Assembly (NCBI GenBank): GCA_022565805.1 | Contig: JAIULZ010000004.1 | Coordinates: forward strand, 1 to 64,000 | Length of the DNA: 64,000 nt | Direction of reading: 5' to 3' | From: Balneolales bacterium | GTDB taxonomy: Bacteria > Bacteroidota > Rhodothermia > Balneolales > Cyclonatronaceae | Shown: piece after piece, positions 1 through 64,000 of the stretch | How positions within the stretch are numbered: the first letter of the stretch is position 1 | How the letters are laid out: each line of letters begins with the position of its first letter | The notes under the pieces: generated by a model | The model's database searches: none | What the model was told of the DNA's origin: nothing | Seen by the model: the letters and a program-made list of their open reading frames with translations, nothing else | Program-made: the position numbers and the translations under genes

Positions 1-124
1 TTTTTTGAGCTCGGCCACTGACTTCTGACCTCTTTCCCCCGGTCCTCCGTCTTCGGTCCTCGGTCATTTCGGTACAGCAATTAACGCGCCTCGATCACCC
101 ACTCACCCACTCTCCGTCCAATCT

Positions 125-964
125 TTATTTGATGTGCTCGTTCAGAATAATACCTTCCGGTACTTTTATGTCGTTGATGCCCATCCCAAACAGGGCATAG
201 TCGTATTTGGCAGGATCGTGCGGATCGAGTAGTCGTAGCTTTTCGGTTAGCTCGACTACGGCTTTCCAGTCGTTTTGTTTTCTTCCTAGTAGACCAAGCC
301 TTCGGGCGTGTCGCGCTACGTGAACATCAAGTGGTATCATGAGCTCGGAGGCTGGCATGAAGGAGTAAATTCCCGTATCAACGATGCTGTTTTTCCGGAC
401 GGTCCACCGCAGGTAGAGGTATAAGCGTTTGCATGAGCTGTTTTTTTCGCTGTTGGCGATGTGTTTGCGACAGCGGTCGGGACCTTCATGAAACTGAAAG
501 AAACGCTCATGAAACACCGCTATCAGCTCTCTTTTTTGATTTTTTGCCTGCTGATAAACCTCATGCCAGAAGGGTTCAAAGTTTCCGTATTTGATGAAGA
601 TTCGGTGGAGGATAAGGCAGAGGTAGTGCACATCTTGTGCCGTAAAGGTTCGGTGTTTGAATCCGAATAGCCTTTCTTCGTGTGCGGTTGAGTAGCTGCG
701 AATAAATCGGGCGGGTTCATGATTCATCCGCTCCATCAATTCATTAACTTTGGAAATCACAATATCCCGTCTTCCCCATGCCATTATAGCCGCGAAAAAT
801 CCCGCAATTTGCTTGTCGGCAACATCATCATAGGCATGAAGAAATAAAACCGGATCGGATGGTATGTATGATGGTACTTCAGTTATTCGGATAACCTCAT
901 CCAGAAATGGGCCAAGCTCAGGTATTTTTTTGATGCCTAATGTTCGGTATCGTTTTCCGGCCAT
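125..964 (-). CDS. TIGR02757 (DUF2400) family protein
   Basis: The 279-residue product is recognised as the TIGR02757/DUF2400 family, common in Bacteroidota and some Proteobacteria and without an established reaction. What is visible is a mostly alpha-helical protein of the family's usual length, with conserved-looking stretches DDVADKQIAGFFAAIMAWGR near residues 46-65 and PLDVHVARHARRLGLL near 212-227. The second stretch resembles the DxH-type substrate/DNA-facing region of helix-hairpin-helix glycosylase-like folds, which is only suggestive. The start is an ATG. It lies in the same direction as mutY, about 70 bp downstream of it, so the two may be co-transcribed. Function is unknown. Confidence 0.85.
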   Translation of the reverse strand: MAGKRYRTLGIKKIPELGPFLDEVIRITEVPSYIPSDPVLFLHAYDDVADKQIAGFFAAIMAWGRRDIVISKVNELMERMNHEPARFIRSYSTAHEERLFGFKHRTFTAQDVHYLCLILHRIFIKYGNFEPFWHEVYQQAKNQKRELIAVFHERFFQFHEGPDRCRKHIANSEKNSSCKRLYLYLRWTVRKNSIVDTGIYSFMPASELMIPLDVHVARHARRLGLLGRKQNDWKAVVELTEKLRLLDPHDPAKYDYALFGMGINDIKVPEGIILNEHIK

Positions 965-1036
965 TTATTTCGGTTTTCTTAATGAAGATGAACTGATAAA
1001 GATTTTTTACTGATGTATTTTTTATCATGTGTAGCT

Positions 1037-2176
1037 TTATTCGGTTGACGCATCCCTTCTATTTCCATTCAGGTAATGTTCCGTGAGGAGCTCGGTTAAT
1101 TTACGGTTGGCTTTTGGAAATGGATAGGTGTGAAGCTCCGACGGATGAATCCAACGTATTTCTTTGCTTGCCTTTGGCTTCAGAATCCCTTCATCCACAT
1201 TACAAATCCATGCGTGAAGCGTAATTTTAAAGTGGGAGTAAGCGTGGCGAATTTCGGTTATTTTTTGCTTAGGAGTTATCTTAAGCCCCGTTTCTTCATA
1301 AAACTCTCTAACAAGCGTTTGCTCAATAGTTTCTCCTGTTTCTTTTTTTCCGCCTGGAAATTCCCAGAGTCCGCCAAGCATTTTATCTTCGGGACGAAGT
1401 GCGATTAAAATTTCGCCCTTATCATTTTCGCAAACGCCCACCGCAATATGATGATGCGGCACTTTCTTTTTCGGCGCTTTGTAGGGTATGCTATCGGTTT
1501 GGAGCGTCTTAAAGGCAAGGCATCCATCCTGAACGGGACATTCCCCGCATTTCGGATTTTTGGGAGAGCAGACTGTGGCGCCAAGTTCCATCATTGCCTG
1601 ATTGAAATCAGAGGGAGACTCTCGTAGTAGCAGCTCATCCGCTATTTCCTGAATTTCATTTTTTACCGCGCTTTGACTCACATCCTTATCAATTCCAAAA
1701 AATCTGGAAATAACGCGAATTACGTTTCCGTCTACAACGGCGTGTGGTAGACCGAATGCGATACTGCTAATCGCGGCGGCTGTATATGGTCCGATTCCTT
1801 TAAGCGCGATAATTTCGTCGTAGGTTTCAGGAAATTTGGCCTCATGCTTCGAAACAACCGTTTTGGCGGCGTCTTGTAAATTACGGGCTCTCGAGTAATA
1901 ACCGAGTCCTTCCCAAACACGCAAAAGTTCCTGCCGCTCTGCCCGGGCAAGACTATCAATATCCGGGAATCGTTCTGTGAAGCGGTGATAGTAGGGGATG
2001 GCCTGATCTACCCGTGTTTGCTGAAGCATAATCTCAGATACCCATATTAGGTAAGGGTCGCTGGTTCTGCGCCACGGTAAATCACGCTTATTCTCCTGAT
2101 ACCAATTTACCAGAGGTTTGGAAAAATTTTCCTGAATAATTTGATCTCCGCCTGATGCAGAGGAAGAGTTTTGCAA
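1037..2176 (-). CDS. mutY: A/G-specific adenine DNA glycosylase MutY with intact Nudix box
   Basis: MutY removes adenine mispaired with 8-oxoguanine in base excision repair. The 379-residue protein has the catalytic Glu48 in the SEIMLQQTRV stretch, a helix-hairpin-helix with LKGIGPYTA around 125-133, the catalytic Asp149 in VVDGNV, and four [4Fe-4S] cysteines at 203, 210, 213 and 219. The C-terminal domain from about residue 241 is MutT-like. It keeps the full Nudix consensus G-x5-E-x7-REFYEETGL at residues 276-298, which E. coli MutY does not. A TIGR02757 gene follows in the same direction. Glycosylase identity is secure; any pyrophosphohydrolase activity is inference. Confidence 0.97.
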   Translation of the reverse strand: MQNSSSASGGDQIIQENFSKPLVNWYQENKRDLPWRRTSDPYLIWVSEIMLQQTRVDQAIPYYHRFTERFPDIDSLARAERQELLRVWEGLGYYSRARNLQDAAKTVVSKHEAKFPETYDEIIALKGIGPYTAAAISSIAFGLPHAVVDGNVIRVISRFFGIDKDVSQSAVKNEIQEIADELLLRESPSDFNQAMMELGATVCSPKNPKCGECPVQDGCLAFKTLQTDSIPYKAPKKKVPHHHIAVGVCENDKGEILIALRPEDKMLGGLWEFPGGKKETGETIEQTLVREFYEETGLKITPKQKITEIRHAYSHFKITLHAWICNVDEGILKPKASKEIRWIHPSELHTYPFPKANRKLTELLTEHYLNGNRRDASTE

Positions 2177-2289
2177 TGGTTCGTCGATTTATTTAGTCCG
2201 CCATTCAAGAACGGAATTGCCAGTTTCGTGGAAAGTGTGTAGTTATGGCTGATAAACGGCTTTCAGATCCGAAACATTTCAAGCTACGG

Positions 2290-3888
2290 TTAATTATTCC
2301 TGCTAAGCTGCATCACGTTTACGGTAATGGTGATGGAGGAAGCTGCCCCAAACTGATCGGTAGCAATTACCTGGAACTGATGCTCGCCCGTTTGACGTCT
2401 TGTTGGTACCCAATTTAGTTCTCCTGTAAACTCGTTGATGCTTGCTCCTTCGGGTAAATCCATGCCAAGATAACGAATAAGCTGTGGATCGGGTCCATCC
2501 GGATCGGTGGCGCGCAGAGGCAGCGTAAAGGTTTCCCCAACAGGAATAGACAGAGGCCGCACAGGATTAAAGCGTGGTGGTGCATTAAATGCACGAACCT
2601 CAATATTAAAGCTGGTAGAATCAACCTGACCGTCGCTTGTACTTGCGATTATGGTAAAATGGTTGGAACCCACATTTCTGGATGCCGGCTGCCAGTAAAA
2701 ACCCTGATCACGAATAACGGCATCCTGTATTCCCGAACGAATTTGAAACCGCACATTTTCTGCGGTTATGGGCTCTTCGAACTGTATGGGCAGGATTACC
2801 GGTCTTGGAAAGGGAACAATAAGATTCGAAATGGGGGTAAGACGCAGCGTCTCGATAACAGATCCGGAACGGCCGCTTTCCTGGGCCGTTGATGATGCAG
2901 TTTCCGGCGCTTTTAGCATGAGCTGCGTAAGCTGATTATATTCTGAAATCCAAAGCTGGTTTTTGGTGAGGGCCATGAAATTATTTGCACGGGTATCTCT
3001 TCGATAAATTCTTGAGGTTCTGCTTTTGTCTCCGATAAAGACACGCCCTTCAATTGTTCGCGCAAAATAGGTGCCATTCCAATAAAAAACCTGATCTACA
3101 GCTGCATCGGCTTCTAAAACCGGATTCAGTTCACCCTCTGAGCTAAGCTCGTAAACAGTGCCTTCTGCACCGGCAATTAATGGCTGATCATCAGCTAAAA
3201 AAAGTCTCGCAACCGCCGGACCAAAAGTAAATGACTGAATATGCTCTAAATCGGAGCCGTTTTGCCTAAACTGATGCAAACGATTATTGGATGTAAGCAC
3301 TAAAATATTATCGTCTCTGGTTTTCACAGAATACACTCTGTTCCGGCCAATTATACTAGTAGCAACGGCTTCGGGAGTTTGATCTACCGACTCAGGCGTT
3401 TCCAGCGATATGCGGTATAAGCCCGGGTTATCGGTACCCAGGTACAGCCAATTGCCGCTGCGGGCAGCGCTTAGGGGGCGTGAAGGCAAGGTAGTGGAGG
3501 AGTAAACACCCAAAACAGAAGTAGGTTCTACAATTGTTAGCTGATTGCCATTACCTGTTAAATATGCGAATCGCACATCGGCCGATATGGTATTTCCCCT
3601 GCGCTGCATGCCTTGTGAGGTGTATAACCACTGTAAAGAGTCGGCATGCACTCGAAATACAACTAAGCCTTCTTCTGATGAAAGTGCGTATAAATGAGTT
3701 TCTGAAGCCGCAATAGCCTGAAGTCCCGGAATTTCCATCAGGTGTCTGAGATCTTTCTGAAAGTCAGACCGGTCGTTATTAACAGCAATGCCTGCATATC
3801 TTGCAAAAGCCTGATTGCAGGAGTACAGGGGGGATAAAAATTGTGATAAGGTGATAAGACTTAAAAGCAGAAATAATGCTTTCATCAA
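2290..3888 (-). CDS. Secreted beta-propeller-like protein with C-terminal putative Ig (He_PIG) domain
   Basis: A 532-residue exported protein of unknown function. Residues 1-29 form a signal peptide with a hydrophobic LFLLLSLITL core. Residues 45-330 hold repeated short beta-strand units (LYALSSEEGLVVF, LYLGTDNPGLYRISL, ARLFLADDQPLIAGAEG) typical of a propeller-like fold. The C-terminal 95 residues (PPRFNPVRPL onward, with LRATDPDGPDP and GELNWVPTRRQTGEHQFQV) match putative Ig/He_PIG repeats, and a related module appears to precede it. A periplasmic or cell-surface location is expected. It stands 50 bp upstream of nothing obvious functionally; its neighbours, mutY and a reductase, do not suggest a role. 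Confidence 0.75.
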   Translation of the reverse strand: MMKALFLLLSLITLSQFLSPLYSCNQAFARYAGIAVNNDRSDFQKDLRHLMEIPGLQAIAASETHLYALSSEEGLVVFRVHADSLQWLYTSQGMQRRGNTISADVRFAYLTGNGNQLTIVEPTSVLGVYSSTTLPSRPLSAARSGNWLYLGTDNPGLYRISLETPESVDQTPEAVATSIIGRNRVYSVKTRDDNILVLTSNNRLHQFRQNGSDLEHIQSFTFGPAVARLFLADDQPLIAGAEGTVYELSSEGELNPVLEADAAVDQVFYWNGTYFARTIEGRVFIGDKSRTSRIYRRDTRANNFMALTKNQLWISEYNQLTQLMLKAPETASSTAQESGRSGSVIETLRLTPISNLIVPFPRPVILPIQFEEPITAENVRFQIRSGIQDAVIRDQGFYWQPASRNVGSNHFTIIASTSDGQVDSTSFNIEVRAFNAPPRFNPVRPLSIPVGETFTLPLRATDPDGPDPQLIRYLGMDLPEGASINEFTGELNWVPTRRQTGEHQFQVIATDQFGAASSITITVNVMQLSRNN

Positions 3889-3938
3889 ACAAAAAATTTT
3901 AGTTTAGAAAAAAAGACAGCATTTAGTTTCGCTACATC

Positions 3939-4910
3939 TTAAAGCCATCCATGCCGGCGATACCAGCTTATGGTATCACTAATCCCGTCTTCGAGGGTAA
4001 ATATTTGCCTGTAACCAAGTTCCCGCCGGATTTTTTCTACCGAGCAGGTCCATTGCAGGGTCATTTCCTTCGCTTTGTCTTTATTCATAATCGGATACTG
4101 ACCAACAAACGCACCAAGGGTTTCAAGAATTGTACCGGCGGTAGATACGAGGCCGGGTGAAACTGGTAAAGTTACGAGCCGGCGGCCAAGTGCTTTTGCG
4201 GTAGCGTCTTTAATTCGGGTCCAGCTGTATTCTTCTTCGCTCGAAACAAAATATCTGGATATGCCTGGCTTTTCTGCCGTTGATGCGAGAAGCAGGCCTT
4301 GTACTACGTCGCCGACATGCACCATAGAAATTAATTTAGCTGAGTTTCCTCCAACAATAGGGCAAATACCACGACTGGCAATTTTGAAAAACGAATAAAT
4401 TTGCTCCTCCCGAGGACCGAAAACAGCCGGCGGACGCAAAATAGATATGCAATCGTCGGCCTTGGCAACACGCTGGATCATTTCCTCCATAAGTTTCTTG
4501 GATTCTCCGTACATGCTAACCGGCATAAGCGGGTCTTCCTCATTAAGAGGTCTGGAAAAACTTGGCCCGGCCGCTGCCAAAGAGGATAAGATTACCATCT
4601 TTTTAACGCCGCTTTTCTGCGCGCACCTGATGATATTTTCAGTAGCCTCAACATTCGATTTATAAAAAATATCTGGTGTTTTAGCCTTTACGAGCGCTGC
4701 AAGGTGAAATAGAATATCAGCTCCATCCAGACCTTTCTTTAGGGCTGGGAGGTCGTGAAGGTCTCCTTTAATGGGAATAATTTCTTTGCCATCGAGCCAT
4801 TTTGGCGACGATCGGATAAGGCATCGTACCTCATTTTCCGGATTTCTTAGTAATGCGTCTGCCAGATGGCTGCCAATAAAGCCTGTGCCACCGGTTATGA
4901 ATGCTTTCAT
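3939..4910 (-). CDS. NAD-dependent epimerase/dehydratase-like reductase (extended SDR)
   Basis: A 324-residue extended short-chain dehydrogenase/reductase. The Rossmann glycine motif GGTGFIG is at residues 7-13, the catalytic YxxxK at Tyr134-Lys138, with LSSLAAAGPS before it supplying the catalytic Ser/Thr region. I chose the ATG at 4910 because MKAFITGGTGFIG begins exactly at the fold's first strand; 23 further in-frame codons upstream are unlike the family. It is divergent from the glycosyltransferase at 5413. Family knowledge: sugar epimerases, dihydroflavonol reductases and the bacterial 3-ketosphinganine reductase CerR all use this fold. The nearby serine palmitoyltransferase makes a CerR-like role possible, but substrate specificity cannot be read from the sequence. 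Confidence 0.82.
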   Translation of the reverse strand: MKAFITGGTGFIGSHLADALLRNPENEVRCLIRSSPKWLDGKEIIPIKGDLHDLPALKKGLDGADILFHLAALVKAKTPDIFYKSNVEATENIIRCAQKSGVKKMVILSSLAAAGPSFSRPLNEEDPLMPVSMYGESKKLMEEMIQRVAKADDCISILRPPAVFGPREEQIYSFFKIASRGICPIVGGNSAKLISMVHVGDVVQGLLLASTAEKPGISRYFVSSEEEYSWTRIKDATAKALGRRLVTLPVSPGLVSTAGTILETLGAFVGQYPIMNKDKAKEMTLQWTCSVEKIRRELGYRQIFTLEDGISDTISWYRRHGWL

Positions 4911-5412
4911 AAAAAAATGAAATGTTCGTATATTAATAATCTGCCTCAAAATACAAATTATGGATGTTTGATGAGGCAATAAAGTTTAAATTACTGTATA
5001 GTTGGGGTTCATGTAATGGCAGAATAAAACAAGCTGTCAGGATTCGGCCGTAATTGAGCAATTAATGTATTTTACTGAGTGTGAATATGTTGCAGTTTAA
5101 AGTCACAAGCAAAAGTTCAGGCTGATGGAAACAAATTAAGTAGTTTCGTTTGTGGAGGTGGAACAGCCGGTGCCATACTGAGTACTCATGATTGTTTGTG
5201 AACAAACAGAAGGTTTGCAAAGCCATTTAAAAGGTGAAAATGATAAAGCGCATTAATTACAAATGTGCTTTTTTATCAGACTATATCGGCTAAAAAAAAG
5301 GTTTTAGGAAGCCACTTAAACTCCTTTTTGGGCACAAATAAACGTACACACGTTATTTCATTAAAACTTATATAGAACCCCAAAAAATATCTCAACAAGC
5401 GATAGAAAGAAT
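4911..5412. other. Divergent intergenic region
   Basis: About 500 bp, AT-rich, between the divergent reductase and glycosyltransferase genes, so promoters for both should lie here, though I could not single one out. It contains a terminator-like hairpin at 5245-5275 and, at 5209-5224, the sequence GAAGGTTTGCAAAGCC. The latter resembles the termini of the 142-bp repeat family found elsewhere in the window. No coding region is supported. Confidence 0.5.
5245..5275 (+). terminator. Orphan Rho-independent terminator-like hairpin
   Basis: AAAGCGCATT and AATGTGCTTT pair (one G-T wobble) around a 7-8 nt AT loop, followed by a further run of T. It reads in the plus direction but lies upstream of the glycosyltransferase and downstream of no plus-strand gene, so it could end a short leader or small RNA. 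Confidence 0.4.
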
Positions 5413-6549
5413 ATGACCGGGCTCAAAATTGCCATATTTACCGGAAACTATGTGCACATTAAAGATGGGGTATCCCTTACTTTAAACCGTACCGTAGCAT
5501 ATCTTGAAAAACAGGGGTGCAGTGTCTACGTTTACGGGCCTGATGTTCAGGAAAAAGTGATTGAGCCGGCCGGTATATTTCGTGGAGTACCATCGGTGCC
5601 ATCACCGGGCCGCCCGGAATACCGAATATCGCTATTTTTGCCGGAAGCATATCGTATGGAGCTGGAAACCTTCAATCCGGATGTCGTACATATTGCAACA
5701 CCCGATATTTTAGGGCTGGCAGGGCTAAGATGGGCCAAAAAGCATAAAAAACCCGTCATATCATCCTATCATACTCATTTTCCCAGCTATTTAAGCTATT
5801 ACAATCTGGGTTTTTTGGAAGGTGCACTCTGGAAATACCTGCTATGGTTTTATGGAAAATGCGATAAAATTGTGTCACCGTCTTACTCTATGAATCAGTA
5901 TCTCATTAAAAAAGGGATACCATCCTCGAAAATCGGGCTTTGGACCAGAGGAATAGAAACAGACCTATTTACTCCAGACAAAAGATCTCAAGAATGGCGA
6001 AACACCTATGGCTTTTCAGCTGATGATGTTGTCGTAACTTTTGTTTCACGATTGGTTTGGGAAAAAAATCTGGTCTGTTATGTTAAGGCAGTTCAAAAAG
6101 CCATGAGTGGAAACAAGCACGTAAAAGCAATGGTGGTAGGAGACGGACCTGCACTTGAGGAACTTAGGCAAATGTTGCCGGATGCCTTTTATGCAGGCTA
6201 CAGAGAAAAAGAAGAACTCGCTCTGTTTTATGCAAACTCTGATATTTTCTTTTTCCCTTCTGAGTCGGAAACCTTCGGGAATGTTACGCAGGAAGCCGCT
6301 GCGTCGGGTTTACCGGCACTTGTAGCAGATGCCGTTGGCAGCAAGTCTATTGTATCTGATGAAATAACAGGTTATGTGATTCCACCCCATGATTACGAAG
6401 GGTTTGCAGATAAAATTCTGGAGCTAGCTTCAGACGCGGGGAAAAGAGCGCAAATGGGGACCAAGGCCAGAGAAATGGCATCTCAAAATAGTTGGGATAA
6501 GGTGCTTTCCCGGCTATACTCTCATTACGAAGAGCTTTTAAAATTCTAA
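5413..6549 (+). CDS. GT4-family glycosyltransferase (glycolipid type)
   Basis: A 378-residue GT-B fold, retaining glycosyltransferase. The N-terminal domain opens with a strand and loop (IAIFTGNYVHIKDGVSLTL) like those of glycolipid and phosphoinositol mannosyl/sulfoquinovosyl transferases (MgtA/PimB/SQD2 relatives). The C-terminal nucleotide-sugar-binding domain holds VSRLVWEKNL near 217-226 and the E-x7-E region SESETFGNVTQEAAASGLP near 279-297. It is cytoplasmic or membrane-peripheral; no membrane helix is seen. A second GT4 gene and the serine palmitoyltransferase follow in the same direction with 240-270 bp gaps. A lipid acceptor, perhaps diacylglycerol or ceramide, is inferred from relatives and context only. 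Confidence 0.88.
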   Translation: MTGLKIAIFTGNYVHIKDGVSLTLNRTVAYLEKQGCSVYVYGPDVQEKVIEPAGIFRGVPSVPSPGRPEYRISLFLPEAYRMELETFNPDVVHIATPDILGLAGLRWAKKHKKPVISSYHTHFPSYLSYYNLGFLEGALWKYLLWFYGKCDKIVSPSYSMNQYLIKKGIPSSKIGLWTRGIETDLFTPDKRSQEWRNTYGFSADDVVVTFVSRLVWEKNLVCYVKAVQKAMSGNKHVKAMVVGDGPALEELRQMLPDAFYAGYREKEELALFYANSDIFFFPSESETFGNVTQEAAASGLPALVADAVGSKSIVSDEITGYVIPPHDYEGFADKILELASDAGKRAQMGTKAREMASQNSWDKVLSRLYSHYEELLKF

Positions 6550-6818
6550 CCGAACTGAAAACAGTTAGCAAAGGTTTAATATGGTTCTGCGCAAATGCTG
6601 CTGTATATCTTTAAATTTTTAAGCGCAGCTATAACTTATAGTAGGTATTGCATCTCTGTAAAAAACAGAACCATAGAACCTTGCAAAAAAAGTAACCTGA
6701 ACATTAGCGTTTTTAAAATTAACTTCTGAATCTGCCGGGCATTATTTAAAGCATAGCTGTAGAAGCTGAGGCAGGGCAGCATATAAGTAAACTGTATTCA
6801 GAAAAACTCACATTTCGT

Positions 6819-7949
6819 TTGAAAGTACTCTACATTTCTCACTTACATCCACCTAAAGAGGCAGCCCTTAAAAACATGGGTGGTATGCAGCGCGTTAGCC
6901 TTCAGCTCACCGAGCAGCTGGAAGCATCACAGAGTGTAGAACTTATCGAGTTTACCAGAGAAACAAGGTGGAAGTTTATCGTAATTAAAACAACCTTCTT
7001 TCTTTTAAGGCTGTTCTTTTTTCTGCCAACGTACGTAAAACAAAATAAACCAGACATCATTTTGTTTTCTTCTATGGTAACGGGTTCGCTTGCTTATTTC
7101 CTGCGAAAACGAATTGATATTCCAATGGTCAGTATTTCGCATGGGCATGATGTTACGCTCAATATCGGCATATATCAGTGGCTCATTAAAAGGGTATTCC
7201 GTAGCCTTGATGGCGTGATTTCAGTTAGCTTGGCAACACAGCAGGAATGCCTGAACCGTGGCCTTAAACCCGATAAGTCGGTTGTTCTTCCAAATGGATT
7301 TGATACGCGCGATCTGAATTTGATTTACAATAAGTCGGTTGCGAGAAAAGAAATGAGCAGCGCTTTATCGAAAGATTTTGGTAACAAAAAGATACTCTTA
7401 ACCGTAGGACGCCTTATTAAACGAAAAGGGCATGAGTGGTTTATTCGTGAGGTGCTCCCCGCTGTTAAATCAGATGTGGTTTATCTTGTTATAGGAAGCG
7501 GGCCCGAATTAAATGCTATAGAGAAGTCAGTGCAGGATACGAAACAACACGATAAAGTTATACTTGCCGGGCGTTTGTCCGACGAGTTTTTAGCGTTGGC
7601 TTATTCTGGTGCAGATCTCTTTATTATGCCGAATGTTAAGGTGAAAGGCGATATGGAAGGTTTTGGCGTTGTACTGCTGGAAGCCAATATTCGAAACACT
7701 CCCGCTATTGCAACAAACATAGAAGGAATCAGGGATGTAATAAAAGAAGGAAAAAATGGTTTTCGTATAGAAGAAAGGGATAGTCTAAACTTTTCTGCCA
7801 AAATAGATGAAGTATTAACCGGAGACTTACAGCAACTGTCGGAAGGTAGTCGTTTATATGTGCAGCATAGATTTAGTTGGGAAACCGTTGCCAAAGATTA
7901 TATCAAGTATTTGGCATCTGTTATCTCAAAAAAACAAAACCTTCCGTAG
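6819..7949 (+). CDS. GT4-family glycosyltransferase
   Basis: A 376-residue GT-B glycosyltransferase. It has the N-terminal loop HPPKEAALKNMGGMQRVSLQ, the acceptor-side SHGHDVTLN near residue 108, TVGRLIKRKGHEWFI near 195-209, and the donor-binding MEGFGVVLLEANIRNTPAIA near 280-299, where the ExxxxxxxE pattern is conserved. The start is TTG at 6819 (MKVLYISHLHPP). No ATG lies close enough, and the family normally begins at this strand. It follows another GT4 gene by 269 bp and precedes serine palmitoyltransferase by 244 bp on the same strand. The donor sugar and acceptor are unknown. Confidence 0.87.
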   Translation: MKVLYISHLHPPKEAALKNMGGMQRVSLQLTEQLEASQSVELIEFTRETRWKFIVIKTTFFLLRLFFFLPTYVKQNKPDIILFSSMVTGSLAYFLRKRIDIPMVSISHGHDVTLNIGIYQWLIKRVFRSLDGVISVSLATQQECLNRGLKPDKSVVLPNGFDTRDLNLIYNKSVARKEMSSALSKDFGNKKILLTVGRLIKRKGHEWFIREVLPAVKSDVVYLVIGSGPELNAIEKSVQDTKQHDKVILAGRLSDEFLALAYSGADLFIMPNVKVKGDMEGFGVVLLEANIRNTPAIATNIEGIRDVIKEGKNGFRIEERDSLNFSAKIDEVLTGDLQQLSEGSRLYVQHRFSWETVAKDYIKYLASVISKKQNLP

Positions 7950-8193
7950 CGAATGAAATAAAATGGTTATATTACCACGTTAGATACTTAACACTGTTAG
8001 TCTTTTCCAAAAAAAAATATAAAAATTGGCTCGTTCTCGGTGGACTAAGCGAGTTTAGAGGTTAACTAATATTGATATAGCTATAATTACCTGATTTATT
8101 ACAGGGTGAATGCTGCAAGCCCGTATCAGGTTTGATCAAAGGATTGAAGTAGCTATATTAGAATGATTTTTTTACATATTTAATAGATACAGT

Positions 8194-9444
8194 ATGAGTA
8201 GTGCCCATACAAAAAAGGCAAATGTAGACGTATTTTCCAAAGCTTTTAATTTTACCAAGGCCGACGAAGTTAAGGCTTTGGGATTGTACCCATATTTTAA
8301 ACCACTAACAGAAACAGACGGTACTGTTGTTGTTATTCAGGGGCAAAAAGTTATTATGGCTGGCTCTAATAATTATCTGGGGCTTACCAACGATTCCAGA
8401 CTTATTAAAGCGGCTAAAGACGCCATCGATCGGTATGGTACAGGTTGTACAGGTTCGAGGTATCTTAATGGTACTCTGGATTTGCATCTCGAGCTTGAAG
8501 ATAAGCTTGCCGAATTCCTTCATAAAGAAGCCTGTGTTTTATTTAGTACAGGTTATCAAACAAATGAAGGCGCTATACAAACTATTGCCGGCCGCAATGA
8601 AGAAATCTACAGCGATAAAGACAACCATGCCTGCATTGTAGTTGGTACGCTTTGCTCAAACGCAAAGACGATCCGCTATCCACATAACGATATGGATCAG
8701 CTCAGAAAATTACTGGATCGCTCTAACCCGGATGTGGCAAAAATTATTGTTAGTGATGGTGTTTTTTCTATGTCGGGCAGACTTGCGAATGTACCCGAGC
8801 TGGTCAAAATTTCCAAAGAATATGGCGCACGACTGTACCTGGATGATGCGCATGCAATTGGTGTTATAGGTGATGGTGGTCGTGGTTCAGGTTCTGTATA
8901 CGGCCTTAATGACGATGTCGATCTTATTAGCGGTACATTTTCGAAGTCGTTTGCTTCTTTAGGTGGTTTTCTTGTCGGCGACAGACCTGTAATTGAGTAT
9001 ATTCGCCATAATTCTCCTGCACATATTTTTAGCGCATCTATGCCACCCGCAAACGCGGCTACTGTTCTAAAAGCGCTGGAAATCCTGAAAGAAGAAACAT
9101 GGAGATTAGATCGATTGGAATACATTTCTAATTATATGCGCGAAGGCCTGAGAAAACTTGGGTTTAATGTATGGTCGAGCAATACCCCTATTATACCAGT
9201 TGTAATTGGTGAAATGATGAACTGCTTCAAATTTTGGAAAGATCTTTTTGAGGCAGGTGTCTATGCTAATGCCGTTGTACCACCAGCTGTACCGCTGGGG
9301 CAGTCGCTCATTCGCACGAGCTATAGCGCAACGCATACAGACGATCAGTTAGACCAGATAATTGAGGCTTTCTACAAAGTAGGAGTAAAGCACGGTATTA
9401 TAGATAAAAACGGTCACTCACTTGTATCTATAGCCGGAACCTAA
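8194..9444 (+). CDS. spt: Serine palmitoyltransferase (alpha-oxoamine synthase family)
   Basis: A PLP enzyme that condenses an amino acid with an acyl thioester; for this subfamily the expected reaction is serine plus palmitoyl-CoA to 3-ketosphinganine, the first step of sphingolipid synthesis. The 416-residue protein has His145 (DNHAC, PLP stacking), Asp218 in YLDDAHAIG, and the PLP Schiff-base Lys251 in SGTFSKSFASLGGF. The N-terminal extension of about 45 residues and the SGTFSKS context fit serine palmitoyltransferase better than 8-amino-7-oxononanoate synthase or glycine C-acetyltransferase, and no biotin genes are nearby. A ceramide-synthase-like acyltransferase follows at 9934. Alternative: another alpha-oxoamine synthase with a different amino acid. 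Confidence 0.83.
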   Translation: MSSAHTKKANVDVFSKAFNFTKADEVKALGLYPYFKPLTETDGTVVVIQGQKVIMAGSNNYLGLTNDSRLIKAAKDAIDRYGTGCTGSRYLNGTLDLHLELEDKLAEFLHKEACVLFSTGYQTNEGAIQTIAGRNEEIYSDKDNHACIVVGTLCSNAKTIRYPHNDMDQLRKLLDRSNPDVAKIIVSDGVFSMSGRLANVPELVKISKEYGARLYLDDAHAIGVIGDGGRGSGSVYGLNDDVDLISGTFSKSFASLGGFLVGDRPVIEYIRHNSPAHIFSASMPPANAATVLKALEILKEETWRLDRLEYISNYMREGLRKLGFNVWSSNTPIIPVVIGEMMNCFKFWKDLFEAGVYANAVVPPAVPLGQSLIRTSYSATHTDDQLDQIIEAFYKVGVKHGIIDKNGHSLVSIAGT

Positions 9445-9909
9445 AAATCTTTGTCATTTTGGAGTTAGTGTTTTTGTACGGATTTTACCGATTACTCTGC
9501 ACATGAAAATAAATTCACAGGTTTCTGAAAGATTGATTACTTTTTTTTGAGGCTTTGCGAAACTACTATTTTAATCGTCTGTAGCCGTATTTAAAAATAA
9601 ACCTCGAATATTATCTATAGAGCCTATGAAGAGGTTTATGTTAGTTCCGGCACTGAATACGAACAAATTATAAAGCTGTTCAGAGCTTTCACTTACAGAC
9701 TTATTTTTAATTGACCTTTGTTATATAGGATGGTTCGGCTAACTAAGTTCTAAAAATTACTAATCGCATTCAGAATTGTGCTTCAAAATCCTGCAGAGTA
9801 ATTGCCGGAATTAACTTCATCAATATAATTTCACTCAAAAAGCAGAACAACCAATTGTGCACCTGTACAGGCACGGGCACAGATTCCTGTAGCTTTTGCT
9901 TCATTTCGC
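9445..9909. other. Intergenic region holding a 142-bp repeat copy
   Basis: The 465 bp between serine palmitoyltransferase and the acyltransferase is AT-rich and has no supported coding region. Its central part, 9549-9690, is one copy of the interspersed inverted-terminus element described separately. The rest shows nothing I can name. Confidence 0.5.
9549..9690 (+). repeat. MITE-like intergenic element, copy 1
   Basis: 142 bp beginning GAGGCTTTGCGAAAC and ending CAGAGCTTTC, imperfectly inverted. It shares GGCTTTGC-AAAC-ACT-TTTT, the CGTCT block and the near-terminal AATACGAACAAA block with the copies at 30051-30192 and 54443-54585, at the same spacing and nearly the same length. No transposase is encoded. 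Confidence 0.5.
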
Positions 9910-9933
9910 TTGTTAAATCTTAAGATGACGCAG

Positions 9934-11061
9934 ACTGTTAATTCTTATGAAGTAAGTATTGTGGAAAATTCTTCTCAGATGAAGACTTTTCTGAAATTCC
10001 CTTATTTCCATTATAAAGATGATGAAAACTGGATAGCACCGCTGTATATCCAACAACGGGATTTACTGGATCCGGCTAAGAATCCTTATTTTAATCATAC
10101 AGACGCTGTCTATTTTTTGGCCGAAAAGAATGGTAAACCTGCCGGTAGGTTGGCTGCTTTTATAAACCATGAGTGGATTGATTACAATAAGCAAAATACC
10201 GGATTCTTCGGTTTTTTTGACTGTATTGATGATGTGAAAATGGCCAAACTTCTGTTTTCTATTGCCAAAGATTGGCTTAGAGAAAGAGGCATGGATTCTG
10301 TTATGGGGCCGCTTAATCCCGGCTGGATGTACGAAATTGGCATGCTAATAGAAGGGTTTGAGCAAAAGCCCTACATAATGATGCCCTGGAATAAGCCTTA
10401 CTATCAGAAGCTTGTTGAAAAACAGGGCTTCACAAAAGCGATGGATTTATTCGCATATATTGTGAGCGATAAAGATGTTGCCTTAGACAGAATAGAGCGG
10501 GCCGAAAAAATTGTACGGCACAGGCTACCGGATTTAAATATCAGAACGGTTAATATCCGCGATTTTAAAAACGAAGCAGAAACCATACGTCAGCTTTTTA
10601 ATCAAGCATGGGCTGCAAACTGGGGTTTTTCACCCGTTGGACAAGAAGAGTTTAACCATATTGCTAAAGATCTTAAGCTGATACTCGACAAAGACTTTGC
10701 TCATATAGCAGAAATAAATGGAAAACCGATTGGGTTTTCGGTTGCTCTGCCCGATATGAATCAGGCGTTCAGGCATTTAAGAGATGGTAAATTACTTCCA
10801 ACAGGAATTTTTAAACTGTTGTATCACAAGAGAAAAATTAACAGAATTCGTACAGCCTTGATGGGGGTAATTCCCGAGTATCAGGGTAAAGGTGTAGATG
10901 CATTGTTACACCGGGAAGCTATACGGAAAGGATTGCCGCGCGGTTTTAACGAATCGGAGCTGAGCTGGCTTCTGGAGTCTAATACAGATATGCTGCGGGT
11001 AGCCGAAAAAATTGGCGGTAAAAAAGACAAAACGTTTCGACTGTTTATCTGTGAGTTGTAA
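9934..11061 (+). CDS. GNAT-type acyltransferase, candidate bacterial ceramide synthase
   Basis: A GNAT-superfamily protein of about 375 residues. An N-terminal module (FPYFHYKDDENWIAPLY, then NPYFNHTDAVYFLAEKNGKPAGRLAA) gives the GNAT strands, followed by GPLNPGWMYEIGMLIEGF and MMPWNKPYYQKLVEKQGF. The C-terminal half holds a second GNAT-like strand set ending in a VIPEYQGKGVDALL acyl-CoA loop near 310-323. This architecture resembles the family that contains Caulobacter bCerS, which N-acylates the sphingoid base. Adjacency to serine palmitoyltransferase supports that, but acyl specificity is inference. The start is uncertain: ATG at 9934 (MTQTVNSYEV) is preferred here, and a TTG at 9910 would add 8 residues. 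Confidence 0.72.
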   Translation, partial: TVNSYEVSIVENSSQMKTFLKFPYFHYKDDENWIAPLYIQQRDLLDPAKNPYFNHTDAVYFLAEKNGKPAGRLAAFINHEWIDYNKQNTGFFGFFDCIDDVKMAKLLFSIAKDWLRERGMDSVMGPLNPGWMYEIGMLIEGFEQKPYIMMPWNKPYYQKLVEKQGFTKAMDLFAYIVSDKDVALDRIERAEKIVRHRLPDLNIRTVNIRDFKNEAETIRQLFNQAWAANWGFSPVGQEEFNHIAKDLKLILDKDFAHIAEINGKPIGFSVALPDMNQAFRHLRDGKLLPTGIFKLLYHKRKINRIRTALMGVIPEYQGKGVDALLHREAIRKGLPRGFNESELSWLLESNTDMLRVAEKIGGKKDKTFRLFICEL

Positions 11062-11641
11062 TTTAGTTACTTTATTTTTGAAAATTGGCTGTATATGAGG
11101 TCATCTATCGTTTTCATTTATGCTAAATGCAATACTACTGGCTTAAGGGCGTAGTAAAACTGAGCATCATCTAAGTTGATATTACAACAAAAGCTTTATC
11201 GCAGGCATTACTACGATTTACAGGTCTGTTTAAAAGCGGTATGGTATCTAAAGAGCTATCCCTTAAAGATTCGTTCAAATAGAAAGTTCTAATAGTATTC
11301 GATTGTTCTCAGGTAGGAAACCTTGTATTCACATTTACGAAGTTGATTCTCAAAAAAGGAGGATTGAAACTGAACTGTGTAATTACCAAGTCTGTTTAAC
11401 TTCTTTTATTTGGGAATAATGGCATTTCGCCTAAAAAAATAATTTTTTTTAGGCGCTACTGCCAAGCTTAATGCAAAGACATATTATTACGTTAAAAAAG
11501 TCTTCCTGAAAGCGGTTTTCTGATTAAATACGCTATGTTACAAGGGTGTAAAATCCTTGCTCCGTGTTGGGAGAACTGTGCCAAAAAGTGTATTTTAGCC
11601 GCGTTATTAAGGAGGATCAATCACTAAAAAATATTAGGTAA
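11062..11641. other. Long leader/intergenic region before the E1 gene
   Basis: 580 bp without a supported gene. It contains the perfect hairpin at 11428-11455, and a purine-rich AAGGAGG at 11609-11615 that is 26 bases from the ATG and so probably too far to act as a ribosome binding site. A promoter for the E1 gene is expected between the two but was not identified. Confidence 0.5.
11428..11455 (+). terminator. Rho-independent terminator-like hairpin
   Basis: CGCCTAAAAAAA and TTTTTTTAGGCG form a perfect 12-bp stem around TAAT. The AT-rich arms give a T-run on either strand, so it could end transcripts from the acyltransferase side or from the minus strand. It lies 367 bp after the acyltransferase stop. 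Confidence 0.5.
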
Positions 11642-13714
11642 ATGAGTGTAAAAACATTAAACGGCACATCCGAATTAGTGCCATCTGATTCCTCGTTTAA
11701 GGTCAGATCCGCAAGTATTAAGAAATTCAGTAAAGAACACTTAATGGAGTCGCTGCGTACAATGATGCTGTCGCGCCGTCTCGACGATAAAATGCTTACA
11801 CTTCTTAAACAGGGAAGAGGATTTTTCCATATCGGTGGTTCCGGACATGAGGCTATACAGATTGCTGCGACCCGAAATATGGTGCCCCGGAAGGACTGGG
11901 GTATGCTTTATTACCGGGATATGGCATATTCGCTTGGTATGGGTATGACAGCGCGGGAGTTGCTTTCTGCTCATTTGTCTAAAGTAACCGATACTTCTGG
12001 TGGGCGGCAAATGCCATCACACTTCAACAGCAAAGAATTTAGAATTTTGTCGGTTTCAAGCGCACTTGGGGCTCAATTTTTGCCGGGTCTTGGGTTAGCG
12101 CAGGGTATTAAGATGATGGGCGACGACGAAGTTGTCTATATATCAACAGGAGATGGCGGAACTTCAGAAGGGTCATTTTTCGAACTCCTGAACTGGGCCA
12201 CAAGAGATAAGGTGCCCGCTGTTATTGTCGTTCAGGATAATAAATATGCTATTTCGGTTCCGGTTAGCGAACAAACCAGCAATAAATCTATTTCTAAAAC
12301 AGTAGCAGGGTTCGAAAATCTTGAAATTATTGAATGCGATGGTACAGATTATTTTAACTCATTCGCGGCTATGGAAAAAGCCGTTGCCTATGCCCGCAGT
12401 GGTAAAGGGCCTGCATTGGTTCATGCGCATGTAGTTCGTTTGCTACCACATTCTTCATCAGATGATCACAGAAAATACCGTAACGAAGATGAGCTGGAGG
12501 CAGATAAGCTTCATGATCCTATTACAAAGCTTTCTCAAAAACTGATCAAAAATAAAATTGCGGATCAGGAAGAGATTGATGCTCTTTTTGCAGATGTGAA
12601 AAAGCAGGTAGATGATGATACCGAATGGTGCAGAAAACAGGATGAACCAACTGCTGCCGATGCACTAACGCATGTGTTATACGAAGGTGAACTGGATCAC
12701 GAATACGAATCGGAAGAACCATCTGGCGAGCCAATTGTGATGGTTGATGCTATTAATCACGCTATTGCTGAAGAAATGGAGAGGGATGAGCGCGTTATCG
12801 TATTTGGTGAGGATGTTGCCGGGGGCAAAGGCGGAGTTTTTACGGCCACAAGAGGTCTTACAGATCGTTTTGGTAAACAGCGTTGCTATAATTCTCCAAT
12901 CGCAGAGGCTTCAATTATTGGTACTGCCTGCGGACTAAGCGTTAAAGGTTTCAGGCCTGTTGTGGAAATTCAGTTCGCAGATTATATATGGCCGGCTATG
13001 CAAATGCTCCGTAATCAGGTGCCGGTACTTCGCTATCGCTCAAATAATGTTTGGGCTAGCCCGATGGTAATACGCGTTCCTTGTGGAGGCTATATCCACG
13101 GCGGACTCTGTCATAGCCAGAATATCGAAGCTACATTTGGTCATATTCCCGGTTTTAAAATTGTAATGCCTTCTAATGCTGCAGATGCTAAGGGCCTATT
13201 AAAGACGGCTACCCGATCTGAAGATCCGGTTTTATTCCTTGAGCATAAGTTCTTGTATCGGCAGGGTTTTGCCAGATCACCGGAACCGGGACCGGATTAT
13301 CTCACTCCAATTGGCAAAGCGAAATTAGTTCGTGAAGGCAGCGATCTTACTATTGTAACCTACGGAGCTTTGGTTCAGAAGGCCTTAAATGCAGCTAAAG
13401 CATGGGCAAAAGAAGGATACGAGATAGAGGTGATTGATCTCCGGACTATAGTACCCTACGATGCTGAAACCGTGCATAATTCTGTACGCAAAACAAATAG
13501 AGTTATAGTTTTACACGAAGATTATGAGTTCCTCGGAATGGGTGGAGAAATATCGGCTCAGATCATGAGCCACTGCTTCGAATATTTGGATGCCCCGGTT
13601 AAGCGTGTTGCGGCTAAATTTGCTCCAATCGGTTTTGCTGCTCCGCTCGAAGAAGAGTTACTGCCGAACGATAAAGATATTGATAGCGCTATTCGCGAAG
13701 TGAAAGCCTATTAA
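11642..13714 (+). CDS. Fused E1 alpha/beta subunit of a 2-oxoacid dehydrogenase
   Basis: The thiamine-diphosphate E1 component, with both subunits on one 690-residue chain. The alpha half (about 30-350) has the ThDP/Mg motif starting GDGGTSEGSFFELLNW and ending in QDNKYAISVP, plus LLPHSSSDDHRKYR with the phosphorylation-loop-like HSSSDD. The beta half (about 365-690) has VFGEDVAGGKGGVFTATRGL, VEIQFADYIWPAMQ and LHEDYEFLGMGGEIS. Fused E1 proteins are common in Bacteroidota and usually act on branched-chain 2-oxoacids; pyruvate is the alternative. No E2 or E3 is adjacent. Branched-chain acyl-CoA would be a primer for iso-branched sphingoid bases made by the nearby serine palmitoyltransferase, which is an inference. 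Confidence 0.92.
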   Translation: MSVKTLNGTSELVPSDSSFKVRSASIKKFSKEHLMESLRTMMLSRRLDDKMLTLLKQGRGFFHIGGSGHEAIQIAATRNMVPRKDWGMLYYRDMAYSLGMGMTARELLSAHLSKVTDTSGGRQMPSHFNSKEFRILSVSSALGAQFLPGLGLAQGIKMMGDDEVVYISTGDGGTSEGSFFELLNWATRDKVPAVIVVQDNKYAISVPVSEQTSNKSISKTVAGFENLEIIECDGTDYFNSFAAMEKAVAYARSGKGPALVHAHVVRLLPHSSSDDHRKYRNEDELEADKLHDPITKLSQKLIKNKIADQEEIDALFADVKKQVDDDTEWCRKQDEPTAADALTHVLYEGELDHEYESEEPSGEPIVMVDAINHAIAEEMERDERVIVFGEDVAGGKGGVFTATRGLTDRFGKQRCYNSPIAEASIIGTACGLSVKGFRPVVEIQFADYIWPAMQMLRNQVPVLRYRSNNVWASPMVIRVPCGGYIHGGLCHSQNIEATFGHIPGFKIVMPSNAADAKGLLKTATRSEDPVLFLEHKFLYRQGFARSPEPGPDYLTPIGKAKLVREGSDLTIVTYGALVQKALNAAKAWAKEGYEIEVIDLRTIVPYDAETVHNSVRKTNRVIVLHEDYEFLGMGGEISAQIMSHCFEYLDAPVKRVAAKFAPIGFAAPLEEELLPNDKDIDSAIREVKAY

Positions 13715-13754
13715 TTAGAAAAAAGTACATACAAAATCTTTATTCCCAAAAATT

Positions 13755-13793
13755 AAAGCCTGATAACTTTATGTGAGTTGTCAGGCTTTTTTA
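13755..13793 (+). terminator. Rho-independent terminator of the E1 gene
   Basis: AAAGCCTGATAAC pairs with GTTGTCAGGCTTT (one G-T wobble) around a 9-nt loop, followed by TTTT. It starts 40 bp after the E1 stop codon. Confidence 0.8.
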
Positions 13794-14033
13794 TGGATCA
13801 ATAGTATCGGAGCGCGGTAAAAGAAAAAGTAATTTCTGCGTATCAATTCCTCATTTTCAACAGCAAATTGTCTTTATGAGACGATACTGCAGCGGGTAAT
13901 AAGCAAAATGCGAACTAAGGTCGAATATCCTTCACCAGTTTTCCATTCCCGGTGAATTAGCTCGACGTTTTCGGTCTGCCTCTTCCGTCTTCCTTAATTT
14001 ACCGTTTCGAGCAAAATGACTGCATAAATTACC

Positions 14034-14075
14034 AAGCGTGATGTGATCAGTGTAATGATCACATCACGCTTTTTG
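14034..14075. terminator. Strong hairpin, possible terminator
   Basis: AAGCGTGATGTGATCA and TGATCACATCACGCTT form a perfect 16-bp stem with loop GTGTAA, followed by TTT on the plus strand. No plus-strand gene lies between it and the E1 terminator, so the transcript it would end is unknown. It could also serve the converging esterase gene, whose stop is about 155 bp away. Confidence 0.55.
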
Positions 14076-14229
14076 ATTTAAGAAAAGGAAGACCGGGCAA
14101 TATTCATCTTAGCTAATTCAAATCTTCTCTTACTTTTTGTATAGAATCTTTTGGGTCTCAGATTGTTTGCTTATTGTAATTTCTATCATGATAACCTGAT
14201 AGAATTTACCGTGGATTGGAAAGTTGATT

Positions 14230-15441
14230 TTAGTCTCCGAAAAGCCATACAGCAGCCATGGGGAACTCCCTACTCCATTCAACCTCGCTGTGTTTGCCCT
14301 TAAGGTTTACAGATAGGGTAGAGGTAATATTACGACCGCTAAGCCTTGCTGCTTCCAGACGGGTATGAAAGGTTTCGAGTCTACCGAGCAGGAACTTGCT
14401 TTCATCACCACCGCCGTAAATATAAATTCTGCCTTCAAAGGTTTTTGCTTCATCTATAAATCGGTCGGGCAGACCGGGAGTTACCCAAAAAGATGGAGAA
14501 AAAAGCAAGAGTCTGGAATATGTTTCGGGGAAAAGTTTGGCGGCATAAATGCTGATGAGTCCGCCCATAGAGCTGCCACCGATTCCCGTATATTCCCGTT
14601 CCGGTTTGGTACGGAAATGTGTGTCTACATAGGGCTTTAGCGTTTCGGTTAAAAACCGTGCATAGCTTTCGCCTTCACCCGCGCCAAGTCGGGAAGTAGG
14701 GATGCTCGGCGTAAATTCTGCTATTCGCTGATCTTCTGCGTGATCTATGGCTATCACAATAAATTCTGCCATATTGTGTTCCGAAAGAAATGCGAGTCTT
14801 TTATCGAGCCCCCAGCTCCCGAATGGGGCATGATCGTCGAATAAATTTTGTCCATCTTGCAGATAGAGCACCGGGTAGTGCTTGTCGCTGTTGAAATAAT
14901 CGTATGGTAGCAGGGCTGTGATTCGTCTTGTTTTTATTAGCTGCGGTATTTCAAAATTTTCGTCAAAAATATTAATGAGAGGCCGGTATGCATCGCTATA
15001 ATAGCAATTATTTCTTTTCCAATGAGGTACCCGGTCTTTGGTGCGCACAGCATATTTCGATATCATTCTTTCGGAAGCTTCATTGCCGAAATGGTCCAGC
15101 TCTGCATCGCTCCATCCCCCTCTTGTAAACTTGTATTCGATTACATCGGGCAGGTCGTCTACAAGTTCAAAAACAAATTCATACTCAAAATCATTGTTTT
15201 TTTTTAGTTTGTATCTGTCTAATGCCGGAGACCAGTCGTTGAAATTTCCAGCTATATAAACGGGTCTGTCATCGGCTTGATCCGTAAATAGCTGAATAGT
15301 TAAGGATTGTGACATGGTAGTATTTTCGCAGTTAAATTCTGTTGATTCAGAACTATTGGAGCCGATTTTGCAGGATGTCAAAACCAGCGTAAATAATAAG
15401 CAGGTAAACTGCCAGACAAGCGTATATTTGTTTGTAAGCAC
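14230..15441 (-). CDS. Lipoprotein esterase (PF00756-type) with N-terminal CBM48-like domain
   Basis: A 403-residue predicted outer-membrane or periplasmic lipoprotein. The signal sequence ends in the lipobox LTSC (Cys24). Residues about 45-125 resemble the AMPK/glycogen-binding CBM48 fold (PVYIAGNFNDWSPALDRYKL). From about 160 onward there is an alpha/beta-hydrolase of the esterase-D/Fes type, with VLYLQDGQNLFDDHAPFGSWGLD, the nucleophile elbow GGSSMGG near 283-289, and a late His in LKGKHSEVEWS near 380-390. Relatives include enterobactin esterase, feruloyl and acetyl-xylan esterases. The acceptor is unknown; the carbohydrate-binding-like domain hints at a glycoside or starch-linked ester. 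It is monocistronic between two hairpin-rich gaps. Confidence 0.83.
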   Translation of the reverse strand: MLTNKYTLVWQFTCLLFTLVLTSCKIGSNSSESTEFNCENTTMSQSLTIQLFTDQADDRPVYIAGNFNDWSPALDRYKLKKNNDFEYEFVFELVDDLPDVIEYKFTRGGWSDAELDHFGNEASERMISKYAVRTKDRVPHWKRNNCYYSDAYRPLINIFDENFEIPQLIKTRRITALLPYDYFNSDKHYPVLYLQDGQNLFDDHAPFGSWGLDKRLAFLSEHNMAEFIVIAIDHAEDQRIAEFTPSIPTSRLGAGEGESYARFLTETLKPYVDTHFRTKPEREYTGIGGSSMGGLISIYAAKLFPETYSRLLLFSPSFWVTPGLPDRFIDEAKTFEGRIYIYGGGDESKFLLGRLETFHTRLEAARLSGRNITSTLSVNLKGKHSEVEWSREFPMAAVWLFGD

Positions 15442-15846
15442 TCAGATATGTTTAGTCCCCATATTATGTAAAAACAAGCATTTATAAAAAGCAATAAACA
15501 GTTTATTTGATATTTACCCCGCTTCAACCCGATCACAAAAACCTGTTTCGGGCTTTTACGTCTACTGGACTTGTATTTAGTTTTAGCTACGACTACAAGC
15601 AAGATCCATTGCAGTTTTTCTAAAGTTTTCTAAAACCAAGCTCTGCCCGAAACATACAATAGTTTCTGGGAAAATTCCTGTGCTGTGGTATAATTACGCA
15701 TTAGCTTTAAACCAACTGGTTTATATCAGGTAGCTAGCTCGGAATCGAAATTAATGCTTTTCCAGCCAAAATCAATCAAATTAGAAAATCAGTACATTCT
15801 TTATTTTGCTTTCTCAATAGCACTAATAAGATCTGCCGGAAAGCTT
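15442..15846. other. Intergenic region with a long-spaced inverted repeat
   Basis: 405 bp of low G+C sequence upstream of the esterase, which probably holds its promoter. It contains the 10-bp inverted repeat TGTTTCGGGC / GCCCGAAACA at 15544-15553 and 15645-15654. I find no coding region with support. Confidence 0.45.
15544..15654. repeat. 111-bp segment bounded by 10-bp inverted repeats
   Basis: TGTTTCGGGC at the left end and GCCCGAAACA at the right end are perfect inverted copies 91 bp apart. The spacing is too long for a simple terminator. It could be a small non-autonomous element or chance. Confidence 0.3.
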
Positions 15847-16383
15847 TTATCGGGGAGTAAGCTCAGGATCGATAGTGTCTATTACAACCCAGGCACCGGG
15901 AAAGTAGTTACGCACAATTTGCAGGAATTCATTCGCGGAAGACCGGGTTCGGAAATCACCGACACGTACTCTGTAATTGGGCTGACGAAACGTGATATAA
16001 GACTCGGGCACGAGTTCAAAAGGCATATTCGGGTATTCATAGGCCCAGTCGTAGTAGGCGTTGCTAACGGAATCGGCCTTGGCTACATTATCGGTATTCA
16101 GAAGCTGAATACGAAACCCTTGGTTGGAGTTGATTTCCCGAATATCGTCTTCAGAAAGCATAAAAGCGTCCGGAATTTGATTATTCAGAGATATGAAATG
16201 GGCGTTGGGATCGGGCCTTAAGCTATTGAGATCTTCGGTGCCGAGCAGAGATGATGTTTTTAAAGTAACGGTTTCTTCGGCTGCATCTGCTTCAGCTTCT
16301 ACAAGTTCGGCCGGCCCGGCACAGGCCTGCATAACCAACAGGACCGCAATTATGGGTATAAGGTGGTAAAAACGATTCATCAT
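15847..16383 (-). CDS. SPOR-domain lipoprotein
   Basis: A 178-residue lipoprotein. The start at 16383 (MMNRFYHLIPI) places a signal peptide with lipobox VMQAC immediately at the N-terminus. An upstream in-frame extension would run through the terminator hairpin at 16424-16465, so it is rejected. After a low-complexity Ala/Glu linker, the C-terminal 85 residues (GFRIQLLNTDNVAKADSVSN, then NYRVRVGDFRTRSSANEFLQ) form a SPOR repeat. That family binds denuded peptidoglycan glycan strands, often at the septum. It is a single gene after the aldehyde dehydrogenase operon's terminator. Location in the cell envelope is confident; a cell-division role is inference. Confidence 0.82.
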   Translation of the reverse strand: MMNRFYHLIPIIAVLLVMQACAGPAELVEAEADAAEETVTLKTSSLLGTEDLNSLRPDPNAHFISLNNQIPDAFMLSEDDIREINSNQGFRIQLLNTDNVAKADSVSNAYYDWAYEYPNMPFELVPESYITFRQPNYRVRVGDFRTRSSANEFLQIVRNYFPGAWVVIDTIDPELTPR

Positions 16384-16423
16384 TTTGTGTAAAGGAAATA
16401 CATGATTGTACAGGAAAAATAAT

Positions 16424-16465
16424 AAGGATGATGGCTTTCGGTCAAGCAAAGAAGCCATCATCCTT
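16424..16465 (-). terminator. Terminator of the deoC-aldehyde dehydrogenase operon
   Basis: AAGGATGATGGCTT and AAGCCATCATCCTT form a perfect 14-bp stem around a 14-nt loop, followed on the minus strand by an AT-rich tract. It sits 58 bp after the last gene of the operon. Confidence 0.8.
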
Positions 16466-16522
16466 TAATATAATACGGCTAAACAAACTTTCGTATTGTC
16501 ACACGGGAAAGTTGTTTACTGC

Positions 16523-17386
16523 TTAAATTCCAACAGGATGCCAGGTTGTCTTGATTTCCTGAAGATCGAGTATACAATACGGGTTTTTGAAGCTTTCGTC
16601 GAAAAAGTTATTGCTTGTTTCTACTACTACATGCTTTACATTTTTGGATGCCTGTTCCTGAATAAGTTTCAGGCTTTCGGTATCAGAGCCACCATAGATT
16701 ACGGCATTTACGTCCATATGGGAAGCGAACTGCTCTAAAAGCTCTTCCCTGAAACCACTCAGGATATTAATAACTCCGCCAGGCATGTCTGATGTGTGCA
16801 GAATTTCTGCAAAGGTAAGGCCTGCCAGCGGGTTGTTTTGTGGAAGAAGAACAATTACGCTGTTTCCACCCGCAATTGCCGGTAGAATTAGCTGTAGTAA
16901 TCCAAGAAGCGAGCTTTTCTCGGGCATTATTACAGATACTACACCGGTTGGTTTTGGTACCGAAAAGTTAAAATAACTACCGGCCACTGGATTAACCGTA
17001 CTGAAAATCTGCTGGAATTTATCGCACCATCCGGCAAAATATACAACCCGGTCTATGGCTTCATTTACTTCTTCGACAGCTTTTTTGGAGCTTAAGCCTT
17101 CAAGTACGAGTTCTTCGGCAAGCTGTGAAGCGCGGCCTTCCATCATTTCGGCAATGCGATACAGAATCTGACTCCTGTTATACGCCGTTCTGGATGCCCA
17201 GCCGCTTTGGGCCTTGCGGGCCGCTACAACTGAGTTGCGGAAATCTTTTCTGGAGGCCCGGCAAATATTGGCAATCTGGTTTCCGTTTTTGTCTTTAAGG
17301 GAATAATACCGCTCGGATTCGGATCGCGGAAAAGCCCCGCCAATATACATTTTATATGTTTTCTTTACTTCTAGTCGCTTATTCAT
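16523..17386 (-). CDS. Truncated, catalytically degenerate aldehyde dehydrogenase homologue
   Basis: A 287-residue protein that aligns with the N-terminal and cofactor-binding part of aldehyde dehydrogenases (MYIGGAFPRSESERYYSL, AARKAQSGWASRTAYNRSQ, VVYFAGWCDKFQQ). The usual catalytic Asn region PWNF is replaced by MPEKSS, the ELGGK glutamate region reads VVETSNN, and the protein ends before the catalytic-cysteine segment. It should therefore not oxidise aldehydes. The start is ATG at 17386, 25 bp after the full-length aldehyde dehydrogenase stop, so it is translated from the same mRNA. Open sequence and intact composition argue against recent decay; a non-catalytic partner subunit is possible. 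Confidence 0.82.
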   Translation of the reverse strand: MNKRLEVKKTYKMYIGGAFPRSESERYYSLKDKNGNQIANICRASRKDFRNSVVAARKAQSGWASRTAYNRSQILYRIAEMMEGRASQLAEELVLEGLSSKKAVEEVNEAIDRVVYFAGWCDKFQQIFSTVNPVAGSYFNFSVPKPTGVVSVIMPEKSSLLGLLQLILPAIAGGNSVIVLLPQNNPLAGLTFAEILHTSDMPGGVINILSGFREELLEQFASHMDVNAVIYGGSDTESLKLIQEQASKNVKHVVVETSNNFFDESFKNPYCILDLQEIKTTWHPVGI

Positions 17387-17411
17387 AATAGCTTTGCTGG
17401 AAAAATTCGGA

Positions 17412-18890
17412 TTAAATTTTAAGGTAGGGCAGTAAACCATGCAGGCCGCCTTCGCGCCCCATGCCGCTCTCTTTGTAACCGCCAAAGGGCGAGGTCGGGT
17501 CGAACTTGTTGAAAGTATTCGCCCAAAGCACACCCGCATCAATACCTGATGTCATTCGGAAAATCTTGGAGCCTTTGTCTGTCCAGACACCGCCCGATAA
17601 TCCGTATGGCGTATTATTGGCTTTTTCCAGCACTTCATCCGGCGTGCGAAAAGTTTGTATAGTTAAGACGGGACCGAAAATTTCCTCCTGCACTACGCGA
17701 CTGGCCTGAGACACATTCTGTAGCAGCGTTGGGCGACAAAAGTATCCTTTTGAAGGTATCGAACAGGAAGACTGCGTGATAGCCGCGCCTTCGTTCAGCC
17801 CGATTTCGATGTATGAATTAATTCTGTCGAGCTGTTCTTTAGAGTTGATGGCACCGATATCTGTATTCTTGTCGAGTGGATCTCCAACAATGAGCGTTTC
17901 CAGTCTGTCGGTGAGCTTTTGGTGCACAGCATCTGCAACGCCTTCTTGCACAAACAATCGCGAACCAGCGCAGCAAACGTGACCCTGATTGAAGAAGATT
18001 CCGTTTACAATTCCTTCTACGGCTTGATCCAGCGGGGCGTCTTCGAAGATGATGTTTGCTGCTTTGCCACCCAGCTCAAGCGTAAGCTTTTTGCCGCTTC
18101 CGGCTATTGACCGCTGTATAAGCTTGCCGACAGCGGTAGAGCCGGTAAAGGCAATTTTGTTGATATCCTGGTGATTCACAATGGCAGCCCCGGTATCTCC
18201 GGCGCCAGTCACGAAATTTACAACGCCATCGGGCAGACCTGCTTCCTGCATTATTTCTGCAAGTTTAAGGCAGGTTAGCGGAGTTGTTTCTGCTGGTTTT
18301 AAAACCACCGTGTTTCCGGTGGCTAGAGCCGGGGCAATTTTCCATGCCGCCATTAGTAGCGGGAAATTCCAGGGGATAATTTGCCCTGCAACACCCAAAG
18401 GAGCAGGAGTTCTGCCAGGGAAGGCGTAATTAAGCTTGTCGGCCCAGCCGGCATAATAAAAGAAATGAGCTGCTGCCAGCGGCACGTCTACATCTCGGGA
18501 TTCCCGAATGGGTTTTCCGCCATCCATACTTTCGATAACGGCAAATTCACGCGCTCTTTCCTGAATCATGCGCGCGATTCTGTAGATATACCTTCCGCGC
18601 TCGGATGCCGGCATCTTAGACCATACTTTGTCGTAAGCTTTTCGGGCTGCTTTAACCGCAGCATCTACATCGGCCTTACTACCCACGGCTATATCGGCAA
18701 GTTTTTCTTCTGTAGCCGGGTTAATGGTTTCGAAATAGTTTCCCTCGGCCGGCTCAACGAATTTCCCGTTGATAAAGTGGCCGTATTTTTTCTTGAGGCT
18801 TATATGATCGGTGCTTTCCGGAGCAGGATCGTAGGCCCAGCCGGTTCCGAAATCCAGGGTATATCGCTTTTGTTGATCGGTAACATTCAT
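17412..18890 (-). CDS. Aldehyde dehydrogenase (NAD(P)+-dependent)
   Basis: A complete 492-residue aldehyde dehydrogenase that oxidises an aldehyde to its acid or thioester. The catalytic residues are present: Asn in IIPWNFPLL (about 174), Glu in LELGGKAANIIF (about 273) and Cys in NQGHVCCAGSR (about 307), along with the cofactor-binding FTGSTAVGKL. It lies 25 bp downstream of deoC and just upstream of a degenerate homologue. deoC releases acetaldehyde from deoxyribose 5-phosphate, so acetaldehyde is the likely substrate by context. Other substrates are possible. Confidence 0.93.
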   Translation of the reverse strand: MNVTDQQKRYTLDFGTGWAYDPAPESTDHISLKKKYGHFINGKFVEPAEGNYFETINPATEEKLADIAVGSKADVDAAVKAARKAYDKVWSKMPASERGRYIYRIARMIQERAREFAVIESMDGGKPIRESRDVDVPLAAAHFFYYAGWADKLNYAFPGRTPAPLGVAGQIIPWNFPLLMAAWKIAPALATGNTVVLKPAETTPLTCLKLAEIMQEAGLPDGVVNFVTGAGDTGAAIVNHQDINKIAFTGSTAVGKLIQRSIAGSGKKLTLELGGKAANIIFEDAPLDQAVEGIVNGIFFNQGHVCCAGSRLFVQEGVADAVHQKLTDRLETLIVGDPLDKNTDIGAINSKEQLDRINSYIEIGLNEGAAITQSSCSIPSKGYFCRPTLLQNVSQASRVVQEEIFGPVLTIQTFRTPDEVLEKANNTPYGLSGGVWTDKGSKIFRMTSGIDAGVLWANTFNKFDPTSPFGGYKESGMGREGGLHGLLPYLKI

Positions 18891-18914
18891 AAATCGTATG
18901 CTTAATCTTAGAAC

Positions 18915-19829
18915 TTAGTCTTTGGAAAAATAATCTGCAGATTGGTACACGCCGGTTTGTTGCTTAATAATTTGCATAAGCAGATCGTTGGCGAGCGAGC
19001 TTGCTCCGAAACGGAACATATCCGGGTTCATCCAGTCGTTGCCCAGTGTTTCGCGTACCATAACGAGATAGCGCAACGCTGTTTTGGAATCTCTGATGCC
19101 GCCGGCTGGTTTCATACCAATTTTGACTCCGGTTTTGTAGTAAAAATCCCGGATTGCCTCCAGCATAACAAGGGTTACAGGCTGTGTTGCGGCGGGAGAA
19201 ATTTTGCCGGTAGATGTTTTAATGAAATCGGCCCCGGCGTACATGGCAATGTCGCTGGCTTTACGCACATTGTCTAAAGTTTGAAGCTCGCCGGTTTCGA
19301 GAATAACCTTGAGGTGGGCAGGTCCGCAGGCTTCCTTAACAGCGGCAACTTCATCAAAAATATAGCTAAAATTACCTTTCAGAAACTCACCCCGAGAGAT
19401 TACCATATCAATTTCGTCGGCGCCTTCTTCAACACAATAGCGTACTTCTTCGAGCTTGGTTTTTAGTGGAGCCCAACCGCTCGGGAAAGAAGTAGCAACG
19501 CTCGCAACATTAATGCCGGAGCCTTTAAGCGTTTCTCTGGCAATTCTAACATAGGTTGGATACACGCATACAGCCGCAACCTTTGGGATATCCGCATCAG
19601 AAGAATAAGGCCGCATGGCTTTATGGCATAGCTGTTTTACTCTGCCCGGTGAATCGGAGCCCTCGAGGGTGGTAAGGTCTATCATTTGCATTGCGAGCTT
19701 AAGAGCAAACATCTTAGACTCTTTTTTTATGCTACGCGTATTAAGTTTGGCAACCCTTTCCTCAACGTTTACCTGATCTATAGGTACCGTTTTGGTGAAA
19801 TCGGGTATGTTTGAAATTTCCTTTTTCAT
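18915..19829 (-). CDS. deoC: Deoxyribose-phosphate aldolase
   Basis: Class I aldolase that cleaves 2-deoxyribose 5-phosphate into glyceraldehyde 3-phosphate and acetaldehyde in deoxynucleoside catabolism. The 304-residue protein is a TIM barrel of the longer DeoC type. It has VAAVCVYPTYV, EIDMVISRGEFL, the Schiff-base Lys in ADFIKTSTGKISPAA (about 207), and the second key Lys in KIGMKPAGGIRDS (about 244). It is the first gene of a three-gene minus-strand operon with two aldehyde dehydrogenase genes, with gaps of about 25 bp. The start is ATG. Confidence 0.96.
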   Translation of the reverse strand: MKKEISNIPDFTKTVPIDQVNVEERVAKLNTRSIKKESKMFALKLAMQMIDLTTLEGSDSPGRVKQLCHKAMRPYSSDADIPKVAAVCVYPTYVRIARETLKGSGINVASVATSFPSGWAPLKTKLEEVRYCVEEGADEIDMVISRGEFLKGNFSYIFDEVAAVKEACGPAHLKVILETGELQTLDNVRKASDIAMYAGADFIKTSTGKISPAATQPVTLVMLEAIRDFYYKTGVKIGMKPAGGIRDSKTALRYLVMVRETLGNDWMNPDMFRFGASSLANDLLMQIIKQQTGVYQSADYFSKD

Positions 19830-20463
19830 GTAAATTATTCGTGGTTATTCTTCTGGAGAAGTTTACGGTTGTATACAACAACCGAAATAAAACTACACTA
19901 TTTCTAATGATTATGCCGGCACCGGGTATTAACCTTTTTAAGGCAACCCTGTTGGCTAATTTAGCGTTTAGCCTGCAGCAGTCGAATCTTTTGGCTCAGA
20001 CGCAAAAAATGTGAGCCATTAAATGCTTTGGAATTATTGGAATTTACTTGGCTTGCTATAACCGCATATATTTTAAGATAAAGCAGAAGACGGCAATAGA
20101 GTGGTTTTGCAAAGTCTTTTTTGCAAGCATTATTACTGTAGTAACTTAGTCGAAACCCGGAGTCTTTACAAATATACTGATCGCAACCTAAAATTTCTGA
20201 AAACATAAAAAGCGACACTAAGCGCAAAATAAACGGATGGTCGAGGCTTTATGAATTAGTGAAAACCACAATTAAACCATCCTGAAGCCATAATACTACA
20301 TGCATAAATAATCTGGCAAGATTGCAATAGAAAAAATCTATCCGGTTTTTTTCTAAGTGGGGTAATATATGGATACTCCGGAAAATGATTGCTACTGTTT
20401 TGCATCGTTTATCAGAACCCGATCCCAGGAATATTTCAGGTTCTTGATTTACGTTTGAAAGTA
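19830..20463. other. Intergenic region between glycosyltransferase and deoC
   Basis: 634 bp without a supported gene. Both flanking genes are on the minus strand, so it should hold the deoC promoter. On the minus strand at about 20119-20085 the sequence AAGACTTTGCAAAACCACTC continues as TATTGCCGTCTTCT, a good match to the 5' part of the 142-bp repeat family. The element's other end is unclear, at about 19984. Confidence 0.45.
19984..20119 (-). repeat. Degenerate copy of the MITE-like element
   Basis: Read on the minus strand, the first 35 bases closely match the element's 5' part (GACTTTGC-AAACCACTC-TTGCC-GTCTTCT). The interior and the far terminus (near CAAAAGATTC) are poorly conserved, so the boundary is approximate. 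Confidence 0.3.
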
Positions 20464-21513
20464 TTATTGCTGGTTATCGCTGGTCTTCTGCTTTAACACA
20501 TAATGATTGAAAAAAATACTAAAAGGATTTGGTTTAACCGCAAGCATATTCTCATCCGATTTATTCTTGTTTGTTTTGGTATCCTGCAGTTTGTTCAATA
20601 ATTCACCACGAATTTTAAGCCAATACGGCAATTCTTTATAAAATGCTGTGTAGGCACGGGGGACCGACCATGCTGTTTTTCGGTCATTATCGATTAGTAA
20701 CTTAATGAATGCAAGAAAATCCAGGAACACACGTACCATTAGCACCGGAAAAAGTGCGCTTTGCTTTACGTTTTTGGCAAGCATAGCCAGGTTATTGCGA
20801 AAATTGTAGAATGTTTTCCGTGGATCGGTATAGGAGAGGGATCCGCCACCGAGATGATATACTATTGCTTTGGGCATAACGCGAATTTTCCAACCCATTC
20901 GCTGAAAGCGCCAGCATAAATCGATTTCTTCCATATGAAAACCAAAGGATTCATCGAATCCATTGGCCTTTTTGAAAACTTCGGAACGAACGCAGAAAGC
21001 TGCACCTGATGCCCAGAAAATTTCTTTATCGCTATCGTCGTACTGCCCTCGATCTATTTCGGTAGTATCTGCAATTCGTCCGTAACACCATGGGTAGCCT
21101 AATTTGTCTATCATTCCTCCGGCGGCTCCGGCATAGTCGAAGCGCACAGGCGAGAGTTCCGACAGCATTTTTGGTTGCATTGCCGCTGTATCGGGATAGC
21201 GTGCAAAACCGTCGGTAATATGTTTCAGCCATTCTGAATGTACGCGTACATCGTTGTTCAAGAAAACCAGAATGTCGCCATCAGCATGAAGTGCTGCTCT
21301 GTTATTCCCACCGCAATAACCGTAATTTTGATCGAGCTGCACCACTTTTACCATCGGGAAGGTCTGATGCACCCATTCTGCCGAACCGTCTTCTGAGGCG
21401 TTGTCTGCTACAATGAAATCAACATTCTTATACTCTGTTTCCAGAAGTGCGGGCAAATAGCGTTGCAAAAGTTTTTTGCCGTTCCAGTTGAGTACGATTA
21501 CAGATACTTTCAA
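20464..21513 (-). CDS. GT2-family glycosyltransferase
   Basis: A GT-A fold family 2 glycosyltransferase of about 349 residues (rhamnosyltransferase-like). It has KVSVIVLNWNGKKLLQ at the N-terminus, FIVADNASEDGS, the DxD-like FLNNDVRVHSEW, and FGFHMEEIDLCWRFQRMGWK (ED-type catalytic region). A C-terminal stretch, LFPVLMVRVFLDFLAFIKLL, may be a membrane-interacting helix. I place the start at TTG 21513 because the family begins at this strand; an ATG at 21642 would add 43 residues unlike the family. It is isolated, with no polysaccharide cluster around it, so the product is unknown. Confidence 0.83.
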   Translation of the reverse strand: MKVSVIVLNWNGKKLLQRYLPALLETEYKNVDFIVADNASEDGSAEWVHQTFPMVKVVQLDQNYGYCGGNNRAALHADGDILVFLNNDVRVHSEWLKHITDGFARYPDTAAMQPKMLSELSPVRFDYAGAAGGMIDKLGYPWCYGRIADTTEIDRGQYDDSDKEIFWASGAAFCVRSEVFKKANGFDESFGFHMEEIDLCWRFQRMGWKIRVMPKAIVYHLGGGSLSYTDPRKTFYNFRNNLAMLAKNVKQSALFPVLMVRVFLDFLAFIKLLIDNDRKTAWSVPRAYTAFYKELPYWLKIRGELLNKLQDTKTNKNKSDENMLAVKPNPFSIFFNHYVLKQKTSDNQQ

Positions 21514-21900
21514 CACTTTGATTTTAAATAGTATGATAGCGCGTAAAGCCGGAAATAGTGCCACGAATTTAATCGGTTGAATTGGTTTTAAATTCAACCG
21601 GGCAGCAGTAGAGTGCAAAATAAAAGGTTTTAAAGCCTTCAACTAATCAAATTAGAATAAATGATGTTTTCTTTTTTTGAGTTCATTATAATACAGGCTA
21701 GAAAGCGAAGAACATTATGCCACATTTTGGCATATTTTAGATGCAGGAACTACTACAGGTAATATTTCAAGATATCATTATGTCAAAAAAATCGGCACAA
21801 ACAGGAAGTGTGTTCTTTAGCTATTATGTATAGCTATGTTTACCAGCATGCTTAAATAATTGAATTGCCAGATTTTGATAGCTTAGTTTAAATTTATCGT
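21514..21900. other. Divergent intergenic region
   Basis: About 390 bp of AT-rich DNA between the divergent GT2 and phosphodiesterase genes. It should carry promoters in both directions, but I could not pick out convincing motifs, hairpins or repeats. Confidence 0.4.
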
Positions 21901-22395
21901 ATGAAAATTGGGTTAATCTCAGACACTCACTCTTACCTTGATCCGCAGGTTAAGGAATATTTTAAGGACTGTGATGAAATTTGGCATGCTGGAGATTTTG
22001 GCACCATTTCTGTCGCTGAAGAACTACGCGAAATTGCGCCACTTCGCGGCGTTTTTGGTAATATAGATGGTCGTGATATACGTAATGAATTTCCTCATGA
22101 TATAAGATTTACGGTCGAAGGTGTAGATTTCTTTATGACGCATATTGGAGGCAGCCCGGGTCGCTACGCAATTCCAGTGCGAAGCTTAATTAGCCAAAAT
22201 ACACCCGACGTTTTCATTTGCGGACACAGCCATATTTTGAAAATTGCGAGAGACAGAGAGTTGAATAAAATGCTTTATATGAATCCCGGCGCCGCCGGCA
22301 GGCACGGATTTCAGGTCGATCGCACTATAGTACGTTTTAATGTTGAGTCAGGAAAACTGTCGGATGTTGAGGTTATTATTCTGGGCTCAAGATGA
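21901..22395 (+). CDS. YfcE/MJ0936-type metallophosphoesterase
   Basis: A 164-residue calcineurin-like phosphodiesterase. The metal ligands are in order: D and H in LISDTHSY (8-10), D in WHAGDFG (about 33), N in FGNIDGRD (about 54), H in MTHIGGSPG (about 80) and the GHSH motif (about 104-107). MNPGAAGRHGFQ follows, as in this family. Such enzymes hydrolyse phosphodiesters in vitro; the cellular substrate is not known. ATG start; 213 bp downstream is a 2-hydroxyacid dehydrogenase. Confidence 0.9.
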   Translation: MKIGLISDTHSYLDPQVKEYFKDCDEIWHAGDFGTISVAEELREIAPLRGVFGNIDGRDIRNEFPHDIRFTVEGVDFFMTHIGGSPGRYAIPVRSLISQNTPDVFICGHSHILKIARDRELNKMLYMNPGAAGRHGFQVDRTIVRFNVESGKLSDVEVIILGSR

Positions 22396-22564
22396 GCTTT
22401 TTTTCTGTTCATTCATTTGATTATTTGCAGTGTAACAGAACTAAATGCTACCGAGTCAGCAGTATCTTAAAACAACCTAAAAGCCTATTCAAACATAGCT
22501 CGAAGCACTCTTTTCTTCTCAATTTTTTGAAAATATTGAAATCAACCCACAATAAGCTCTACTT

Positions 22565-22603
22565 CTGATACCTGATACCTGATACCTGATACCTGATACC
22601 TGA
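22565..22603. repeat. Tandem heptanucleotide repeat (CTGATAC)5
   Basis: Five perfect CTGATAC units followed by CTGA, ending 5 bp before the ATG of the 2-hydroxyacid dehydrogenase. It therefore occupies the ribosome-binding and spacer region. A change in unit number would alter leader length and possibly expression. Confidence 0.95.
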
Positions 22604-22608
22604 ATATT

Positions 22609-23607
22609 ATGAAAATCACCGTTTTTGATGCCCTCAAATTTGAAAAAAAATATCTGCTTGAAGCAAATAAAGACAGGCATGAAATTAGTTTTATTGAAAC
22701 ACAGCTTACCCGTGAAACAGCAAGACTGGCTGAAGGTGCAGATGCCGTAATTATTTTTGTGAATGATGATGCAGGTGCCGAAGTACTTGAAATGCTGCAT
22801 TCAATGAACATTCGGTATCTGGCTTTAAGAATGGCGGGCTTTAATAATGTAGACCTCGAAAAAGCCGAAGAGCTTGGTATTAAGGTTGCAAATGTGCCGG
22901 AGTATTCTCCTCACGCGGTTGCTGAGCATACGGTTGCGCTTATGCTGGCACTAAACCGCAAGCTAATGCGCGCTCATAACCGCATTCGGGATTTGAATTT
23001 TTCTCTCGACGGCCTCATTGGTTTCGATATGCATGGTAAAACAGCAGGGGTGGCCGGAACAGGAAAAATCGGTGCCGAAGTAGCGAAAATTCTGCATGGA
23101 TTTGGCTGTAAAGTACTGTGCTACGATATTAAAGAAAACGAAGGGCTTATTAATGCCATACAGCCAGAGTATGTATCCTTAGAAGATCTTTTTTCAAACT
23201 CAGATATCATCACCCTGCATACTCCTTTGAATAAGTATACCCATTATATGGTTAATGAGGAAACTATCTCTATGATGAAGGATGGCGTAATGCTTATAAA
23301 TACTTCCCGAGGTGGATTAGTCGATACGAATGCGGTAATCGACGGACTCAAGCAAGGAAAAATTGGCTATCTCGGTCTGGATGTGTATGAAGAGGAAGAA
23401 GGCTTGTTTTTCCACGACCACTCTGAAGACATTCTGCAGGATGATACGCTTGCTCGGCTTTTTAGCTTTCAGAACGTAATGGTAACGAGTCATCAGGCTT
23501 TTCTTACGGATACTGCTCTAAAAAATATTTCCGAAACAACTTTCGAAAATCTAAACTGCTGGGCCGATGGCAAGGATTCGCCAAATGAGATTAAGGTGAG
23601 CAAATAA
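22609..23607 (+). CDS. D-2-hydroxyacid dehydrogenase (D-lactate dehydrogenase-like)
   Basis: A 332-residue NAD-dependent D-2-hydroxyacid dehydrogenase, closest in pattern to fermentative LdhA (pyruvate to D-lactate). It has the NAD-binding VAGTGKIGAEVAKIL around 143-157, catalytic Arg in NTSRGGLVD (about 234), Glu (about 262) in the VYEEEEG segment, and His in VTSHQAFLT (about 294). The N-terminal domain carries AEHTVALMLALNRK. The ATG follows the heptad tandem repeat directly, so ordinary Shine-Dalgarno initiation is unlikely. Substrate assignment is by family resemblance. Confidence 0.92.
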   Translation: MKITVFDALKFEKKYLLEANKDRHEISFIETQLTRETARLAEGADAVIIFVNDDAGAEVLEMLHSMNIRYLALRMAGFNNVDLEKAEELGIKVANVPEYSPHAVAEHTVALMLALNRKLMRAHNRIRDLNFSLDGLIGFDMHGKTAGVAGTGKIGAEVAKILHGFGCKVLCYDIKENEGLINAIQPEYVSLEDLFSNSDIITLHTPLNKYTHYMVNEETISMMKDGVMLINTSRGGLVDTNAVIDGLKQGKIGYLGLDVYEEEEGLFFHDHSEDILQDDTLARLFSFQNVMVTSHQAFLTDTALKNISETTFENLNCWADGKDSPNEIKVSK

Positions 23608-23641
23608 AAGATTTTGCAGAAGTACGAAGCGTTATGCTTTG

Positions 23642-23962
23642 TTAATTCGCCTGGGATAACTTTTCAGTGATGTACTCATTCAGGCTCTTTCCTTCAATCT
23701 TTGCCAGACTATATACTTTGCGATGAATCTCAGCTGGAAGTCGAAGCATTAATCGACCTGAGAATGGTTTGTCCGGCTCCTCATTCCGCTCTCGGCAGAA
23801 ATCCAGGTAATCATCTATAGAATCGCAAAAGGCTTTTTCCAATTCGTCTACACTTTTCCCTTGAAATGTAATTACATCGCGCAAATCAATAACCTCGCCA
23901 TGAAAAAGACCGGCCTCTTCATCAAGTTCAACTTTTCCATGATATCCTTTATATTTTAACAT
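23642..23962 (-). CDS. hicB: HicB-family antitoxin, apparently orphan
   Basis: A 106-residue HicB-type protein. The partial RNase-H-like N-terminal domain has YKGYHGKVELDEEAGLFHGEV and ITFQGKSVDELEKAF. The C-terminal ribbon-helix-helix DNA-binding part is GRLMLRLPAEIHRKVYSLA and GKSLNEYI. HicB normally neutralises and represses hicA in a type II toxin-antitoxin pair. Here the sequence 5 bp upstream encodes only the last 32 codons of a HicA-like toxin, so it seems to be left without a working partner. It may persist as a regulator. ATG start. Confidence 0.9.
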   Translation of the reverse strand: MLKYKGYHGKVELDEEAGLFHGEVIDLRDVITFQGKSVDELEKAFCDSIDDYLDFCRERNEEPDKPFSGRLMLRLPAEIHRKVYSLAKIEGKSLNEYITEKLSQAN

Positions 23963-23967
23963 AACTA

Positions 23968-24066
23968 CTATATTTGAGATGGTTTAATTCCAGCTTCTTT
24001 TAAAAATCGTCGAACAGACTTAAGTGCTCCTTTGTCTGTTTCCTTTTGAGGATGGGGGTATCGGTA
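23968..24066 (-). pseudogene. hicA: hicA remnant (C-terminal fragment)
   Basis: The minus strand reads YRYPHPQKETDKGALKSV followed by RRFLKEAGIKPSQI and a TAG, ending 5 bp before the hicB ATG. This is the C-terminal end of HicA (P-HP-KE--KG-L--I-K-AGI). In frame directly before it stands the TAA that ends the 24067 gene. The toxin's start, N-terminal half and the glycine/catalytic-histidine region are missing. It is too short for a functional toxin. Confidence 0.75.
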
Positions 24067-24654
24067 TTATCGCGAAGATGAGGGCGCAACGGCAATTCGC
24101 AGGCCACGCGAAAGGTCCAGGATAAACCGGCGATCCCGGCTTATGATCATTTCAATAAGGCCGCTACTTTGGAAGTCGAAGCTGATGCTGCGGTCGATTA
24201 CGCGTCTGGTAGTACCATCTGTAAGAGAGAGCGTTCTATTTTCCGGATCGGCATACACCAACGCTACCCGAAAGCCTTGCTGTCTTGCGCGACGGGATTC
24301 GCCCCGAATGAGCGTTACGGGGACTTGTTCGCCATTGGCATACAACATACCTGCCATCGTTGTTCTATTTGCGCGTCCGGCCGCGCCATCGGCAGTATTA
24401 CCAGTTGATGGTAGGTCCCCATTTTGGTGCAGAATTACCACTGCAGAGCCTTTAAACTCCATATCCCGGTTATTCATGAGCCGCCACTGTATATCATCAT
24501 TCATGGTTAGAATTCCGTTTTCGATTACAGAGTCTTCATCATACAGATACTGAACATCGGGAAGGTTTACATCCTCTTTGGCTAAGGCTGAATTGGTAAT
24601 AAAAAAGACGCCTAAAAGAAGAAAAGAAATCCGAAAATAAGCAGAAGCAGACAT
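24067..24654 (-). CDS. Exported protein of unknown function
   Basis: A protein of about 195 residues, not recognised. The start at 24654 (MSASAYFRISFLLLGVFF) gives a clear signal peptide ending near ANSALAKED-like residues; an upstream ATG at 24696 would add 14 residues. The mature part is rich in beta strands and polar residues, with paired Arg patches (GESRRARQQGFRVALV, DRRFILDLSRGLRIAV). Its stop codon abuts and is in frame with the hicA remnant. Likely periplasmic. Confidence 0.6.
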   Translation of the reverse strand: MSASAYFRISFLLLGVFFITNSALAKEDVNLPDVQYLYDEDSVIENGILTMNDDIQWRLMNNRDMEFKGSAVVILHQNGDLPSTGNTADGAAGRANRTTMAGMLYANGEQVPVTLIRGESRRARQQGFRVALVYADPENRTLSLTDGTTRRVIDRSISFDFQSSGLIEMIISRDRRFILDLSRGLRIAVAPSSSR

Positions 24655-24864
24655 TACAGTTCGATTATAAAATGAAATTGAAGGGTTATTATCCATGAAA
24701 GCTCTTCTGTTTTGATGGGAAAAGAGGCTTTATTTATTTTTTATATATTGATTCACTTAAACATATTACTAACGCTCTTTCAAGCGCTGGCGTATTTTTC
24801 ATGACTGATTTGTTTGTGAAATAAAACTGATAGCCTTCACTCTTTCTTCATCAATATCTGCAGT

Positions 24865-25587
24865 TTAAAACGCGTCTGCGGCATCGGCTGTGCGCCTGGA
24901 TAAATACAATTTTGCTGAAAATGATTCGGCAAGGGATTCCGGTTCGGGCAATAATAATGGAAATTCGGGATTTGGCTGTGTAGAAACCAGCCAGCCGAAA
25001 AGTCCACCGCCATATTCTTTTTTATTGAGTTTGCCACAAAGTGCGCGGATATGTTCATCGTCTCGGGGTATATGCTCCGGTTTTCTGTAAATGAAGCCAT
25101 AAATGACCGCACTTTCGGTATAGAAATCTGGATTTGAGCCTGCCGATTGACTTTGTAAGGACGAAATGCCTTCAATGTCCGCATTGCTAAGTTTTAGCTC
25201 AAGACCGAGCGGCAAATCGTCGCGAAAATCGGAGGTCTTTATAGTCGCTATTTGAAGTATGTCTTGCAGAATAGCAGATAAAAACATTTTTTTGCTCCTA
25301 TCAGATTTTCCTGAAATTTGAAGAACGGGCTCACCTGAAACTCCTGATCCAAAACAATTCATTCCGTTTTTGCGAGGTGAATCTGTGCTCATACTAACCA
25401 AAGAAGCCGGAAGCAGGCCGGGAGTGTCTGCATCATCGCTCAGGAAAAATTGCAGTTTGTCTGTTTTCAAAAACGATTCGCAGTAATCAGGAGAAATAAA
25501 CAAAGAATTAGCCGCGTCATTTATCTGGCAGAGATAGGAGTTCTTTTCAATCTTTACGTATTCGGTAGTCGGCTTAATGTTGTTCAA
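24865..25587 (-). CDS. Hypothetical protein, 240 residues
   Basis: Not recognised. It starts MNNIKPTTEYVKIEKNSYLC, with no signal peptide or membrane segment. It is Ser- and Leu-rich, with a central LGLELKLSNADIEGISSLQS and a late GGGLFGWLVSTQP segment. An alternative reading frame overlaps its 3' part but has poorer composition. It lies alone upstream of dnaE on the opposite strand. The call rests on length and composition only. Confidence 0.5.
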   Translation of the reverse strand: MNNIKPTTEYVKIEKNSYLCQINDAANSLFISPDYCESFLKTDKLQFFLSDDADTPGLLPASLVSMSTDSPRKNGMNCFGSGVSGEPVLQISGKSDRSKKMFLSAILQDILQIATIKTSDFRDDLPLGLELKLSNADIEGISSLQSQSAGSNPDFYTESAVIYGFIYRKPEHIPRDDEHIRALCGKLNKKEYGGGLFGWLVSTQPNPEFPLLLPEPESLAESFSAKLYLSRRTADAADAF

Positions 25588-25953
25588 AACGGTATTTTTA
25601 GTGAGATGATTTTATTTCACGAAATTGAGATAAGTATTCTGATACCATATTACTACAAAATAATGAAGAATTCAGCTTGTTGCTATGGTTTTGAAGCTGT
25701 GATTTGGGGATAGTGAATGCGGCGGAGCGTGTTAATTTGTTAGACAAACTTCAATCAGTTTTGGTCGATTATTTCAAACTTTAAAGATAAAAGGGTATCA
25801 GATTTCTTAGTTTAGCGATATAAAAAAGAAGCATAATTATTAGCGAATAAAAATAGTCAATTGAGCGCTGTTGTAGCCATGAGTTCGTGTTTTGGGGTTA
25901 AAGGAAGCAGCCATTATCCTATCGTATTTTAAAAGCAGAGTGTTTTAAAAACC
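25588..25953. other. Divergent intergenic region upstream of dnaE
   Basis: 366 bp, AT-rich, expected to contain the dnaE promoter and that of the divergent hypothetical gene. I see no strong hairpin, repeat or recognisable promoter motif. Confidence 0.4.
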
Positions 25954-28900
25954 ATGATGAATAAATTTTCTCATTTACATTGTCACACGCAGTTTAGCAT
26001 GCTCGATGGAGCTGCAAGCATAAAAGATTTAGTTAAAAAGGCTAAGAAGTACGATATGCCGGGCATTGCCATTACCGACCATGGTAATATGTTTGGCGTG
26101 CCTCATTTTGTGAGCCAAGCAAAAGATGCGGGTGTAAAGCCCGTTATTGGCTCCGAGTTTTATCTTACGCCTACCGAAATGAGCGATCGGTCCGATAAGA
26201 CGCGCTATCATCAGGTGTTGCTGGCAAAAAACATGACGGGCTATAAAAATCTGGTTCGGCTATGTTCCATTGGTTATGTAGATGGTCTGTACTACAAGCC
26301 TAGAATCGATAAGCAAATTTTGCAGCAGCATGTTGAAGGTCTTATCGCCAGTACATGCTGTATTGCGAGCGAGGTAAACCAAACTATTTTGCGTAAGGGC
26401 GAGGAAGAAGCCCGCAAAGTTTTTGAATGGTATCTGAATTTATTTGGGGAAGACTATTACATAGAAATACAGCGGCATGGCTTGAGGGATCAGGAGACTT
26501 GTAATCAGGTTTTGCTGAAATGGGCTAAGGAATATAATGTTAAAGTAATTGCCACCAATGATTCGCACTATGTAGACAGAGAAGACTCTGAGGCACATGA
26601 TATACTTTTGGCGCTACAAACCAATGCCGACCTGAATGATCCCAACCGCTTTCGATTTACCGACGATTATAATAATCTGAATCCGGAATTTTATCTGAAA
26701 ACACCGGATGAAATGCTCGAGCTGTTTAACGATGTGCCAGAGAGTATAGATAACACAGCCGAAATTGTAGATAAGGTAGAGGATATAAAACTCAGCTCGG
26801 AACTCTTGCTGCCGCTTTATAAGGTGCCCGAAGGCTTTAAGGATATGGATGATTATCTTCGGCATAAAACCTACGAAGGTGCCCGGCAAAAATACGGAGA
26901 TGAGCTTTCCTCGGTTGTTACCGAGCGGATCGATATGGAGCTTTCCATCATAAAGAAAATGGGCTTTGCCGGCTATTTTCTCATTGTGGAAAGTTTCACC
27001 ACAGAAGCCCGCAACCGGGGCGTGTATGTGGGCCCGGGACGCGGCTCGGCAGCCGGTAGTATTGTTGCCTATTGCATTGGCATCATCAACATAGATCCCC
27101 TGAAGTACGATCTGCTTTTTGAGCGATTTCTGAATCCGGAGCGCGTTAGTCCGCCGGATATTGATATCGATTTTGACGACTCCGGACGTCAGGCGGTTAT
27201 CGACTACGTGGTTGAGCAATACGGTCGGAAAAATGTGGCGCAGATTGTGACCTATGGCACCATGAAAGCGAAAACATCTATTCGGGATGTGGGCCGTGTG
27301 CTGGGCGTGCCACTTGCAGAAGTAAACCGAATTACCAAGCTTTTCCCCGAAAAACCCGGAATCGATACTTTTAAAGATATTCTGGATCCTTCAAAAAATC
27401 CTGAATCCTACGAGGAAATAAAGCAGCTTTTTAAAGATCCGGATCTGAATGTACAAAAAATGATGAAGTATGCGCAGGTTCTTGAAGGCTGCGCGCGGCA
27501 GACGGGAATACATGCTGCCGGGGTAATTATTGCGCCGGGAGAGGTATCTAACTACGTGCCGGTTGCACTCTCAAAAGAGAAAGATGTAATTACGCAGTAC
27601 GACGGCCCCAATGCGGAAATGTGTGGTCTGCTTAAAATGGACTTTTTAGGGCTCAAAACTCTTTCTGTACTCAAAACAGCTATCCGCTATGTGAGTGAAA
27701 ATTACGGCAAAGAATACAATCTGGACGATATTCCGCTTGATGATGTGAAAACATTCGAGCTATATCAGCGGGGTGAAACTGTGGGTACGTTTCAGTTTGA
27801 GTCGGATGGGATGCGGAAATATCTCAAAGAGCTGAAGCCGACTGTAATAGATGATTTGATTGCGATGAACGCGCTGTATCGTCCGGGTCCGATGCAGTTT
27901 ATACCGGATTACATCAGGCGGAAGCATGGCGAAGAAACTGTAGAGTACGATCATGATGATCTGATCGAGCTTCTGGAAAGTACCTACGGCATTATGATTT
28001 ATCAGGAGCAGATCATGAAAGTAGCCCAGAAAATGGGGGGCTATTCGCTGGGTGAAGCCGATATTTTACGCCGGATAATGGGTAAAAAGAAGCCGCAGTT
28101 GCTGCCTCCGGAAGAAGAAAAGTTTGTTAAGCAGGCCATTGAAAAAGGTTATGATGCCAAAGTGGCCAAGAATGTTTTTGACAAAATGGCGATGTTTGCG
28201 GGCTACGGATTTAATAAATCCCACTCTGCAGCATACTCGGTTCTTGCTTACCAAACCGCCTATTTCAAAGCCAATTACACGGCTGAATTTATGGCGGCCG
28301 TGCTCACCCATAATATGAACGACATCAAAAAGGTTTCTTCTTTTATTGAAGAAGCCAATTCGATGGGTATTCCGGTTGATCCGCCAAATATTAATACGGG
28401 TGCCGGTAAGTTTGTGGTTCGCGACGGACGTATACAGTATGGTATGGATGCGGTTAAAGGAGTAGGATCGGCTGCAGTCGTAAATCTGGTAAACGAAAGA
28501 GAAGAAAACGGTCCGTATCAATCGCTTTTTGATTTTACTTTTCGCGTAGACCTTAAATCCTGTAACCGGAAAACCATTGAAAGCCTTATAAGCTCAGGCG
28601 CATTCGATTGCATCCATAAAAATCGGGCGCAATTGATGGAAAGTCTCGACGATGCTATACAGTACAGCATTAGAAAAACAGAAGATCAAAACAGGAATCA
28701 GATTAGTCTATTTGCCGATAGTGCCGGCGGTACAGACATGGCAGAGCCAAAACTTCGTGAGGCTTTACCATGGACCAATATGGAGCGCCTGAAAAGGGAG
28801 CGGGATCTTATTGGGTTTTATCTTAGCGGTCATCCGCTCGACCGGTTCAAAGATGATATCCGGCTGTTTTGCAGTCATACTCTCGCAACTTCATCACTTG

Positions 28901-29436
28901 GAACAACCGAAGATCGCGCGCAGGTAGTGGTTGCGGGAATCATTACCATGGTAAAACAGGTGCGCGATAAAAAAGGTAGGCCATTTGCTTTTACAACGCT
29001 TGAAGACGAGTACGGAAGCTGCGAAGTAATCGCGTTTTCCGACACATTCGATAAATGTATGAATCTGATACAGCCCGACACCATTGTTTGCGTAGAGGGC
29101 AGCACAGATACCCGCAGCGGATCCCACAAAATAATTGCCCGTAATTTCGAGCGGCTCGAGAATATGAGAATCAGAAATCAGGCGAAATTACGCATCAGAT
29201 TAACGCTTGATACAGCCACTTTATCTGATGAGGATATTGCCGGCCTTGCAGCTATTTGCGAAAAGTACAAGGGACAAACCCCTTTATTTTTAACTATACG
29301 AAGTCCGCATTCCAGAGATATTCGAATGAATGCAAGAAAATTTGTAGTAAACGCCTCTTCCGACGAAATGCTTGCCGACTTAAGGCGCTTGCTTGGCAAA
29401 AGTGCCGTTCAGCTCGAGAAAGGAGAGGGCGGGTAA
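25954..29436 (+). CDS. dnaE: DNA polymerase III subunit alpha
   Basis: The replicative polymerase. The 1160-residue protein has an N-terminal PHP domain (HLHCHTQFSMLDG, with ITDHGNMFGV), the palm with catalytic aspartates in SPPDIDIDFDDSGR (about 397-410), GPGRGSAAGSIVAYC before it, and fingers/thumb including AGYGFNKSHSAAYSVLAYQ. A helix-hairpin-helix region and a C-terminal OB-fold (QVVVAGIITMVKQVRDKKGR) follow, plus a short tau-binding tail. The metal-binding residues of the PHP domain look retained. The length is normal for DnaE1. It stands alone on its strand. Confidence 0.98.
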   Translation: MMNKFSHLHCHTQFSMLDGAASIKDLVKKAKKYDMPGIAITDHGNMFGVPHFVSQAKDAGVKPVIGSEFYLTPTEMSDRSDKTRYHQVLLAKNMTGYKNLVRLCSIGYVDGLYYKPRIDKQILQQHVEGLIASTCCIASEVNQTILRKGEEEARKVFEWYLNLFGEDYYIEIQRHGLRDQETCNQVLLKWAKEYNVKVIATNDSHYVDREDSEAHDILLALQTNADLNDPNRFRFTDDYNNLNPEFYLKTPDEMLELFNDVPESIDNTAEIVDKVEDIKLSSELLLPLYKVPEGFKDMDDYLRHKTYEGARQKYGDELSSVVTERIDMELSIIKKMGFAGYFLIVESFTTEARNRGVYVGPGRGSAAGSIVAYCIGIINIDPLKYDLLFERFLNPERVSPPDIDIDFDDSGRQAVIDYVVEQYGRKNVAQIVTYGTMKAKTSIRDVGRVLGVPLAEVNRITKLFPEKPGIDTFKDILDPSKNPESYEEIKQLFKDPDLNVQKMMKYAQVLEGCARQTGIHAAGVIIAPGEVSNYVPVALSKEKDVITQYDGPNAEMCGLLKMDFLGLKTLSVLKTAIRYVSENYGKEYNLDDIPLDDVKTFELYQRGETVGTFQFESDGMRKYLKELKPTVIDDLIAMNALYRPGPMQFIPDYIRRKHGEETVEYDHDDLIELLESTYGIMIYQEQIMKVAQKMGGYSLGEADILRRIMGKKKPQLLPPEEEKFVKQAIEKGYDAKVAKNVFDKMAMFAGYGFNKSHSAAYSVLAYQTAYFKANYTAEFMAAVLTHNMNDIKKVSSFIEEANSMGIPVDPPNINTGAGKFVVRDGRIQYGMDAVKGVGSAAVVNLVNEREENGPYQSLFDFTFRVDLKSCNRKTIESLISSGAFDCIHKNRAQLMESLDDAIQYSIRKTEDQNRNQISLFADSAGGTDMAEPKLREALPWTNMERLKRERDLIGFYLSGHPLDRFKDDIRLFCSHTLATSSLGTTEDRAQVVVAGIITMVKQVRDKKGRPFAFTTLEDEYGSCEVIAFSDTFDKCMNLIQPDTIVCVEGSTDTRSGSHKIIARNFERLENMRIRNQAKLRIRLTLDTATLSDEDIAGLAAICEKYKGQTPLFLTIRSPHSRDIRMNARKFVVNASSDEMLADLRRLLGKSAVQLEKGEGG

Positions 29437-29652
29437 AAAAGAGACTATGCTCAATAATTCGGTAATTTGATGTATGTTCAAAACTTTCAACATGCTTCAA
29501 ACTGCCCGGAAAATCATCGCCGGAAAATGAAGGCTAGATTACAATACAGTAGTTTTCAATAGACCCCAACCTCTGTTTACAGAACAGATTGCGGATATAG
29601 GTTCGTACATTTCATCCGTGATTCTAATTCGTCAATTCTATATCAACTGATT

Positions 29653-30051
29653 ATGGATATAAAAGAAATTAAAAGCAAAATTTCAGACTTAGCCCAAAAG
29701 CATAAAGCTATAAAAGAAAACGGCTTAGATGAAATAAAGAATGCTGAATACCTCGAGTCTGAGGCAGAAGATCTTATAATCAATTACTGCGAAGGAAAAG
29801 GCTATCAGGTAGAGGGGTTTCCTCATGAAAAGAGAAAAATTAACTCCGAAGAGTATGATGAAGATTATTTTTGCCGGGAGAGGTTCATGCTGTATTTAGA
29901 TACTCTAATTTTATCTCATCAAGATGTTGCCGAACTGATGTGGCATTACAATAGTAGCTTTTGGCCCGATTTCTACGACAAGAAAGAGAACTATATATCC
30001 GAAATACGGCATCAGCGTGAGAATAAGTCTCTTTATGATGTTGAGTTTTAG
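29653..30051 (+). CDS. Hypothetical protein, 132 residues
   Basis: Not recognised. An acidic, soluble protein with an N-terminal predicted helix (MDIKEIKSKISDLAQKHKAI) and a central aromatic/acidic stretch (YDEDYFCRERFMLYLDTLIL). It is AT-rich relative to dnaE upstream, which is compatible with acquisition or weak constraint. The last base of its TAG stop is also the first base of the repeat element at 30051-30192, so the present C-terminus may have been set by that insertion. Confidence 0.55.
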   Translation: MDIKEIKSKISDLAQKHKAIKENGLDEIKNAEYLESEAEDLIINYCEGKGYQVEGFPHEKRKINSEEYDEDYFCRERFMLYLDTLILSHQDVAELMWHYNSSFWPDFYDKKENYISEIRHQRENKSLYDVEF

Positions 30052-30192
30052 AAGGCTTTGCAAACCACTCTTTTGCCCGTAACCTTTTTTGGAGCAAAAC
30101 TAAAATCCCCTATCCCGAACCGTTTGGGACTCCGTCTTTATTTTGGCTCCGGTCTCGGATACGAACAAAACATAAAATTTTGCTAAGCTTTC
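30051..30192 (+). repeat. MITE-like intergenic element, copy 2
   Basis: 142 bp starting GAAGGCTTTGCAAA and ending TTTTGCTAAGCTTTC (imperfect inverted termini). It shares with the 54443 copy the 5' 14 bases exactly, then CACTCTTTTG, CCCGAACCGT-TGGGACT-CG and ATAC-AACAAAA at near-identical spacing. Confidence 0.6.
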
Positions 30193-30222
30193 GATTAGGA
30201 AAAAAATCATTTCATCCGATTC

Positions 30223-31671
30223 TCAATAATATTCAAGCGCCTTTTCGGGGCTCATTTTCGGATTTTGGAAATCGATACCCAGAGATTCGGTCATCCAGTA
30301 AAAGAAGTCGGTATTATCCACAATTCCGAAAGGTTTTACTTCTACCTTATTGCCATATACGGCAGCGGGAACAGCACCAGCGGTGTGCTGTGTAGTGCCA
30401 AAATTAATATTCAATCGGGTGGGGTCTTCATTGGTGCCGCCTTTCAAGATATATGCAAGCGTAGCTATGGGCTGTCGTGGGTAAGCCGCCGGGTCTGGCA
30501 TGGTGATGTTTCCGGAAACTGCATTTTTCATCATTACCGCCTGCCCGGCTGAAATGCGGATTTTTGTCGCATTTTCAAGCACATCCTTTATATGAGACTC
30601 AGAAGGGTTTTCACCCAACTGTTCCATCACCCAGTCAAATGAGGCCGTTCTTCTGTTCAGAAAATCGTGAATATTTGATGAGGCTCTGTAGCGTTCTCCA
30701 ACGCCATACACACTTGCGCCACCTGTTCCGTGATCGCTAGCCATAATCAAAACCGTTCCCGGCGTGCGGTCGGTATAATCCATAAGGAAACCGAGTGTTT
30801 CATCGGCCGCGAGCGTTTCCCAAAGAGATGCACCAGCGTCGTTGCGGTGATTTGCATGATCTATTCTGCCGGCTTCGACCAGTAGCACAAATCCATTGTT
30901 GGCACCATCCAGAACTTGAACTCCTTTTCTGGTCATTTCTTTGAGTGAAGGAGCTGCTTCATTGCGAAACTTTCGGTCGATTTCATAAGGAATATGGCTA
31001 TTATGCAGAGTCGCCAGAACTTTACTTCCGGTAAGCATCTCCAATTCTTCAGGTTTTGTAATAATGCTGTACCCACTGTCGAGAAGTGGTTTATAAAGGT
31101 CTTTTCCATCGCTGCGCTGATTCGGGTCAAAAGCACGTATACCGCCGCCAATCATCACATCTGCTTTAAATTCGACCAATTGCTCCGCAATTTCTTCTTC
31201 CGCCCTGCGATTTATATGTTTAGCAATCCATCCCGCTGGAGTAGCGTGCGTAATTCGTGTTGTTGAAATAATGCCCGTTGCTTTCCCTGCAGCTTTCGCA
31301 AGTTCCAGAATTGTGGTTAGTTTTTCTCCATCGGGGTAGACCGATAGCGAGCCATTTACAATTTTTTGGCCGGTTGCCCAGGTTGTTGTTGCTGCTGAGG
31401 AGTCTGTTACCATGCTCGTTAAGCTATGGCTCTCCATACTTCCGGCAGACCCGGTTTTAAACAGCTTGTGCAGATGAAGCGGGCGCCCAAAGTTTCTCAA
31501 AGAGTAGTGCTGAGCCGAAGAGTAATCTTCCCACGAAAATCCATCATAGGCAAAAAAGATTATATTTCTTGCTTTGCCTAAAGCAGGAGAAGGAGACGGG
31601 CGGGCTCCAAATGAGAACATGGTTCCGAGACCTGCTGCCATGCTTGTTTTGAAAAAATCTTTACGCTTCAT
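30223..31671 (-). CDS. Alkaline phosphatase (PhoA family), secreted
   Basis: A 482-residue phosphomonoesterase. The N-terminus MKRKDFFKTSMAAGLGTMF is a twin-arginine-like signal (KRKDFFK variant). FFAYDGFSW supplies the first metal Asp, TDSSAATTTWATGQK holds the nucleophile Ser/Thr region (about 93), GRIDHANHRNDAG and MASDHGTGGASVYG supply metal ligands. It is expected in the periplasm or at the surface, releasing phosphate from organic esters. It is 126 bp downstream of a TonB-dependent receptor but separated by a strong terminator, so it probably has its own promoter. Regulation by phosphate is likely but not seen in the sequence. Confidence 0.9.
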   Translation of the reverse strand: MKRKDFFKTSMAAGLGTMFSFGARPSPSPALGKARNIIFFAYDGFSWEDYSSAQHYSLRNFGRPLHLHKLFKTGSAGSMESHSLTSMVTDSSAATTTWATGQKIVNGSLSVYPDGEKLTTILELAKAAGKATGIISTTRITHATPAGWIAKHINRRAEEEIAEQLVEFKADVMIGGGIRAFDPNQRSDGKDLYKPLLDSGYSIITKPEELEMLTGSKVLATLHNSHIPYEIDRKFRNEAAPSLKEMTRKGVQVLDGANNGFVLLVEAGRIDHANHRNDAGASLWETLAADETLGFLMDYTDRTPGTVLIMASDHGTGGASVYGVGERYRASSNIHDFLNRRTASFDWVMEQLGENPSESHIKDVLENATKIRISAGQAVMMKNAVSGNITMPDPAAYPRQPIATLAYILKGGTNEDPTRLNINFGTTQHTAGAVPAAVYGNKVEVKPFGIVDNTDFFYWMTESLGIDFQNPKMSPEKALEYY

Positions 31672-31712
31672 AATAGTCGGTAAACAGCTGTAATTATCTG
31701 GTAGTAAAATAT

Positions 31713-31748
31713 AAAAACAGACATGAGCGCAATGTCATGCCTGTTTTT
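31713..31748 (-). terminator. Terminator after the TonB-dependent receptor gene
   Basis: AAAAACAGACATGA and TCATGCCTGTTTTT form a 13-of-14 bp stem with an 8-nt loop and T-runs on both strands. It lies 49 bp after the receptor's stop and before the phosphatase start. Confidence 0.75.
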
Positions 31749-31797
31749 GGCTAAGTGAGGATTATGTTCTGCTCTACATTACTTTGGATATCGAACC

Positions 31798-34611
31798 TTA
31801 GAAGGTCATTCTAACTCCCATTGTAGCATTCATGTGGTTGAATGATGAGCGGTAGTGAAATTCACGTCCGCCATCGTACCAAAGTTGAGGAGAGTTAGTA
31901 AGGTTTCTGGCATCCGCGAAAATCTGAAGCGTACGCGAAGCCTGATATCTCAGGGTTAGATCGACGCGCTCCTGCCAGCGCATGTAACGGTCGTTACTGG
32001 GGAACAGATGGCTTCTGTGATTAGATACCTGCGATGTGCTTATCTGGTAGAGATAGGTGCTTTGGTAGTTATACGACAACATTCCATAAAATCCACCTCT
32101 TTCAAAAGTAAGCGCCGTATTGATTACGTGTGGTATCTGGCGCGGTAGCTCAACTTCCCGGTCGATTCGAAGCTGTGCTTTGGAGCCCGACAACGTGTAG
32201 TTTGTATATACTCCAAACCCGCTTAAGAAACCGGGTAAGAAGTGCAGTCGCTGCTGCCATGCGAATTCTGCTCCCCAAACTTCTGCAGTAGTACCGTTCT
32301 GCGGCATTCTGGTTTGGAACCCCTCGAATTGCCCGTCTGTTTCTATTGAAACTTCCTCGAAAACAAAGTCTTGTAAGCTCTTATAAAATACACCGGCAGA
32401 TAAAATACCTACGCTTCTGAAGTAGTGCTCGTACATTAAATCCAGATTCATCACCCTCGATGCTTTCAGGTTTGGGTTACCTCGACGAACCGACTCACTT
32501 TCAAAATTGGCGATTTCGAAGGGTGCCAAATCTGTAAACGACGGTCGTGCAATTGCGTTGGTCCATGCAAAACGGATGTTTGACCGGTCTGTTAAATTAT
32601 AGCGTAAATGGGCCATTGGAAAGAAATTCAGATAGGAGTTGCTTTCTTCCATCCGCTGTCTGCCGGAAAACTGCTCATCTTCATCTATTATGGTTCGGTT
32701 GCCTTTGTAGGTTGTTCCGGTATTTTCGGCACGCACACCGGCAAGTAGCATCCAGTTATCCCACTCGATGGTGGTCATGATATAGGCTGCACCTATGGTT
32801 TCCGTTGCAATATAGTCAGATGGATCAGAGACCAGATAAAACTCAAGTTGATCATCAGAATCCATCAGGAAATTATCCATGTTGGCATCTCTGAAAGGTA
32901 CACCCAAACCCCAGTCTACCGTATGGAAAATCTGATACCTGCCATCCACAAGTCTGCGGTTAAACCCATTTGAGGCAACTTCGTTCATGAAGAATGTGCC
33001 ATTTATGTCATTAAACTCGATCACTTCGTGGTCACGCTCTTTATGCTTATGGAAGAAACGCCCTCCGAATTTTAGGTTTGCGGCCGCATTACCCAGACTG
33101 TAAGGCATTGTAAAATTTACTCTTGTATTTATATCATTATCAACTACATCATCAATCCGGTTTTCGTAACGGGTCATTCTAAAACTGGCCGGATCGGAGA
33201 GCACAGCTTCTGAACCGTTTATCCAGTTTAGTCTGGCAGCATTTCGGTCTGAAATGTCGTAGGTCATATCCATCCCGTTAACTCTGTATCTTAAATACTC
33301 CTGATAGGGCGAATTATGGGTGCCGTAGGAATAGGTAAAGCTGTAGTCCATAGTCATGGAGCTAAAATCACTTTCCCCGCCAAGAGTTATGCTGGCAAGT
33401 TCATTCTGGATATGATTACGGCGACCAATTGGTTCTACCCGCACTCCTGAAATTTCATAGACATTGCCGTTCACATTAACAATGTCGCCGCGGTCGGGGC
33501 GAACCCTAAACTGATGCCGAATGCCTCGTTTGTCTCTCATATTGTACATACCTCGTACAAACAAAGAGTTATTTTCATTGAGGCGGTAATCGAGTCTGCC
33601 AGCCAGGGCATACCGATCTGTTTGAAACTCGTACTCACCGATTCTCATCTGATCGATTCGGTCAATCATGCTCCCATTAAATTCCTGCTCTCCCCAGAAA
33701 TGCCGTATATCGTCCATCCTGCGGTTTTCCCGGCTTATATTAGCGCGAATAGAATAGCTTAGATTCCCGCTTGACCGCCCGTAGTGAACGCTGGCTTTAG
33801 GATTTCCGAAACCGGCAAAGTTATGCCATCCACCGGAGGCCATCACATTAAATACTTCATTTTCGCCCACCATACGGTTGGCAACAAGGTTCACAGAACC
33901 GCCAACGTCATCAGCATCCATATCGGGGGTGATAGCTTTTGTAACTTCAATAGCACCGACCAGATCCGAAGATAAGCCGGTAAGTGAAACGTCTCTGTCT
34001 GTAGTTCCTGTTGTAGCTAGTCGTTCGCCGTCGAGTGTAACGGTATTCAAGCCGGGAGCCATACCGCGAACATACATTGCTGTGGCCTCTCCGCGGAATT
34101 CTTCAGTGGAAATACCCGGCATTCTACGAAGGGCATCCGACACATTAGAATCTGGAAAACGCTGAATCTGCTCGTCTGAGACGACAGTTACAATATTAGG
34201 CGCATTTCTTTGGCGGTTAAAAGCGCCTGCCTGACCCACAGCCTGCGCAATAATACTTACGCCTTCCAGTTCGAGAGAGCTTATTTGGAGGACAATATCT
34301 TTGCGAAGTTGAATACCACTTTCAATAACAACACCAACTTCAAAAGACTCATACCCAACATAGGTAAATGCTAAAGTTTGAGCGCCAACAGGTACCCTGC
34401 GTAAACGAAACCGCCCCTCAATGTCTGTTGAAGTACCAATATTTGTACCCTGTACAATTACGGTTACACCTGTTAATGGGTCACCGTTTTCGCTATCGGT
34501 TACTATACCGTAAATGGTTGATCTTTGGTCTTGCTGTGTTGCCATAGCAGTTTGAATTGAAACCAAACCAATTAAAAACAGCAAAGAGATTGACAGTAGT
34601 AGTTTTTTCAT
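31798..34611 (-). CDS. TonB-dependent outer-membrane receptor
   Basis: A 937-residue active transporter. Order of parts: signal peptide (MKKLLLSISLLFLIGLVS), a carboxypeptidase-regulatory-like domain (IYGIVTDSENGDPLTG) at about 33-110, a plug domain with NVSDALRRMPGISTEEF, MYVRGMAPGLNTVTLDGERL and the DDVGGSVNLV strand, then a beta-barrel ending in the C-terminal Phe of GVRMTF. No SusD-type gene is beside it, so it is not a standard polysaccharide-utilisation pair. The substrate is unknown; the neighbouring alkaline phosphatase suggests an organophosphate, but the terminator between them weakens this. Confidence 0.92.
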   Translation of the reverse strand: MKKLLLSISLLFLIGLVSIQTAMATQQDQRSTIYGIVTDSENGDPLTGVTVIVQGTNIGTSTDIEGRFRLRRVPVGAQTLAFTYVGYESFEVGVVIESGIQLRKDIVLQISSLELEGVSIIAQAVGQAGAFNRQRNAPNIVTVVSDEQIQRFPDSNVSDALRRMPGISTEEFRGEATAMYVRGMAPGLNTVTLDGERLATTGTTDRDVSLTGLSSDLVGAIEVTKAITPDMDADDVGGSVNLVANRMVGENEVFNVMASGGWHNFAGFGNPKASVHYGRSSGNLSYSIRANISRENRRMDDIRHFWGEQEFNGSMIDRIDQMRIGEYEFQTDRYALAGRLDYRLNENNSLFVRGMYNMRDKRGIRHQFRVRPDRGDIVNVNGNVYEISGVRVEPIGRRNHIQNELASITLGGESDFSSMTMDYSFTYSYGTHNSPYQEYLRYRVNGMDMTYDISDRNAARLNWINGSEAVLSDPASFRMTRYENRIDDVVDNDINTRVNFTMPYSLGNAAANLKFGGRFFHKHKERDHEVIEFNDINGTFFMNEVASNGFNRRLVDGRYQIFHTVDWGLGVPFRDANMDNFLMDSDDQLEFYLVSDPSDYIATETIGAAYIMTTIEWDNWMLLAGVRAENTGTTYKGNRTIIDEDEQFSGRQRMEESNSYLNFFPMAHLRYNLTDRSNIRFAWTNAIARPSFTDLAPFEIANFESESVRRGNPNLKASRVMNLDLMYEHYFRSVGILSAGVFYKSLQDFVFEEVSIETDGQFEGFQTRMPQNGTTAEVWGAEFAWQQRLHFLPGFLSGFGVYTNYTLSGSKAQLRIDREVELPRQIPHVINTALTFERGGFYGMLSYNYQSTYLYQISTSQVSNHRSHLFPSNDRYMRWQERVDLTLRYQASRTLQIFADARNLTNSPQLWYDGGREFHYRSSFNHMNATMGVRMTF

Positions 34612-35542
34612 CTTAATTGTTAAATAGTTGGAATTACAATTATGATTCGAAAAAAAGACTACGGTGTTAATCGATTGTTATCCTAATGTTATCTGTATGT
34701 TATTTGGTCATAATCCGCATATCATATAGAGATTAGAATTCAGTTATTGAACTCTGGTTTTGGCACTGTGGGGTCTGCATTATTCACCGGATGGAATTAA
34801 ACTTTAAGAAAGAACCTCGGGAAAGGCAAAGCGATACCATCGATCAACTATTTGTCTTTTGTGTGAATCATGCAGGTAAGAATTCGAGTAGTTTGGCAGG
34901 CTGCAGCATGGCATGACAAGCTTCTCGTAATACCGACGGATATGCAGTAATTCAGCTCTTTTTTGACAGGGATTCACAGGCGTATGATTTTTGCGGGTCT
35001 ATCTGTTAAACAAGAGTTATTCAATCCTATGATTTGCCAATTACTCCTTTATTAAGAAATGGTGTTGTTGAACGTTATTATGATTCACTATTGTTTTGCA
35101 AATGAACAGCAAATAATCTTTAAGCAAAATTTATGATCAAGATAATGTTTGATTAGTTTATCGCTTTGTCCTTCAGTTAGATAGATCTAATTAAAGTACA
35201 ATTTTATATTCCATGCCTTGCACCGAGCGTAGCGGTATCCACGAAGCGAATTTAACTTTTCGTACTGCAATTATTGTGAAAGAGTTTGTCCAGAATCAGA
35301 TTAATTGCTGAATAACGTATGCTAAACTTTTCCGGTTGAGCTCTTTCTCAAATTTGATCATATTAAAACCGGGTGAAAAGAAATTCTCCGTGTTGTAAAA
35401 AATACGTGAGTTACAAAAGTTAACCCATTGGGTATCAATTCATTTACATTATATAACTCTAACAAAAACAGAAAAAAACATAACGTAACGAACTTTTTTT
35501 AATGTTTCGGGCGTTTCAACTTAAAATTAAAATAAATCAATT
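34612..35542. other. Long divergent intergenic region
   Basis: 931 bp between the divergent receptor and thioredoxin genes, AT-rich. It should contain promoters of both. A segment near 35215-35262 is less AT-rich than the rest (ACCGAGCGTAGCGGTATCC), but I cannot assign it. No gene, tRNA or clear hairpin was found. Confidence 0.4.
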
Positions 35543-35872
35543 ATGTCAGCACAAACAGCAGTAGCATTTACCGATCAGAATTTCGACTCAGAAGTACTTA
35601 ACTCAGATGTACCTGTACTGGTAGATTTCTGGGCCGAATGGTGTGGACCATGTAAAAAAATCGGGCCACTTGTTGAAGAACTTGCCGGAGAATATGATGG
35701 CAAAGCCAAAATTGGAAAGCTTAATGTTGATGACAATCCTGAGTCTTCCATGAAATATCAAATCAGAAGTATCCCTGCGCTTTTAATTTTTAAAAACGGT
35801 GAGGTTGTAGACCAAATCGTTGGTGCAGTACCCAAAGCTGTATTGAAAAAGCAGCTTGATGCACAATTGTAA
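35543..35872 (+). CDS. trxA: Thioredoxin
   Basis: Small cytoplasmic disulfide reductase. The 109-residue protein has the canonical active site WCGPC at residues 33-37, DFWAEW before it, and the cis-proline of RSIPALLIF at residue 78. The final helix is KKQLDAQL. It is monocistronic with a strong terminator 51 bp downstream. The start is ATG. Confidence 0.97.
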
Positions 35873-35922
35873 CAGGATACTGCCAAAGTGTCCTGAAAGT
35901 AACTATCATAAAACCCCCTATA

Positions 35923-35956
35923 AAAAGGCAGTGTCTGACCACACTGCCTTTTGTTT
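35923..35956 (+). terminator. Terminator of trxA
   Basis: AAAAGGCAGTGT and ACACTGCCTTTT form a perfect 12-bp stem around CTGACC with a U-rich tail. It starts 51 bp after trxA. Confidence 0.9.
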
Positions 35957-36414
35957 GTTAATCAAATAGTTACTCAGTAATGTGTGCTTAAATCAAAGAT
36001 GAATCAATTTTCATGAATACTATGTTTAGATAAAAGTGATGGAGCTTATTTATACATAGAATTTTAGAAGCTGCGTTACAAAACCGTAAATTAGTCGTAG
36101 CAGAAGGCTAAAAAAAAGCTTTTGGTTACTTTACATCGACTACCGTAAGGAAAAGCAAAACTATGCAGCTGTAACCTACAATATCCACGAGGAAACTCGA
36201 TTTTTGGAAAAACAATATATTCAATCGACTAATTTTTGTGTTTAAAGCAGGGTAGAGTGTTTACGGGCAAAGCTTAGTTTGCAGGTCATAAATGTGCTGT
36301 AATAGCATAAAACAAGACAAGCATTTATTTTATAACGGGCAAATAAACAGTTTAAAGCCGTCAATTCATGAGATCATCAGGGGCTCAGGACTTAGTAAAT
36401 TATTATATTAGGGT
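35957..36414. other. Intergenic region upstream of the DUF3109-rpoN operon
   Basis: 458 bp, AT-rich, presumably carrying the operon promoter. There are loose matches to the repeat-family blocks (for example TTACGGGCAAAGC near 36260), too weak to call as copies. No gene is supported. Confidence 0.35.
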
Positions 36415-36999
36415 ATGTTTTGTGTAGAAAAAGTTTATCTGTCTGATGATGTTGCACTGGCTAAATTTAGCTGCAACATTACATTGTGCAAAGGAGCCTG
36501 CTGCGTGCAGGGCGATGCCGGTGCGCCAGTTCATGAATCTGAAATACCGGTTCTGAACAAGGCCTGGAGAGCTCTTAAAGATGAGCTTAGACCACGCGCA
36601 AGAGAAGTTGTTGAGCAACATGGTTTAATTGCAGGCACCGGAGACGATCTTGAGCTGGCTTGTACCGATGGGGCCGAATGCGTTTTTGTTAAATACAGAG
36701 GAGACGGCGCAGCAATTTGCGCTATTCATGAGGCTTGGTTTCAGGGCAGAATTAGCTGGCCGAAACCTATAAGCTGCCATTTATATCCGCTTCGTATTAT
36801 AGAAGCTGGTGGGTATGATTATATAAATTTTGAATATATCCCCGATATGTGTTCTACAGCCTGCGATACCGCAAAAAAAACGGGCACATATCTTGCAGAG
36901 TACCTAAAGGGGCCGCTTGTTCGTAAATACGGCAGCGAATGGTATCAGCAATTTTTAGAAGAGTGTAAGAAAATTCGTGAGCAAACGGGGAAAATATGA
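36415..36999 (+). CDS. DUF3109 family protein
   Basis: A 194-residue, Cys-rich DUF3109/YkgJ-like protein. Cysteines appear in LCKGACC (about 24-30), CTDGAEC (about 83-89), ICAIHEAWF (about 102) and SCHLYPLR (about 120), with MCSTACDTA near 142-150. The pattern suggests a bound metal or Fe-S cluster; the role is unknown. It overlaps rpoN by four bases (ATGA), which indicates translational coupling. Confidence 0.88.
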   Translation: MFCVEKVYLSDDVALAKFSCNITLCKGACCVQGDAGAPVHESEIPVLNKAWRALKDELRPRAREVVEQHGLIAGTGDDLELACTDGAECVFVKYRGDGAAICAIHEAWFQGRISWPKPISCHLYPLRIIEAGGYDYINFEYIPDMCSTACDTAKKTGTYLAEYLKGPLVRKYGSEWYQQFLEECKKIREQTGKI

Positions 37000-38612
37000 T
37001 TCAGCAGAAATCAGGGTTTAGTCAGTTACAGAAACAATCGCAGCAGCAGCGTTTATCGCCGCAACAGATACAGTACATAAAGCTACTACAGCTATCATCA
37101 CAGCATATAGAACAACGTATTAAAGAAGAGATGGAGTCTAACCCGGCTCTTGAGGACCTCAACAATACAGATTCTTTCGAAGATAATTCCACCGAAGACG
37201 ATTTTCGGGATTTTCCCTCTGATGCCTCAGATGCAGATTCTAATCCAGAACAAACTTCTGCTGCAGACCGCATCGATGAAAAACCGGAGGTAGATTGGGA
37301 TTCTTACCATTCGGATGATATGGATATGGAGGGCTACAGCCGGCAAACAACGTATAATTCTGACACACCCGATTGGCAGGATATACCCGTTGAATATCGT
37401 GAATCTCAGCTCGAAAAACTCGAACAGCAGGTTTTATTACTCGATTTTAGCCCCAAACAAGAACTTATTGCAGATCAGATTATTGGTTCTGTAGACGACG
37501 ACGGGTACTTCCGCAGAGACATTGTATCGGTTGCAGATGGTATTGCTTTTCAAAATGGCATACCTGTTTCGCCCGAAGAAGTTGAAGGAGTTCTGAAACG
37601 AATTCAGCGGCTCGATCCCCCCGGTATAGCCGCACGAAACCTTAGGGAATGCCTGCTTATACAGCTGGAGTATCTTGATGAACAGCTACCCGGTGTTACT
37701 CATGCACGACGCATCTTGGTTGATGCATGGGATGAGTTTGAGAAAAAACACTTCGAAAAAATTATCCGGAAGCTTAATTTTACAGAAGATGAGTTTCGAA
37801 ATGCATACGAATGTCTTCGACTGCTGGATCCCAAGCCCGGGTCTTTTGAAACCGCTGCCGCAGATGCAGGGAATTATATCACGCCAGATTTTATAGTAAG
37901 TTATAACCCGAATGTAGATATTGAGAATAAACCAGTTTCTGTCAATAATAAGTCTGCATCAAATAAAGAACACGATACAGACACAGATGATGACGAAGAC
38001 GACGGTGACTTCCAGATTACCATGAGTCGTAAAAATATGCCGGATCTTGTTGTTTCCCGAAGCTATGAGGAAATCCTCAAGGATATTGAAACAAGGAAAT
38101 CTATTAACAAAGAGAATAAAGAGACCCATACTTTTATAAAGGGGAAAATTGAGTCTGCCCGATGGTTTATTGAAATGCTACGGCAGCGGCAGCAAACGTT
38201 AATGACTGTGATGCAGGCTATTGTTGCGCTGCAAACCTCCTTTTTCCGAACCGGGCAAAATATCAGGCCCATGATTTTGAAAGATATAGCAGAAAAGGTG
38301 GGAATGGACGTCTCCACAATTTCAAGAGTAGTAAACGGTAAATATGTGCAGACTTCTTTTGGTGTTTATGAACTACGCTATTTCTTTAATGAAGGGATTA
38401 CCACCGATTCGGGCGAAGAAGTTTCGAATATTGAGGTGCGTAATATTTTGGCTGAAATAATCGAAAACGAGCCTAAAGATTCTCCCTACAGCGATCAAAA
38501 GCTAATGGAATTGTTGCGGGATCAGGGCTTTAGAGTGGCAAGGCGCACCGTTACAAAATACCGGGAGCAGTTAAAATTACCGGCCGCCAGAATGCGTAAA
38601 TCAATGCTGTAA
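36996..38612 (+). CDS. rpoN: RNA polymerase sigma-54 factor
   Basis: Sigma-54 directs transcription from -24/-12 promoters, needing AAA+ activators. The 538-residue protein shows the Gln-rich region I (QQRLSPQQIQYIKLLQLSS), an acidic linker rich in Asp/Glu/Ser (about 55-130), core-binding and HTH regions (about 150-290), and a C-terminal DNA-binding part with the near-perfect RpoN box ARRTVTKYRE (about 515-524). A second acidic insert lies near 315-345. It overlaps the upstream DUF3109 gene. No activator is nearby in the window. Confidence 0.97.
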   Translation: MIQQKSGFSQLQKQSQQQRLSPQQIQYIKLLQLSSQHIEQRIKEEMESNPALEDLNNTDSFEDNSTEDDFRDFPSDASDADSNPEQTSAADRIDEKPEVDWDSYHSDDMDMEGYSRQTTYNSDTPDWQDIPVEYRESQLEKLEQQVLLLDFSPKQELIADQIIGSVDDDGYFRRDIVSVADGIAFQNGIPVSPEEVEGVLKRIQRLDPPGIAARNLRECLLIQLEYLDEQLPGVTHARRILVDAWDEFEKKHFEKIIRKLNFTEDEFRNAYECLRLLDPKPGSFETAAADAGNYITPDFIVSYNPNVDIENKPVSVNNKSASNKEHDTDTDDDEDDGDFQITMSRKNMPDLVVSRSYEEILKDIETRKSINKENKETHTFIKGKIESARWFIEMLRQRQQTLMTVMQAIVALQTSFFRTGQNIRPMILKDIAEKVGMDVSTISRVVNGKYVQTSFGVYELRYFFNEGITTDSGEEVSNIEVRNILAEIIENEPKDSPYSDQKLMELLRDQGFRVARRTVTKYREQLKLPAARMRKSML

Positions 38613-38688
38613 ATATAAAAAAACCATCTCGCAGATTTAATATCTGATAGACAGCCTTTTTGTTTTGCTTAAAAAAATCGAGCCTGAT

Positions 38689-39396
38689 TTACTGATTGCT
38701 TATCCGGTATCGAATAATTTCTTCGAGACTTACATCAGTTCCTCGCTCGTTCTGCAGCCTTTCTGCGAGAGACGCCGTTACTCCTATTCTTTGCAAACGA
38801 ATAAGCTGATCAATGGGAATGTCTTGAAATCCTAAATCGTACATATTGCTGGTAAAGTGTGCCGTAACACCCGCATCTCTTAAACTCACAAGCTCATCTA
38901 TGGTAGGGGAGTAACCGAGTTCTATCATCATAGAAATGAAGCGTGAACTTGCTCCGGCGCGAACCAGCCTGAGGGCTTCATCTATGGTTAAATCCGGATA
39001 ACCCGCTGCGCGTACATTTGCAATATATGTTGCCGTAAGCCCGTCTCTTCTAAGCTCCCGGAGATACTCATCGCTAAGCTCGCCATATCCCATTTCTATC
39101 ATTTTTAGCCCCATCCCTTCAACTAAAGAGTTTGAAGGACTAAACGAATGCGACGTATTTGGAATAAGATTAGACAGGCTAAATGAGTTATTTCCACCGG
39201 TTGTCATCCATAATAAGAACATGCCAATTAGAGCAAAGGCAATGTAGGTTCGCAAACTACGCGACTTTCGGTTTTCTGAAAAACCATCTGTTTCATCGGT
39301 AAAGTTGTTTTCCTTTTGAGAATCGCGGGAAATCCGATCCCTATCATAAACGTCTTTTTTTAGTTGATTCCGTAATTGTTGTCTGTCTTGTTGCAT
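38689..39396 (-). CDS. Membrane-anchored protein with M56/BlaR1-type helical repeats
   Basis: A 235-residue protein. A charged N-terminus (residues 1-50) precedes one membrane helix (TYIAFALIGMFLLWMTTGG, about 50-68). After a linker, residues about 100-232 contain three to four degenerate 36-residue units with the pattern I/LxELxxLRDAGVTAxFxxxMxxLGF. Such units are known from the periplasmic part of some M56/BlaR1-like proteins in this phylum. No protease domain is present. Function is unknown; likely cell-envelope facing. Confidence 0.75.
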   Translation of the reverse strand: MQQDRQQLRNQLKKDVYDRDRISRDSQKENNFTDETDGFSENRKSRSLRTYIAFALIGMFLLWMTTGGNNSFSLSNLIPNTSHSFSPSNSLVEGMGLKMIEMGYGELSDEYLRELRRDGLTATYIANVRAAGYPDLTIDEALRLVRAGASSRFISMMIELGYSPTIDELVSLRDAGVTAHFTSNMYDLGFQDIPIDQLIRLQRIGVTASLAERLQNERGTDVSLEEIIRYRISNQ

Positions 39397-39651
39397 ACCT
39401 TTTATCTTGAAGGATGATGATGACGGATTCTAGTTTCTAGCTTCCCTTAAGTTAGCTTTTTGAACGAATGATAGAACCTCGATAAGAAGGGGGTGCGTTA
39501 ATGATTTTTATATAATCTCAATCAAAGTTGTTGTAAAGTTGTTGTAAGGTTAATTAGTACGGCAAAATCATATAAAAGTTTATTTCCAATTCTTTATTCG
39601 AGTACACACTAATCATAAAAGCCTCAACTTTTCGCCTCAACTTATTCTATG

Positions 39652-40350
39652 CTACACCTTCACGATGCCTTCCAGCCAGGAACGGCCAACTACGCAGGCA
39701 AAAAGCCCGGCTTCTTCCAGCAGATGCAGGTCATCTTGTGATGAAACGCCACCGCTTGCTATAAACCGCAAATCCGGAAAACGTTTGCCAAGGTCTTGGT
39801 ACATAGGAATATTCGGTCCGTTCATCATTCCATCGCGATTAATGTCGGTACATAGTACCTCGGAGAGCCCGTGCTGCATCATTGGGTATAATATATTCTC
39901 AAGCGATTCATCGCTGGTTTCGAGCCAGCCGCCTGCTGCTGCCTTGCCGTCTTTGAGGTCCATCCCAAAAATACAGCTGCCGGGACCAAATATGTCCAGC
40001 GCCTGAAACCATTCGTCTTGCCGCTTTAAAGCCATTGAACTGGATACTACGCGCTTTACGCCGGCATTCATGAGCGTTTCTATATCGTAAAGGCTACGAA
40101 TTCCGCCTCCGGTCTGCACTTCAAATGGAGTTTCCTGCACTATTTTTTCTATAATGTGCAGGTTTTTAAAACTGCCTTCCCGGGCGCCGTCTAAGTCTAC
40201 AATATGAAGCCTTTTTATCTGTGGGTTTTCTGCCAGACTAAGGGCAAATTTAACGGGGTTTTCGTGGTAAAGAGTTACTTTATTATAATCACCCTGCTCG
40301 AGCCGGACAATTTTTCCGTCGAGAAGGTCAATAGCGGGTATGGTTAGCAT
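39652..40350 (-). CDS. hisA: ProFAR isomerase HisA
   Basis: Histidine biosynthesis, fourth step: Amadori-type isomerisation of ProFAR to PRFAR. A 232-residue TIM barrel with IPAIDLLDGKIVRL (catalytic Asp8), LHIVDLDGAREGS, EVQTGGGIRS, and the second catalytic Asp in TDINRDGMMNGPN (about 130). These distinguish it from HisF. It is the last gene of the his operon seen here; hisF and hisIE do not follow. Confidence 0.96.
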   Translation of the reverse strand: MLTIPAIDLLDGKIVRLEQGDYNKVTLYHENPVKFALSLAENPQIKRLHIVDLDGAREGSFKNLHIIEKIVQETPFEVQTGGGIRSLYDIETLMNAGVKRVVSSSMALKRQDEWFQALDIFGPGSCIFGMDLKDGKAAAGGWLETSDESLENILYPMMQHGLSEVLCTDINRDGMMNGPNIPMYQDLGKRFPDLRFIASGGVSSQDDLHLLEEAGLFACVVGRSWLEGIVKV

Positions 40351-40412
40351 AAAAGAATGTGTTCTATCGGCGTAATAATTATGAAATATTTTTCAAGAAT
40401 CAGCTATTTCGA

Positions 40413-41030
40413 TCAATCCTGAGGTACTTTTTCTTGCGTTAATTTTAAGAAATTGCTGAGCAGTAGTTCTCCGGCTTTTCCGGATTTTTCCGGATGAAAC
40501 TGAACGCCCATAACGTTTTCACGCGCAGAAATGGAGGCAAACGAAGCTCCTGCATAATTTCCGGAAGCGAGTGTACATTCGTTTACGGGGGCGTAGTAGC
40601 TGTGAACGTAATAAAAATAGGTTGATGGAAAAATGCCTTCCAAAAGTGGATGATGTGGCTGTTGGATTTTAGTAAAGGTGTTCCAGCCCATATGGGGCAC
40701 TTTGTCGGTAAGTGTATCAAATTTTTGGAGCGTGCCGGGTATAAGACCCGTGCCGGCTGTGTCGCCTTCGGTGCTGTGCTCAAACAAAAGCTGCATGCCA
40801 AGGCAAATACCGAGCAGCGGAAGTTTAGTCTCCCGAATCCATTCATCAAGCTGATCTTTTTTTAGTGTTTCCATAGCCGATGCAGCGTGACCAACGCCCG
40901 GGAAAATAATGCCGCTACACGAGTTTAAAACAGAAATATCTTTGCTAATGATGTGCTCTGTATCCAGCCGCTCCAGCGCGTTCGCAACCGAAGCAATATT
41001 GCCGGCTTTATAATCAATTATTCCGATCAT
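40413..41030 (-). CDS. hisH: Imidazole glycerol phosphate synthase, glutaminase subunit
   Basis: HisH supplies ammonia from glutamine to HisF in IGP synthase. The 205-residue class I glutaminase has nucleophile Cys in PLLGICLGMQLL (about 79) and the His-x-Glu pair in GVQFHPEKSG (about 181). The start at 41030 (MIGIIDYKAGN) leaves one base after the hisB stop; a longer in-frame start would run 32 bp into hisB. Its partner HisF is not adjacent. Confidence 0.95.
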   Translation of the reverse strand: MIGIIDYKAGNIASVANALERLDTEHIISKDISVLNSCSGIIFPGVGHAASAMETLKKDQLDEWIRETKLPLLGICLGMQLLFEHSTEGDTAGTGLIPGTLQKFDTLTDKVPHMGWNTFTKIQQPHHPLLEGIFPSTYFYYVHSYYAPVNECTLASGNYAGASFASISARENVMGVQFHPEKSGKAGELLLSNFLKLTQEKVPQD

Positions 41031-41031
41031 T

Positions 41032-41634
41032 TTAAAGTACTCCTTTACTGCTTGGTATCTCATCCGGTCCTGTTATCGCTACTGCCTTTCTAAGCGCAAT
41101 TGCAAACGATTTAAATGCGGCTTCAATCTGATGATGATCGTTACTTCCTTTAAGTTCTATGTGAATGGTGCTGCGGCTTGCTATGGCCAGAGAATAGAAA
41201 AAGTGATGCAGCATTTCGACCGGGAAATCCCCTACTTTTTCGCGGGTAAACTCTGCCTCGAAAACTAAATAAGGTCTGCCGGATAAATCCAGGGCAACCG
41301 TTGCGCGGGCTTCGTCCATAGGTAATATGGAGTAGGCATATCTTTCAATGCCACGTTTATCGCCCAAAGCTTTGCTAATGGCTTCTCCCAAAGCAAGAGC
41401 CGAATCTTCTATTGTATGATGCTCGTCTATGTGTAAATCGCCGTCGCAGCTCAGGCTAACATCCATGCGGCCATGTTTCGCAATTTGTTCGAGCATGTGG
41501 TCGAAAAAGCCAATTCCAGAATGAATTTCATGCTTGCCCGAACCGTCCAGATTTATTTCAGCCCGTATTTTGGTTTCTTTTGTGATGCGCTCAACGATAG
41601 CTATACGATGGGTTGCTTTTTCGGGTGCTGTCAT
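41032..41634 (-). CDS. hisB: Imidazoleglycerol-phosphate dehydratase (monofunctional)
   Basis: Dehydrates IGP to imidazole acetol phosphate. The 200-residue single-function protein has the Mn-binding HxxxEH-type motifs GIGFFDHMLEQ, HIDEHHTIEDSALALG (about 65-80) and, later, VEMLHHFFYSLA and NDHHQIEAAFK. There is no N-terminal histidinol-phosphatase half, unlike the bifunctional form common in Bacteroidota. The phosphatase must therefore be encoded elsewhere. Confidence 0.96.
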   Translation of the reverse strand: MTAPEKATHRIAIVERITKETKIRAEINLDGSGKHEIHSGIGFFDHMLEQIAKHGRMDVSLSCDGDLHIDEHHTIEDSALALGEAISKALGDKRGIERYAYSILPMDEARATVALDLSGRPYLVFEAEFTREKVGDFPVEMLHHFFYSLAIASRSTIHIELKGSNDHHQIEAAFKSFAIALRKAVAITGPDEIPSSKGVL

Positions 41635-41698
41635 GTTCGTTTTATTTTCCCGGATACGGGTTATTAAAGTTTAAGAAGCTAATTGATAATTAAACCAG

Positions 41699-42787
41699 CT
41701 ACAGAGTGAGAATTTCGGCCAAAACGTTTATAAACTGCCTGTTTTCTTCCGGGGTCCCTACGCTTACCCGCAGGCCGTCTTCGCAATGAAGCTGATCCCC
41801 TCTGTAGCGAACAATTACTCCACGGTCGGCGAGCTTTCTATATACAGCTGGTGCATTCTTCACCCTGAAAAGTAAGAAATTGGCGTCAGATTCATGCACT
41901 TTGTAAATCCCTGGAATTTTGTTCATCTCATTTGCAAGAAAATCCCGCTCGCTTAGCAGCGTTTGTCGAGCTTTAGTGGCCGCATCCAAATTTGACAGGG
42001 CCCGAAGAGCAACTTCCTGAGAAAGTGCATTTACGTTATAAGGTGGCTTTACACGCATCATATAGTCCATAATCGCTGGACTACTAAATGCCATTCCCAG
42101 CCGTAAACCTGCTAAACCCCACGCTTTCGATAATGTTTGAAGCACTACGAGCCTTGGGTATTTATCAAGAAGATGAATCATGCTTTCGCCGGGTTTTGCA
42201 AAATCGATATATGCTTCATCTACGGCAACTATGCCGGGGAAAGAATCGAGTATGCGAATTACCAGCTCACGGGGCATGAGATTACTGCTTGGATTATTTG
42301 GCGAGCAAAGAAATAAAATCCTAACGCTGTCGGGTAATTCCAGAATAGCGTTAACATCAGGCGTGAAATCCGGCTTTAGCGGAGCGTCGGCAATATCAAC
42401 GCCCAGCGTATCGGCGCTTACTTTATACATGCCGTAAGTGGGCGAAGTAATGCCAATTTTATGCTCGCCCGGCGTACAAAACATTTTGATGAGGAGCTCT
42501 ATAGCCTCGTCGCTGCCGTTTCCAATAAAAATCTGCTCTGCGTTTACCTGCCGGATTTCGGCAATTTTATTTCTGAGAGCCACATAATGCGGATCGGGAT
42601 ATCGGTTTAAGGGAGCGGAAAACGACCCTGAGGTTTCCGGTTGAAATGGGTTTTCGTTGGCATCCAGTAACACACCGGTTTTGAAATCGTCTCTCGCTGA
42701 CCGGTAAGGCTTCAGATTTCGGATGTTTGGCCTTAACAAATCGAGCGGATCTATGCCAGATGTTAAGTTTTTTGTGTTTTGGGCCAT
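41699..42787 (-). CDS. hisC: Histidinol-phosphate aminotransferase
   Basis: PLP enzyme that converts imidazole acetol phosphate to histidinol phosphate. 362 residues from the ATG at 42787 (MAQNTKNLTSG), 5 bp after the hisD stop; an in-frame TTG at 42796 overlaps hisD. Class I/II aminotransferase motifs: LDANENPFQP, FIGNGSDEAIELLI, FLCSPNNPSSN, VVDEAYIDFA-like at about 195, and the PLP Lys in QTLSKAWGLAGLRLG (about 220). Confidence 0.95.
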   Translation of the reverse strand: MAQNTKNLTSGIDPLDLLRPNIRNLKPYRSARDDFKTGVLLDANENPFQPETSGSFSAPLNRYPDPHYVALRNKIAEIRQVNAEQIFIGNGSDEAIELLIKMFCTPGEHKIGITSPTYGMYKVSADTLGVDIADAPLKPDFTPDVNAILELPDSVRILFLCSPNNPSSNLMPRELVIRILDSFPGIVAVDEAYIDFAKPGESMIHLLDKYPRLVVLQTLSKAWGLAGLRLGMAFSSPAIMDYMMRVKPPYNVNALSQEVALRALSNLDAATKARQTLLSERDFLANEMNKIPGIYKVHESDANFLLFRVKNAPAVYRKLADRGVIVRYRGDQLHCEDGLRVSVGTPEENRQFINVLAEILTL

Positions 42788-42792
42788 ATAAA

Positions 42793-44088
42793 TCAAGAGC
42801 TTAGTTTTGATAGACGAATGCTTACAGCCTGCTTATGGGCCTCAAGTCCTTCAGATGCAGCCATGATTTCCACAGTAGGACCAAGCTCTTTAAGACCTTC
42901 CGGACTCAGGTGCTGAAAGGTGATGAGCTTAAAAAACGAATCCAGCGATACGCCGCTGTACATAGCCGCATAGCCGCTTGTGGGAAGCGTATGATTGGTG
43001 CCCGAAGCATAATCGCCTACGCTTTCCGGTGTGTAATTGCCCAGAAAAACTGATCCTGCATTCAGTATCAGAGACACATACTCTTTGGCGTTATCACTCG
43101 AAATAATGAGGTGCTCCGGCGCCCACTCATTGCTAAAACCGATAGCTTCTTCCATGGTTTTAACAAGCAGTGCGCTACTATTAGCAAGAGCCAAACGAGC
43201 AATTTCTGCCCGCGGAAGCGTGGAAAGCTGTTCTTCGAGCGATTTTTTGGTTCGTTCCAAAATATCGGATGATGTGGTAATAAAAAGCACCTGAGAATCG
43301 GCACCGTGCTCGGCCTGCGATAGCAGATCGGCCGCGATAAAGTCAGGATCGGCGGTTTCATCGGCAATAACGAGAACTTCAGACGGACCTGCCGGCATAT
43401 CTATACCAACCAAAGCATCGCTTTGGGAAAGCATCATCTTAGCGCAGGTTACGTACTGATTTCCCGGGCCAAATATTTTATTCACTTTTGGGATGGTTTC
43501 CGTGCCGTAAGCCATAGCCGCGATGGCCTGAGCTCCGCCGGCTTTCACGATATGTGTTATTCCTGTTAAAGCAGCGCAATACAAAATTTCGGGCGCAATT
43601 GATCCATCTTTTCGCGGAGGAGTAGCCATAACCCGAACCGGACAACCCGCAATCATAGCAGGAACCCCGAGCATCAGTACCGAAGATGGTAAAACCGCAG
43701 TGCCGCCGGGTACGTAGAGCCCGACTGATTCAATAGGTCTGGCTTCTCTTATACAGCTAACGCCCGGCATGGTTTCAACTTCAATTCTGCGGGGCTGCTG
43801 CGCCATATGAAACATCTGTATATTATTGAATGCCGTTTCAAAGGCTTGTTTAGTTTCTGCATCCAAATCAATATCGGAAACAGGTGGTACCGGAATTACG
43901 ATGGGGCCATCGAAATCTGCGTCGAATTTCTTAGTCAGTTCAGAAACGGCCGCATCCCTCCGTGCTTTCACATCCAGAATAATTTCCTGAACAACCGGCA
44001 TAATTTTTTCGAAGTTAACGGCTGTTCTTTTGCAAAGCCGTGCTTTTGCGGCTTCATCAAGCGTTGCTAAATCATAGCTTTTTAGCAT
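42793..44088 (-). CDS. hisD: Histidinol dehydrogenase
   Basis: Two-step NAD-linked oxidation of histidinol to histidine, Zn-dependent. A 431-residue protein with VGLYVPGGTAVLPSSVLML, AGGAQAIAAMAYGTETIPKV, FGPGNQYV, the base pair region EWAPEHLII (about 326-334) and a late Zn-ligand region, FQHLSPEGL (about 402-410). It follows hisG by 13 bp and touches hisC, so it is within one transcript. Confidence 0.96.
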   Translation of the reverse strand: MLKSYDLATLDEAAKARLCKRTAVNFEKIMPVVQEIILDVKARRDAAVSELTKKFDADFDGPIVIPVPPVSDIDLDAETKQAFETAFNNIQMFHMAQQPRRIEVETMPGVSCIREARPIESVGLYVPGGTAVLPSSVLMLGVPAMIAGCPVRVMATPPRKDGSIAPEILYCAALTGITHIVKAGGAQAIAAMAYGTETIPKVNKIFGPGNQYVTCAKMMLSQSDALVGIDMPAGPSEVLVIADETADPDFIAADLLSQAEHGADSQVLFITTSSDILERTKKSLEEQLSTLPRAEIARLALANSSALLVKTMEEAIGFSNEWAPEHLIISSDNAKEYVSLILNAGSVFLGNYTPESVGDYASGTNHTLPTSGYAAMYSGVSLDSFFKLITFQHLSPEGLKELGPTVEIMAASEGLEAHKQAVSIRLSKLSS

Positions 44089-44101
44089 GGAGAGGTGTTT
44101 T

Positions 44102-44971
44102 TTAATTAATCATATTTTGTATGGGAAGCATCACAATACCGGTTGCCCCAGCATCTTTTAATTCTTCCATAACTTCCCAGAATTCAGCAATAGGAATCAC
44201 CGTATGTATAGCAATCATTTCCGGGTTAGCGAGAGGCAAAACGGTCGGACTGTTCAAAGAAGGTATGATTTCGGTAATTTTATCAAGTGCGTTCTTGGGC
44301 GCATTCATCATAATATAGCGGCTTTTTTCTGCCAGCTGCTGACCTTCAATGCGAACCAGAAACTTGTTGATTAATTCTTGTTTGTGTTTCGGTAGCGGCT
44401 TATTGGTTCTGATGAGCTGCGATTGAGATCGTAAAATCGTTTCAAGCTCCTTAAGCCCGTTTGTTTTAAGGGTACTGCCAGTCGAAACCAGGTCGCATAT
44501 CGCGTCTGCAACGTCTAAACGGGGCGTAATTTCTACAGCACCCGAAATTTTGATGATACTAACATCAAGACCGATTTCGTCGAAGTATTTTTTTGTAAGA
44601 ACCGGATAGCTTGTAGCAATTCGCTTGCCGTTAAGTTCGTGTGCAGATCCTGTATTTGAGCTAACGGGAGCTGCAATAGAAAGGCGGCAATGGCCAAAAT
44701 CCAGATCTCTAAGCACTTCTACACGGGCGGCGGTTTCGAGTGTAACGTTGGCTCCAACCACGCCTAAATCACAAATTCCATCCTGTACATATTCAGGAAT
44801 ATCATCATCGCGAATGAGCAGCAGCTCAACATCGAAGTTAAGTGATTTAACAAGTAGTCTGTTTTTATAGCCGTCGAATTTGAGTCCTATATTTTCGAGT
44901 AGCTGTATGGTTTTATCGGTAAGCCGGCCACTTTTTTGGATGGCAATTCTTAAGGTGTCGGTATTTTCCAA
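44102..44971 (-). CDS. hisG: ATP phosphoribosyltransferase, long form
   Basis: First, feedback-controlled step of histidine synthesis (ATP + PRPP). The 289-residue long form has LRIAIQKSGRLTDKTIQLL at the N-terminus, the PRPP-loop region DLVSTGSTLKTNGLKE (about 162-177), and a C-terminal regulatory HisG_C domain of about 75 residues ending in GIVMLPIQNMIN. It therefore needs no HisZ. It begins the operon, 165 bp downstream of a His-codon-rich reading frame. Confidence 0.96.
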   Translation of the reverse strand: MENTDTLRIAIQKSGRLTDKTIQLLENIGLKFDGYKNRLLVKSLNFDVELLLIRDDDIPEYVQDGICDLGVVGANVTLETAARVEVLRDLDFGHCRLSIAAPVSSNTGSAHELNGKRIATSYPVLTKKYFDEIGLDVSIIKISGAVEITPRLDVADAICDLVSTGSTLKTNGLKELETILRSQSQLIRTNKPLPKHKQELINKFLVRIEGQQLAEKSRYIMMNAPKNALDKITEIIPSLNSPTVLPLANPEMIAIHTVIPIAEFWEVMEELKDAGATGIVMLPIQNMIN

Positions 44972-45136
44972 GTTAATGTATTCTTGTTTTATTAAAATGA
45001 ACGGTTAAAAAATTAAATAGCAGTAGTCTAAGCAGTCGAAAACAAACTGAACACACGAATAAAGCAGATTAAAACACATCCGAATAAATCTATTCTCTCA
45101 TGAGCTCTTATCAAACGAAGCCAGTGTAGCTTACGT

Positions 45137-45207
45137 TCAGCACGCCGGGTGATAATGAGATTGATGGCGGTGCTGATGATTATGGCTTACACGATGATAG
45201 TGAGCAT
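45137..45207 (-). promoter_or_regulatory. His-codon-rich leader-like reading frame upstream of hisG
   Basis: On the minus strand the codons spell HYHRVSHNHQHRHQSHYH followed by PAC and TGA. That is 9 His in 18 codons, 165 bp ahead of hisG and in its direction, as expected of a histidine attenuator leader peptide. The nearest ATG (45207-45205) is one base out of frame with the His run, so either one base is missing in this assembly or strain, or initiation is at a non-standard codon such as ATT three codons upstream of GCT. I did not find a clear intrinsic terminator before hisG. Confidence 0.6.
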
Positions 45208-45519
45208 TTGAAATGAAGCAAAGCCGGTACAGAGTGGCAATACCGTGCCAAAACGAGGGAAGTGCAATTTTGGTAGAAGTAGAAAGGGAGAAGACGGGTA
45301 AATAAAGAGATTTCTGAAGGCTTCTAACAACAAATAAGAACAGAATACTGCTTATTGCGGCATAGTTTGCCGAAACGGAAGGCAGAACATAAAGCTGCAC
45401 ATAATAAACAGGATTTGTATATGAAATATTCATTAATCGAATATAAGCAACTCGCCATTTATGCGCATTTCATACGGAGTTGTATAGAATCTTTTTACAT
45501 TTTGCGCCCTTATGGCACG

Positions 45520-45545
45520 AAAAAGAACCATTGACCGTTCTTTTT
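45520..45545. terminator. Terminator-like hairpin upstream of lepA
   Basis: AAAAAGAAC and GTTCTTTTT pair perfectly around an 8-nt loop. It is 75 bp before the lepA start and belongs to no gene's 3' end. It overlaps a 15-codon frame, ATGGCACGAAAAAGAACC onward to TGA. It could be a leader terminator. Confidence 0.4.
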
Positions 45546-45619
45546 GCATAAGTCTATGAGTTAATTTTTTGGTATTTTATAAAATTATTTTTGAAACACC
45601 CTTTACCGTTTTCTATTAA

Positions 45620-47416
45620 ATGAATCACATACGTAATTTTTGCATAATCGCACATATTGACCATGGAAAATCTACACTCGCTGATCGCCTCTTGGAACGA
45701 ACCGGAGCTATAACTGAAAGAGAAATGCAGAATCAGGTTCTGGACGATATGGATCTGGAACGCGAACGAGGAATTACCATTAAAAGCCACGCCATTAAGA
45801 TGGATTATGTATCCCGCGATGGCAAAAAATATGTGTACAATCTCATAGATACTCCTGGTCACGTCGACTTTTCATACGAAGTTTCACGTGCTCTTAAAGC
45901 ATGCGAAGGCGCTATACTCGTTGTTGATGCCGCACAGGGTGTGGAGGCACAAACTATTTCTAATTTGTATCAAGCTATTGAGCAGAATCTGGAAATTTTG
46001 CCGGTGCTCAATAAAATAGACCTACCGGGTGCCGATGTAGAAGGCTCAGCTCAGCAGGTTATGGATCTTATAGGTTGTGAGCGCGATGATATCTTGCATG
46101 TTTCTGGTAAAACGGGTCTCGGTGTAGAAGATTTACTCGAACACATTATACATAAAGTTCCCGCACCTAAAGGTGATCCCGACAAACCGCTTAAAGCACT
46201 TATTTTCGATTCTGTATTTAATACTTACCGGGGATCCGTTGTGTATGTAAGGGTGATGGATGGGGTATTGCGTAAAGGCGATAAGGTAACATTTATGGCA
46301 ACAGATATGAGCCATGATGCAGATGAAATCGGTTATTTGCGCATCAAACAAACACCCTGCGAAGAGCTTAGAGCAGGAGAAGTGGGCTATCTTATAGGTA
46401 GTGTGAAATCCCTTTCTGATACTAAGGTAGGCGATACAGTAACTCATACCAAAGGCGGCGCTAAAGAGCCAATTCCGGGCTATAAAGAAGTAAAGCCGAT
46501 GGTTTTTAGCGGTATTTACCCTACAGATAGCTCCGACTTCGAAAGTCTGCGTTCTGCCCTTGAAAAACTTCAGTTAAACGATGCTTCACTCCAATTTGTG
46601 CCCGAAACTTCGGTCGCTCTTGGGTTTGGATTCAGAGCCGGTTTTCTTGGGATGCTCCACATGGAGATTATTCAGGAGAGACTCGAGCGTGAATTCGATA
46701 TGAATATTATAACTACGGTTCCTAACGTAGAATACGAAGTAATTAATACCGATGGCCGGAAAGTTCTGGTTGATAACCCGAGCGATATGCCCGACCCCGG
46801 CAAAATTGATAAAATTTATGAGCCTTATATTAAGGCCCAAATTATTGCACCGTCCGAATATATTGGCGCGATAATGAAGCTATGCCAGGAAAGAAGAGGT
46901 CAGTATAAAAATACCATGTATCTGGATGCTACACGGGTAGATTTAACCTACGAGCTGCCTATGGCCGAAGTGGTGTTCGATTTTTATGATAAGCTTAAAA
47001 GCGGAACACGAGGCTATGCTTCCTTAGATTATGAGTTTATTGGCACTCGTGAAGGTAATATGGTAAAACTCGATATTCTGCTAAATGGCGATCCGGTAGA
47101 TGCGCTTTCCAGTATAGTTCACCGCGATAAAGCCTATGAATGGGGAAAAAGGCTATGCGCTAAATTAAAGGAACTGATTCCGAGACAAATGTATGAAGTG
47201 GCCGTTCAGGCTGCTATTGGCAAGAAGGTAATCGCACGCGATACGATTCGGGCTCTTCGTAAAGACGTTATTGCAAAGTGTTATGGCGGTGATATTACCC
47301 GTAAGCGCAAGCTTCTTGAAAAGCAAAAAGAGGGTAAAAAGAGAATGAAGCAGGTCGGCTCTGTAGAGATACCGCAAGAGGCATTCCTTGCGGTATTATC
47401 AATGAACGACGATTAA
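45620..47416 (+). CDS. lepA: Elongation factor 4 (LepA)
   Basis: Ribosome-associated GTPase that back-translocates or remodels stalled ribosomes. The 598-residue protein has the P-loop [16 protein letters not shown], the switch region [33 protein letters not shown], and the LepA-specific C-terminal domain with [13 protein letters not shown] and the basic [13 protein letters not shown]-like tail. Length is typical. It begins 11 bp downstream of an AT-rich leader and ends 30 bp before a terminator-like hairpin. Confidence 0.97.
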
Positions 47417-47773
47417 TTCTCAAGCCAAACAATTTATGGATAATGGGGCCCTGTTCTTCTTCGCAAGAACCGGCCTTTTAATTTTTCCTGTCAGCACGGT
47501 TTATTTTCTCTTTACAGGTATTTAATTTGTAAATTTTAAATCTGTGGGTAGCAATAAATACGGCACGAAATAAGTTTTAGCGTACAGTATTGAAACAGAT
47601 ATTCTGTTTTATATATGTCTGCTACTTAAACATCAATTTTTGTTCAGACATTGTCGCTGAACTGTTTTATCTTCAATCCTGCTGGAAAACCAAGTTTTTT
47701 TTAAGTAAGAAGCTACATTGCAAGTTAGAATTCCAATACCCCAGCCAATTATTATCCTTTTGAAATATACCCG
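47417..47773. other. Intergenic region between lepA and the exported protein
   Basis: 357 bp. The first 70 bp hold the lepA terminator; the rest is AT-rich and should contain the promoter of the downstream pair. Nothing else was recognised. Confidence 0.45.
47446..47487 (+). terminator. Terminator of lepA
   Basis: GGCCCTGTTCTT and AAGAACCGGCC form an imperfect stem (GTTCTT/AAGAAC core plus flanking G-C pairs) with loop CTTCGC, followed by TTTTAATTTTT. It lies about 30 bp after the lepA stop. Confidence 0.6.
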
Positions 47774-48409
47774 ATGATGATGTCATCTTGCCGCAAAAAG
47801 CAATTTATAGCGCTACTAACCCTTTTGGTTTGTTTCTCTTTTGCGCTATATAAAGCAGATGAAGCAGTTGCGCAGCAAACAGATTTGTTCACTGAGCCGG
47901 AATTCGTGAAAATAGAGCGCGTTGGCGCCGCAGAGTTCCAGCGTCGTTTCAGAAATACGCGTTGGACCGGTCAGGGTATGCAGGGAATTACCGAGATAGA
48001 TCGTATACCGTCTATGGAGCTGCGAGCCCGTTTTCAAACGGCTTTCGGAAACCCAACCCAAACACTTGAAGACCTTATTTTTAAACCTGGCTTTCGTCTT
48101 GCAGAAGCTATACAATACGAATACTGGTTTGTGATTGATGATGAGATACCTATGATGGTGCTCGATATAGACGGCCCGTTTGCAAATGGTTTGGTCTATG
48201 CTGTTTCGGTGGCCTATATAGATTTGATGCCTCAGATTAAAAGAGCTCTTTCCGAAAAACTCATGAAACCAACTGTGCTGGATGAGTACAAAGATGTCTT
48301 TTTTTCTCCCGAGCGAAACCAATGGTACGAAATTTCGTTTAGAAATAGCGAATTTGGATACAGACCGATCTCTGTTCCTGATCGTTTCAGGAATGTAAAC
48401 CTCAATTAA
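47774..48409 (+). CDS. Exported protein of unknown function
   Basis: A 211-residue protein. MMMSSCRKKQFIALLTLLVC begins a signal peptide ending near AVAQQ (about 35). The mature part is acidic/mixed with EFQRRFRNTRWTGQGMQGI, the conserved-looking YEYWFVIDDEIPMMVLDIDGPF (about 116-137) and a C-terminal FRNSEFGYRPISVPDRF. Not recognised. It is 17 bp upstream of signal peptidase I on the same strand, probably co-transcribed. Likely periplasmic or envelope. Confidence 0.7.
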   Translation: MMMSSCRKKQFIALLTLLVCFSFALYKADEAVAQQTDLFTEPEFVKIERVGAAEFQRRFRNTRWTGQGMQGITEIDRIPSMELRARFQTAFGNPTQTLEDLIFKPGFRLAEAIQYEYWFVIDDEIPMMVLDIDGPFANGLVYAVSVAYIDLMPQIKRALSEKLMKPTVLDEYKDVFFSPERNQWYEISFRNSEFGYRPISVPDRFRNVNLN

Positions 48410-48426
48410 CTTATACGCACTTAAAA

Positions 48427-49536
48427 TTGGCTGAAAAGGATCAATCTAATACAGACCGGATTAGTAAAAGAGCTCATACCAAAACCAGAGCAAGAGCCGG
48501 CCGGAACAAAGATTTAGAAGCTAAGAATTGGGCAAAAGAATGGGGTGAAGCGATTCTTTGGGCTCTTGTTGCCGCAGTTATTATTCGTGCCTTTTTCTTT
48601 GGTGCTTATCGTATACCAACGCCTTCTATGGAAAACACCCTCATGACGGGGGATTTTTTGCTGGTTTCGAAGGTGCATTATGGCGCGAGAACACCGCAGT
48701 CGGTTGGTATTCCATTTACAGGAGTTCATATTCCCAATCTGCGTTTACCTTCGTTCCGGCTTCCGGGCTTTATGGATGTGCGGCGTGATGACATTGTGGT
48801 TTTTAATTATCCAATTGATGACGGCATTCCTGCACGTAAAACCAATTATATTAAAAGAGCTGTTGGTATACCCGGCGACACTTTAGCTATTAATGATAAG
48901 GTGTTATTTGTAAATCATGCTTCGGCCCGTGTCTTTGATACCTATCAATTTATTTATGAAATTAATCCGGTAGAGAACGTTCGTCTTAGCAATGAGAGGC
49001 TACGAAATGCAGGCGCGACTCTTCTGGGTACACGCGGGGCGCAAGCAAGCAGAGTATTTGCCCATCTTACCGAGCAAAATGCTGCAACTATTAATAGTTG
49101 GCCCGAGGTCGCCAGCGTATCGAAGTATATTAACCCTAATCTAAGCCATAATTCAGGTAGTCCTTTCAGGTTTTCTGCCGGTCTTGGAGCTTCCAATACC
49201 GATCAAATGCCACAGATTGTGGTGCCTTTTCAAGGGCAGGTAATTGATCTCGATCCTTCAAACATAAATCTATACCACGATTTGATTGTAAGGTACGAGG
49301 GTAATCATCTTGAGCTGAGAAATAACCGTATTTTTATTAATGGTGTGGAAAGGGAGCAGTACACAGTACAGCGCGACTATTATTTTATGATGGGTGATAA
49401 TCGGGATAACAGCGAAGACAGCCGAAGCTGGGGTTTTGTCCCCGATGATCATATCGTGGGTCGTGCATGGGTAATTTATTTCTCTCTCGACGGTGCAGCC
49501 CCAAGAACAAACCGGATATTTAAATTAATCCATTAA
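48427..49536 (+). CDS. lepB: Signal peptidase I
   Basis: Membrane serine-lysine protease that cleaves signal peptides. The 369-residue protein starts at TTG 48427. A basic N-terminus precedes one membrane helix (ILWALVAAVIIRAFFFG, 43-59), then the catalytic Ser67 in IPTPSMENTLMTGD, and catalytic Lys143 in NYIKRAVGIPGDTL. The conserved box MMGDNRDNSEDSRSWGFVP is at about 319-337. An insertion of about 130 residues between the Lys box and the GDNRDNS box makes it longer than E. coli LepB in this part. It follows an exported protein gene by 17 bp. Confidence 0.94.
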   Translation: MAEKDQSNTDRISKRAHTKTRARAGRNKDLEAKNWAKEWGEAILWALVAAVIIRAFFFGAYRIPTPSMENTLMTGDFLLVSKVHYGARTPQSVGIPFTGVHIPNLRLPSFRLPGFMDVRRDDIVVFNYPIDDGIPARKTNYIKRAVGIPGDTLAINDKVLFVNHASARVFDTYQFIYEINPVENVRLSNERLRNAGATLLGTRGAQASRVFAHLTEQNAATINSWPEVASVSKYINPNLSHNSGSPFRFSAGLGASNTDQMPQIVVPFQGQVIDLDPSNINLYHDLIVRYEGNHLELRNNRIFINGVEREQYTVQRDYYFMMGDNRDNSEDSRSWGFVPDDHIVGRAWVIYFSLDGAAPRTNRIFKLIH

Positions 49537-49563
49537 ACAAGCCTTCCTAAATAGCGGCTTATC

Positions 49564-49633
49564 AGTATTGAGGAATTTTGATTCTTGATGATTAGGGAAT
49601 TATTCTTTTTTCATCTCAAAATTCCTCAATACT
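49564..49633. terminator. Perfect 18-bp inverted repeat between convergent genes
   Basis: AGTATTGAGGAATTTTGA and TCAAAATTCCTCAATACT pair perfectly with a 34-nt spacer. It sits between the ends of lepB and rlmN, which converge, so a bidirectional terminator is the simplest reading. The loop is long. Confidence 0.65.
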
Positions 49634-49723
49634 CTGATCCGGCCTACAAATAATGCTGTCAAGCAAATTATTTAATTGGCTACAAGCCTTTCCTTCATTG
49701 TAATCGGTCCTTAGCTTAAACTA

Positions 49724-50854
49724 TTAACTTCCTATACTTACAGAAGTTGCAATTGTTTTTCCTTTGGGCTGACCCTCACGAATTGCAAGTTGTCCGCAAC
49801 CGGCATCGATATCATCACCGCGGCTACGGCGTACGGTAGCTCTAACATTAAGTTCTTTCAGGCTTCTCATAAACGAATCCAGACGATTTTCCCGGGCACG
49901 CTGTAATTCCACACCGGCAACATTATTATACATAATGATATTAATCTTGCTCGGTATCCATCTCGAAATAGTTGCAAGCTGTTTGGCATCTTCAGCACTA
50001 TCGTTAAATCCGTCGAATAGCAGATATTCGTAAGTTACCGGCATACCGGTTTTTTTGTAATAGTATTGCAGAGCAGCTTTTAGCGTTTTTAGATTTAGAG
50101 AACTGTTGATGGGCATGATTTTATCACGCTTTTCATCACTTGCAGCATGTAGAGAAACCGCCAGCCGGAAAGTATGGCCGTCATCGGCTATTTTCATTAT
50201 CTGCTTGGTTAATCCTACCGTAGAAACCGTAATTCTTTTTGGGGAGAGTCCGAGGCTTTTGGGGTCCGTTAAAATGGCAGCAGATTCGGTTACAGCCGCA
50301 TAATTATGAAGAGGCTCACCCATACCCATATATACAATATTGGTGATGTCGCGACCGTAGATTTCGTTAGAAACGGCATTAATGCGAATAACCTGATCAG
50401 TGATTTCTCCAGGGTGAAGCTGCCTCAGCAAGCCCATTTTTCCGGTTGCGCAAAATGAGCAGCCAAAAACACAGCCAACCTGAGAAGAAACGCATACGGT
50501 TAGCCGGTTAGCAGACCCATCATCCCTGAAATCCGGGATGAGTACCGATTCGATTCTGTGACCGTCGAGCAGGCCGAATAAAAATTTAATGGTGCCATCG
50601 GTAGATTGCTGCTGAGCAACCGCATTAATGGTTCCTACAAAAGCTTTTTCATTTAGCTGTTCGCGTAAAGCAATCGACAAGTTCGTCATTTGCTCAAAGT
50701 CGGAAACTTCTTTCTGATACATCCACTGAAAGAGCTGATCTGCACGAAACGATTTCAGGCCCATTTCGGCGCAAAATGCGCCAAGCTGCTCGCGACTAAG
50801 CGATTTTAAATTAATTTTGGAGTCAGAGCTCCCGTTTTTTTCAATGTTTTCCAT
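49724..50854 (-). CDS. rlmN: Dual-specificity 23S/tRNA A2503/A37 methyltransferase RlmN
   Basis: Radical-SAM enzyme that methylates C2 of A2503 in 23S rRNA and A37 in some tRNAs. The 376-residue protein has the [4Fe-4S] motif C-VFG-C-SF-C in QVGCVFGCSFCATG (about 129-142), NIVYMGMGEPLHNY, SLHAASDEKRDKIMP and the C-terminal catalytic Cys in IDAGCGQLA (about 351). Start ATG. It converges with lepB. Confidence 0.96.
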   Translation of the reverse strand: MENIEKNGSSDSKINLKSLSREQLGAFCAEMGLKSFRADQLFQWMYQKEVSDFEQMTNLSIALREQLNEKAFVGTINAVAQQQSTDGTIKFLFGLLDGHRIESVLIPDFRDDGSANRLTVCVSSQVGCVFGCSFCATGKMGLLRQLHPGEITDQVIRINAVSNEIYGRDITNIVYMGMGEPLHNYAAVTESAAILTDPKSLGLSPKRITVSTVGLTKQIMKIADDGHTFRLAVSLHAASDEKRDKIMPINSSLNLKTLKAALQYYYKKTGMPVTYEYLLFDGFNDSAEDAKQLATISRWIPSKINIIMYNNVAGVELQRARENRLDSFMRSLKELNVRATVRRSRGDDIDAGCGQLAIREGQPKGKTIATSVSIGS

Positions 50855-51180
50855 AGCTTGTAAATATACGGAATAAGCCAGACTTCTATAAGCAGGCCCG
50901 ATAACATTTTAAGCCTTGCTAATGGGTATCGATTCTTCGCCAATTTTCGGATTAAAGACCCCTTTTTAAAAAATCATGACATTAGAACTAAAAAGTTAAG
51001 TCAAAAAAAAATCCTTAAGTGAGCAACGTTTTAAATGCTTTTTTTAGTTTGAAAAAGTGTATGTTCTTTATGGATAAGTTGCCTGATTGATAAGCAGCTT
51101 ATCATATTTGTTGATAATCACTTTTAAAAGGTTTTGCAAAGCCTTTTGACACTTTATGCTTCACAAAAATAGTAGTTTAT
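50855..51180. other. Intergenic region before the DUF2892 gene
   Basis: 326 bp of AT-rich DNA. It includes GATAAGCAGCTTATC at about 51089-51103, a short hairpin, and AAAAGGTTTTGCAAAGCC at about 51127-51144, which resembles the repeat-family terminus and is itself nearly palindromic. No gene was found. Confidence 0.4.
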
Positions 51181-51387
51181 ATGAAAAAGAATATGGGATT
51201 GATAGATAAAATTTTGCGAATAACGGTCGCATTAGTAATTGTATTGCTGTTTTTTGCAGGCTTTATAGCAGATACAGTGGCCATAGTGTTGCTTGCACTT
51301 GCTGGTATTTTTGTGATAACCAGTTTTATTTCTTTTTGCCCGCTATATGCGCCATTTGGCATAAAAACGTGTAAAACTAAAGCTTGA
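51181..51387 (+). CDS. DUF2892 (YgaP-like) membrane protein
   Basis: A 68-residue protein of the DUF2892 family. The N-terminus MKKNMGLIDKILRI is followed by two hydrophobic helices (VALVIVLLFFAGFIA and AIVLLALAGIFVITSFISFCP) and ends PLYAPFGIKTCKTKA, with the usual Cys-containing end. Such proteins often sit beside rhodanese or sulfur-transfer genes; none is here. Integral membrane, function unknown. Confidence 0.85.
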   Translation: MKKNMGLIDKILRITVALVIVLLFFAGFIADTVAIVLLALAGIFVITSFISFCPLYAPFGIKTCKTKA

Positions 51388-51839
51388 TTCACTTAGGGTA
51401 GTGCTTACACCGGGGTATTCCGAGTTTTTAAAAGGCTATGCGCATTTGCGTTTAGCTTTTTTTGTTGGTAAAGAAATCTAAGTTTTAAAATTCACATATA
51501 AATAGCTGATGGAATTTATTTTTCATCCTGTACTTCACTAAGCTCAAAAAGTATCGTAATACGGTTAATAAACTGGTTTAGTTTAGCCTGCCACTCTAAA
51601 CTTTTTTTAGCTCTTTGTTTTAAAGTAATCTGCAGTTTTGGCACTGATTACTTGTTGCCTATGTATTTTATGAGCAATTTTCGCCCCTTTTATCTATTAT
51701 TTATGATTGAGTAATTTATCATTTTTAGAAGACGGGCAAAAGGGTGGTTTTTCAAAGCCTTTTGTAACTGTTAAATACTGCTTAAGCAAGCAACTGAAAC
51801 AAACTTACCCACAAAAATGTATCCTCTTATTTCTTTTAA
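51388..51839. other. Intergenic region holding a probable repeat-family copy
   Basis: 452 bp. The minus-strand element at about 51608-51762 is described separately. The rest is AT-rich and probably contains the promoter of the S9 peptidase gene. No coding region is supported. Confidence 0.45.
51608..51762 (-). repeat. Probable MITE-like element copy, minus strand
   Basis: Read on the minus strand, the start is AAAGGCTTTGAAAAACCACC, then CTTTTGCCCGTCTTC, matching the 5' part of the 30051 and 54443 copies. On the plus strand the opposite end reads TAGCTCTTTGTTTTAAA, a weak inverted match. The boundaries are approximate. Confidence 0.35.
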
Positions 51840-54095
51840 ATGACTATTGTGCAGTCTCAATCCTATCATAGAGTTAGTGTAGTAGGCCTTGTTTTAATTA
51901 CGCTGCTGTGCTATTTCTTAAGTTTCCCAGCTACCGGTTTTTCGCAACAGAATTACAGCTCTATGGAGCAGGCATTATTTAGCGGAGCCGGGCTCAGAGG
52001 CGGCAGTGGGCCGCAAAGTGTTAACTGGATCGCTCAGGGTGAGCGCTTTTCGTATATGACGTCGGTTCAGCAGGGTATTAGCCAGATACGTACCTTTAAT
52101 CCGGGTACAGGAGAAGATGTGCTTGTATTCGACGGTGCGGAAGCACGATTTCCTAATTCCGGACAGGCTTTTTCGTTTCGCTCTTTCGAATGGTCTGATG
52201 ATGCGGGCTATATTGTTTTTCAAACTCGCTTCGAACCCGTTTACCGCTACTCCGGAATTTCCGATTACTATCGCTACTCTATAGAAAACGGCACAATGGA
52301 GCTCGTGGCCGAACGGGCTTTTACTGCACAGCTTTCGCCCGATGGAAACAAGCTCGCCTATCATAAAGATGGAAATATGTTTGTGTATGATTTCAGCTCA
52401 GGCAGTGCCCGGCAGCTTACATTTAATGAGGAAGATAACGTGTTTTACGGCCGTTTTGGATGGGTTTATGAAGAAGAGTTCGGTTTAGTACAGGCATGGT
52501 CGTGGTCTAACGACAGTCGCTATATCGCCTTTTGGAAATCCGATGAAAGGGAAGTTCCGCTATTTAAGACAACTAACTTTGAAGGCACCCATCCCGAATG
52601 GTTCGAAATTCCATTTCCAAAAGTAGGAGATACTAATCCAACGGTCAAAATAGGGGTAATCGACACGCGGACCGACCAACTCACCTGGATGAATCACAAT
52701 GCCGGAGACGGCTATGTACCACGAATTTATTGGACGGCTAATGAAGCCGAACTTGCAATTGTTAGCATGAATCGCGCTCAAACAAGAGTTGAAGTTATCA
52801 TGTTTGACGTGCATGAAGGCCAAGGAGTCTCAGCAATGAGCGAAGATTCTGATGTCTGGATTGATGTATTTGATTTCTTCGCCGGCATAGATCATTATTT
52901 CTTTTTTCCTAAAGATCATAAATCTTTTTTCTGGATTTCAGACCGTGATGGCAATAAACATCTCTATCATTACGATTTAGGGGGTAACCTAAAGCGGCAG
53001 GTAACAAGTGGCGATTGGCAAATTACTTATGTGCATGCTATCGATGCCGAAAACGAGCTAATATATTTTACATCAACTGAAGTATCCCCATTAGAGCGGC
53101 ACTTGTACCGAATTCGATTCGACGGAACCGATAAACAGCGCCTTACAGAAACAGCGGGAAATCACCGGATAAATATGGGTCCCGATGGAAGATTTTTTAT
53201 CGATTATTTTTCTAATATTGAAACCCCACTGCAGGTAGAGCTTTGGAGCACAGCTTCCGGCAAATTGCGCAGTTTCGAAACGAATGAGGGTGTTCGTGAG
53301 CACATACAGACTTTCTCTTATGCTCCAAGAGAATTGTTCCAGTTTACTGCTTCCGACGGGAAAATCAGGGATGGCTTTCTGATCAGACCTTCTGAGTTCG
53401 ATCCTGAAAAAAGTTATCCGCTTGTTTTAAGCGTTTATGGAGGGCCGAGCGCACAGGGTGTATATAATCAGTTTGAGACGAATATGTTTTATCAGTATCT
53501 GGCTCAGCAGGGTTATGTTGTAGCAAACGTTAATAATCTTGGAAGCGGAGGCTATGGCAGGGATTTCGAAAAAGCGGTCTATCTTGATCTGGGTGCATCA
53601 GAAGCATCAGATTTTGTAGAAACGGCAATATGGCTTTCGGCAAACCACTCATGGATAGACGGCGATCGTATGGCTATTCGAGGCCATAGCTATGGCGGTT
53701 ATGTGGCGGGGCTCACAATGGGGCTTTTTCCCGGCGTATTTCGGGCTGCGATTATAGGCGCCCCTGTTACCGATTGGAGACTTTATGATACCATTTACAC
53801 CGAGCGCTATATGGGATTAATCGACCAAAATGCAGACGGATACGAAAGGAGTTCGGTAATTACTCATGCTCCAAATATAGAAGGCGCCCTTTTTATTGCA
53901 CATTCTGCTATGGACGAAAATGTGCATCTCCAAAATACAATGCAGCTGGTTACCGCCCTTACAAATGCCGGAGTTGATGCCGAACTTAGAATTTATCCGC
54001 TTGGTGATCACAGCGTTGCCTACAATGCTCCCAGCTTTGTGTTACTGCATAAAGCTTATTTTAATTTCCTTGAGCGCGAGTTGAAACGCAGGTAA
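51840..54095 (+). CDS. S9 dipeptidyl-peptidase IV-type peptidase, exported
   Basis: A 751-residue secreted serine peptidase of the DPP-IV subfamily, removing N-terminal X-Pro or X-Ala dipeptides. Signal peptide: VVGLVLITLLCYFLSFPATG (15-34). The N-terminal eight-bladed propeller holds WVYEEEFG, matching the Glu-Glu substrate-binding motif (about 204-206). The C-terminal hydrolase domain has Ser617 in RGHSYGGYV, Asp692 in HSAMDENVH and His724 in LGDHSVAYN. Likely periplasmic. ATG start. Followed by a terminator. Confidence 0.93.
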   Translation: MTIVQSQSYHRVSVVGLVLITLLCYFLSFPATGFSQQNYSSMEQALFSGAGLRGGSGPQSVNWIAQGERFSYMTSVQQGISQIRTFNPGTGEDVLVFDGAEARFPNSGQAFSFRSFEWSDDAGYIVFQTRFEPVYRYSGISDYYRYSIENGTMELVAERAFTAQLSPDGNKLAYHKDGNMFVYDFSSGSARQLTFNEEDNVFYGRFGWVYEEEFGLVQAWSWSNDSRYIAFWKSDEREVPLFKTTNFEGTHPEWFEIPFPKVGDTNPTVKIGVIDTRTDQLTWMNHNAGDGYVPRIYWTANEAELAIVSMNRAQTRVEVIMFDVHEGQGVSAMSEDSDVWIDVFDFFAGIDHYFFFPKDHKSFFWISDRDGNKHLYHYDLGGNLKRQVTSGDWQITYVHAIDAENELIYFTSTEVSPLERHLYRIRFDGTDKQRLTETAGNHRINMGPDGRFFIDYFSNIETPLQVELWSTASGKLRSFETNEGVREHIQTFSYAPRELFQFTASDGKIRDGFLIRPSEFDPEKSYPLVLSVYGGPSAQGVYNQFETNMFYQYLAQQGYVVANVNNLGSGGYGRDFEKAVYLDLGASEASDFVETAIWLSANHSWIDGDRMAIRGHSYGGYVAGLTMGLFPGVFRAAIIGAPVTDWRLYDTIYTERYMGLIDQNADGYERSSVITHAPNIEGALFIAHSAMDENVHLQNTMQLVTALTNAGVDAELRIYPLGDHSVAYNAPSFVLLHKAYFNFLERELKRR

Positions 54096-54121
54096 ATAAA
54101 TTTATTAAAATAGCTGAGCCG

Positions 54122-54160
54122 GAAGATTATTGAATGCCAATCTTCATTATTCTTTTTTTT
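54122..54160 (+). terminator. Terminator of the S9 peptidase gene
   Basis: GAAGATT and AATCTTC pair around a 10-nt loop, followed by ATTATTC and eight T. It starts 27 bp after the stop codon. Confidence 0.8.
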
Positions 54161-54442
54161 AATTTTAGAATACTTATTTACCCTGACGTGCAACGCAAAT
54201 TGCGATTAATCCCGCGTTAATAGCGCCACGGAAAATTCCAACTTGCAGTACGCCGACTCACAGACTCTCGTATTGAAAGGACGGGGGCTTCGAATATGTC
54301 GTATCTAAGCATAATTTTTCTTTATTTCATTACAAGCCCGAATAACTGAATGCCTTTACGGTGTTTTGATCTGTAATTTTACAGTAATTTATTCTGTTGC
54401 TATTATATCACTCAACTATCAAGCCGGGCTAATTCATAACGA

Positions 54443-54585
54443 GAAGGCTTTGCAAAACGCACTCTTTTGAGCGTCTTCTTCCTTGAATCAAAAATAAAAT
54501 TCTTGACCCCGAACCGTCTGGGACTACGGTTTGATTTTGATTAGGCGTTCAATACAAACAAAATAGAAGATTCCTTAAAGCCTTC
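54443..54585 (+). repeat. MITE-like intergenic element, copy 3 (best inverted termini)
   Basis: 143 bp from GAAGGCTTTGCAAA to CTTAAAGCCTTC; the outer nine bases, GAAGGCTTT and AAAGCCTTC, are perfectly inverted. The interior contains the AACCGT/ACGGTT hairpin arms. Shared blocks with the 30051 copy are listed there. No coding capacity. Confidence 0.65.
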
Positions 54586-55144
54586 TACCACAGATATTTG
54601 CCGATAGTTTTAAAATTTATCAGGCTTATTATTTGCTTTTACGGGGTTGGAAAGTTGAGCCTAAAATCTCTGTTTATGAGTAGATTATTTTCAAGTTTCA
54701 GTTTTTGGAATTAGTTGAAAAACTACAAATAATACCCCGAAACAGGGTATTTCTATATCAGGAAGATTTGTCTATTTTTAAGTTTGGCTCTTTTTGATGC
54801 CGTTTCAAATAATAAAAATTTTGTAATGCAATCTATTTACTAAGCGTAAGTAACTTCTTTTATCCTGTGCCGGAGAAGACTGCTTTTTAGCAATACAAAT
54901 AGCATGGCGAGTAACGTTGAATATGCTGTTATCTGTTAGTATAAAGATAAATCAGCCGTTTTTAAAATTTCTGTATTCGCTACAGCCTTACGTCTTTCAG
55001 CTACAAAGTAGTTAGCGTGTCCGTTAGATATCACATTAAGTAGTTACCATTATTCTATAAGGTTCTGCGTGATTCCGGATCTGTGTATAGGGTATTTGAA
55101 ACCGCTGAATTTCCGGTGTCTTCTTCCGATTGCTTTTTAATTTT

Positions 55145-56260
55145 ATGACAGAATACTGTCGTTATTTTCTATTACTGATTGTATTGTTGCTTTTCTCCAC
55201 CGAATTAGCAAAAGCGCAGCATGTGTCAGATATCGATTTTGACCAAATCACCTCCATCCGTGCGCTGGATCAGGATCGGTTCATCATTACGCAGGCAATA
55301 TCCGGAAACAGTATCCTTATATTTAATGCCCGTACCGATACAATTGAGCGCTCTTTTGGTGTCGATAAGGAAGAAACAAAAAAAACAGAAGCCCGGACGC
55401 CTCAGCCGGCCCCTCAGCAAAACAGACCCCCTCCGGGTTTTGCCTATCACGATGTGTCCACACAAAATAAAGGTGTGAATTATGCCTTTTATGAACCCGA
55501 TAACAGGCGAATAATCGTTTTCAGCGCAGATCAGCGCGTGCTCGAACTCACCGAAAGTGGCGAAATACGGCGGGAGATTAGTCATCCTTCTTTAACTGTG
55601 CATTATGTGCAGCAAATGGGCAGAAAGCTTTGGGTTAGCGGATCCATGTTTCTTCAGCCGTTCATGGTGCTACGCAACCAGCAGGTACCGGTAGGTTTTG
55701 TTCTGGATCTTGACGAATTTACCATAGACAGGGTTTTACAGATGAGCCCAACAGACTTTGGAGTAAAAACCGACCCGTCTCTCAGAGCCACACGGGGGTT
55801 TTATTTTCAGCCGTACGTTATTCCCGTTCACTCATCGGCCTATTTGCTTACATCGGCAGGTTCGTCATCTTTTGTTTTACATGCCGCTGCGTCTGCTCCA
55901 AGAGTTTATGAATCTTTACGACCGGGCGCCATTTTTCAAGCTTCTGTGAGCGCTCAACATGGCGCCGGAGTGCGTACAGAAGCGGTTAACCTGGGAGTTT
56001 CGTTTTATGAAGGGAAATGGTGGTTTTCCAGCGGCAACCGATATCAGGGAATTCCACCCATGTGGTCGGTCATTAGTATTAAAGATCGTAATGCACCGCG
56101 TCCGGAACTTGAAATTGCGCATCAGGAAATGCCTGTATCAGAAGATTCGGTAAGTTCATCAATGGTTTGCGCACCGGGACCAACTTTTACGCTTTGCTAC
56201 GATTACTTCGCCTCTCAGGCGAGTTATGTAATTCGCTATCGTACCGAAGAACTGTATTAA
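55145..56260 (+). CDS. Exported propeller-like protein of unknown function
   Basis: A protein of about 371 residues from the ATG at 55145 (an in-frame TTG at 55130 adds five). The signal peptide core is FLLLIVLLLF, with ELAKA before cleavage. The mature chain has repeated strand pairs of the IRALDQDRFIITQA and RRIIVFSADQRVLELTESGEI kind, suggesting a beta-propeller, with a Pro-rich stretch TPQPAPQQNRPPPGF near 89-103. Related folds occur in Bacteroidota proteins with the 6-bladed BF3164-like domain, but that assignment is a guess. It converges with the Sua5-type gene, 31 bp apart. Confidence 0.65.
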   Translation: MTEYCRYFLLLIVLLLFSTELAKAQHVSDIDFDQITSIRALDQDRFIITQAISGNSILIFNARTDTIERSFGVDKEETKKTEARTPQPAPQQNRPPPGFAYHDVSTQNKGVNYAFYEPDNRRIIVFSADQRVLELTESGEIRREISHPSLTVHYVQQMGRKLWVSGSMFLQPFMVLRNQQVPVGFVLDLDEFTIDRVLQMSPTDFGVKTDPSLRATRGFYFQPYVIPVHSSAYLLTSAGSSSFVLHAAASAPRVYESLRPGAIFQASVSAQHGAGVRTEAVNLGVSFYEGKWWFSSGNRYQGIPPMWSVISIKDRNAPRPELEIAHQEMPVSEDSVSSSMVCAPGPTFTLCYDYFASQASYVIRYRTEELY

Positions 56261-56291
56261 AGATTTATCCCTTTATTAAAAAAGCTGCTCC

Positions 56292-57317
56292 TCATCTAAC
56301 TCCTGCGGCTTTCGAAATTCGGTTAATAAGCGCTCCGGCCGGTTCGCCGGAACTAATGCTTTCAATATCTTTAGGAAACGCCTCGATACCTATACCGGTA
56401 TGATTATCATGATCGGCTTTTCGGAACCAATCGTACAGCTCCCGCGCCATTCGCGCATAATCTCCATGATAATGGATGCGTTTTCGTCCGGCTTTGATAT
56501 TTTCAGCCCCTTTTGGTGTATGGGTTATAATCAAATCATTCTTGCCTGCAGAGAAAAAGCCACGACGATCTGAAGAGTCTCCCATATCTACATCATACAG
56601 CCAATATACTCGTGCTTTAGGGGCATAATGCGAGTATTTCATTCCGGGAGATTTTGGAGCTTCCGTTGCATTTTCGCTTTTAGATTCATTATGTTCCTGT
56701 GGAATAAAGCCGCAGTGATGATGAATTTGTGCCGCGCTAATGTAGCCCGGTCGTAAAATAAGCGGCGGATTTACAGTAATGTCGAGTACGGTAGATTCCA
56801 GCCCCAGCTGACATTCACCTCCGTCTATTACCGGTATGGATGATCCGAAATCTTCGGTAACGTGAGATGCTTTTGTAGGGCTTGGTCTGCCGGATTTATT
56901 CGCGCTTGGTGCCACTAAAGCGCCGGTGAGCTCAATTAAACTTAGGGCTGTAGGATGGTCGGGCATGCGAATGGCAACGGTTTCAAGACCTGCCGTGATT
57001 GCATCGAGTACACCCGCTTTTTTTTTGAAAATGAGCGTTAGAGGACCCGGCCAGAATTTTTGCATGAGCAAGCGGGCACGCGGGGGTATGGTTTCTGCGA
57101 ACTCCTTAACCATATCAATCGAATTCACGTGCACGATAAGCGGGTTGTCATTTGGCCGGCCTTTTACTGCAAAAATTTGAGCAACTGCCTCCGGATTCCA
57201 CGCAGATGCACCGAGACCATATACGGTTTCTGTTGGAAATGCAACTAAACGCCCTTGCTTTAAAAACTCGGCATAGGGAATCAGTTTAAGTTGGGATAAG
57301 GGCTCAGAGCCGTTCAT
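56292..57317 (-). CDS. L-threonylcarbamoyladenylate synthase, Sua5 type
   Basis: Makes threonylcarbamoyl-AMP from threonine, bicarbonate and ATP, the precursor of t6A37 in tRNA. The 341-residue protein has the YrdC/Sua5 catalytic domain (about 1-205: VAFPTETVYGLGASA, GRPNDNPLIVHV, GPLTLIFKKK, IRMPDHPTAL, PSANKSGRPSPT, LESTVLDI, LRPGYIS) and a C-terminal Sua5 domain after the PGMKYSHYAPKA linker. The two-domain length separates it from the short YwlC/TsaC form. Confidence 0.93.
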   Translation of the reverse strand: MNGSEPLSQLKLIPYAEFLKQGRLVAFPTETVYGLGASAWNPEAVAQIFAVKGRPNDNPLIVHVNSIDMVKEFAETIPPRARLLMQKFWPGPLTLIFKKKAGVLDAITAGLETVAIRMPDHPTALSLIELTGALVAPSANKSGRPSPTKASHVTEDFGSSIPVIDGGECQLGLESTVLDITVNPPLILRPGYISAAQIHHHCGFIPQEHNESKSENATEAPKSPGMKYSHYAPKARVYWLYDVDMGDSSDRRGFFSAGKNDLIITHTPKGAENIKAGRKRIHYHGDYARMARELYDWFRKADHDNHTGIGIEAFPKDIESISSGEPAGALINRISKAAGVR

Positions 57318-57728
57318 CGCAAAAAAGGGGTTAAATGAAGAAAGAACTGTATGATGTCTTTCTAATTGAAAATCAAACTATGCCAAATGGCTTAACCTAA
57401 ATACAATATGATGATTTAAAATATGATTTTTTCAAACACCAATCACTTTGTTTTGTCAGGTGACAGGTAACAGAGATAAGCGGTCAGAAGTGAGAGGGCT
57501 ATATATCTTTCCAGCTTGGTATTCAAAGAAAGTGCCGTTGGTACGACTGCTATTGTAAGCCGGAATTTATTCCGGGTTTGCAGTAGTAACAACGAGAAGT
57601 CCGAGCACTCATGTTGTTAAAACCACCAAAGTGCCGGAGGGGGAACTTTCTTAATACATCAAAAGAATAGTCTTCATTCATCTGAAATCCTAAAAATTTA
57701 AACTTATTCTGCAGATACTGTTACACTG
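57318..57728. other. Intergenic region downstream of mfd
   Basis: 411 bp. A hairpin near 57557-57586 (CCGGAAT and ATTCCGG, flanked by ACTGC/GCAGT) may end mfd transcription. The mfd-proximal end holds an 8-bp tandem repeat that overlaps the mfd stop. No gene was found. Confidence 0.45.
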
Positions 57729-57740
57729 TTACACTGTTAC
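57717..57740. repeat. Three tandem ACTGTTAC octamers across the mfd stop
   Basis: Units at 57717-57724, 57725-57732 and 57733-57740 are identical. On the mfd strand they read GTAACAGT, and the TAA that stops mfd lies inside the array. Because 8 is not a multiple of 3, a change of copy number could change which stop is used, though the effect on the last few residues would be small. Confidence 0.9.
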
Positions 57741-60700
57741 ATTATTGCCTTGTTTCTCCTCGGCTTCTTTTTCGTGAATTTCTACCAGCTCTTCGAGTAG
57801 CTTTATACAATCCGGAAGACCCGGTATTTGCTGCACTATTATGCGGATGGCCTGGTCTTTTTGTGCTACGCTTACTTCTTTCCCAATTTCCTGAATGCTT
57901 CCAATAAGGCGCTGCATGTAGTTGTCGGAATAGAATTTTTTGCCAGCTTCTGTGTCGCCCGGCGGACAAACAAGCCATACCCGGCCGGCCCGGATGGTTA
58001 CCTTGGTGAGCAGAAGTCTGCTTGCGAGTACCTTTATTCTGGTGGCATCAATCAGGTTGCGTGCATCGGGGGGTATTTTGCCAAAACGGTCGGCAACTTC
58101 CTGCTCCCATTCTTCGATTTCAGTGATTTCAGATGCAGTAGATAATCTGCGGTATAAATTGAGTCGCTCTACATTGTCGCTAACGTACCACTGTGGAAGC
58201 AAGGCGCCAAGATCGAATTCAACCGTGGTTTCGGGTAGTTCAACTTCCGGAATCTGACCTTTAAACAGCTCGCTAAACTCACTCTCCTTCAGCTCTTTAA
58301 CGGCATCATTAAGTACTTTTTGATATAGCTCAAAGCCGATATCGCTTATAAAACCAGACTGTTCTCCACCCAAAATATTACCGGCGCCGCGAATATCCAG
58401 ATCGCGCATTGCAATATTGAATCCCGAGCCCAAATCAGAAAACTCTACCAGAGCCAGCAGACGTTTCCGACTGTCGGTAGCCATGTTTTGCAGCGGTGGC
58501 GTAATGAGGTAGCAGTACGCTTTTCGGTTCGAGCGGCCAACGCGACCTCTAAGCTGATGAAGCTCGCTCAATCCAAAACGATCGGCATGATTAATGATGA
58601 TGGTGTTCGCATTTTCGATATCAATGCCGTTTTCCACAATGTTGGTGGAAACCAGTACATCAAATTTGTGCTCATAAAAATCCATAATGATCTTCTCGAG
58701 CTGCGGGCCCTTCATTTGTCCGTGAGCAAACCGTACTTTTATATTCGGAGCCAGATTCATAATCATTCCGGCCACTTCTTCAATATTTTGTACCCTGTTG
58801 TGGATAAAAAATACTTGTCCGCCCCGGCTTACTTCATTATGAATTGCTTCCTGAATAAGATGCGGATCGAAGCTGATGAGCTCAGTAAGTACAGGCTGCC
58901 GGTTTGGAGGCGGGGTACTTATCACGCTTAAATCCCGTGCTCCCATTAATGAATACTGAAGCGTGCGCGGTATTGGTGTAGCCGTTAGCGTTAGCGTATC
59001 TACCGAGTACCGGAACCGCTTAATTTTCTCCTTGGTTGCCACTCCGAAACGTTGCTCTTCATCTATAACAAGCAGGCCCAAATCCCTGAACTCAACATCT
59101 TTTGAGGTGATACGATGAGTGCCAATTAAAATGTCGACTTGCCCTTCGCGCAGTTTTTTTAGGGTTTCTTTTTGCTCTGCGGCTGTTCTGAACCGGGATA
59201 GTAAGTCTACATTTATTGGCATATCGCCGATTCGTTTTTTAAACGTCTTGTAGTGCTGATCGGCCAAAATGGTAGTTGGAACCAGCACACCAACCTGTTT
59301 GCCGTCTGATGCCGCCTTAAACGCGGCTCTCACGGCTACCTCCGTTTTTCCAAAGCCAACATCCCCGCACACAAGCCTGTCCATGGGCATATCCTTTTCC
59401 ATATCAGATTTTACATCTTCTATGGCTTTAAGCTGATCCGGGGTTTCTTCGTACATGAAAGCCGCCTCCATTTCCATCTGCATGAAATTATCGGGTGGAA
59501 ACTGATGCGCTTTTTGTGCTTTTCGTTTTGCGTACAGCTGTATTAGCTCTCGGGCGATATCTTTTACCTTACGCTTTGCGCTGGCCTTTTTTCGTGCCCA
59601 TTCGCCGCTTCCCAGCTTGGTAATTCGTGGCTCATGGCCGTCTTTGCCCGAATATTTCTGGATTTTATACAAGCTTGATACGTTCACGTAAAGAACACTA
59701 TCCTGCTGGTATTTAAGAACAACTACCTCTTGAACCGTATCTTTTACCTTTATTTTCTGAAAGCCCGCAAACTTACCAATTCCATAATCTACATGAACTA
59801 CATAATCGCCAATATTTAAATCTTTAAGCTCTTTAAAAGATATACCGCCCGAATATTTGCGTTTACGCGTTTTCGGCCGGTGATAGCGATTAAATATTTG
59901 ATGATCGGTGTAAACGGCCAAGCCATGTTTTTTAAGCACAAAGCCTTCATGAAGAGTGTTAATACTAAGGCTATAGTTTAGTTTTTCGGATGGCTCGCCC
60001 AGCAGCTCTTCAATCCGCTCGCGCTGAGCCACACTGTCGCAAAGTATGTAGGTTATGAAATTGTCGAGGCTATTTTCCTCGATATCACTTCTTAGCATTT
60101 TAAAGGAGGAATTAAAATGCGGCTGCGAAATACTGTTCAGGTTAAAGCTGTAGCTGTACTGTATGCTTTTACTTCTTGCTTCTCCAAGAAAGGCAGATCC
60201 GGCTTTGAGTATTTCGCCCATAAATTGTTCCGACGGGAGATAAAGCTGATCGGGCAGTGGCAGGGCAGGCGCAGGGCCGGTAGTTGTACCTGAAACATTC
60301 GTATCCTTTTTGAGGCTTTTTTCGAGCTTTATCAGCTCCTTGTAAACTTCTTCGGCCGCCTCGAATTGTCGGTCTACTTTTATGCAGCAGGAGGCATCAT
60401 CAAAAACAATGAAAACAGTGTCTTTTGGGAAATAACTCAGCAAAGATTCGCGCGTGCCCTGGTTAAAGGCCGAAGTATTTGGCACAATCCGGGTCTGATC
60501 CAAAAAGGAAACAGAACGTTGGGAATCTGCATCAAAATGGCGTAGAGAATCAATTTCATCACCAAAAAACTCAAGTCGTACCGGATATTCGCCCGAAAAA
60601 GGGAAGATGTCGAATATGCCGCCACGTACGGCAAGTTCGCCGGGTTTATTTACAAACTGAACTTCGGAATAGCCGCTATCAATTAGTTTCTCGCGGAGTA

Positions 60701-61154
60701 CTTCCATCTCGATATGCAAACCACGTTTTAACTCAATAGATGAGCCTGCAAATGCCTGTGGTGAAATTACTTTTTCGCAAATTGATGATGCCTCGGCAAC
60801 AAGCAGGTTCCGGCTGCCGGTTGTTACAGCATCGAGCACTTCTGCCCGCTGAACAAGCGTTGCCGAATTGTCTACGGTTGCCTGCTGATAGGGCTTGTTG
60901 TTTGTGCCGGGGAAAAAATGAACATCAGGAACACCAAGTACCTCAAGATCGCCGGAGAAAAATTGTGCCTGCTCTTCATCGGGGAAAAGCACAACAATAT
61001 GATCGAAAGTGGCGGATAAACCTGCAACTAAAAAAGCGGAACTTGATCCGTAAAATCGTTCGAGTGAAAGTAACTTTCTATTAGCAAGTTCAGCTTTAAT
61101 TTCTGAAAAGGGTATAACTTTTGATAGATGTTCTCTTATTTGGCTAATGCCCAT
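57729..61154 (-). CDS. mfd: Transcription-repair coupling factor Mfd
   Basis: SNF2-like translocase that removes stalled RNA polymerase and recruits UvrA. About 1,141 residues from the ATG at 61154 ([10 protein letters not shown]); an in-frame TTG at 61205 would start inside a possible repeat element. It has the UvrB-like N-terminal domain, the CarD/RID domain ([19 protein letters not shown], about 475), helicase motifs [44 protein letters not shown] and the QLRGRVGRS motif VI. The C-terminal TRCF domain contains [19 protein letters not shown]. The last residues are encoded by the octamer repeat. Confidence 0.96.
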
Positions 61155-61771
61155 TTGAAGCAGTTGTTTTTTTCTGTATGAAGGTTGTATAAAAAGGTTT
61201 TGCAAAATCTTCGACCCGGAAGAGTCGCCCCACCGGTTTTATTTTTTGACCCGGCCTGGAATCTGAATAAAAAAAATTCAAAGTCTGATGTAAGCGTTTA
61301 AGAAGGTTTTGAAGTAATCTTACTTCTTTGATTTTGCAAAGTATTTATAACTTACAAATTGACGTTTTAATTAAACACAAATAGCCGGCAAGCCGGCTTT
61401 TCTTCGGTAACTAAGTTCAATGAATGCTCTCGCAAACAAAGTTCGAAAGATGGTGATTCGTGTAAATTCCGGACGGCACATAGTAATTGCATATGTAATG
61501 TGGCCGGACTGTGGATTGCAAAAAGTCGAATAGATATAAGAAACGTTCCTTGCTGTACTAAATATATGGGCCCGACTTCTTATTTTGTTTCCTAAACCTC
61601 ATATAAATTTTAAAGAGAAATATACGGATATCAGCTTTGTTTTTTCTTTAGTTTGGATATCCAAATTTTAAAGACTTGGTAAAACAAAAACCCCGCAATC
61701 TGCAACCTTGCCCAATGTGGCTTAACTGCCTGTGTATTGTTTAGAAATAGAAATGATTTTTTCAGTTAACT
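61155..61771. other. Divergent intergenic region between mfd and recQ
   Basis: 617 bp, AT-rich, with promoters for both genes expected. It includes a probable repeat-family relative at about 61194-61347. I see no gene in it. Confidence 0.45.
61194..61347 (+). repeat. Possible divergent relative of the MITE-like element
   Basis: Starts AAGGTTTTGCAAAATC and ends GATTTTGCAAAGTATTT, which are inverted over TTTGCAAAATC. The internal TATTTTTTGACCCGGCCTGG stretch resembles the TATTTTGGCTCCGG block of copy 2. Boundaries uncertain. Confidence 0.35.
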
Positions 61772-63757
61772 ATGCCTGATTCCAAAAAGGACCTAAAGAC
61801 ACCATCTGCTGATTCTGCCTTTGAGCAGGCATTGCTGGAGTTAAAACGGGTTTGGGGGTATCCGGAATTCCGGCCGGGTCAGGATGAGGTGGTTAAGTCT
61901 GTATTGTCGGGTCGAGAAACGCTGGTTTTGTTTCCGACCGGGGGCGGTAAATCACTTTGCTATCAGGTTCCGGCTTTGGTGCTTCAAGGGCTTACTATTG
62001 TGATTTCTCCTTTAGTTGCACTTATGGAAGATCAGGTAAATCAGCTTAATAACCGCGGGGTAAAGGCCGCCTTTATTAATAGCACCTTGTCTTCAAATGA
62101 GATTGAGCAGCGTCTTGTCAATGCCAGAAACGGTATGTATCGCCTGCTCTATTGTGCACCGGAAAGGCTCGCAACGCAGCTTTTCCAGTATGAGCTTCCG
62201 CGATTGCGTCCGGTTTTAATTGCTGTTGATGAAGCTCATTGTATTTCTGAATGGGGACACGATTTTCGTCCTTCTTACCGGAAAATCAGGGAGGCTATGG
62301 AGCCGGTAGGGCCGGGTTTACGCTGGGTGGCGCTAACCGCGACCGCAACGCCTGAGGTTCGCGATGATATTATAAACGTCCTGGGTTTTAAAGAACCGAG
62401 CATTATATCAAGGGGATTCGACCGCCCGAATTTGAAATGGTGGGTCTATAAAAAAGAAGATCGTTTGTTGGGAATTCGTCGCATGGTATCAAAACAGCAG
62501 GGTTCCGGGCTCATTTATGCTGGTACCCGTAAATCTTGTGAAGAGCTGGCCCGAATTACAACAAAGGCAACGGGAAAAAAGGCCGCCGCATATCATGCCG
62601 GATTAGAGGGGCAGGAAAGATCCAGAATACAAAACAGCTGGGTAGAGAATAAAATACCACTGGTTGCTGCGACCAATGCCTTTGGTATGGGAATCGATAA
62701 ACCCGACTGTCGATACGTAATACACTATGATGCGCCTGCTTCTCTCGAAGCGTATTATCAGGAAGCAGGACGTGCCGGAAGAGACGGTAAGCCGGGGTTT
62801 CCCGTTTTGATGTACAACCGGCAGCAATTTGATATAATGGAACGGCAAATTAAAGATAGCTATCCGCAGCCGGTTCAGATACAGAAACTCTATACGGTTT
62901 TGTGCGACTCTCTGGGGCTTGCTCTGGGTTCCGAAATGGATGATTCCAAGCCTGTTAAGGCTGCAGATTTAGCAAAAAGATCCGGACTTGAGCTTGCCGT
63001 TGTACTGGGTTGTATTCGAATTTTACAGGGGGCGGGGGTGCTGGAAATGCACTCGGTTTTTGAGAAAAAAGCCGGAATTCAGTTCCTTTGTAGCGTAGAC
63101 TATATTCGGAATCTGGAAACTGCTAAGGACATCAAGCCGGCGAAAAAAGATTTCATCATGCAGCTATTTCGAATTTTTGGCCCCGAATGTATACAGCAGA
63201 TGGTTATGCTGCCGGCTTCGTATGTGGCTGAGCGCACGGGTTTTCCCATAAACAGGGTGTTTTCAGGTTTGGAAGTGCTGCAGAAAGAGCAGCTGTTGAA
63301 ATGGCAATATACAGGAGTGGAGCCTCTTATCCGGCTTGTAGGCGCAAGAGAAACAAAACCCGCTTTAGATTATAAACAGCTTGATAACTACCGAAAATCT
63401 CTGCTAAAAAAACTAAGCTGGATGAAAGCCTATGCAGAAACATACGATTGCCGGAGTCGTTTTTTGAGAGTGTATTTTGGTGAAGATAATCCGCCGGCCT
63501 GCGGAAACTGCGACAATTGCATTAATGCAGAAAAAAAACAGTTGAATATGCAAGTTTCCGAAAATGAGTCTGTCCAAATGGAGCAGCTTATAGAAGCTTT
63601 GCGGAATAAAAAAGAGGAGGGAGCGCATCTTCAGGATCTGTCGGCTTCGCTTAAGCTTCCGGCTACGGTGCTTAGGAAAAGGCTGCAGCAGCTCATGAAT
63701 GAAGAATTAGTTTATCGCATAAAACGTAAAGATGGCACCTATTTCTTGTTGAAATGA
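61772..63757 (+). CDS. recQ: ATP-dependent DNA helicase RecQ
   Basis: 3'-5' DNA helicase of recombination and repair. The 661-residue protein has motif [17 protein letters not shown], motif [21 protein letters not shown] (DEAH), motif [12 protein letters not shown], motif [16 protein letters not shown] and motif [12 protein letters not shown]. The RQC region has Zn cysteines in [14 protein letters not shown] and [10 protein letters not shown], with a winged-helix region. There is no clear HRDC domain; the last 70 residues instead look like a second helix-turn-helix ([32 protein letters not shown]). It converges with the partial gene at the window end. Confidence 0.94.
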
Positions 63758-63786
63758 TTCCTGATTAATTTTGTTATCGCAACTTA

Positions 63787-64000
63787 TTATTCACTTGTTG
63801 AAACGGCTTCTCTCTCAGCTTGTTCGCGTGCCCGTTCGTCCCGCTCTCTTGAAGTTTGATTTAAAAAACCGTATTCCTCATTCAAAATATCAAGGGCAGC
63901 CCTGTAGCGCACAATTTGTTCCTCAACCTGTTTTTGATACCATTCGTGCGAACTATAGAACTGTTCCTCTGTAATATTATAGCTCTTTAAAAGATCCAGA
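63787..64000 (-). CDS. 3' end of a DUF4296-like or coiled-coil protein (truncated by window edge)
   Basis: The minus strand from 63999 down to the TAA at 63787 encodes 70 residues ending VSTSE. The visible part has NITEEQFYSSHEWYQKQVEE and VRYRAALDILNEEYGFLNQ, then a highly charged tail (RERDERAREQAERE). The SxxWYxxxxEE/xYxxALDILNxE pattern is reminiscent of the DUF4296 domain of Bacteroidota lipoproteins. The start lies outside the window. It ends 30 bp from the recQ stop. Confidence 0.6.
   Translation of the reverse strand, partial: LDLLKSYNITEEQFYSSHEWYQKQVEEQIVRYRAALDILNEEYGFLNQTSRERDERAREQAEREAVSTSE

Follow-up and report, generated by a model that had tools for sequence, protein, structure and literature searches.

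A conserved Balneolales gene cluster probably directs synthesis of a glycosylated ceramide in a lineage without lipid A genes

Here we describe a gene cluster of a Balneolales bacterium, located at positions 3939-11061 of a 64,000-nucleotide stretch of contig JAIULZ010000004.1 (the window), which probably makes a glycosylated (dihydro)ceramide. It is near certain that the core enzymes, a serine palmitoyltransferase (Spt), a bacterial ceramide synthase (bCerS) and the reductase CerR, produce dihydroceramide, and the two clustered glycosyltransferases likely glycosylate this ceramide. Because Balneolales and the class to which they belong are devoid of lipid A genes, the resulting glycosphingolipid is also a plausible candidate for a lipopolysaccharide (LPS) substitute in this order. 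From the enzyme families we infer a route together with its substrates, sugars and order of steps: Spt would form 3-ketosphinganine from serine and an acyl thioester, the tandem GNAT enzyme (bCerS) would N-acylate this intermediate, and the extended SDR (CerR) would reduce the 3-keto group, a step that comes after acylation in Caulobacter. GT4a would then add the first sugar and GT4b, where present, the second, and the product could be exported via Lpt and take the place of LPS. Our literature search found no lipid data on sphingolipids in Balneolales.

The five genes that an earlier, sequence-only reading had placed in this segment (SDR, two GT4 enzymes, SPT and GNAT) are all found there (Table 1), and three of them belong to the protein families of the Caulobacter Spt, CerR and bCerS set, as that reading had proposed. 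Judging from the N-termini of relatives, the SDR probably starts at ATG 4910 rather than TTG 4979, and the GNAT at ATG 9925 rather than TTG 9910. The gap between the SPT and GNAT genes contains no acyl carrier protein-type open reading frame, unlike proteobacterial clusters, and no notable repeat.

Table 1. Genes of the cluster and its downstream neighbour, with positions in the window
Feature	Position	Strand	Basis or remark
Extended SDR, candidate CerR (3-keto-ceramide / 3-ketosphinganine reductase)	3939..4910	-	Pfam Epimerase/3Beta_HSD; divergent from other genes
GT4a, GT4 glycosyltransferase, candidate first ceramide glycosyltransferase	5413..6549	+	Glyco_transf_4 + Glycos_transf_1
GT4b, GT4 glycosyltransferase, candidate second sugar transferase	6819..7949	+	Glycos_transf_1/Glyco_transf_4; lacking in some families
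Serine palmitoyltransferase (Spt)	8194..9444	+	PDB match scores; SPT clade in tree
Tandem-GNAT N-acyltransferase, candidate bacterial ceramide synthase (bCerS/CerS)	9925..11061	+	Acetyltransf_1
2-oxoacid dehydrogenase E1 alpha-beta fusion, candidate member only	11642..13714	+	E1_dh + Transket_pyr; neighbour

First, the aminotransferase matches solved SPTs better than it does Kbl, BioF, HemA or cysteate fatty acyltransferase (CFAT), scoring 410 bits to the Sphingobacterium SPT (3a2b/8guh) and at most 263 bits to the others (263 to Kbl, 223 to CFAT). The sequence-only reading had staked its proposal on this enzyme standing apart from biotin and threonine-pathway enzymes, and in our tree it lies inside the SPT clade, separated from Kbl and BioF with support of 100/99. 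The active-site motifs GTFSKSF, DDAHA and GSRYLNG and the PLP lysine are present, and the NCBIfam SPT model gives 488 bits, under its cut-off of 640. We also considered a sulfonolipid (capnine) locus, in which the SPT-like enzyme would take cysteate and the GNAT would N-acylate capnine, given that CFAT is nested within the wider SPT clade and that the class is known to contain sulfonolipids, which occur in Salinibacter (PMC1586193). This is very improbable in view of the far higher score to SPT than to CFAT, the motif at residue 87 (GSR, as opposed to GAR in both CFAT structures), and the presence of a true CFAT at another site in Balneolaceae (465 bits to 28eh), and we rejected it on the PDB scores and the separation from the CFAT clade. 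Balneolaceae also encode a second GNAT besides the SPT-linked one, and with both genes at hand sulfonolipids are likely in Balneolaceae. The source genome itself has a single SPT-type enzyme along with a single Kbl-type paralogue, and no CFAT-type match was found in it.

Second, several lines of evidence point to the GNAT as the ceramide synthase. Its AlphaFold model (pLDDT 92.6) has the tandem GNAT 7q3a as best PDB match, and in the tree it joins the SPT-linked GNATs of bCerS type, with support of 100/100 for separation from the second Balneolaceae GNAT, and does not fall outside the bCerS clade, the placement that would have told against the earlier proposal. Homologues are located in spt/SDR/lptFG clusters of Sphingomonas, Roseomonas, E. 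coli and Rubrobacter, and the clusters of the first three, with their GNAT and SDR homologues, match Caulobacter cerS/cerR in gene content. The Roseomonas GNAT (32%, 218 bits) occupies the position of CC_1154, since the order lptF-lptG-GNAT-nucleotidyltransferase equals CC_1156-1155-1154(cerS)-1153 of Caulobacter (PMC11324152). By way of this positional match the GNAT can be regarded as a putative CC_1154 homologue, and it is associated with spt in genomes, as is bCerS.

Third, the SDR combines the intact cofactor and catalytic motifs of an extended SDR (GxxGxxG at 7-13, YxxxK at 134-138) with an association with spt/cerS. Its N-terminus opens at the Rossmann motif, with no obvious signal peptide by eye; CerR of Caulobacter is periplasmic and inner-membrane-associated. 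In line with the earlier suggestion that this protein could be the reductase, its tree neighbours are Bacteroidota SDRs linked to SPT (97/95 for the closest 14 rows), and all 24 SPT-linked SDRs, including proteobacterial ones, group together apart from HpnA, although support for this wider grouping is weak (74/55). That weak support, and the fact that HpnA is the best NCBIfam model, far under cut-off (140.6 of 367.65 bits), would suit a nucleotide-sugar epimerase or HpnA-like enzyme which feeds the glycosyltransferases. We consider this improbable: HpnA forms its own supported clade, on which basis both identities were rejected, and SDR homologues adjoin SPT-GNAT where no GT4a or GT4b homologue was detected, in other Bacteroidota classes, Zixibacteria, Planctomycetota and others.

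The block is kept in five Balneolales families, and the arrangement SDR(-), GT4a(+), SPT(+), GNAT(+) is found in every Balneolales relative whose contig spans it; the SDR was seen in 19 of 20 relatives, the remaining one being a 4 kb contig. Named Balneolales loci with enough flank have the same arrangement. Because it recurs in the relatives spanning the block, this arrangement is not due to chance. GT4b is missing in several genomes of one family (f3) and replaced in Gracilimonas. The SPT gene lies immediately 5' of the GNAT gene on the same strand in 20/20 loci of the order (median gap 27 bp), 16/19 of the class, 11/20 in the rest of the phylum and 59/80 named loci from many phyla. Further Bacteroidota classes also have the pair, as do many phyla, often together with an SDR. 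Among the class loci sampled outside Balneolales, no SDR was found near SPT, and GT4a and GT4b are unlinked from it. The E1 alpha-beta fusion gene comes after GNAT in four families (f1, f2, f3 and f5) and not in f4.

The suggestion that the ceramide is glycosylated gains support from GT4a, whose best matches in a plasmid collection are Sphingomonadaceae glycosyltransferases (38.9%, 285 bits). GT4a and the Sphingomonadaceae GT4 are reciprocal counterparts, with a single strong match in 41/41 Balneolales, and form a joint clade (97/97 and 98/92), the Sphingomonadaceae member being a putative ceramide glycosyltransferase. The ceramide glycosyltransferases of Caulobacter are GT4 enzymes which, outside their own family, are most similar to those of Sphingomonadaceae, where glycosphingolipids take the place of LPS (PMC6445935). 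As to the direction of transfer, our tree draws the Sphingomonadaceae enzyme nested in those of the class, with the alternative not rejected (AU test, p 0.26). A GT4b homologue (35-41%) adjoins GT4a in nine sampled class loci. That this pair is unlinked from SPT there, that several genomes have lost GT4b, and that GT4a comes closest, among named family models, to GlcN-phosphatidylglycerol synthase, though far under cut-off (140 of 480 bits), could indicate a mixed envelope-lipid cluster, in which the core makes ceramide or phosphoceramide and the glycosyltransferases act on diacylglycerol, phosphatidylglycerol or a polysaccharide anchor. We regard this as unlikely, as all Balneolales genomes that span the block have GT4a beside SPT, and enzymes of glycosphingolipid makers fall in the same clade as GT4a.

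The locus owes its interest to missing lipid A genes, a feature that the sequence-only reading did not see. Searches run with positive controls detected LpxC neither in the order (0/85 genomes) nor in the class (0/74), but in 221/223 other Bacteroidota; LpxB and KdtA were each found in 0/41 Balneolales, and the source genome yielded none of the three. Balneolales are without genes for lipid A and Kdo synthesis, and the rest of the class likewise lacks those for lipid A. LptF/G is present in 41/41 Balneolales; LptD by PF04453 gave 0/41, which is uninformative since the Bacteroides control, too, goes undetected by this model. An independent report of 2009 found Salinibacter ruber to be without LpxA/B/C/D/K; it names no lipid A substitute or non-canonical anchor, and its passages cited here do not consider a sphingolipid (PMC2800850). 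Most LPS-bearing Bacteroidota also carry an SPT-type enzyme and a GNAT homologue, so a sphingolipid alone is no sign of LPS loss. GT4a, in contrast, fits the lipid-A-less class almost perfectly as a marker, being encoded by 74/74 genomes of the class, with a strong match in only 1/223 other Bacteroidota. LpxC and a GT4a-clade enzyme occur together in one genome (G153, family f40), and two others (G300 and G308) have neither.

The absence of lipid A from the class may go back to one evolutionary event, and its co-occurrence with GT4a is therefore a correlation. It is quite possible, if short of probable, that the glycosphingolipid exists but is no LPS substitute, with sulfonolipid, a capsule anchor or a lipid A analogue so far unrecognised covering the outer leaflet instead; the CFAT and second GNAT of Balneolaceae and the sulfonolipids of Salinibacter fit this account. 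Yet the source genome, with no CFAT-type match, also has no LpxC, LpxB or KdtA, and the distribution of GT4a favours replacement. We give an even chance to the broader proposal that the entire class (Balneolales and the Rhodothermus/Salinibacter group) builds its outer membrane without lipid A on glycosylated ceramide from this gene set, with a ceramide glycosyltransferase of common origin with that of Sphingomonadaceae, in which case two distant LPS-less lineages may share a key enzyme by horizontal transfer.

LPS loss is rare in diderm lineages, and what takes its place has been well described mainly in Sphingomonas; the locus offers a plausible second case of glycosphingolipid-based outer membranes. 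It supplies candidate enzymes for the substitute, in Balneolales as one cluster, which renders the question testable. New here are the absence of lipid A genes across order and class, known since 2009 for S. ruber, and the recognition of GT4a as the Sphingomonadaceae GT4 counterpart.

Finally, the locus resembles several characterized systems in part. It shares the SPT, extended SDR and GNAT families and two GT4 enzymes (Sgt1/Sgt2) with Caulobacter crescentus (PMC11324152, PMC6445935, PMC11087976), as well as a link to Lpt genes in relatives. However, cerS has its own operon in Caulobacter and its relatives, whereas Spt and GNAT are adjacent in Balneolales, whose cluster contains glycosyltransferases and has no acyl carrier protein or acyl-AMP ligase gene; moreover, Caulobacter makes LPS. 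Sphingomonas has no LPS, as gene content predicts for Balneolales, and has SPT, GNAT and an extended SDR; a GT4 of Sphingomonadaceae belongs to the GT4a clade. Sphingomonas is of another phylum, Balneolales being Bacteroidota in a class with Rhodothermus and Salinivenus, and does not cluster the glycosyltransferase pair with SPT. Salinibacter ruber, of the same class as Balneolales, also lacks lipid A genes according to the report cited above. Bacteroides and Prevotella, which make ceramides and alpha-galactosylceramide (BF9343_3149), share the phylum and a GT4-type ceramide glycosyltransferase but keep LPS, and sphingolipid-producing Bacteroidota are reported to have scattered core genes (PMC11334938). 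The extended SDRs of Prevotella and Parabacteroides fall in the same wider clade as the SDR of the locus.

The five genes that the sequence-only reading had placed within about 7 kb, encoding a serine palmitoyltransferase (SPT), a GNAT, an extended SDR and two GT4 glycosyltransferases (GT4a and GT4b), are all present in the window, which belongs to a genome of 4.47 Mb in 290 contigs, and we consider it very likely that this locus makes ceramide. Its closest named matches are in Balneolia and Balneolaceae, among them Rhodohalobacter, Balneola and Gracilimonas, which places it in Balneolales. The order MutY, Ig-like protein, SDR (reverse), GT4a, (GT4b), SPT, GNAT is kept in 20 relatives from five families, followed as far as contigs extend, and is retained down to about 45-55% identity; GT4b is absent from genomes of family f3 and replaced by another glycosyltransferase in G028 and Gracilimonas. 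In Balneolales, SPT and GNAT share a strand and are separated by a median of 27 bp, versus about 480 bp in the window (9445-9924), where no plausible gene was found. The pair recurs in 16/19 loci of the class (Balneolales plus the Rhodothermus/Salinibacter group), 11/20 other loci of the phylum and 59/80 named loci, including Zixibacteria, Gemmatimonadota, Planctomycetota and Calditrichota, and a divergent SDR lies alongside in many of these loci. Rhodothermus and Salinivenus loci follow the pattern of non-Balneolales class members. Outside Balneolales, the loci compared had neither a GT4a nor a GT4b homologue next to SPT-GNAT, which indicates that the core trio is old and that the glycosyltransferases are specific to the Balneolales version. 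An E1 alpha-beta fusion lies downstream of GNAT in every one of the five families except f4; its product might provide branched acyl primers from which iso-branched sphingoid bases are made, or its position there may be due to chance.

Features of the probable ceramide locus and other genes in the window
Feature	Position	Strand	Remark
Extended SDR	within 3939-11061; start indicated at 4910	minus	start from N-termini of relatives
GT4a, GT4b, SPT, GNAT	within 3939-11061	divergent from SDR	
GNAT start	9925		from N-termini of relatives
2-oxoacid dehydrogenase E1 alpha-beta fusion	11642-13714		follows GNAT
TonB-dependent receptor	31798-34611		

In a tree of 41 enzymes, the window aminotransferase lies inside the SPT clade, away from the threonine- and biotin-pathway enzymes Kbl and BioF. 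Its best solved relative is the Sphingobacterium SPT (3a2b, 8guh; 410 bits), followed by proteobacterial SPT (286 bits), Kbl (≤263 bits) and the cysteate fatty acyltransferase (CFAT) 28eh (223 bits). A cysteate-using enzyme of the sulfonolipid route is unlikely given 410 versus 223 bits, and also because a true CFAT exists separately in Balneolaceae (locus L126 scores 465 bits against 28eh). Besides the locus, Balneolaceae genomes (L126-L128, L141-L144) carry a CFAT homologue and a second, distant GNAT, which suggests an additional sulfonolipid pathway.

The window GNAT, described earlier as resembling bacterial ceramide synthase, groups with SPT-linked GNATs, apart from the second Balneolaceae GNAT (100/100). 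Its AlphaFold model is a tandem GNAT (pLDDT 92.6), with no solved ceramide synthase among the structure matches. Plasmid records yielded 44 GNAT matches, and each of the six whose gene neighbourhood was inspected is clustered with genes for an alpha-oxoamine synthase and a homologue of the extended SDR, as in Pseudomonas and Streptomyces; SPT, GNAT and SDR are consecutive in Rubrobacter, the Sphingomonas parapaucimobilis cluster includes lptF/lptG, and that of E. coli (yghO) an acyl carrier protein and acyl-AMP ligase. Roseomonas has lptF, lptG, GNAT and nucleotidyltransferase, the order of Caulobacter CC_1156 to CC_1153, in which CC_1154 is cerS (PMC11324152).

The extended SDR, suggested as a possible 3-ketosphinganine reductase, falls with those SDRs of other Bacteroidota that are linked to SPT (97/95), and HpnA, the rival SDR family, forms a distinct clade; the best tree joins all SPT-linked SDRs into one clade, with weak support (74/55). 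Its GxxGxxG and YxxxK motifs are intact, whereas BT_0972, a B. thetaiotaomicron 3-ketosphinganine reductase in vitro selected for its resemblance to the yeast and human reductases, has GxxxGxG (PMC9278070), which points to the CerR type for the window SDR. For Caulobacter, a periplasmic CerR is described, with reduction proposed to follow acylation (PMC11087976).

We think it probable that GT4a glycosylates the ceramide, joined by GT4b in the loci that have one. Caulobacter Sgt1 and Sgt2, whose nearest enzymes outside their family are from Sphingomonadaceae, are two GT4s that glycosylate ceramide sequentially (PMC6445935); the Balneolales locus likewise has two, with substrates inferred here. 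In plasmid records, GT4a is matched best by four Sphingomonadaceae GT4s (34-39%, up to 285 bits); the next match is far behind. Conversely, a Sphingomonas GT4 finds one strong match (263-331 bits) in each of 41/41 Balneolales genomes, which is GT4a of the locus wherever placeable, all others scoring ≤70 bits; among 297 phylum genomes, its best match is ≤2.2e-82 in 74/74 of the class and just one other. Trees unite GT4a with the Sphingomonadaceae GT4s (97/97 and 98/92). GT4b homologues (35-41%) adjoin GT4a in nine sampled class loci, even where the pair lies away from SPT.

LpxC was found in 0/85 genomes of the order. Among the 297 phylum genomes it occurs in 221, every match outside the class (0/74 versus 221/223), and LpxB and the Kdo transferase domain were found in 0/41 relatives, with controls including Bacteroides positive. 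The TonB-dependent receptor in the window indicates that an outer membrane is present. LptF/LptG occur in 41/41 relatives, and also in the Thermus and Deinobacterium controls, so their presence is no proof of substrate. The natural reading of this combined pattern is that the glycosylated ceramide would replace LPS, which we judge about evenly balanced; it builds on sequence data and on what could be one loss event. The link between lipid A absence and GT4a is not absolute, since G153 (family f40; locus L253) combines LpxC with a GT4a-clade glycosyltransferase, and G300 and G308 (family f49, outside the class) have neither LpxC nor a GT4a counterpart; an independent lipid A loss with a different substitute is possible in the latter two.

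This type of pathway is already known. Novelty seems to lie in its clustered Balneolales version with a glycosyltransferase pair, the class-wide lack of lipid A genes in the genomes sampled, and the GT4 clade common to the class and Sphingomonadaceae; within a partial coverage of the literature, we found no earlier reports of these. Finally, yghO on an E. coli plasmid record (NZ_MG591698.1, 1340-9119; L081), annotated merely as 'protein YghO', adjoins an alpha-oxoamine synthase, acyl carrier protein, extended SDR, fatty acyl-AMP ligase and lptF/lptG, and judging from this gene content some E. coli probably carry a complete sphingolipid-type cluster.
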